Shown here piece by piece: positions 1 through 41,155 of a stretch of DNA of 41,155 nucleotides; within the stretch, counting starts at the first letter, position 1; every line of letters begins with the position of its first letter. The stretch is from Ectocarpus siliculosus (lineage: Eukaryota > Sar > Phaeophyceae > Ectocarpales > Ectocarpaceae). Under the pieces are notes generated by a model that saw nothing but the letters and a program-made list of their open reading frames with translations, did no database searches and was not told where the DNA came from. Both the position numbers and the translations under genes were made by a program. The DNA is taken from positions 3,883,386 through 3,924,540 of the forward strand of contig FN649758.1 in the NCBI GenBank assembly GCA_000310025.1, read 5' to 3'.

Positions 1-1789
1 GTGATGTAGTGAGAGGTCTGTCTCTTGGTCGAATCCGTGGCAAATCAGAGGGGTGGGGGTCTGCCAGTCCAAAAAAATCTGTCGGGCCGACTTTCGGTTG
101 CCATATTGCAAGAGTCAGCCTTTTCGGTGTCGGTTTTTTTTTTTTGTACCCCCTTATGTAGGCGGTCGAGACCTCGGTTGGGGCGTAAACTGCATCACCT
201 GATGCAGCAACGACGTTGACCGCCCCGCGGTGACCTATCATGTTAACCCTCATAGCCATAAAGCGTTCATCGATTTCTCTTCTTTCGTGAACGTGGGGGT
301 CTTGCACGTTGACTCTAGTCTAAATGGCTATCCCCACCCCATGCTATCAACGTTTCTCCTTGCCGCTACAGGACACTCGGAAACCCGCCGCCTGCGAATT
401 CCGTTTGCCCTGCATGCAGTCCTGTACATTATCACTGATGCGTGTTGCTTCGCTCCCCCGTGGAGGATGCTGTAGGCTCGCCCGTACCCATTCACCCCGT
501 GTACGTGTAAAGCCAACGTCCGCACACTCCGGGTTGCTACCCGTAAAAGAAGTTGAACCTGCTGTCTCTCTCATGCGGCGCGTGCTGCTCTCTTAGTCAG
601 CTAGCCTACAGCGTACAGCAGTATACGTCTGCGTCCCTCCTTTTCCTACCCCTGCGTATCGGCGGACTCTCGGGATAACGTTGTAGTCCCGGTGCCCTGG
701 TACCAATACTCTTCTTCCGAAGTTACCATGTGCAACATACATGTAGTAGGTACATAGGTGCTTTGAGGGAAGGACTGCGGCACTCTTCTCGCATTTCAAA
801 ATTTTCGCATTGACGGCATCGGATTGCTTGTGTGTGGGCGGGGAATCGGAGCTCCTCAGTCAGAGAGAGGGGTTCGCCCTACTGCTTCTATAGAGATTCG
901 CCCCGACGGGGAAACTTTAGATTCGTGGTACGCGTAGATCTTGAGATTACTTGCATCGTCGCCGCTTGGTACAAGTCCAAAGAACACAATCGCCGCTTGC
1001 CAGAGTCCAAAGAACAACAATTTTTCGAACATTCGCATCCGTTCCACGTTCCACCGCATTGCTTCCTCGTCCTCTCATTCCTCTCCCCTGACCACATCTC
1101 TCCCTATCCCTATCCGGACGACTTCTTCATCCTCGCAGGAAGTGTTGGTGAGTGTTCAAAATATATATCATCATCCCGCCCTGTAGAGCTCTCGCGCCTC
1201 CGCTGTCTCTAGACAGCCCACTTGAGCATGATGAGCATGCAGCAGGATGGCGGAATGTAAATGTATGAGACTATGTTTGTACATTAGGTGGATTGCGGTG
1301 CGCCGTGTTGTTTCGTTTGGCGTACCGCACGGAGATTACACCCGACTAAAGGATTTTTCGCATACTTACCGAGCGCTTGAACAGAAGTGATTTGGTAGAC
1401 AACTGCTGCTGTAGTGTCGGAATTCATCGTATAGATAGAGTGTAGTCTACAGTAGGTCTTTTAGGTTTTTGTGCTGACTGTCAAGCACCGAGACTCTTCC
1501 GGAGAGACTCTCGCACTACAGTACAGTCCTCCGTGTTCTCACTCCACTCCACCAATCTCCAGTCGTTGTACGGCATTTCGGAACAGATGTATAGCTCCCC
1601 AGGCGCAGGGTTCGCGGCTTGTGGTACGGACACACACAGAAGTGTCCCATATGTTTCGAATCGCACGTCCGCACGAACTATTACAACAACATTTTACTTT
1701 GTCTCTACCAGCTGTAGGTATTAGTCGAATGTGTTGAAAATTGGGAAAGGTTGTCAAAACGAAGAGAATCGGAAAAACGATTCACCACT
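1..1789. other. Intergenic region, no gene recognised
   Basis: About 1.8 kb at the left edge. Frames of up to 126 codons occur on both strands, but none has a recognisable motif, a signal peptide or a chain of exons in consistent phase. It could hold the untranslated end of a gene lying to the left, but nothing in the sequence shows this. Confidence 0.5.
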
Positions 1790-2538
1790 TTATTGTTTTT
1801 CTTTCGAATTGCCTTGATTAATATTTTCTGTGGCCTACGGAGGGAGACTTCCCCCGTACCACACGTCCCGCACGGCACAAAGCCTCCGCGGTATCCTAAC
1901 GTGTCTCAGCTACTAAACACAAATCTCCCTCCGAATACCACCAGACGGGACGAAACTGTTGTACAGTAGCAGTCTCGGACGATTGAGCCTCCCAATGGTA
2001 CGCTACCATTCAGAAAACACCCTATGCTACGCTAACTTGCTTCTACATGGCGAAGGTGGCTCCTCCGAGTCACAGAAAATATTAAGAGGCCTCTTCTAAG
2101 TGAGCCCTCACTCGTAACATCTCTCCTATCCCCCACCTTCGAAAGAAAAGGGGTGGGTGGGCGGGAGAAAAGCCACGACATGATTGCTAGCTATCGTCCA
2201 AATTTCGATGTAGCTAGCTGCTGCCCTTCTGCCACGTGACTCCAAAGCGGGCTGCATGGTACATATTGTGTCTTTCTCACAACGTGGCCCTTGGGTCCAG
2301 TGGACAAGCGTCTATCAAACTCTTGCCGCAGGAGCAGCGAGGCAGCAGAATGACAACTCCGTGAGACCTTTCTCTTTTTGGGACCCCAGAAAACCGAACC
2401 AAGACATCCGAACCAACGCGCCTCCAGGGCGGCACAACAAGAACCCAAATACACACGTAGATCTGGGAGATGTTCCGAATTCTTCCGTGCAAAATAAACT
2501 ACAGTTTGTTCGGTCTTCGACAACAAACTTTCATTTTG
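1790..2538. repeat. Dispersed repeat A, copy 1
   Basis: A stretch of about 750 bp that recurs in the same orientation at 5072-5800 with very high similarity. Both copies start near TTTTTCTTTCGAATTGCC and end near the phrase CTTTCATTTTG. The copies differ by small substitutions and short indels, for example near 1910-1980. I see no coding capacity: the open frames inside are shared by both copies only because the DNA is. It is probably a non-autonomous mobile element; no clear terminal repeats were found. Confidence 0.85.
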
Positions 2539-3668
2539 CGCCGGAGCAATGGTTCTACAGCAGTAGAGGGACGCACACCCATTACAGTCTAGGCTAGTCT
2601 GCTGTACAAGGAGGACATAGATACATGTCAAAGACTCAACTCTTGATTCGATTCCTAGTGTGTGAAAGTCAAGAACTTGTATCTATCGTACGAGGACTAC
2701 AAAGGTGTGAAGCCGTCTTAATGTCTGGGGATTGTGGTACTGTCTGTAGTTGTTGTTGTTGTTGTGTTGTGTTGTGCTGGTCGCTATCTTCATGCCACAC
2801 GAAGATCCGTTTGAAGCGGTGAAAATGGACGCATTCCACGCAAGGTCAGCTACTGTAAGGGACATACAGTACCAACCCCGGTATGCCCACAAGGGGATCC
2901 AGGCGGTGTTCGAGTTATGAAACCCGATGAAACGTGTTGCTATAACAGCAGTTGTCGTTCCTCCTTTTGCTTTTTTCTTCTTCCAACCCCCCACCTCTGT
3001 ATGATATGGCACAATATGCAGCATGCGGTCAAATGAATACGGCGTACATGCAGCAGTATTAGTAGACGTGGGCGTATTATGAGGGCGGATGCTTCCTAAA
3101 TATCTCTTTTCTGTAAGTAGCGGGTCAGATCCGTTGAGATTGTTTTGAACGCCTGCATAGAGAATGAGCTGAAAGCAATGTAATCCGCCACAGTATTTCA
3201 AAATATGTTGACGACCATGCAACCGACGTACATTAGTTTTCTACTGCTGTACGAGTAGAAAAATCGAAAATGCACCACAACTTGGCTTCCGAAATGTCAC
3301 AAGCGAGTCGGATCCGTTGAAATGCATTGGGCGCCAGCGTAAAGAGAAAGAACGGAGGACATTGTGATCCGCTAGCTACATAAGTTTGATCATATATCTA
3401 GTCTACGCATTGAGATAGTCTACGCATTGTGATGTTTCACTGTCAAATTTGTAGCCATATACGCGTGTACGGTAGTGTACTCAGTCGTCAAGTAGCCGCA
3501 TGGTCCGGCGCAGTTGCCCAATACTGCGCGCAGCCAGGGTTGGCAACATGACTGTAGAAGCGTCGAACCGTTTAATTTGTTATCGAAACCCTGGGGCGTT
3601 TGTCGAAACGGATGCTTCCTCACTGCGACTTCCCACGCCGCTTTTGCCATCGCAACAGGGGCTGCAAG
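2539..3668. other. Upstream region of the secreted-protein gene
   Basis: No gene recognised. It contains a short GTT-rich run (about 2750-2775) and a diverged tandem duplication. A block with the phrase GATCCGTTGA at about 3128 recurs at about 3312 with the same spacing to a later ATCCGC. The 14-mer TAGTCTACGCATTG is repeated at about 3400 and 3416. The 5' UTR and promoter of the gene starting at 3669 should lie in the right part. No TATA box is obvious. Confidence 0.45.
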
Positions 3669-6600
3669 ATGAAGTTCCTTTCGATGACCGCTGGGCCTCT
3701 GCTGCTCGCCTTGGCCGTCAGCGCCGGTCGCGGCCGCCGTGGCAATGACGACTCCAACGACGCGCCGTCCCCGACCCCGACGTCCTCGAGTGACTCCTCG
3801 AGTGACTCCTCGAGTGGTTCCTACGACGCCACGTCCGTCGGGACGACCGGTGAGTCATCCCAGGCGGCGACATCCTCCTCCCCCTCGACGGATGCTGAGG
3901 TTTACCCGGAGCCGATGAGTTACGGCAACGACGCGGAGATTACCCCCGAGCCTATTTCCTCCTCGTCCTCCGGCTCCGTCGAGCCGACGGACTACTACGT
4001 CGAAGCGACAGACGGAGGAGAGGAGACGATCACGATGGGCAGCGGAACGGATGACGGGGGCGAGGAGGAAGGGGCGCCGATGGAAAACCCTGATGACGGG
4101 GCGTCCTGCTCCACCTACGATGAGGATGTGAGAACATGAAATTCACAGAAAACCGGCGCGTGCAGTACGAATCTAAAAAGAGAAACCGAATCATTTGACT
4201 ACTGTAATCAGCTAAAAACCCCAAGAAACAGAAACGGTTTCGGCATAATTTGCTGGGATACAGGCTCGGGTGGTGAGCAGCATCAACCAGAGAGAAGGCT
4301 GATTCATGTGTGTGTGTGTTTTGAGTTACTTTTCTCATAGCATTGACCGCGCTAACCATGTGTTGTTGCCCATATTACAATCCCACGAAAACGTTTCAGG
4401 TGGAAGTCGCGAAACTCCTTGATAGCACTTGTGAATGGGACACCTACATGTGCTGCTGGACCGGCAGCGACGGAGCGGACGGGATGACCGCGAACTCCGA
4501 CGTCTGCCGCGTACTGGACTACCCGGAAGAGGGAGACTCCTTCGAAATGCCCCGCGATTCGGAGGGCTCCGTGTACTGGTGGGTCCATATGCGTGTCCTT
4601 CCTTGTAGAGATCTGACTATTTTAAGTAGTCTACTGGGTTTTGTTTCTCCTTTGATGACCAAAATATCTACGCCATGCACGGGATTGTAGAGATCTGACT
4701 ATTTTAAGTAGTCTACTGGGTTTTGTTTCTCCTTTGATGACCAAATTATCTACGCCATGCACGGGATCCCGCATCGTAATACAGCGGGGGGGCGTCATGA
4801 ACGCCGGTTGATTAGCGCCGGTGGCCTTGTATAGCGTTGGTGAAATTGCTGGGCACAGACTGACAATCATTGTGTACATTGAATAGCGCCGGTCGATTCG
4901 CCGGACACAAACCGCCGTATTGAGGGCCCTCCACTCACTGTAGTCCGTATTTCGTTTTGGCTTTGGTTAATTTTCTTTCTTCTGTTTGGGGACGCCATCG
5001 CGTCCCCTGGATATGGATTTATCCTCTACAGCTCCTGCTGTGGTGCTGATACGGCAACGCGATATCTTGTTTATTGTTGTTTTTCTTTCGAATTGCCTCG
5101 ATTAATATTTTCTGTGGCCTACGGAGGGAGACTTCCCCCGTACCACACGTCCCGCACGGCACGAAGCCTCCGCGGTATCCTAACGTGCCTCTGCCACAAC
5201 ACAAATCTCCCTCCGAACACCACCAGGCGGGACGAAACTGTTGAATTGAGCCTCCCAATGGTACGCTACCATTCAGAAAACACCCTATGCTACGCTAACT
5301 TGCTTCTACATGGCGAAGGTGGCTCCTCCGAGTCACAGAAAATATTAAGAGGCCTCTTCTAAGTGAGCCCTCACTCGCAACGTCTCTCCTATCCCCCACC
5401 TTCGAAAGAAAAGGGGTGGGTGGGCGGGAGAAAAGCTACGACGTGATTGCTAGCTATCGTCCAAATTTCGATGTAGCTAACTGCTGCCCTTCTCTGCCGC
5501 GTGGCCCTCCAAAGCGGGCGACATGTTACGCATTGTGTCTTTCTCACAACGTGGCCCTTGGGTCCAGTGGACAAGCGTCTATCAAACTCTTGCCGCAGGA
5601 GCAGCGAGGCAGCAGAATGACAACTCCGTGAGACCTTTCTCTTTTTGGGACCCCAGAAAACCGAACCAAGACATCCGAACCAACGCGCCTCCAGGGCAAC
5701 ACAACAAGAACCCAAATACACACGTAGATCTGGGAGATGTTCCGAATTCTTCCGTGCAAAATAAACTACAGTTTGTTCGGCCTTCGAAACTTTCATTTTG
5801 TTTTAACAAAGCTGTTACAGTAGTGTGCCCACCCCGCCTTACCTCTGTTTTGATGCCAACCAACGACACAGCCATGGCTTCGCCTGGGTGGAAGGCGCGG
5901 ACGTGGACACCCACATCCTGCCCCTGTACCACTACGTGAAGAACGTCGGCCGTACCGAAGAGGGGGGCTTCTACGGAAAGTGAGTCGCCATCTGTTGGTG
6001 GTTTTTGCTTGAGTAAATACGCGACGAGCAGTTCTGACTTGCGGCTGCTCGGGCGCGGTCCCGCAGATCCCTACTTCGTACCTGACACAAAGATCACCGG
6101 AGCACTGGTTTTTGGAATGACTTGCAGTGCTACAGTTGTACCAGGAGGCCTTGGCCAGAGGTATGGGAAGGGGCGATCTCTGGTAGAACTTCCTTTAAGT
6201 AGAGCTCCGTCTTCTTCGCGTGCGGCCCGTAGTACCGTTGTTGGACACTGCTGCGTTGAACGTGTACGCGTTGAACAGAGATGAAGCTGCCGGATAGCGG
6301 CCCGTGCCCTGTCACATCACTAGCAGTGCCGTTTGTTCCATTCAGGCCATATCAGGGGGAACGACGGCTACACCTTGTGTCTTCGTCGTGGTGCCGATCG
6401 TCCACCGCATCACCCTCCGGCATTTTTTGGTTCCCTCCCTGTTTGAGCTTTTTCTCCGGGGAAATGTGCACGGTAGGCCCACCGCGACCGTTTGGCGAAC
6501 CTCTCGTGCTGAAATCTTGATCCCCTCCTCGCACGTTTTTCGTTGATCGAATTCTCGTGTGCAAACCGACAGCGTGGAGGGAGCGCCGGAATGCGGGTGC

Positions 6601-8047
6601 ATCGAGGAAATGCCCCAGGTGTCCTACTCCGAGTGCTCCAGGTACGAACGTCAACGTTTTGGTTTCCTGAAACCCTACCTAGTGGGGAACAATGGTGCCA
6701 AAGGACAATGGGACGGCAGTTTGTAGTCGAGAGGGGGATTACCAGCCATGCCGGCGGTTGTAGGTAGAAAATTACCCAAAACGTGGGAATCTTTGATGTG
6801 ACCCTCGACATGACCCCTTTCCTTCTTATCGCGTGGCCAGGTACTCCTGGGAGGGGATCGTTGGTTGCGGCAACAACGGGCTGTTAAGCCAGTACCGCGG
6901 TCGCCTGGGCGAGCCCTACGGCCCGATGGACGACAACCTGGTGAGGACATGCGACAACGAAGACGTTCCGGACTACGACTACGGGTCGTGCAGCCACAAC
7001 ACGTACATGTGCTGCTGGACGGAAAACGACGGCGAGGGAATGGCGGACAACACGGTGAGACGTCGCGTGCCGGCCGTGGCCTCTTGCGGCGTATTTCTTG
7101 CTGCAGAGCTGACATGTGTTGTTTCTCTCGAACGTGATGACTCTTTTGGCTCCCTTTCCAAACGTGTGAACCCGGTCTATCGACAAGACACGTGTGCAAG
7201 GAAGGACGTTAACCTGACTCTGTTGTCTGTTGTCTTGGGTCATCTTGGTGCCACGCAGGACGTGTGCCGTGTGGTGGACTACCCGTCGATGGGTGAGACG
7301 TTGGAGTTCCCCGGCGACAGCGAGGGGGAGGTGCACTGCCACGGGTTCGTGTGGCCCGAGGACGCCACCGACAAGTACATCCACCTCCTGTCGCAGTTCG
7401 TCCAGAACTTCGACCACAGGGACAGGAGGGGGTACTACGGAAAGTGAGTCACGTCGTACGTTTACCTCTGCATGGCCACATCGGTATCCCGTCCTCGTCA
7501 GCCTGTCATCGAATTGAATAACATTTGTTTCGTAAGACGCGTGCTTGTGTGGACGGCCGCCCGAGTTTTCGAGGTGGCGACGTGCACCATTCCTTCTTCT
7601 ACTGAATGCCGACCATTGTACCACGTCTCCTACACGACAAACCTCTCTCCATCTTCTTATTTCTCACCCCAACCGAAACAAAAACACGCACCATACTATG
7701 TAGGGCAACAGGTACATACTGTAGCAAAGGCAGCGCAACACGTCATCGTGGTGAATGGTAGAACGACTGGTCAAGGCGAGGATAAGACGAGTAACCCATT
7801 GTCTTCTCCTCCAAACGTTTCGCATATCATTCCTGTCGTAACCAGTATCGAGGGCGCCCCCATGTGCGGCTGCATCGAAGAGATGCCGGTGGTTTCCGAA
7901 GCTGACTGCACCACCTACGACACCGACCCGGAGCGAGAGGGCAAGTTCACGGCGTGCACGAAGAACGACCTCCGCACCCGCTACGAGGCAGAGTACCCTA
8001 CCGGGGAGCTTGCCAACCTCGTTGACACCTGCGACAACGCGGAGTAA
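3669..8047 (+). CDS. Secreted Cys-rich tandem-module protein (unknown family), 7 exons
   Basis: Exons: 3669-4127, 4400-4578, 5872-5979, 6573-6641, 6841-7054, 7259-7443, 7846-8047. All junctions are GT-AG and phases match, giving 1,416 nt and 471 aa. Residues 1-20 form a signal peptide (MKFLSMTAGPLLLALAVSAG). Residues about 25-145 are rich in Ser, Thr, Pro, Asp and Glu and look like an extracellular, possibly glycosylated linker. After that a Cys-rich module repeats: TYMCCWT, a G-M-rich turn, DVCRV.DYP, DSEG, CHGF.W, then YGN.EGAP.CGCIEEMP. Unit 1 spans about residues 147-271 and unit 2 about 250-430. Unit 3 stops after TCDNAE, matching TCDNED in unit 2, so it is truncated. The exon junction at YG-N has the same phase in both units, which supports tandem duplication. 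A secreted or wall-associated role is inferred. I do not recognise the family and propose no enzyme activity. Confidence 0.88.
4604..4767. repeat. 82-bp tandem duplication in intron 2
   Basis: Two head-to-tail copies, 4604-4685 and 4686-4767, each starting TGTAGAGATCTGACTATTTT and ending ATGCACGGGAT. They are nearly identical; one difference is AAAATATC versus AAATTATC. The pair lies 26 bases after the exon 2 donor of the secreted-protein gene. The near identity points to a recent event. Confidence 0.95.
5072..5800. repeat. Dispersed repeat A, copy 2 (within intron 2)
   Basis: Second copy of the repeat at 1790-2538, in the same orientation, filling most of the right half of intron 2 of the secreted-protein gene. 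It ends about 70 bases before the exon 3 acceptor. The copies flank the first two exons, so unequal exchange between them could delete or duplicate the signal-peptide exon. Confidence 0.85.
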
Positions 8048-8280
8048 TTTGAGAAGACCCAGCCATGCCTCTGTGCTGGCTGTCTGTCCGTTATTTCATC
8101 CGCCCCGATGGGCAGAGGCTGCCTAGCATACTCAGTACTTAACGGAGGGCGTGCCTTGTGCACACGCAGGTCGTCAAGCATTGCAGTATCCTCCCGATAG
8201 TATATTACGACACATGAGTCCTTACTTTGGTCCCCATCCACGCACAGTATTGTCGTCGACTGCTTTATCTAGAGTATTTT

Positions 8281-9116
8281 AACGTGTTCACGGGTGGGTG
8301 TGGGCTGCTCGCCTGTCAGGTTTGGTTTAATAGGGCCGTTTTGTTGCTCCACTTTTGAAACCGGGACCGTAGGCTACAAGTTGAGTGATGTAGCTGCCGG
8401 TTTCTGCCTCGATTTTTGAGGCGCAGAGAACACAGACATCGGTAGGCATACACAACTTGGGTTCGTACATTTTTGGGTAGGACAGCGCTCATCCCGGAGT
8501 CTTATTGCCAACTCGGAGTTGTATTTGTTCAGACTTCTTTGCTGGACCCTTCCTTTTCCTATTCCAGTACATGAATGCAATAAGACCATCGTTTTCGTCG
8601 TTGTGTTCGTGACTGCACAGACGAGTACACTGGCACTGGACATTGTGTGGAATGCTGGGGAGGAAAGCATTTACACGGTTACCTTTTCAATGTGGTTCAA
8701 CTGTTCTCTTGCCGCGAGCGTTGCACTCTATCGACCGAAGCACCCTGCATGGATAAAACATGGTGGTGTTGGGTTGAGTCCGGAATGCCAAGTTTTTTTC
8801 CTTGCTAGCGTTCCTCGTGAGAGGCTCAGTGAATACGAAGATTGACTCTGATTTCGTTGACGTGGTTGTCTTGCGAGCATTCATTCCGATGCCGCGTGAA
8901 TGGCATTGACAACGTGATGTTCGACTGGGTTGGGTCTGCTCGTGACTTGTCATGTATGTATGTGTTGCCTGTATAGATTCTGGTATGTATATTTTGTCGT
9001 TTCACTCCGTGTGAATATTCGGTGTAACACGCGTTTGCGTAGCTGTTGCACCCTTGCTCGTTGGCTATCGGGCCTGCATTGTTCGCCCCTGGCATTGGCT
9101 TCTGGCTTCCCGTGAA
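8281..9116. repeat. Dispersed repeat B, copy 1
   Basis: About 835 bp that matches 17062-17840 in the same orientation at lower similarity. Shared landmarks in order are GGTGGGTGTGG, GTTGCTCCACT, TTTCTGCCTC, GGCGCAGAGAACACAG, CATCGGTAG, CATTCCGGAGT-like, and CTTCTGGCTT near the right end. It lies just downstream of the secreted-protein gene, perhaps in its 3' UTR. There is no coding potential I can defend. It is likely an old mobile element. Confidence 0.8.
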
Positions 9117-10685
9117 ACTCTCTGTGGAAGGAACATCAACGATATTCAAAACTCGGCGTACGTAGCCCGATGCGCAAGAGAGCTCCGAGAAAGCACAGAG
9201 ACGCACACCACAGACACAGCAATTGGTTGGACTTACTCTTCCTCCTCCTCCTCCTTCTCCTCCTCCTCCTCCTCCCCCTTCTCCTGATAGCGATCATGTT
9301 GCTCTTCCATGCTGCTGTCATCCAGGATCGAGAAAACCTCATCATCCGCGGCTTGCTCCCTCTCCTCGGCCTCTATTATATGTAGTCTCCATCATAATTG
9401 GCTTCTACAGCCATAATGTACCCGTAGCTCGTGCTTCTCTGGTACAGTAGTAATCGGCTCTCCTCCTGCTCCGCTGGCTGCTACTTCATTATCGTCTGTA
9501 CACGTAGTTGTACAAACACATTGATCACAGAGACAGATCAGTTGGGCTCAGCGACCAAGGGTAGGGCAACCCGGGCACCCGGGAACGAGTTATACTATTT
9601 TCGCGCGAACCGCGAAAAAAAGAGGCGTTGTGGCTGAAGCCTTCTTTTTTCTCGTTGTATTTACCCTCTGTTGTTTTGGCTGTTTCTCTCTTAAATCGAG
9701 CTCGATTTCAAAAGTGTTTTTTGCTCTACATTCCCTGGCACTTAGGGTTAGATGCTCATCGGAATGTACATGTAATTGCGGCCGAGGTAGTGCAGAGGTA
9801 CCACCCTTTTGTGTTTTCTTCGAAGCGTCCGTTTGACGTGTATCTCTGTCAAAGCGAGCTCGATCTCAAAGTTGGGCATATTACGAGAAGAACCGATGCG
9901 TGTACATTCAAAAACAATGCAACCCATGTGTGTGTGCTTCTACATTCAGATCTCTGCGAATCGCACGGCAGCATCAGGTCTGTTGTTAGCTCTATGTACA
10001 CCGGCACCACACTCCGATCAGGGCAAGCCATCCTGAAGCATCGGCCGTTCGTTGCCGTTTACCCCCAGAACCGATTTGGGCGAAACAAAATTGGAACTTT
10101 TGCGACAGAAGAGTTTGCTAACACGACACTACCCCTCTCCCATTACTGCTACATGCTGCTGCCATGCGCAATTACTGGTTGTGTGGTGCCCACAAGGTTT
10201 GCACACCCCCCGTAAAAAACACACATATCGGCCTCCATAGCACGGATGGTACGTCTATCGCCCCCATCCCCACCTTGGCATCCGGCATGGACGCCCCCGT
10301 CTCCACCAAACCGCCCTTACTCACTACTCCAGGCACCGGGTGCTACCGCAGTAACCTATATACAAGGCGTTTCCAACTTCCAACGGGAAAGGACGGTTGC
10401 TCGCCGAATAGGCGATCGCTGAAATAGCAACGAATAATCAATGACAAACGAGCCCTTGATCTCCGAAGTTGCCTATGGGTAAATCAAGCGTCAACATCTT
10501 CCGGTTGTCACAACAGTTCTCCGCAGCGATGCAAGATGGCTGCCGATGATCACCGAGAGGTTCGCATTGAACCGTTGTTGCATCGCGCAGGATTAACACC
10601 AGGTCTTCAAACACTGCCCTGGCACCCCTAGATTGGGTAGCTGATCGACGTAGAGGAAGGGCTTCCCACATTATCGTGAAAATGG
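9117..10685. other. Intergenic, low-complexity; no convincing gene
   Basis: Contains a pyrimidine (TCC)n tract at about 9235-9285. Two short related segments carry the phrase CGAGCTCGAT (about 9697 and 9857). A 195-codon open frame at 9628-10215 begins at TTG rather than ATG and shows no motif, so I do not call it a gene. Confidence 0.5.
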
Positions 10686-11275
10686 ATTCACTGTTATAAC
10701 AGTGAAATTCACTGTTATAATAGTGAACTGTCACTCTTACAACGGTGAGGAGCACTCTTAAGAAAGTGAGGAGCACTCTTATAACAGCGATAGACACTTT
10801 CATAAGAGTGACGTCACTTGTTAAAAAGTGATATTATAGTCACTTTTACAAAAGTGATATTGACTGTAATAAACGTCACTCCCTCCCCACAATGAAAGTG
10901 AAAGCCACACTCACTTTCACAGACACTCCTACAACATATGACGAGAGTCATTTCACGGTATGAAAGTGAATGATACTTATATGAAAGTGGCTTGCATGTC
11001 ACTTTCATAAAAGTGCAGAACTAGTCCACGATACTATCACGTGCGTGACTTTCGTCACTTTTACGAAAGTGAAGACAAGTGACGAACGATTTCTTCACTT
11101 TCATTAAAGTGCATGATCAGTGCACGGTACATATCACGTGTGTGACTTTCGTCACTTTTCCGAAAGTGAAGACAAGTGACGAACGATTTCGTCAGTGACG
11201 AACGATTTCGTCACTTTCATTAAAGTGCATGATCAGTGCACGGTACATATCACGTGCGTGACTTTCGCCACCTTT
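10686..11275. repeat. Array of short palindromes, CACTTTTATAAAAGTG type (array 1)
   Basis: About 590 bp densely filled with imperfect palindromes around 16 bases long, of the form CACT-(T/G/C)TT(A/C)TAA-(A/C/G)AGTG. Examples are CACTGTTATAACAGTG near 10687 and CACTTTTACAAAAGTG near 10841. Spacing is irregular. In the right part a longer unit is repeated about three times (around 11035, 11133 and 11250), each carrying TATCACGTGNGTGACTTTC. The same palindrome type recurs at 16682-16885. The function is unknown. It could be a protein-binding array, satellite-like DNA or the end of a mobile element. Confidence 0.88.
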
Positions 11276-12960
11276 ACGCACGTGCCGTCATATGAACATA
11301 GGGTGGACTGCGTGTCCTTTGATGAAAGTTTTGCTTGGGTGCTGGCGCTAGGGCTAATGCTTAGCTCGCTGCCGACAATCTCCGAAGGCGCCCCTTGAAG
11401 TTGTTTTTGCTCTTGTGTTATTAGGTTGTGGTCTCTGCGAGGGTGAAAGGGTCCCCGCAATACCAGATGGTCATACCACTACCCCAACTGCGTATCGCCG
11501 AAATCCATCCCAGGCCAGTATCTTTACCCCAAGTACCACAAGCGAATTACATGCATGTACCGTTCCAGGAACGGCAACTTGAAACATACAAAAAAATACC
11601 ATCAAAGATATACCTCATACGTCAAAAGCCTACTTACCTTACCCCCTTGAGAAAACTCAATCCGTAAAAAAACCAGAAATATTTTTGGAAAAATATCACA
11701 CAAGATTCAACATTACATCAGCGTTGCGTCTTGCAGAACAACGGACAATACCGGAAACGCGTCATCAAATCAGAATCAACAACCTCAAACAACACCGTAC
11801 CTTTCGACCTCTTGGTCAGCACATAACCATTGTTCGGAAAGTTAAAGCACATAGGCCCCAACCATATACTAATCAGCACATACCAAATCCTTTCTTCAAT
11901 ACAACATCCAGAAATACCCAGGACTGCAAAGACAGAATAACGTCCAAAAACCCAACACAAAAATGACGCTTGCAACTGTCGTTGCATTTACATCTATAAT
12001 TCTCATTCCATCGCCCCCCCCGCCCCGTGGGATTTAAATAAAGCCACTAGAAAACGGGAACAGACAATATATAGTGCAGACATCTGCCGTTATCCTAAGG
12101 CAATTCAACACCTTGTCAACGCAAAACATGAAAAGATCGTACTGCTACAAGGAGCATGGCATATGATACTTGTATGCAGTACGCCAACACAAAAGAAACC
12201 GCCCTTCCTTGTGAACATAATGATAACACACAATCTACGACAGCCAGTCAATGGTCTCATGCACCTCCATTCTGAGCCTCACTGACTTTAACCGCAGATC
12301 GCATGACACACGGTGTTCTTTCAATGTCCCAAAATACAAGTAACACAAACCTCCAAACATAAGTGCATGAAACACGATAGTATCACATCGCTACGATAGC
12401 CGACTAACGACTTCAGGCATCTCCATTCTGAACGTCGCTTGATCATCATCGCGCACGATACGACATGTTACGTTCCCCCGAAAAAAAACAATCCACACAT
12501 GACAAGAAAGTTAGCCGAAATCAAGCGGAAAAAATACAATCCCCACAACCGACCAGCCGAAATCACCATTTGGAAGCACGAGGGCACCAACCACGAGTAC
12601 AGTCACTACGACACGTCGGATCCTTCCTCCAAATAAATTATCCGACATCCACTAAACGATAGAAAGCGCACTCGCCTACACGACATCCGTGTTTCTACCG
12701 TTGGAGAAGTTTCTGCCGTTGGTGAAGAATCAAATAGAAAAACAAAAATAGGCAAACAGCCCGCCCCCCTGCTGTTGCACATAAAGGCCAGCTCGCAACG
12801 ATTTGGGCACAATCGAAGATGTAGCACCTGTTCCTCACACACCCACAAGACATCACTACGAAAGCCCAACCACTGAGCCCTTAGATCTCCTAAGCCTCAC
12901 GTGATATTCTCATCGCGAATGCGCATCACACGCTGCTACCAAAAACCTCCAAGTCAACAC
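11276..12960. other. A/C-rich, G/T-poor tract without a recognised gene
   Basis: From about 11460 to 12960 the + strand is visibly rich in A and C and poor in G, unlike its surroundings, with many ACA and CCA runs. Open frames up to 93 codons are present but lack motifs and are made of biased codons. The phrase CTCCATTCTGA occurs twice (about 12266 and 12421). It may be a decayed insert or a transcribed noncoding unit; neither is shown. Confidence 0.5.
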
Positions 12961-12963
12961 GAA

Positions 12964-12964
<1 letters not shown>

Positions 12965-13022
<58 letters not shown>
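12965..13022. repeat. (GTT)n microsatellite
   Basis: About 19 uninterrupted GTT triplets. Any poly-Leu, poly-Cys or poly-Asn frame through it is an artefact of the repeat. Confidence 0.98.
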
Positions 13023-13296
13023 TCTTCACATAAAAAAAAACATCCCGGTCTCTCTATCCAGGACCTCTTTCTGTCTGAATCTCTCCGTACTAATCCAACA
13101 CTTGACTCGGTCAATTTCCGTGGTCACAGGTTAACATACCTAGAAAAGGTATACCAAAATGAAATGGACCCCAAGGGTCAGCAGAGCGGTAGAATACAAG
13201 ATCAAAATACAATCAGAAGCAAAAATATTTTGAGCCCTCCGCTCCCCTCTACACGCTATGTATGTGAGAGGTAGAATCAAAGAAAATAAAAATGTC

Positions 13297-13445
13297 AAAA
13301 AAATAAAACAAAATAAAATAAAATAAAATAAAATAAAAGACGAGAACACCAACTCGCACAGGGGTCAGAATATCCACGAAGACAGTCTAAACGCGACGGC
13401 AAGGGGGGGGGGGGGGGAAAAAAAAAAAAACAAAAAAAAAAAACT
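13297..13445. repeat. Low-complexity block: (AAAAT)n, poly-G/poly-A
   Basis: An (AAAAT)n pentanucleotide run at about 13300-13338 is followed at about 13403 by 15 G residues joined to A runs. Such homopolymer junctions are prone to assembly error, so the length here is uncertain. Confidence 0.9.
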
Positions 13446-13666
13446 AGTCAGCTTCAATCCCCAACATGCCATGGGAAACGGGCGGCCTCTTCTCGTTTGC
13501 TCTCTTCCCTCCCTGTTTCCTTCCGCCCCCCTCCCGCGCCGTTGATTGGCGCCCAATCTAGAGGAGGCCAGCCTACAACAGGAACATGCCGCTAAAATTC
13601 TCCAAGTCACAACGAATATTCAGACGATATCACTAGGCTTAGGCTAAAGGGCAAACAAAAAAAAAA

Positions 13667-16600
13667 CTAATTCTTGCCCGTCTTCCGCTTCTTGGCGCCG
13701 CCCGTCTTACACTTGCCGGGGAGGGGGGGGGGCTTCTGGGCCTTGGGGATGGGATGCTTCAGTAGAGCGTGCTCAATCGTGGAATCCTTCGTGCAGCAGG
13801 ATTTCTTGTGGCAAACATTGATCGCCGAGAGGATTGTGAGCCAACTGATCAAAGCAGTTCAGTTGTTCGCGAGGGGGGGGGGAGTACTGCCAAAAGGCTT
13901 CATTCATGTTTGATGGAGAAGGGTAGTAGACTGGGGGCTCTGAAACAAAGCAGTTGTCTGTACGTTACATATGTTGGTAATTCAATGTCAGTCATTAGTA
14001 TTTGTACTACTGTAAACACACCACGTAGGTATTCACCTCAGGAGAATTATCGGACCATTTGGGAGAGACCATTGTCCGTTAGGATATTCTTGCTTTGTTC
14101 CTAGAGGTCGGATTAACCGCCTGCTAGCGTGACCGGGATATTGCAATGTCCCGTGTGTGTGCATCTTTCCGTGATAGCTTGGACGCTCGCCCCCCGTGGT
14201 GCTCGCCCCCACTCGATCACTCCTCTCTCTTTCCTCTTTCCTTACCTTTTGGCCAACTAAGCGCCACTTTCAACCATCAATCTGGTCTTTCAACAAGTGT
14301 ACTTAACAGTCACTCTGTGAGCCTTTGCGCACTGTCTCTACACAGTGCTTGCCACATCCAGGGATACACCTACCACAAGGTTACAACCCAACAACATATT
14401 CGCCCAACCCGTTGCTCACCTTCCGGCGGTCGACATGGTGCAGCCGGGAACCAACGGGGCAGTAACCTTCGTCGTGACCTTCTGACCATCTGCCCCCTTC
14501 TTCCTCGACGTAGAGTCGTCCATAATCGCGGTGAGCTGGGCACGACCAGCAGTGCGGGTTCCTTGAAGATCGTCGTAGCACTCCTTCCAGCACCGCATGC
14601 TACCTTGCCGTAGGTCATCCTGCTGCCGCCGTCTTTCCTCAACGCGGACACACTAGAGGCAAACTTGCGCAGTGGGGGGTCGTCGTCGTCGTCGCGGCCG
14701 CCCTCGCCGCGGCACTCCTCCTCCATATTGGCGTCTGCCCCTGCAAGTTGGAGAATCAATGCAAGTTGGAGGACAATATAGAGGTAGGTAAGGATTGGCG
14801 CATAAGTCTATTGTTATGAATATTAGTACTATTATTTAGGTCTCAAAGCCGAGAAGAAGGGCAATCGCAAGCAGTGGGAAATGTGGTCTGGTCAAGTGAT
14901 TTAAGGTGTCTAGTGTCATGACTACAGCTGTCCTTCCGACGCAAAGTCAACGCCTGACGGCACGAAAACATATAAAGGTAAAGGTTCGACACCTACCGAC
15001 CCTAACATTCCCACGCAACCAAACAAACGAAACCCATCAAAAGGGACGGCTGTTGCAATCGGTGGACCATACATGGCGGGAGCACATGCAGGGCCGGGGC
15101 CCGCACCGACGCCGGTGCCCAAAGCGAGGTTTCCCAATGACTAAGAAAACAAACAAACGCGGTGGATCTGGATACTGCTCATATCACAAGGCGAACAAAC
15201 GAACCACCATGTAATGATTAGCGTAGCGCAGTGTTCTACGGAACCGAGGATGGCGGCCCATCTATATTGAAGACCTAGTCTCTCACCGCTTGCACCCTGG
15301 GCGTCTCCAGCCGACGGCTCCCCCGTGGAGGCGGCGTGGTCGTGATTGCCGTTGGCAGAGAGGCCATCTCCACCGCCGGCCACTGCGCGCTCTAGTCGAC
15401 TGATCTCGGCCGCGTGCTCGGCCGCCTTGAGTCGGGCCTGGAGCAAACGAATTTCGGCAAGCTGCGACAGAGCAGCGTCGCGCACAGCGTGGAAATATTT
15501 TTCAAACAAGTGAACCAGGGGGGTACGTCGGCCCGAACATACGCAATGTATATTTGCGAGGCCATGCTACTTTACTCTTCGATACGCTTTCGCAACAGCA
15601 ATTTCTCTATTTTGAAAAGCTCAAGATCCTCTACACCCGTGCATGAAAATGGGACAAGCGCCGACGATAATAGTGGGACTGTCGCGTACTGTAGGTTAGA
15701 ATAATGCGTGCATGATGATGGTACACATGGAGTGTGGAAGTATCGCGGAAGATGGTACATCTTTCGCGGAAGCGAGAATGGAGAATGACGTGTGGGGGCG
15801 TAGTTAGCATTTCCATCAACGCGCACACCCAAAGTAGACGTAGCTCCACAACGAGCACGAAGGAGAGCTGCACAAAGATTGACCCTAGTGTCTGTCGACC
15901 AAAAAAAACGAGGTGAAACACTGCGGGGAACCCACCTCGTGATCCGGCACGCCCCCTCTCCCTGACCCACTCGCCGTCGAAGCCCGCGCCGTGGCCTCAG
16001 CGCCGGTGCTTCCCGCTGCAACGTTCTTCCGTTCCGTCTTCTTCTCCTCTCGTGCCTCGTGGAATTCATTCGCTTGCTGGAAGCGACGCAACCGACGAAA
16101 AAAAAATGATACGGAGTATTACATTAGTACATGTCGGCGCCTGGAAGGACGGGCAAAAAGGAACCTTGCGAAAAATACTGGGAGAGGACAGAATGGTGGA
16201 AAGGACGAGTAGGTTTGACGCGGAACCACAACGTACAACACGCAACCCATCCAAGCACGGCCAGACAAGAAACACACGGCTGCTACAAAAAAAAGTGCGA
16301 GTGTGAGGGGGGTCGCACCTGAATAGCAGCGGAGGCGGCAGAGTTGGCGGCGTGCTTCTTGATCGCTTTTCGCTCGCTCCTAGCCTTCTGTTGCTTCTCG
16401 AGTGCCGTCATAGACGCCCTCCACGCTGCCTTCGAGGCGTCCGACATCTGGCGTGCGGTGGCTGCTATCTCGGCATTTTTCTTCTTGTCGTCCTTGATTC
16501 TCGCGGCTTTGACGGCGTGGTCTTGGTCTTTCTTGCTTTTCGGGGGCTTCTTCGCACGGCCCTCTCCCGCTGCCGCAGCCCCCCCCACTCCCTCCGCCGT

Positions 16601-16681
16601 CGCCGAAGGCATGACAGCCGCTGCTTTCCCAGCAGCAGCCGCGGCCACGGCGGCGGATGCTTCTCCCCCGCCCGCCGCCAT
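13667..16681 (-). CDS. Charged, coiled-coil-like protein of unknown function, 5 exons
   Basis: Exons in transcript order: 16681-16319, 16076-15936, 15461-15287, 14740-14604, 13804-13667. These give 954 nt and 317 aa, with GT-AG junctions and matching phase. Exon 1 starts Ala/Gly-rich and then becomes a Lys/Ala-rich helix (residues about 45-121, with AWRASMTALEKQQKARSERK). Exon 2 has HEAREEKKTERK. Exon 3 begins with a heptad-like helix, LAEIRLLQARLKAAEHAAEI. Exon 4 has an acidic DDDDD run and ends MTYGK. Exon 5 ends with the basic tail GGAKKRKTGKN, which resembles a nuclear localisation signal. A nuclear or nucleic-acid-associated role is an inference. A start 15 codons upstream (16726) would be translated from the palindrome array. 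The join from exon 4 to exon 5 is the weakest part: a second plausible exon in another frame overlaps exon 4 (see findings). Confidence 0.6.
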
Positions 16682-16885
16682 CACCTCACTTTCATAAGGG
16701 TCAGCTGACAGTCGTTTCACTTTCATAAAAGTCCCTAAACTGACTGTTAGTAATGTGCACCCACCTCACTTTCATAAGAGTCAGCTGACTATTATAACAG
16801 TGTGAAAACTGACGCCTCACTTTCATAAGAGTCACCTGACCCTTATGAAAGTGAGTGAACTGACTGTCATAACAGTGAAATAACG
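16682..16885. repeat. Array of short palindromes (array 2), next to a gene start
   Basis: About 200 bp with repeated CACTTTCATAAGAGTCA-type half sites and palindromes, the same family as 10686-11275. Each site is often followed by GCTGAC or CCTGAC. The array begins at the base next to the chosen ATG (16681, minus strand) of the coiled-coil gene, so it occupies the 5' UTR or core promoter. An in-frame upstream ATG at 16726 arises from the repeat itself. Confidence 0.85.
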
Positions 16886-17061
16886 ATGACTGTCCGCAAC
16901 CGCCGGGCGGCGTAGGGGCGTCTCCTAATGCTCCCCCATAAAGGGACGCACTGCACTCCGCCAACGGCCCACTACGCTTCGGTCCGACAGCTCTGGTACC
17001 GGCCGGTGGTCAAGCATGACAAAGTCGGTTGCTCTCACGCCGCGCGTGTTACGTAGAGGTT

Positions 17062-17840
17062 GACGTATTCACCGGTGGGTGTGGCCTGGTCGCCCGTCAG
17101 GTGTGGTTGACGGTGGGTGCATGTTGCTCCACTCTTGAAACCGTTAAAGCGGATAGGCTAAAAACTTGATCTAGGTACAATAGCTGCTGGTTTCTGCCTC
17201 CGGTTTTCAGGCGCAGAGAACACAGGCATCGGTAGATATACGCAACTTGGGGTTGTACCTGTCCGATAGGGCAGGGTTCATTCCGGAGTTACATTTACCC
17301 GGGACTGTGTAGGACCCGGTGTTATACTTTTCACAACATACATGTACGCACATAAAAAATCGACGGTGTTCGTCGGGGTGTTGTACACTTTAGACAGGTA
17401 CACTGGCACTGCTTCAAGTCCCCAGGACATGTGTGGAATGCTGCCGAGAAATACTCAAACGATTTACCTTTTGGATTCGGTTCGACGGTTCTATTACCGC
17501 TAGCCTTCCGGTCTGTCGACCTGAGCATTTACCTTGCCTGCCTTTGTCGTGAGAGGGGCAATGACTGCGACTGCGACAATTGACTTCGATTTCCTTGAGG
17601 TGGTTTTCTTGCGACCATACAGTTGCTGCATGGATTGCATTGACAAAGTGACATCCGATTGGGGTTGGTGTTGCTGGTATTTACCTATTTTTGTTGAGGT
17701 TTTCTCATTTCACTCTTTGTGAATTTGTTGTAGCACGCGTTGGCGTACCTGTTGCAGTGATATGCCCATTGCATGTTTCCTATCGGGCCTTCTTCGTTCG
17801 CCCTTAAAATGAACTTCTGGCTTTTCGTGAAAATTCCTGT
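17062..17840. repeat. Dispersed repeat B, copy 2
   Basis: Second copy of the 8281-9116 repeat in the same orientation, with the landmarks GGTGGGTGTGG, TTTCTGCCTC, GGCGCAGAGAACACAG and CTTCTGGCTTTTCGTGAAA. The copies are clearly diverged, so this is an old family. No open frame is conserved between them. Confidence 0.8.
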
Positions 17841-18288
17841 CCACATGGGTCGGGCAGGCTCGTCATTGTTCGTCCTTCGAAACTGCTTCTGAATACCCAT
17901 TATACTTTGGGTTTCGTCTGGTGGGTCAGGGTTAGGGGTCAGGTACAATGAATCGATGAGTGAATCTCGACAATAGCTGCTACGGAGTGTTTTGGAACGC
18001 ATCTCTTGTGGCAAAAGTTGTGCCCGCGCGGTATGGCGTGGACTGTTGGTAGCCCTTTCCTGTCAGCACTCCATCTGCTAGCCTGCCACCAATATGCCAA
18101 GTCTCATGGTGAACAAACAGGTGCAAGAAAGTGCTTGTGCCGAGGGAAAATGTTGCCGATGGGGTTGGCTGTGCCCCGGGGCACAGATCTCCGGTCCTCA
18201 TCCGGTGTTGCACCCAGGTTCCCGAAGTGAGTACCGGTAGATGATCCTATTACCTACGTATGCACCCAAGTTCATTTTTCCCCTGTCA

Positions 18289-18298
18289 TTCTAATATG
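18289..18298. repeat. Target-site duplication, left
   Basis: TTCTAATATG directly precedes the foldback element and is repeated exactly at 19273-19282 on its other side. Confidence 0.85.
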
Positions 18299-19272
18299 GG
18301 TAATTAATACAGTGGGGTATACCCTGCGTGTTTGGGCACAAAATGGGGTATACTTTTTTTCGGTGTGGGGCGCGACACCTGACGCCGGGTAGGCGCCTTT
18401 ATACCGCCTTCTAGCCCTTCAGTCCTATGCGCCAGGTCCTTAGAAAGGACGCCCAACTTTGTTTTTTTGCTTTTCACCTACAGGAACAGGGTTAACTCGG
18501 GCCTGGAAGAGGGGAGCTCGTCGGAGGACCCCATTTTGTTCACGAAACCGTGGGGTACACCCTCCTGTCTGCTAAAAGTTTATCTAGTACCCCGTTTGGT
18601 TCACAAACGTACCCTATAATGTTCAAGGCATACCCCTTTTTGTTCAGTGGTGACGCTCCTGCGGACTGCCAAAATGGCAACCAACAACCGCAGACCACCA
18701 TATCTCCGTATCTTTGTCTGCTTGCCCCGCCGCAGACCACAACAAAGCCTGTATGTTGCATCGCAGACCACCATACCCCAATATGGTCTGTCTTCTTGAC
18801 GCGCCGCAGACCGCACAACCTGTGTGTTGCACCGCAGCCCACCATACCCCAACATCTTCTGTCGCCACACCTACGGTGTCTGCAATTGATTGTTGGTTGC
18901 CATGTTGACAGTCCGCAGGAGCGTCACCGCTGAACAAAAAGGGATATGCCTTGAACATTATGGGGTACGTTTGTGGGGGGTAGATAGATAAACTTTTAGC
19001 AGACAGGAGGGTGTACCCCGCGATTTCGTAAATAAAATGGGGTCCTCCGACAAGCTCCCCTCTTCCAGGCCCGAGTTTACCGTGTTCCTGTAGGTGAAAA
19101 GCAAAAAAAAAAGTTGGACGTCCTTTCTAAGGACCTGGCGCACGCGGTTGAAGTGCTAGAAGGCGGTATAAAGGCGCCTGCCCGGCTTCAGGCGTTGCGC
19201 CCCACACACAAAAAAAATATACCCCATTTTGTGCCCAAACACGCGGGGTATACCCCATTTTGTCAATTGCCC
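18299..19272. mobile_element. Foldback, Mutator-like non-autonomous DNA transposon (974 bp)
   Basis: Long terminal inverted repeats of about 385 bp, left arm 18299-18687 and right arm 18890-19272, are reverse complements with few differences. Termini are GGTAATTAATACAGTGGGG on the left and GGGCAATTGACAAAATGGGG on the right strand. A GTATACCCC motif recurs twice near each end. The 202-bp centre (18688-18889) holds diverged direct repeats of CGCAGACCACCATA. An exact 10-bp target duplication flanks it. Long inverted repeats with 8-11 bp duplications fit Mutator-like elements. There is no transposase, so it must be moved in trans. Family assignment is inferred; the structure is seen directly. Confidence 0.88.
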
Positions 19273-19282
19273 TTCTAATATG
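19273..19282. repeat. Target-site duplication, right
   Basis: Exact copy of TTCTAATATG found at 18289-18298, immediately after the element end. Confidence 0.85.
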
Positions 19283-19668
19283 TACCAGGCATGTCCCGAA
19301 TGGTTTGTTTGTCCGCCATCTGCCTGAATTTCCTGTCTTATGACCACTCACGCCTACCTTACAGCTAACATCCCTCGTTCGTGAGGCCTGGTTGGGTCTA
19401 CACCTTTTCCAATACACTATGGGCGTACCAGATAGAGGATGGTGTACCTCCAACATTCCAGCTGTTGTTGAGACATATTTCTCTCGCGTCGCCCCCCTCC
19501 TTGGCCAAGGTGTAAATACATTGCAGCAGTAGTTCACATCCCATTCCGAGCGACAGAGCTCGTATTTGTAGCGGCGAGACTAGCACATTACAGAGGAAAC
19601 CACACAGAGTTCGCAAAGCTACCGTGTATGATGTAGCTACTACAGGAGGTCAATGAGATGCCCGGGTC

Positions 19669-22600
19669 TCAAAGAATTCCCTTCTTGGGTGTCGACCTCC
19701 GATTCGTCGTTCTCTCCTTTCGGTTCACAAACCGGGGCCGGCGCCCCCCCGCGTCGGCCCGAGATAGCTGCATCGATACCATCGCCTTGAACGCCTTGCG
19801 GAGGTAGGCCGCTGCCGCCAGCCCTTGCGGGGTCCCCTCCAGCACCTTCACGTCGCGCGCCCGTGGAATGGATGGAAATTTGCACCCATTAATTTACCCC
19901 AACTCAGTTTTGCACATACCATATATGCGCGGGGAGTTTAACATATCAGGAGCCTCGATAGGATTCAACTTTTCCACGTTGGTTGGGTGCGGTTGGTGTG
20001 TACAAAATATCGCACGCCCCCATCCTCCTCGACGATGGTGAGAATGGATGAGAAACTGATTCGCTAGCTTTGCAGCAGTTGGTCATGCTGTAGGAATGAA
20101 ACGTGATCATCACTCTCCAGAGCGATGCCCATCATCCCAAGCATGTACGAAGTCCGCCTCAGGACAACGTGGACGATGCATTTGTTCCAAAATCAGTGAC
20201 AAAAAAAACGTTCAGCAGGAAGAGTAAGCGCAGGTGTGCGCTAATGAAGCTACAGCCGTCGTCACAATGCGTGAGGAGCTACAAGTTTAGCCGTTGAATT
20301 TTTCGGAATTCATTTCTACCCCGGTGCTGCTGGCGGAGACAGGGGGAGTACGCCTCAATTGTGGAGACGTCTGAGAATTGCAACATTTCAATCGGTGATA
20401 CGCCAATCGGTGAACCGTATCCATTTCATGCACTTTTCAGGCTTTAGCACACCAGCAAGACCGGCCCAGGGACCAGGCGCAAGCACAAGCACAAGAGCAA
20501 GATTTTTCGCGTACGCGTTGCGACTGAAGCGTTTCCTCAGGCCAGTTGACAGGCGCTGGTTCGGTGACGGAATAAAAAAAAAAGAAGAGACACGTGCGAA
20601 ACAACGGTCGCGCATTGTTTCGTGCCGCCGCCCGGGAAAACATACCTCCAGCGTGTAAGCAACGCTTTCCAAGGTGGACAGGCATTCTTTCGCCGGCTCC
20701 CGCCTGAAGCCGTAGCCGCTGACTCCCGCGCACCGAAACTTCACCGCCCTGCACAACGCTCCGTCCTCCATTGGCCCCGCCTCCCTCCCCCCCGACTCTT
20801 CCTCGCTCCCGTCCCCTCTCTCATCACCACTACCACCGCCTTCGGCCTCTCCTGAACCCCCAACGGCGGCGACGGGAACGCCACCAACGGAGGCACCCAA
20901 TTCCCTAGTCTTCTGTCCGGCGGGCGTGGTTGCCGTTGTCGGGCGGAGGAGGGAGGGGTACCTGGACAAGATCTGCTTCGCCTGCGACCAGGTGCCGTCG
21001 ACGAGCACCACCACCACCTCTCCTCCTCCTCCTCCTCCTCCTCCTGTTGTTGTTGTTGTTAGTTCTGCCGCTGCTGCGGCTGCCGCTGGTGGTGGTGGGA
21101 AGGGCTGTGCAGACGGGGCAGGTTGATCTCGGGAAGCGGCGATGTCCTGTCCACCGTGTGTCATGAAGAGAGAGGGTGAAATATTGATATGTGCGACTAG
21201 TTGGAACCGCTGATACACACCTTTTTGCAACTACAGGCGTTTCGAACAAGGGCGCTGAGTATTGCTGGCATGTGTTCTTCCTATTGCCCCAGCTTATCGT
21301 GAACCAGAAGCGAAACATCTACAACAATACCCGGTTGCTCCACAGCACTAACGACGACGACTTTCTGCGGGCACAGATACTATCAGAAAACAAATTGGGC
21401 ACCAGACAAAATGACAGTCCCACCCACAAATCGGCAATGCGACACGAACATGGAAAAACTTTCCGCGTGCTCGAGAAACATCGTTCGAGGGAGGATGTGC
21501 CGTGCTTCCCAACGTTGTCGATTGGGCACGCTCTCGTTTTTCTGTCCGCCTCTCCTGCTGTATCTCGTGGACAGGCCTGGGCCAAAGCCGCTTTGGAACG
21601 AAAGTGACAAGACGCCGGACGCTCGGCGCAAGATACACGGTTTCCACTCACACACCCGCGCCGCATACTGTCCTGGGGCAAAACGAACATGTTCCAAAGG
21701 GGATAACGAAACAGAACACCATATTTTCCGGAAAACGACAAAGAACAAAACCCTTCGGAACGACGCGCCATTCGCCCATCACAGCGGAAATCATGACAAT
21801 CATGACCTAATGCTAACGTCTGCCACCAATTCACCTCAAGGTATTCCGCACCGGGGCAGGGGAAAAGAAGAAGCGGAATGCCTGTGCTGGCGCTGTTTTC
21901 CCGCTCCGAGGAAATTTCCGAGACGCGTTCTGGAGAACGGTATATTGCCACCTCGACGCCGAGGGCTTTCCTGAGGTCTTGCTCGCTGTAGTCGTACCGC
22001 ATGACCACGCGGGTGCAGTTGGCGAGGCAGTGGAGGACCAGAGGAACGGTCCCGGTGACACGCCTGATGAAGAAAATGGGAAAAATGACGGAAAACATCG
22101 GTTTGGGCCGCGTGTTGTGCACAGCGTTTGGCTTCCAAAACCTCCAAATTCCATTTTTTTTCCTCGGCCGCAAAATTGAGGTCCAACGGTCTACGTATTT
22201 GGAAATTCGGAATCTTTGGAAGAAAAATCACTGTGTATAAAACTGCGCCTGTTAAAAGTGCGAGCCTCCCTCGGAAATCGATTTTCGAACACAGACGGTG
22301 CACCAGGAGAAACGTGCAGTGAAGGGCGATATTGGCTAGGTTACACTGAAGGCGCTAGGTGGCGAATTTACAACCCCTTTTTCCCTGCCTGATGAGCTGT
22401 GCGGGGTGGTGATGCATGTTCTCCGAGTCTGGGATCCACAACAACGCTAGACCGTGACGAGCTCACTTCTTAGTTTCCGCTGGATGTTGCAATATTACGA
22501 ACCGAGTAGACGTTGGCATGGCTTCAGCCGGCAAGGAAGAGCACAGGCACATCTGTCACGATCGACAATCGGGCAGAGGGAAAAGATGATGCGGGCGGAG

Positions 22601-23861
22601 GTGGGGCGCAGACAAGGAATTCATCACGTCTGGACACGCTACTTGTGGAATAAAGTAAGACAAAGAACTATTGCGGTAGTTTACAAGGTCGAATATGATT
22701 GGTTCTAGAGGAATAAGTGTCGGTTCACGTGTGTCGTGTATGAAGAGGAATGCGGCGTGACTTCGACGATGAACATGTGGCTTGCCTTGTCGAGGTCAGT
22801 CCTGAATAATGAAGAGCTGTGCGATGTGTCAACCAACGGTCTTGCATCTCTGAGGTAAGGAAACTAACACGAGGGCTCCTCAGAGCACAAACGAACTTCC
22901 TCGATTGGAATAGGGTTCCACATACTGCAGAGACTGTTGTAGGAACTGTAGGATTAACGTGACGGGAGCAGCATCGAGCAGGCCAACAGAAGCCGTCCAA
23001 CGGCAACAGGACTTGGAACTGGGGGTTGTCCGAAAACCGTTTCAGCAGTGCCGGCCCGCTAGTGAGCAATACCTATTGTGAGTAAAGCTCAAAGCCTTCT
23101 ATTTTCTCAACGGCTGAGGACGGATTATTGCTAAGCTACCACACCAGGGTCTTGCGCCGTTGCTCCTATTTCTTCCGTGAATCTGAGCTGCGATGTATTG
23201 AGGACAAGTTCTTGTGAGCTGTGTAGAACACTACCATGCTCAAAGGAAATGCTGCATGGCTACTGGAGAACCATGAGGCGAAAAGTGGCGCTCGATTGCC
23301 ATCAAGGAAGTATGTGCATTCGAGGGGACTGAACTTTTGCTCTCGGGAGCAGCCGTCAACACGCCTCAACAAAAAAGCGGCGTAGTTGCAGCGTAGCAGC
23401 GTAGGTTGCCGCAGCACACCTCAAGTGGAGAAACAGCTGTGGTAGACCGAAGGAATGCCTAGTGCTGCATACAAAGAGCGATTGCTGACCTCTCGAGCCC
23501 TCCGACACCGCTCGCACAGGTCCCTGCCTCGCCTCTCCTCCGTCCACGCGCCCATGGCCTCCCGCCTCCGCTCGTAGTACGACTGAACGGCCTGTGATGG
23601 TGCATCATTCCCGATCTCTCTGGCTGCGCAAGCCGCCCGGCGAGGCTTTCTTCGCCTCACGGTCAAGAAAGGAGTAAGGGTCGTCGGGCAGCAGAACAAG
23701 GCATCTGAGTTTCTGCCAGCAGAGCCAGGCGGCGGCAACAATAACCGCAGCGCAGATGCTGATGAAGAACGCGCCCGGAGGCGCTCAGATGCACCGCTCT
23801 TCTGTCCCGCTACCGCCACGGCCTGGGCGGCAAACGCCAGCATCAACCGGACCAAGATCAT
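19669..23861 (-). CDS. DTW-domain tRNA-uridine aminocarboxypropyltransferase, 5 exons
   Basis: Exons in transcript order: 23861-23490, 22552-22467, 22063-21835, 21146-20646, 19845-19669. These total 1,365 nt and 454 aa, with consistent phase. The family transfers the 3-amino-3-carboxypropyl group of S-adenosylmethionine to uridine in tRNA, making acp3U. Visible motifs: Cys pairs C116-x2-C119 and C126-L-C128 (LCERC, MCLCSSLP), the HPxE motif H147-P-A-E150 (FVILQHPAETKK), TGTVPLVLHCLANC in exon 3, LLLFPCPGAEYL at its end, the D-x-T-W signature D279-G-T-W282 (VDGTWSQAKQIL), and the late S386-T-L-E389. Residues 1-124 exceed the core domain and start hydrophobic (MILVRLMLAFAAQAVAVA), perhaps an organelle or secretory targeting leader. 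A Pro/Ala/Thr/Gly tract (about 242-271) and a Gly/Glu-rich loop (about 310-355) flank the DTW motif. An alternative exon 4 acceptor at 21104 would drop 14 residues in phase. The gene is divergent from ARL8. Confidence 0.93.
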
Positions 23862-24550
23862 CCTTCAATCGACGGGCCACTTTCTTGCACACACACGCAC
23901 GCAAACGGCATGCATATCGCAGTATGCAGGCCGGAAACGACGAACACGGCGGTGCACTTGGCCTACACAGCCTACCCTGCACGAAGGATGCCTCCCCCCG
24001 TGTCGTTGTCGCCATCAGTATCTTTAGCAAAACCTGAAAATCTAAGTTGCGTGCCCCCCCCTGATCGTGCTTGTCGTCTCGAGTGTGCTGCGCTGTGTCT
24101 TTGCGGAACTAACAAGAGAGAGGAGCGCCTAGAGCAGCCTCGACGACGTATTCTTAGGCGATCATTGGATAGTCCTTCAAACGACGCGACTGCAGTCGGT
24201 CTTCTCTGCCAAAGGACTTTCTACGGGTGTCTCTGCGACGGCTGCTGTTTTGGCTGTCGGCCGCCGCGACAACAACAGCAGTGAACCTCGCGCGGGAGGA
24301 AGTGTTCCCGTCCCTGCTCTCCTCTCTCTCTAGCTGTCTCTCCGTCTCTCTTGTTCCAGCGGGTACAACACTCTCTGCCTAGCCGCAGCTGTGACGACAA
24401 ATCCTTGTGTGTGGGCAGCCTGAGGATTGTGGGTAGGCGACATCAGGGTTGCTGTGATACCGAGCACGGCGAATAGCCGGCATACGTAACACACACACCC
24501 CGGCGGGCGCAACGAGCAGGGAGAGCTTTTGGGGACGAAATCAATCAATC
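23862..24550. promoter_or_regulatory. Shared divergent promoter region between DTW gene and ARL8
   Basis: The 689 bp between the two opposed start codons must hold both promoters and 5' UTRs unless distant noncoding exons exist. A CT-rich tract (about 24318-24358) lies on the ARL8 side, and an ACACACACGC-type tract (about 23888) lies near the DTW start. No TATA box is evident. Bidirectional control is an inference from geometry only. Confidence 0.55.
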
Positions 24551-27128
24551 ATGGGGGCCGCCTTCCAGCGCATGCTCTCGGCGTTCTACACGCGACAGCT
24601 GGAAGTGGTGCTGGTTGGTCTGGAGAACAGCGGGAAGACGACCTTGATGAATGGTGAGCGCGCAGCAAAGTGCTTGGTATGCATCCGCCAAAAGAGAGCC
24701 AGCAGTACAATTATCGCCCTTGTTGCAGGGACAGGTCGTTCAGCTGTTGCTGCGTAGAGCGGTACGTTCGTGGCCTGTGGTGTTATCTTTCACCACCAGA
24801 GTACCCATGTAACCATGGCAGATGTTGTGCTTCGATCAGTGTTTACTTTATTTGCCCGATGCTTGCAGCCAGCCCTCCGAAGATCTACAAAGCTACAGTA
24901 CTGCCGTACTTTTCGGCATTTAGTGCGGCGAGATTTTTTTAACACTCAAGCCAGGTGCGGCGGGACTCCACATCTGGCCGAGGTCGGCGGGAAGCAACGA
25001 TGGTAGGCCATCCGAGAGGAACAGATCACGCGGTGCTCTCTCAGCGCTTGCACCGATAGCCAAGTCCATCAAATAGCATTGGACAGCACACAATGAAACG
25101 ATGGCGGAGGGCTTAGAACAGGAGTCACGGATTTTTGAACTTGCGGCTTTCTGCAGACACATAAGCCGTGTTCCCGGCAACGCACTAACACTGCAATTTG
25201 GGTGGGTACAAAGGGTGCACTGATCGCAGTTGTATGTTTGTTTGTTTTTTGGGGGGGGGTAGCGCGTGCAGTGACATCCTCAGGTCCGACAAGTAAAGGA
25301 AAGGACAAACATTGCGCAACTTAGCCCCGTACGGCGGATGCTATTTACGAACTACTTCGGTTTTCATACAAATGTTGCTTGTGAAACGGAGCAGTCACGG
25401 GGTTTCGTCGTGAACAACCCTCTCAACTTTCTTTCTCGCGTACTGTATAGTCCGTTCTTTCAACAGCTGTTGCTGTGTGTCTACGGCGACAACACGGTAA
25501 AACATACCCTAGGTCCAATCACAACGCCTCATATGTACACCTCCGCGTGTTCGGTTGATGCTGCTGTTGTGTTTTGTTCGCTCCGCCGTAGTGCTCGCCA
25601 GCGGCCACCCGGTGGACACGGTTCCGACCATCGGGCTCAACGTCAAGGTGCAGTTGTCTTGGCCCTTTCCCTCCGCAGTGGCGATTTCGGTGATTGTCTT
25701 TGGTTGGTGGCTAGCGAATCTGGTGGCATGGGGGTAGCGCAAATGGCGATGTAAATCTTTTTGGCGTTGAGTCTTGTGATGCGGCGCAATCACGCGCGCG
25801 AGAAAGAAGCTTGCATGCCCGCCTAGGGCACCTATGACGTCAACACACGCCGCATCTCATCCCTGCCCGACCTGGTTGTGTCGCCCGGCTGTATGCCTTT
25901 CCTGGTACCAATGTTGTTTCGAGTCGGGCATTTTCAGTCCAACCCAGCCAAATGCTTCACCCAGTTCCGCTCCGGGGTGCATGTTAGTGCAAGTTTGACT
26001 GCGCGGCAAAAAGGAGGATGAAAAACTTCCCTCAACCAATTAAGGTTAGGCTTGCAACGGGTGGCACACTCTCATCTTTCAAACGCGAGAACTGACCCCC
26101 CCCCGGACAACAACAAAAATTCAGATGATCAAGCGGGGCGGGGTGCAAATGAAGTGCTGGGACATCGGGGGACAGGCGCAGTACCGGGGCGAGTGGGGCC
26201 GCTACACGAGAGGGTGCGACGTGATCGTCTACGTTGTCGATGCTCACGCCGAAGAGAAGGTGAAAACCCGCCAAGATGAAAGTATGTCCGGCTTCCAGGA
26301 GCCGGTCTTTCTCCCATTCACTTCGGCAAAGGACGGACGGGTGCTGTTATCTAGAACGGCTAGTATTTTCTGTGGTTGTGTATGGTTTCTGAAAACGTCG
26401 CTTGCAAGAGATGGGCACGTCCTTGTGCCGCTCTTTTTAGCAAGATTGGTTGGGGACGACTGGTTACATGGCTCTGATTGGGCCAAGCAGGTGTCCTCCA
26501 TGTTACTCGATGAAGCATAAGCATATGAAAAACAATCCCCTCCCCTCACACCCAATACCCACACCTACACGTATTCTGCTCCGCCTCGAAAACGTCTCAC
26601 TCGTCATTCGCACCCACTCCAGCATGACCATGCACCTATACCGACGCCCCCTTCCAAATCAAACGTAAGGATAATGACCAACCAGCTTCTGCTTCATCCT
26701 TGTGAAACGCAGTAAACTGGGCGGGCAAAAAACCGGCACATCGCTCCGTCCCGGCGTTGTAGGGATGCTTGGTGAATGTGTATTGTCACGTCTACGGCCT
26801 GCGTCGTTTACAGGAGCACACACCCCTGCAGTATGACCATGCGTTTGTACCGGTACGCCCCCCCCCATTGGAAACCCTTCTGCCCAGGCGGCGCTCGCCA
26901 GACGAGAACTGCATCGATTACTGGAGGACGAGGAGCTGGCGTCTACGCCGCTGCTGGTGTTGGCGAACAAGGTTGATCTGGAGCCGCATATGAGCGAGGA
27001 CCAGATCATCCGGGAGTTGAATCTCGACTACGTGACCGCAAACCCTTGGATTCTTATCCCGATATCGGCGCTCAAGGTAAATGATGTTTTTGGAGGGTGG
27101 TGATGGTGATGGTGATGGTGCCGCCGCC

Positions 27129-27161
<33 letters not shown>

Positions 27162-27347
27162 GCTGTGACTGTTGGTCCATGGTTCCTTTCTTGTAGTTCA
27201 AGTTTGTTATCGTGTGCACATTTTGAGCTGACCGCGTAACTTCACGATCCTTCCTCTCTCGCTCTGCCGCTGTTGAACGGAACGTGACTAAAGGTGATAA
27301 ACATTGACCAGGTTTTGCAATGGCTCGTCAAGCAGTCCCGAGGCTAG
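24551..27347 (+). CDS. ARL8: ARL8-type ADP-ribosylation-factor-like GTPase, 5 exons
   Basis: Exons: 24551-24653, 25592-25647, 26125-26259, 26888-27076, 27294-27347. These give 537 nt and 178 aa, with GT-AG junctions in phase; the animal protein is 186 aa. ARL8 is a small GTPase of lysosomes and late endosomes (vacuoles in plants and algae) that recruits motor adaptors and tethers. Seen in order: an amphipathic N-terminus (MGAAFQRMLSAFY), P-loop G23-LENSGKT30, switch I VPTIGLN with T47, WDIGGQ (65-70) with catalytic-region Q70, RYTRGCDVIVYVVDA, the base-recognition motif N125-K-V-D128, and SALK (158-161). The tail INIDQVLQWLVKQSR matches the ARL8 ending NIDxTLQWLIxHS. No other ARF-like family has that ending with the RY-RG-xxAIVY-like segment. 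Residue 2 is Gly, unlike typical ARL8. Confidence 0.95.
27107..27166. repeat. Trinucleotide repeats in ARL8 intron 4
   Basis: About 30 bases after the exon 4 donor come (GGTGAT)n, then GCC units, then a run of about 13 GCT/ACT triplets. These are plain microsatellites, likely variable between individuals. Confidence 0.9.
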
Positions 27348-29097
27348 GCCGCATGCTCCTACCCCCGCCCCCGCCCCCAACACCGGAAGCCTTGGAGACC
27401 CCCCGTTTCTGCCGTTGTCGAAGCTCGGTCCACCTCCTCCTTGCACCACCAAGTTTCAACACAGGTTTTTCATCTCCAAAATCGCGTCTACCCTAGCTGG
27501 CTAAATAGGTCTTGGCCGCATATTTGTCGGTCGAGATCCCTCCCACCAGTGTCGCTCTGCCCGAGGGACGGGGCACCGCCGCCGAGCCCTGCTGCGCTTG
27601 TGCCTGGCAAGTGTGACCGCTCACGCATGACTTTTGTGCCTGTAAAGTGGTAAGGAAGGTCGTTTTTTTCAAGAAGGCTCACGAGTGGCTTGTGCCTGAC
27701 AAGAAGGAGAGGTATTTTGTCCAAGCATGCTCACGCGTGAGTGGTGACGGTGGCGGCCTTTTTTGTCGCTGGATTAGTACCAGTACCAAGTGGCGCCTGC
27801 CTCTCAGCAGCCTGCGCAAGCAGAGTGCCTGGGGAGAATGCATGCATCCCCTGGTCGGTGAAGGCGGCGCCTAGGTCAGACGAAGACAACGCCTCTGGTG
27901 GCCACGCCTTGAATTTCTGGGTAAGTTAGGACAATTGTGGGCTTTCACGCTCTCGACTTGGACGTGTGGGTATCTACCTGATGGTGGGGATGATGTTTGT
28001 GGCTTGTGCCCTTTCGCGATTGAGTGGGGGGGGGGGGGGGGGGCGGGGGCTGAGCGCGCCCGCCTACTGTATCTACTTGAGACTTTTGTGCGTTCCTTGT
28101 GTGTTCTGTTGAGCGGCATAGCGTCGGCCGACACCTAAGGATCGAGCCGCGTGGGTGTTGTTTGTGCTGTGGCGCCAGGGACGGCAATTGACTGGGTTCG
28201 GTGGAGCGGTGTGCTACCTAGGTCTTCAGAATCGTGTCGGCTGACTCATTTGTTGTGTGTGGTGACGCGTTCATTGTCGTGCGCGGCAACGCCATCAAGC
28301 ACGACGGGATTGCTGTGAGGGGGGTGGGTGTATATACAAACGATGGCATGATGCGTATCTTGATTTGTTCCATGCGAGATTTTGTTCCCGGGGGAGCGAA
28401 GAGAGGGCCAACGAGTCTGCGAATATACAAACATGAAAAAAAAAACTACGGGACTACTTACACATGGTGACCGGTGTCAAAGGAGGCAACAGCACCTCTC
28501 CAGACCTACATGTAACCTGCCTGTGCGTAACAACAACGCGAAAGAGGAAGAAGGGGGGATGAACGCTCGGTCCTGTTTTGAAAATACGATCACCCGTGCA
28601 CCTTCAGACGCCACGCCTTTGCCTTCGTGAAGCTCCCAAACTTGCAGGGCATCGAAGCGTCACGCCAATGCTCGTGAGGTGCTTTGTTATGGGTCGACGT
28701 TCTTGTCGATTTTCTCGCACGACGGTGGGCGGCAGAGGCTGGGATTTGAGTGCACACAACTCGGCATACCACCCGCCAACATCGTACGAAACAACAAAGA
28801 AATCACAATAGTCACTCGAGCAACTCGAGACCAATGCCATGCGCGGAAGAGAACCCCTCCCCCCGCGACGTCACACCATTTCTCGGAACGATCGATACGT
28901 GCCTCGGGTGTTTCGATCCCGATTAACACGTTTCCATGCCCAAGGGCAGGAGCTTAGCCAAGAAGCCGGCCTAGGAGGGCGCTACAATAGCCCAAGCGAG
29001 GTCTTATGCTGGTCCATCTGCGTACTTCGCCCCGTTGCTGGTAGAATCTCGTCTTGCTCATCATCTAAATAATGTACGATGTTATACCCTAGCCTGC
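27348..29097. other. Convergent intergenic/3' UTR region
   Basis: The 1.75 kb between the stop of ARL8 and the stop of the minus-strand RRM gene. No coding exon is recognised. It includes the long 3' UTRs expected for the organism type and an 18-G run at 28026-28043. Open frames up to 92 codons lack motifs. Confidence 0.5.
28026..28043 (+). repeat. 18-base poly-G run
   Basis: An uninterrupted run of 18 G followed by C and five more G. It can form a G-quadruplex in DNA or, if transcribed with ARL8, in the mRNA tail. Its exact length may be a sequencing artefact. Confidence 0.9.
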
Positions 29098-32000
29098 CTA
29101 TCTATGATGCGCCGGGAGCACGTCTTCAAGAGAAATGCCACCCTCTCCGAGCTCGCCCGACGCCCCGGTCATCACGCCATCTTCAGAAAGCGCCGCCACC
29201 TGCGGTTGTGGTTGTAGTTGTCGTTGGTATTTTAGGCGTTTAACGGGTCTCCTGTATTGAAGGCGGTGGCAACCATGAACGCTTGGCCAGGGTCGTTCTC
29301 GACCCAGCGACGATTCTTGCCGTCCGTAGGCCACTTAGCCTTGTTCATTTGTAGAACTAAAAACAACGTAGAGCTTGACATGGTCCTATCTTTCGACTTA
29401 AGAACAAAGACGTTGTTGCTGCTCTGTCTTGTTCGGCGGCGTGTTGAGCCATTTCATTTATCAAGTATAAACTAAATGCAACACAGCAGTGACCACAGCG
29501 ACACCGACTCACTACGTGTGACGTCGACGAAACGGCCAAATATTACATCCTCTTCGTGAGAGGAAGAGGACAGCAAGGCCAGCCGCGCCACAGCACAAGA
29601 ATTGGCAGGTACGGCCCTGGTTCAAACAAGCCGCTTACGCCCACCCGGCCGAACAGTGGCCCATGCACACATCATCGGGCTGTATGGTAGACCGCTGTCG
29701 CACGCCAGCAAGCGACAACTCGCGACAGCAGCGACAACACCGCAGGAAGCACAGCAGAAACTCTTCGTGTTTTTCTTCCCGCTACAAGACTGACTGGCCT
29801 CTTTTCATTGGTCAGCCGATTAGCCCGGCGACGTTAAAAAATAAAACACACACACACACCTCGTCGGGGATGCCCTGCTCTGGCATGCCGGCGTCGGGCA
29901 ACTCGTCCTCGCTGGGATGTGATTGGCGGACCTGTGGTTTCCAGCGTGAACAAGGGGGCGTTTTTTGTCGGAGAACGCGAGCGAGGGGGCACAATCAACC
30001 AGCGTGCGCGCGAGGGGGAAGGTGGGGCTATTTGCGTGCGTTAGGCACGATCCCGGTGTTTGCAGTCAAACGAGAAAAACGCAGTGCAATAGCATAGGTG
30101 GTCTGGCTGGGGCATGGGGGTGTGGGTGGAACGAGCCTGCAACCGGTTGCTCTCGTTCAAACGCGGTGAGCAACAATGCCAATTGGCCATACCACGCGAC
30201 GATTTCAAGTATCGGAGTGAGTCGGTGTGGAGTAGCGCAGTCACGTCATGAATTATCATCCGTTCGCTCTGAGCCCTGTTCATCTCATCTGTCTCATGCA
30301 TCTCATGCGACACCATGCATGTATCCATCCTCAGGTCAAAAGTAGTGGAATCCTCTCATCTCACAATTTTTTAGTCGTCGTCCCACCCCATCCCATACAA
30401 TGCAATCTCCTCAAATCTTGTTCAACCTCATCTCATCCCATCCCGTCTTTTCACACCTAACCCCAACCCATCCCATTCCATTCCACTCAACATGTAGCAC
30501 ACCATGCCATCTAATTTTTTTCAGCATGTCATCTTCACGTCACACCACCCTCATCCCATCCCACTCCCTTTCCTCCCGACTCGCCTCCTCGCCTGTCAGC
30601 CCATACAACTGGCCTTTCGTGGAACGCGTATCATCATCAAGTCAGACCATGTGCACATCACACCCCGCCTACGATACACGGAGGCCCCCACTCGCCTTGG
30701 GCACGATATAGTGGTAGGCCGTGATGAACCCGGCGTCGGTGAGAATCTTGTCAACCGCTCTCACCGCCACGTACTTCCGGAGAGGTATCGCGACCACCTG
30801 GTGGAGAACAGGGCCGGAGTCACTGATGACGATTTGGTTCCAGAAGAACACGTACACACAGCAGCAGCAAGCAAACAGGCCCTCAATAGACACGTACCTC
30901 ATCCACACAGAGATGACAGCAATCATCATCTCTGTCTCCCCCCCCATGGCACCAAAACAGTAGTGTAGCAAGCAACAGGTGCTCCATAGACACACACCTC
31001 GCCCACAAAAACATCAACGATCATCGACTCTGCGCTGCCCCCTGACGTCAACACCAAGAAGGCTCGCGGGTTCGAGTTCTGGAAGCACTGCCACAAACTG
31101 GATTAAGGACGAGATCAGGGGGTGCTGTTATTTACCGTATATGGTGTTTCAACTAGGATTTAGCGTGGTATAGTACAACCAATACATCGTCTCTTGTATA
31201 AGAATTAGTATGTGTTGGCATTGTAAACTAATACACATTGTTCTTATGGGGGGTGTTTCAGACTGTGTGATATGGTATGGATATAATCCCACACACACGT
31301 CTTAGTACGAAGTATATGGTTTGTATTATACAAAACAAAATTCTATACAAAATAAAGATATAGACTTTACTATACCCATACTAAATCCTGTTCAATAAAC
31401 GCCTTGAACAAACTGGATTAAGCGCCCGAAAACATGGCGGGGGGGGTAGCCGTGCTTCCAGAACTTGGATCCGCGAGCCCTCTTGTCAACACGCATCCCT
31501 TGGGTCCCCTCTGGTGACCAATTCGTTGCCCGCCCCATAACCTAGCTCGCAGTGTGTGCCGGCCGCCATCAGAAAGAGGTACCCCCCACGCCCCCTCTAG
31601 GCCCAACACGGTACGGTGCCCCCAGCCTATAACTGCATGGTCAAGCCACGACGCCACGACCACCCCAGGAAACTGCATCGTGGAAATACTACCTGCGGGA
31701 CGTTGTTTTCGAGGGACTGCGATGCCAGGCCAACCTAGGGAATGAGCGGAAGAAAAGGAAGGAGAGAGGCAGGCAGCAGCCGGACAAGGGTTGGAGAGAC
31801 ACGTTATGAGGGATAAAAAGCTCGTGTAGAACCTGTTGAGTGATTCGTCAAAAACCAAGACGGGCCTGAGCATGTCTCCTCCCCCCCCCCCATTCTCCTC
31901 GCACACACCATCGAACCGACCTTACAAATCTCCCTCAGCGGCTACAGCAACATGCCGCACCCGACGAAATACGACAACAACAGAACGAGAACAGCAGCAG

Positions 32001-35000
32001 CAAGAAGACAACAACAACAACAGCAACAACAACAACAAGACACCTTGTAGCGGGGCTGGAGGACCTCGTTGATGGCCTCCACCATCTCAAGCCCCGTCCT
32101 CATCTCCAGGTTCTCCACGAACAGAGTACGGCATTGGTAGGCGGGGCTGGTAGCGACAGCCGCCCCCTCGATGTGCACCCCGAAGATGCGGAAGGATTCC
32201 GCCGTGGCCCTGTCGAACCCGTCGTGGTCGCTGAATACCACCAGCCCTGACGATGCGCGTGAATGTATTGATCAATGAATGTGTGAAGGTAAGGTGTATG
32301 TATGTCGTCTATACGTAAATGAACGATGTGTGCTAGAGAATGTATGTATCCATGCATGCGGGAATGCGCGTGAATGTATGCATCAATGAACTTGTGAAGG
32401 TAAGGTCTGATGTTATGTATGTCATGTATGCATGAATGTACGACGTGTGCTGCAGAAAGAGACGTACGCGCATGTATGAATGTATGAACTTGTTTTTTTT
32501 GCCTTCACTTCAAATCAGCGCTCACAGCACTTGTGCCGTTTACTCCAACCCGTGGTCACACACAAGGGTTTCCCCCGATCCACTCCTCCTGCGGTACCTA
32601 CAGTACGTTGTCCTCGATTCTTAATGCCAGAAGAGTGCAGCAATCTCTTTCCTCTGTGTACACACGAACTAGCGCTTTTCCACCCAGGCCAGGAACGGAA
32701 GCGAGAGAAAACTCACTCACTTCGAGAGAAAATCCCGCTTACGCCGGGATTCCAACCCCTGGCCATGACCACTTATAGAAGGTTTTCGAGGATACCAACT
32801 AGACTACCGGTGCCACGGGCTTCCGATGCATAGAGTAATAAATGTACCGCGGATGTTCGAATGGATGATGAACATAGCAATGCATACGTGGATGAAATGC
32901 ATCATTTTGAGTAGTATCCATGCATGCATGTATGAAACTTATGCACACCCATGCCGCAGTCGATAGACCATTGACCTCACAACCCGAGACGGAGCGATAC
33001 ATGCCGGGTTCCTTGGAGGGGGGGGAGAACACCGTAGAACTATTAAAGCGAAGCTGGGTGTTTCTCTTACCGTGCGCCGTGCTAAACGCAAGCTCGCTCT
33101 GGCCAGAGGGACGGAAGCCTCGCCTGCGGCCCGCATTGGGCCTTGAAACGGGGTCCTCTCCCTCCCTGAAAATGGGCTCCTTGATGATCACCTGGTGCAC
33201 AGCTCCGCACCTGCTGGTATAGTCCAAGGTGAGGAGAAGGGCATATATTGCATGAAAAAGTGTGCGTGCGAATACGTAGAATACTTCGTAGATGGAAGAC
33301 ACCATGAAAAAAGCAGACAAAGTCATTCATGCACTAACGTTCGCGGTCGCTCAAGTCTCCGTGCTTGAAGCATGAACCAACATGTGCGTAAGGTGTTGCG
33401 AAACAAACGGGTTGCACAATGGGGCTCCCCGAACACCAGCGCCTTTGAGGAGGTTTTGCCGCGCTTTCAAGGACATGTCCTGTATTCGTTTATTTTGTTT
33501 GTCTTCACTTCAAAAAAATCAGCGCTCACAGCACTTGTGCCGTTTTACTCCAACCCATGGTCACACAGAAGGGATTCTTCCCCCTACCCACCCCTCCTGC
33601 GGTACCTACAGTACTTTGCCTTCGATTCTTAATGCATAGCGGCCACAAAATCACTTGGTGGCACCACTTCACCCCGAGTAAATAGATAGCCGCTAACCGG
33701 CAATGACAGCCACGTGCCCTGAACAAGCGCATCGGCCCACCACCACTGTACCTGCGTCCTACGCACCCCGCAGGACGGCACCCAGCGTTCATATTATTTT
33801 CTTCTACTGTTCGTGTACAGCACTCGCTGCTCCGTCATAAGAAGGTACCTCATAAGAGGAGGCTTCGATATAAGAGGCTTCAAATCGGTTGTCACGGACT
33901 CGGCCCTGCATAGCATCCTGGAGTACGCTCTTATCCCCGTGTAAAGAGGAGGATCCGATACAACAGGGTGGAGGGCCTTTGCCACGCCACCCTCTTACTT
34001 CGGAGGCACCACAGCTGTTTGCATGTACGCGGGGGTGCATGAAGGAGAAGAATTGAGTGTGGGGCTCTGTCCACGATCGACACACCGAGCGGCAACAAAC
34101 ACGTCCGAAAGGCGGAGTCAAGGCTCCAAGGAAGACTGCACGTGTATGGAGTTGACCACGACGCGTCAATCCCCACCAGACGTGCAGCTGCCGTAACGTA
34201 ATCACTCCGCCAACCCGAAGGGTACGAACTGTTGTCAGAGGACGCGTTGTTGTGTGATGACCGACACACGCTACGTCAAACCACAAGGCCTGCACATCCC
34301 CCCCTCCCCCGCCCCTCCAAAACAAGAGCAAAATCGCCGCTTTGGGGACAATCATGATTTCGGTCCCGCATTTAAGCAGGGACCCCCGGTAACGGAAAGC
34401 AGATGTCCTGGTACAATGGATGGCTGCTGCACCAACCTGGAGAACGCGTCCCTGACGGTGTAGGCGCTCAGCCCGTACGGAAGTCGTCTCACGAACACCT
34501 AACGGGGTCCCGTGTGTGCGGGAAACCAAACCAAGACAGGGGGGAGAGGCGGAATCGAAAGGCATGAAAGGTGGAAAGAAGAAGCAAGTGCTGTATTTCG
34601 CAGCACGGCAGCACAGCTGCCAAAAAGCTGGCGTCTTGTGGCTTTGTTTATGAACACCCGGTACGATCACTTACGCCAGGCACGTCCTTCGCAGAGTATA
34701 CACCCATCGCCCCCCTCCCCCCCCCGCCCCGGCGCTCTACAAAGACGTACGTGCAAGGAGAAAAACTGCAAAGGAGGGGGGTCTGTCTGTTTCCCCGTCC
34801 TGCTCCTTTTTTCCTCCATCTGTAGCCCATTCGGGCGGGGGGTGTCAGGGTGAAGTTCAGCCAGGAGGGGGGCTTTCCGCGGGAGCGGCTCCTTCCTTTC
34901 TTTGGTCGCTTGCTCTTTTTTCATGTCTGGGGGAAAGCTTCACCAAGAAACCAGTGGGAAAGACGGCGGCGGGGGGGGGGGGGGAGGAGGGTCGTGCATG

Positions 35001-38000
35001 CCGTAGTCGTTAGATCATTGACCTCGCATCCCTACAAAGCCGGGACGGAGCACGCCGGGTTCTCACCGGACCAGGCTCTCACATCACCAAGCGCGAAGCG
35101 CCGCGAGGTATTCGGCGAGTCGCATGAAGGGTGCGTTGCATCCTGCTAAGGGTGTTCGGCATCTTGTGCTTCCTTGCGTACGGATGACAGCTGCGTATGA
35201 CTTACCAATTTATTTTCTGGTGCTTTCAGTTCCAGAGACAGTTATAAGCACTGTGTAACTGCCTCGAGGATGCTTGACTATTTTAACACAACGTGCGATT
35301 ATCCCCTTTGCGCGGAGTGAGGGTTCTCGACTCCGGACAACATAATCTACTCGACCACCATTCATGGTTACCGCAAAAAGAAAAGAACCAAAGGCAAAAA
35401 AAAATAAGCGGTAATCTGGTTGCCGCTCCTCTCACGAAGGGATCGGCTTGTTTTACAACATCGCTGCCAAGCGACCAAAACCCAACCCCGATGGCCAAAA
35501 TTGGGGGGGGCGGCTTGGTGTTGATGTTAAAGTCTCTTTTTGTCTAGAAGAGAGAAAGGGCAACGCAGTAAAAAAGAGAAAGAGAGGGGGGATGACGGAC
35601 AAGGTGGTGTTGATGGCAGAGGTTTGTTCGGGATCTTTTTGTCTTCAACAGAAAAAGAGCAAAGCAGAAAAAAAGAAAAAAAGAGGGGGGATGACGGAGA
35701 AGGTGTGGTGTTGATGGCAGACGTTTGTTCGGGATCGTTTCGTCTCCAACAGAGAAAGAGCAACGCAGAAAACCGAACCCGACTACATTGGGGAGGATTG
35801 AAAGCACCGTGGTCGCCTCTATTCGCTGGCTCTTGAAAAAGAGAGAGAAAACACCGAATGCACGATGGATGCATCCACTCCGTTGCTATCCCGCAACACC
35901 CTAATGAATGAAGGCAAGCCGATGCGGTAATCATTATCCCCACAACTCATTAGCGAGGTAAAAGCGTTAGGAGCTGATCTGCCTTTCAACGTCTTTGGCC
36001 AAGACCGGCAGGAAAGCAGGTAAACCTGGGGCTTCCTTGGTATTTACTAGCCAACGTTTGCGGAGCAACACCGCGTCTACCAGCAGGTTTTCCCTTCGCC
36101 GAGGCGGCAAACACAGCGAGAGAAAACAGGCAAATGCTCGACACACGCAAAACCCGCTCCCGGAGCGTTAACATCGATATGGGGGGCGCTATTCACCTCT
36201 TGGCAGCACCCCACCAAAGCAAAACCATGCACCCAAGGTGAAATGGTCGACTCGTGGAATCGCCTTGACACCTGGGGGAATCTCAGCCGTCGCCTGCGTG
36301 AGCTGCACGCCGTCCACCTCCTGGCGCCCACCAGAAGGCCAAAAGTGTGTGCCAACAAAAAACAACACCAAAAGAAAAATAAGCCTGGTCGACTCTCGCG
36401 AACTCACCTTTGCATCCGGGGGGCGCTTGACCCTCATGCCTTTGAGGAGCACGTCTTCCACCTCCTGGTAGTCCTTTTCCCTCGCGCGCGGTAGCTCTTC
36501 CTCTCCCGCGCCCTCCCACCACGGCTTGTTTTCGCCGCCACCCTCCTCCTGTGCACAAGGCGTGAGAAAAAAAAAGGGGGGGGGGGAGTTGTTGTGAAGT
36601 GAATCGAACGGGTACAGAGCAAGAAGAAGACAAGTTTCCCTCGGAGAAGGGCGGTACATAGGAGTAAGCACAGAGAGGTCCGTCTCGGGGGGGGGGACAA
36701 GAGCCTACAACTCAACCTGCTTTGGAATGGTTGCCTACAGGACGGCGTCCCCGTGCCTGCAGCACGTTGGTATGCCTCCAGAGACGAGCTGGCGCCGAGT
36801 GGCTGCATGCGCGAAAGTCGCGGTGGCCGTCGCCCGTAAAAATGGCCTCTTCGTCAACGCTGACTGAAATAGCCACCCACCACACACACGCACCAAAGAC
36901 CTACCTGTTCTTGACGACAATGCCGACTTGAGCCGTCACTCACGACCAAAGGAACACCCACAACATACTTACGACGTCAGCTTTGGACAAACAAGAAAAT
37001 GTTGACGACGACGACAACAACAACAACCAACACCCTGTTATACAGCTGGGTCACATGGCCCTTCGAGCCCGCCGTGTTCCGCTTTTAGCCGCGCTGGGAC
37101 TGACGCATTTCCATTGGCCAGCCGGCCAGCGCGGTCGATGCCAACAACAAAAACACACCCCACCTCACCTGTCCTTCCTCCGGCCATGCGCTTTCCTCGC
37201 TGAGCCTCCTCTTCCCCCTCCAAGTCCTGTCCGCGGCGCCCGACATCACCGGCACCTCCCCCGCGCCCGCCTTCCCGATTCCGGCCGGCGTGTCCCCCCC
37301 GAAGATGTCGGCGGGGGGGGGCACGTCTAGCTCAGGGGGCCTCTCCACGACCGACAGTTCGTACAGCCCGAGGGGGGCCGGCGACTTGGGTTTCGGGACC
37401 TGATAGGGGGGGGGGGGGGAAGTGCGAGAAAACGTGACGGTAGAAAGGTTCATTTTGCCACCGCACTATTTGCTTGCTTAGTCTCGAAGCGAATACACTC
37501 TGCCAATCCGTTCGCGCGTTCACTTCAGGTACAAGGCTATGTACTCCGTTTTGGCTCATCAAAAGTCGAAATATATCGAAACAAAATGAGGGAGCGAACA
37601 AGAGGTGGGCAAAACGAAAATTCACGGCATAAAAGCAAGAGGGGCAGCAGCGCCAGGCCAAACCTACCTGCGGGGGTAGCGCCCGGGAGATAACCTTGAT
37701 CGCCGCGGTGTTGAGCTTTTGCCGGTGCTCGCTGTCGCGGCTCTCTTTCACCGACCAGCCGGCATCGTCCATTGAGTACCCCCGGATGAGGTCTTCGTCG
37801 CCTTCATCATCAAAATCCGGGTACACGTAGTCCTCTTCGTCGCCGTCATCCTCCTTGCCCTCGCGCTCCTGCTCCCGGGTGCGCGCCTAGAAACCAGCGG
37901 GGGTGCACGAGCGTCAGTCTGGATCGATCTTGGTGCCATCGCTTACGGTTGGGTACAGCAGTAGTGAACACACTTTCTGCAACGAGTACATTGACAAGTT

Positions 38001-41000
38001 CGAAACGAATTATTACCCTTCGGCGGTCTTTGTCCGCCCCAAGACGGGGTGTGTTTCCGCTGGTTGCCCAGCCGATCAGCGTGGTCCATGCTACCCAAAA
38101 CAAAAACACACAACAGAGTTTTGGCCCCAACAATTGAAAGGGCCTCGATTTCGTCTGGTGGCACCAAATTACGTCATCTCATTTGCCCGCTTCATACTGT
38201 AGCGCGGTCGATGATAGTTATTGAAAATCATACAAACAGCATATTTACACGCAACAAAGGTGTGCTTTATCGCGTCCAGCAAGTGAAGAGGACGTGCTTT
38301 CACTTTCCAGGAAGCGCGGTCGATGCTAATATAAGAACGCATACATGCCCACCACACCTCTTGCATCTCTTGAGCCTCTTCGATGGACCAGGGTCCCTTG
38401 AATTCCTCGTCGTCCTCCGGGAGGGCTTTCCTGCGAGCCAGCATCAGCCATCTCGCCAGCAGCAGCTGGTCCTCAAGGAAACCGTCCTGAACGCGAGAAA
38501 GACGGTCACAAAGCGGACCCACAACAAGCTATTAGCACGAATGAAACCGCGGCGGAATGAATGAGTGGCCCTTGCACACGGACAATTGCAACAAGCCTTC
38601 GGGGAGTGCTCCCGGGCGCGCGCGCGCTGGTTAGATACCGTTGCGGTGGTTTCTTGCCCAGCTACGGAAAGACCAATATTGTTTTCGTTATTGTCTTCAC
38701 TTCAAATCAGCACCCACAGCAATAGTTCTGTCGTTTTCCCCAACCCGTGGTCACACAGAAGGGCTCCACTCCATGAGGCCCCCTACCCTACTCACCCCTC
38801 CTGCTGTGCGTTGCCTCCGACGTTTAGTGCGAGAAGAGCGCAGAACTCCCTTCCCTCTGTGAAATAAGCTACCACAACTATAGCGCTAGGGTGATAGAGG
38901 TAACGCGCACCTTGGCAGCGTCAACTCTCTCCTCCATGCCCTTGCTGGATTGGTAGAGGTCCACCCTCCAGAAGTTGGCGATTGCCGGCAGCACGAGGTG
39001 AGTCCGGGTCCTCAGCACCGTGGCTAGCTCTCCCAGCACCCGGTGGCGTCTACGCGTCTTCTCCGCTTCCAGAAACTTGCAGAGCTGTAACCCCCCCCAA
39101 AGAAACGAGCATCCAAACGTTGGCCATGCGAAAAAATCAATTAGGAGCGAGGGCTACCTCACACAACACAGGAACGCGATCCCAAAAAGGGCACTAATAA
39201 ACCGCCTCCCTTGCGCACTCATCCACAATTGTTCATGCTGTCCTTGGCAGTGCGTGACGTGACGGGACAGGACGAAAACAAAATTCCCCAATTCTGGGCA
39301 ACGCTAATACTGGTACCATACACAACAACAGGAGACACAAGAAAACAAGAACAAAAAGTATCGCATCTGCAAAAAAAGCAAAAAAAAATCACTCACCGTC
39401 CCCCAGACGAGTTGGTATCTGCAAACAGGGAGCCGATCCGCCAGTTTCTCGGCAAGTGTCATGGCCTCCTCCCAACGCTCTGGATGTTCCTGGGAGTGAC
39501 AAACCGTCAGGGAGGGGTAGTCAAAGCTCACAAGGGTCGTGGCGATGTCGGGTGAACTCATTCAAACGCATACCGTAGTCTGGAGACAACCCAAGCATCC
39601 CCAAAATTCTGAGACGGAGCGATGTTCCGGGTTTTGTCGGCCCAGGGTACGATAAAAAAGGATGAAGCAGAAGCTGGCAATTGTCCGTTGCCGTGCCAAA
39701 CCAGATAAGCCATGGGTTGATTAGGCACCCCGTGAAACCAATTGTTTCACATTGGTGAGGCACGGCTGTGTTTCAAATACCATACCGATGGGGGGGGGGT
39801 GTACTCATAGTCGTGCATGCCGTAGTCGTTAGATCATTGACCTCGCATCCCTACAAAGCCGGGACGGAGCACGCCGGGTTCTCACCGGACCAGGCTCTCA
39901 CATCACCAAGCGCGAAGCGCCGTGAGGTATTCGGCGAGTCGCATGAAGGGTGAGCTGCATCCTGCTAAGGGTGTTCGGCATCTTGTGCTTACTTCCTTGC
40001 GTACGAATGACAGCTGCGTATGACTTAATTTATTTTCTGGTGCTTTCACTTCCAGAGACAGTTGTAAGCACTGTGTAACTGCCTCGAGGATGCTTGACCA
40101 TTTTAACACAACGTGGTGCGATCATCCCCCGTTGCGCAGAGTGAGGGTTCTCGACCCCGCACAACATGATCTACTCGACCACCATTCATGGTTACCGCAA
40201 AAAAAAAAAAACAGGGTAAAAAAACAAAACGGTAATCTGGTTGTCGAGTTCACGAAGTGAATTGGCTTGTTTTACAACATCGTTGCCAAGCGACGAAAAC
40301 CCAATCCCGATGGCGAACACCGAGGGGGGGGTATACCGATGGGGGGGGGGGGAAGAGTGCCTTTGAATGCCAAATCAAACAAAGCCAAAGGGGGAAGAAG
40401 ATTCTTTGGACAGAATCCCCGTGAGTCCACATATAGGGGAGAGGAGTAAGTCATACTTTGGGGGTTGGCTGTATTCTCCAAAGGGATGCATGTTGGTTGG
40501 GAGGGGACGTGGGGACGGAGCGTTGAAGCGTTGAGAGCTAGCTCCTCTGCCTACGCTTCCAAGCTTTGAAAAAAACACAAACACAAAAAAAAAAAAACAC
40601 AAGACAAAAAGCAACCACAAAAAAAAACAGCAACGAGCACGCGTGGAAGGCGTGGACGGCAGCAACTAGAGGCTGTGACAGCGGTCATCGAAAATCACGC
40701 GGCAGCAGCACCCCCCCCTACCCCGCCTTCTTCCGCCACCCACTCACGTTTCGAAGCTTCTCCCTCGTCATATCCGGACCCCACTGGTGGCGTGCGTAGG
40801 CTCGCAGCATGCTCTCCGCCATGCCCTGTGTGGGAACAAAGGGCCGCCGCCCCAGATACGATTGTTTTGGTCACGACACAAACAGCGCCAAAAAATGTTG
40901 CGAGGCACAGGGAGAGAGAGAAAAAAAAAAGGGTTTCAGTAGTAGTGATTATCAGCAGATTGTACGTGTACCGTACGGCCCGGTATTCCACCGTTGTGCC

Positions 41001-41155
41001 GCATACATGCAACAACCTTTCTCTTCCACGCTGCACCCCCCGCCGTTTGCCGGGAGCGTTGTTTCGGCCGGCTTAATGGCTGGCAGACCACGCTTATCAT
41101 CTGAACCCCTAACGCCTTCTACCCAACGAACAGCCCATCCGCCCACCTCAAGGTC
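29098..41155 (-). CDS. RRM-containing RNA-binding protein, large, 5' end beyond the window
   Basis: Exons in transcript order: 40825-40748, 39489-39397, 39084-38911, 38486-38358, 37886-37668, 37399-37169, 36548-36408, 36320-36270, 34498-34437, 33210-33071, 32246-32044, 30797-30678, 29931-29860, 29199-29098. A further exon end, GACCTTGAG before a GTGGGC donor, may sit at 41155-41147. About 604 codons are visible. The N-terminal exons are helical (FLEDQLLLARWLMLARRKAL) and unrecognised. Then come acidic (EDDGDEEDYVYPDFDDEGDE) and Pro-rich parts. An RRM starts VFVRRLPYGLSAYTVRDAFS, continues CGAVHQVIIKEP, has a long Arg-rich loop, and closes LVVFSDHDGFDRATAE...IEGAAV. RTLFVENLEM may begin a second, atypical RRM. 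The tail is acidic (SEDELPDAGMPEQ). Weak points: the donor at 36270 (GGT|GTCAAG; a better-looking donor two bases earlier breaks phase), the donor at 30678, and the last two exons, joined only by phase and splice sites. If they are wrong, the protein ends at the TAG at 30669. Confidence 0.75.
31061..31479. repeat. Nested inverted-repeat structure with AT-rich core
   Basis: Outer arms 31061-31088 and 31452-31479 are inverted copies; GGCTCGCGG and GTTCTGGAAGCAC are shared. Inside them an exact 15-bp direct repeat, ACAAACTGGATTAAG, occurs at 31093-31107 and 31408-31422. Between these lies an AT-rich core with its own inverted ends, AGGATTTAG...GGTATAGTA at 31155-31175 and its complement at 31368-31389. 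The core looks like a MITE. The left outer arm carries GGTTCGAGTTC, close to a tRNA B box, so the outer arms may be opposed SINE fragments. All of it is in an intron of the RRM gene. Confidence 0.75.
32491..32824 (-). mobile_element. tRNA-derived SINE, near full length (family 1)
   Basis: Read on the minus strand, the head (about 32824-32738) looks like a tRNA gene. It has a box A-like TAGTCTAGTTGG at 32806-32795 and, 37 bases on, a box B-like GGTTGGAATCC at 32757-32747 (consensus GGTTCGANTCC, one mismatch at the C). A body follows down to about 32510, then an A-rich tail (GGCAAAAAAAACAAG). The body recurs at 33490-33636 and 38681-38868. No tRNA fold with an anticodon is claimed. It lies in an RRM-gene intron in the sense direction. 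Confidence 0.72.
33490..33636 (-). mobile_element. SINE family 1, 5'-truncated copy
   Basis: Matches the body of the 32491-32824 element, with CTTCACTTCAAA, CAGCGCTCACAGCACTTGTG, CTCCTGCGGTACCTACAGTA and GATTCTTAATGC on the + strand, but lacks the tRNA-like head. 5' truncation is usual for target-primed reverse transcription. It is in the next RRM-gene intron upstream. Confidence 0.8.
34991..35495 (+). mobile_element. SINE-like retroposon family 2, copy 1
   Basis: About 505 bp, highly similar to 39811-40314. The head has GTAGTCGTTAGATCATTGAC (box A-like) and, about 40 bases on, CCGGGTTCTCACC (weak box B). The body has CTCACATCACCAAGCGCGAA, GGTGTTCGGCATCTTGTGCT and CTGCCTCGAGGATGCTTGAC, followed near the end by A-rich DNA. 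It sits in an RRM-gene intron in antisense. A diverged head fragment occurs at about 32944-33010. Confidence 0.72.
35551..35785. repeat. ~100-bp purine-rich tandem repeat
   Basis: Units at 35551-35649, 35650-35750 and a partial unit from 35751, each with GAGAAAGAGCAA-like starts, GAGGGGGGATGACGGA, GTGTTGATGGCAGA and GTTTGTTCGGGATC. A broken copy may precede it near 35520. It lies within an RRM-gene intron and is noncoding. Confidence 0.9.
38681..38868 (-). mobile_element. SINE family 1, 5'-truncated diverged copy
   Basis: Shares CTTCACTTCAAATCAGC, CCAACCCGTGGTCACACA, CACCCCTCCTGC and CCTTCCCTCTGTG with the 32491-32824 element and contains an extra ATGAGGCCCCC insertion. There is no tRNA-like head. 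It is located in the RRM-gene intron between 38911 and 38486. Confidence 0.75.
39811..40314 (+). mobile_element. SINE-like retroposon family 2, copy 2, with flanking direct repeats
   Basis: Second copy of 34991-35495, nearly identical over 500 bp. The motif ATACCGATGGGGGGGGG lies just left (about 39782) and again just right (about 40331) of the element. This looks like a target-site duplication and supports insertion by retroposition. It is antisense in the RRM-gene intron between 40748 and 39489. Confidence 0.78.

Follow-up and report, generated by a model that had tools for sequence, protein, structure and literature searches.

What kind of protein does a brown alga encode in a gene for two tandem Cys-rich modules on a long acidic stalk with a signal-peptide-like start? 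The gene in question was found in Ectocarpus siliculosus, within a stretch of 41,155 nucleotides of contig FN649758.1 that is herein called the window. The original prediction, made from the DNA letters, described a secreted protein with a signal peptide, a Ser/Thr/Asp-rich linker and Cys-rich modules duplicated inside one gene, for which a role in the cell wall, in adhesion or in defence was considered possible. A seven-exon model with GT-AG introns accounts for window positions 3669-8047 on the forward strand; its joined frame encodes 471 aa, contains 21 Cys and has no internal stops. The features are as follows.

3669..4127, forward strand: exon 1, with the ATG, a signal-peptide-like segment and the acidic stalk up to CSTYDED (open frame and GT donor)
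4400..4578, forward strand: exon 2, 179 nt, of equal length in 6/6 two-module models
5872..5979, forward strand: exon 3, 108 nt, of equal length in 6/6 two-module models
6573..6641, forward strand: exon 4, 69 nt, of equal length in 6/6 two-module models
6841..7054, forward strand: exon 5, 214 nt, with the end of module 1 and the start of module 2, of equal length in 6/6 two-module models
7259..7443, forward strand: exon 6, 185 nt, of equal length in 6/6 two-module models
7846..8047, forward strand: exon 7 with the TAA stop (joined open frame; stop checked in six models)
3669..3728, forward strand: likely signal peptide, approximately aa 1-20 (highest 17-residue hydropathy from aa 3; paralogues alike)
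3729..4106, forward strand: stalk of approximately 126 aa, rich in Ser, Thr, Asp and Glu by composition, with no Cys and a length that differs among paralogues
4107..4109, forward strand: codon of the odd stalk Cys (aa 147), part of CSTYDED in 7/7 modelled genes with module 1
4400..6958, forward strand: module 1, aa 154-311, encoded by exons 2, 3 and 4 and part of exon 5
6959..8044, forward strand: module 2, aa 312-471, encoded by the remainder of exon 5 and by exons 6 and 7

The seven exons probably belong to one transcript, because the lengths of exons 2-6 are equal in six models, the frame is open and dN/dS lies below 1. Exon 1 measures 297-495 nt across the six two-module models, five of which begin two codons after the ATG; these five paralogues have an in-frame ATG two codons ahead of the modelled start, together with a matching GPLL.ALA core. 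In 6/6 two-module genes, the frame opens with an ATG that either coincides with the modelled start or precedes it by two codons, and it closes with a stop that coincides with the modelled end or follows it by one codon. The protein start is hydrophobic and has the character of a signal peptide, in line with the original prediction, and the Ser/Thr/Asp-rich linker likewise lies where it had been placed, as judged by composition. Past aa 30, the mean hydropathy over 17 residues never rises above 0.75 in the window protein, so there is no sign of another membrane segment or of a hydrophobic tail. The predicted module motifs were recovered as well, some of them only after splicing: CHGF.W of unit 1 and YGN.EGAP of both units are split by introns.

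Intron 2 contains an 82-bp tandem duplication (window 4603-4767, 98-99% identity). A repeat of approximately 715-730 bp occurs in two copies, one upstream of the gene (window 1790-2520) and one inside intron 2 (5074-5787), which are 94-98% identical in aligned blocks and 93% overall. It looks like a mobile element, since at least 58 matching pieces occur in the genome (40 scored of 417 candidates). A Pfam scan of 10 open frames of the window found a match to the DTW domain at 20391-21230 on the reverse strand (PF03942, E 3.7e-13) and an exon-like frame matching an Arf-family GTPase at 26050-26517 on the forward strand (PF00025, E 9.7e-12).

Each module consists of approximately 158 aa with exactly ten Cys, which sharpens the earlier estimate of about ten. 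The tandem duplication within one gene is well founded: in the single joined frame, unit 1 and unit 2 share 74/154 identical residues by BLASTP (48%, E = 3e-47), and their local score of 379 compares with a maximum of 74 among 2000 shuffles. The comparison covered 16 units drawn from 10 intact gene models. All ten Cys columns are filled in 16/16 units without a further Cys in any of them, and the Cys follow a fixed order that includes CC, CHG and C.C (16/16). Altogether, 45 alignment columns are invariant in 16/16 units, among them N33, D35, E50, E56, H62, E109 and S115. In 6/6 two-module proteins, the 21 Cys are spaced identically.

The window gene is a member of a small family. Searched with the full-length window protein, the genome (189 Mb in 492 contigs) yielded 73 matches at the exon level with E<=10, of which the weakest are probably due to chance. 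Six of the genes modelled from these matches carry two modules, namely the window gene and L009b on contig C33 and L013, L014, L015 and L016a on C23. L009a (C33) is a module-1-type gene that ends after its module, and L010, L011 and L012 (C33) are intact one-module genes, each with its own signal-peptide-like start. Damaged copies include L016 5762-8054 (C23), the exons of which are out of order, and the one-module copy L017 920-2200 (C13), which has a stop inside the signal peptide; further family fragments lie on C14 and C16. A second genome search with a one-module protein as the query gave 44 matches and no further locus. As a DNA pattern, CHGF.W has 19 matches in the genome versus 11 for the reversed control pattern. 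Eight of the 19 lie inside known family genes; the other 11 were judged to be chance, their alignments reaching little beyond CHGF.W and having a best tblastn E of 0.003 in a small set. The paralogue clusters, together with the conserved Cys at aa 147 and the strong net acidity described below, go beyond the original prediction.

The order of duplication was approached with a tree of the 16 units (15 distinct, root not known). Herein, the module 1 units (7 rows) and the one-module genes (3 rows) each split off with a support of 100/100, and module 2 is placed between them; good support is limited to 2/12 inner branches, and 7 have weak support. Because the units group in this way, the tree fits a single internal duplication that would have preceded gene copying in both clusters. 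Intron positions, read by eye, add a direction. Module 2 and the one-module genes have introns in common before DVC and within the N codon of YGN, and module 1 has no intron before DVC. These shared introns suggest that module 2 may be the more original form, a point that the tree does not decide.

The original prediction could not assign the module to a named domain, and the library searches agree: no significant match was found in Pfam, NCBIfam or the PDB, and the Pfam profile search gave no clear hit to a named domain. For the two joined modules, a query with small errors at two splice joints, Pfam returned no match at E<=10. With corrected units, Pfam gave one match to one of 10 family units (E 4.1), and NCBIfam likewise gave one match to one family unit (E 0.44). 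The best E against the PDB was 0.99 by phmmer and 0.54 by profile search, the latter for an intron endonuclease among six matches at E<=10. In PHROGs, window module 2 matches phrog_30870 (function not known) at E 8.8e-4, and one further match has an E of 0.34. The phrog_30870 match was treated as chance, because it faded to E 0.017 in the module 2 of one paralogue, was absent in five other units and had no counterpart in phage DNA (tblastn, no match at E<=10).

Searches of contig collections that hold viruses and prokaryotes, and hence have little bearing on eukaryotes, gave no relative. In viral_contigs, the one-module query had no pattern matches, alignment A1 had 51 with none confirmed, a first DNA pattern led to four loci with frames that show just the short pattern stretch, and a second DNA pattern led to none. 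In genome_contigs, alignment A1 had 64 pattern matches, none of which was confirmed. A Ca2+ loop of TSP3 or EF-hand type was considered by eye in WTENDGEGMADNTDVC; the one-module genes differ at this place (WDGRNGLAVKDNTDVC), and the resemblance was kept as a lead only. Predicted proteins of the CHGFAW type may occur in diatoms. In a literature search, none of the module motif strings turned up in the papers, and the accessible part of PMC12629598 does not mention a ten-Cys module family. "Unrecognised" thus means that the module has no name in the Pfam, NCBIfam and PDB libraries, and not that it is unique.

Outside the modules, the stalk provides two further clues. After aa 24, there are 21 Cys in 6/6 two-module proteins, meaning ten for each module plus the Cys of CSTYDED. 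L009a has ten Cys plus the CSTYDED Cys (counted by eye in a model that starts a few codons after the ATG), and the one-module genes lack CSTYDED and have ten Cys following the signal peptide (3/3). If each module is closed in itself, the extra Cys is left without an intrachain partner, which suggests that it is bound covalently to a second chain or to the matrix. The second clue is charge. The computed net charge at pH 7 after aa 20 is -70 to -79 for the two-module proteins, -25 for L009a and -10 to -11 for the one-module proteins. The pI is at most 4.05 for seven proteins, a value believed to be the floor of the program and hence an upper bound. An acidic excess is also common among secreted proteins of marine organisms. 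In the one-module genes, a short leader replaces the stalk, and their charge is low; therefore, the module itself needs neither stalk nor charge.

Taken together, these features are best explained by a small brown-algal family of secreted, disulfide-stapled and strongly acidic extracellular-matrix proteins, an assignment that we favour tentatively and at somewhat less than even chance. The signal peptide would export the protein from the cell. Outside, the acidic, Ser/Thr-rich stalk would bear a pair of compact modules (a single one in the smaller relatives), with probably five disulfides stapling each of them. The odd Cys, placed where the stalk meets module 1, probably ties two chains together or anchors the protein in the matrix, and a protein of such negative charge would be suited to binding cations such as Ca2+ within the alginate/fucan wall. 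It would work in the manner of diatom frustulins or pleuralins without belonging to either group. It is the design of the protein that points to a location in the wall and to the binding of cations or polymers. Against this reading weigh the acidic excess of marine secreted proteins in general, a stalk that is not a clear arabinogalactan-protein backbone, the short leader and low charge of the one-module genes, and the deviant constraint on L009b described below.

Selective constraint bears on this reading and on its strongest rival. By the method of Nei-Gojobori, applied to gene pairs of the family, the window gene compared with four C23 genes has a dN/dS of 0.12-0.14 in module 2, 0.32-0.38 in module 1 and 0.34-0.58 in the stalk. 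Compared with L009b, the values are 0.43 for module 1, 0.57 for the stalk and 0.78 for module 2, where dS is as low as 0.30. The deviation resides in module 2 of L009b (L009 7771-9161), which has a dS of 0.30-0.38 and a dN/dS of 0.64-0.78 against 5/5 others, including 0.64-0.66 against the C23 genes, unlike module 1 of the same gene (0.30-0.43). Constraint on this copy of module 2 may be relaxed, or the copy may be partly gene-converted. To judge from these ratios, window module 2 is under purifying selection relative to four of the five other copies, and L009b is the exception to the pattern; across all 15 pairs of two-module genes, module 2 has the lower ratio in no more than 9. The one-module genes have a dN/dS of 0.08-0.16 among themselves (n=3).

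These values are relevant to a role in defence or recognition, in which disulfide-rich inhibitor or lectin-like modules would face microbes or grazers and be clustered for variety. Such a role is possible but doubtful. The gene clusters do show copy-number change and broken copies, and module 1 has the higher dN/dS in 9/15 two-module gene pairs. Yet 0/39 module or one-module comparisons exceed a dN/dS of 1 (maximum 0.78), the single stalk value above 1 (2.60) comes from 3 codons, stalk ratios with L009a being based on 3 codons and meaningless, and no lectin or inhibitor family is matched significantly in Pfam.

It is unlikely that the family provides a ligand or recognition protein specific to one life stage or to the gamete surface. 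A secreted-type modular protein with conserved Cys and young duplicates in both clusters would suit this role, but no feature pointing to a receptor was noticed in the sequence; the search of the family proteins for processing sites covered RxL. Less likely again is a secreted enzyme of unassigned fold, for which the invariant Asn, Asp, Glu, His and Ser would be candidate catalytic residues. These polar residues are invariant in 16/16 units, but invariance says little about catalysis when it is seen among paralogues from a single genome, and searches of Pfam, NCBIfam and the PDB turned up no enzyme family at a significant level. It is very improbable that the window exons fail to make up a single working transcript or that the window copy is decaying. 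A copy of the dispersed repeat does lie inside intron 2, and several relatives are broken, but the full open frame, the GT-AG sites, exons 2-6 of matching length across six genes and a dN/dS below 1 argue against it.

For the matrix-protein reading, a more specific version can be formulated, which we regard as speculative. Herein, the ten-Cys module would be an undescribed disulfide fold and the protein a covalently cross-linking, cation-binding component of the brown-algal matrix; the odd stalk Cys would join chains, and the gain of a second module and an acidic stalk would have made a wall cross-linker out of a small secreted protein with one module. Few of the structural proteins that make up the brown-algal extracellular matrix have, to our knowledge, been identified by sequence. 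The invariant Cys pattern and the odd Cys offer a concrete candidate for protein cross-links in the alginate wall, and the ten-Cys module makes a clean domain model that can be searched for in other stramenopiles.

Several named systems invite comparison. EsV-1-7 proteins are numerous in brown algae. Like the window family, the EsV-1-7 (IMM) proteins are Cys-rich and numerous in this genome, where 150/150 scored candidates (of 880) match the motif. C-x4-C-x16-C-x2-H, which we take to be the EsV-1-7 motif, occurs in 0/10 family proteins, and PF19114 is not among the Pfam matches of the module. WSC proteins share a Cys-rich extracellular domain and are frequent in this genome as well (at least 102 matches, 150 scored of 244 candidates); PF01822 is absent from the Pfam matches of the joined modules and of 10/10 units. 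They are mentioned for brown-algal walls in the accessible text of PMC8307928. By its content of EsV-1-7 and WSC matches, the genome thus has a brown-algal look.

An arabinogalactan-protein backbone is characterised by at least 50% Pro+Ala+Ser+Thr together with enriched [ASTGV]P. Whole stalks contain 37-47% of these residues in 5/5 tested (L016a lies outside this set), and aa 32-71 of the window protein contain 75%. In the window stalk, [ASTGV]P occurs 6 times versus 6.0 in shuffles; it exceeds shuffles (P<0.05) in 3/4 paralogues tested. The case is thus ambiguous: the whole window stalk falls below the threshold, and aa 32-71 lie above it by composition. As far as excerpts of PMC8307928 describe them, the chimeric arabinogalactan-protein-like cores of brown algae share with the window family a secreted-type design and a stalk containing Pro, Ala, Ser and Thr.

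Cell-wall proteins of diatoms, which are also stramenopiles, come closer, being acidic, Cys-rich and multi-domain with an affinity for Ca2+ in the accessible passages of PMC4557024 and PMC4712521. According to these passages, frustulins are secreted and acidic and combine several Cys-rich domains with linkers, as does the window family, and they have Ca2+ affinity; their ACR domains measure approximately 50 aa and carry CQGDCD and VPGCSG motifs, whereas the window family units measure approximately 158 aa (PMC4557024, PMC4712521). The frustulin-type patterns C.GDC and VPGC.G occur in 0/10 family proteins, and a Trp-rich domain of frustulin type was not found, Trp making up 1.1-1.5% of each whole protein (10/10). 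Frustulins also have a pre-sequence with an ER signal peptide, to which the hydrophobic start of the window protein may correspond. Pleuralins resemble the window family in having an N-terminal low-complexity part followed by repeated domains that contain Cys and Asp, as outlined in the available part of PMC4557024. Their PSCD domains are Pro-rich and approximately 90 aa long, in contrast to the units of approximately 158 aa. The PDB presumably contains a PSCD structure, and none of the six profile matches there at E<=10 is a PSCD chain. While a member of neither group, the window family appears nearest in design to the frustulins and pleuralins.
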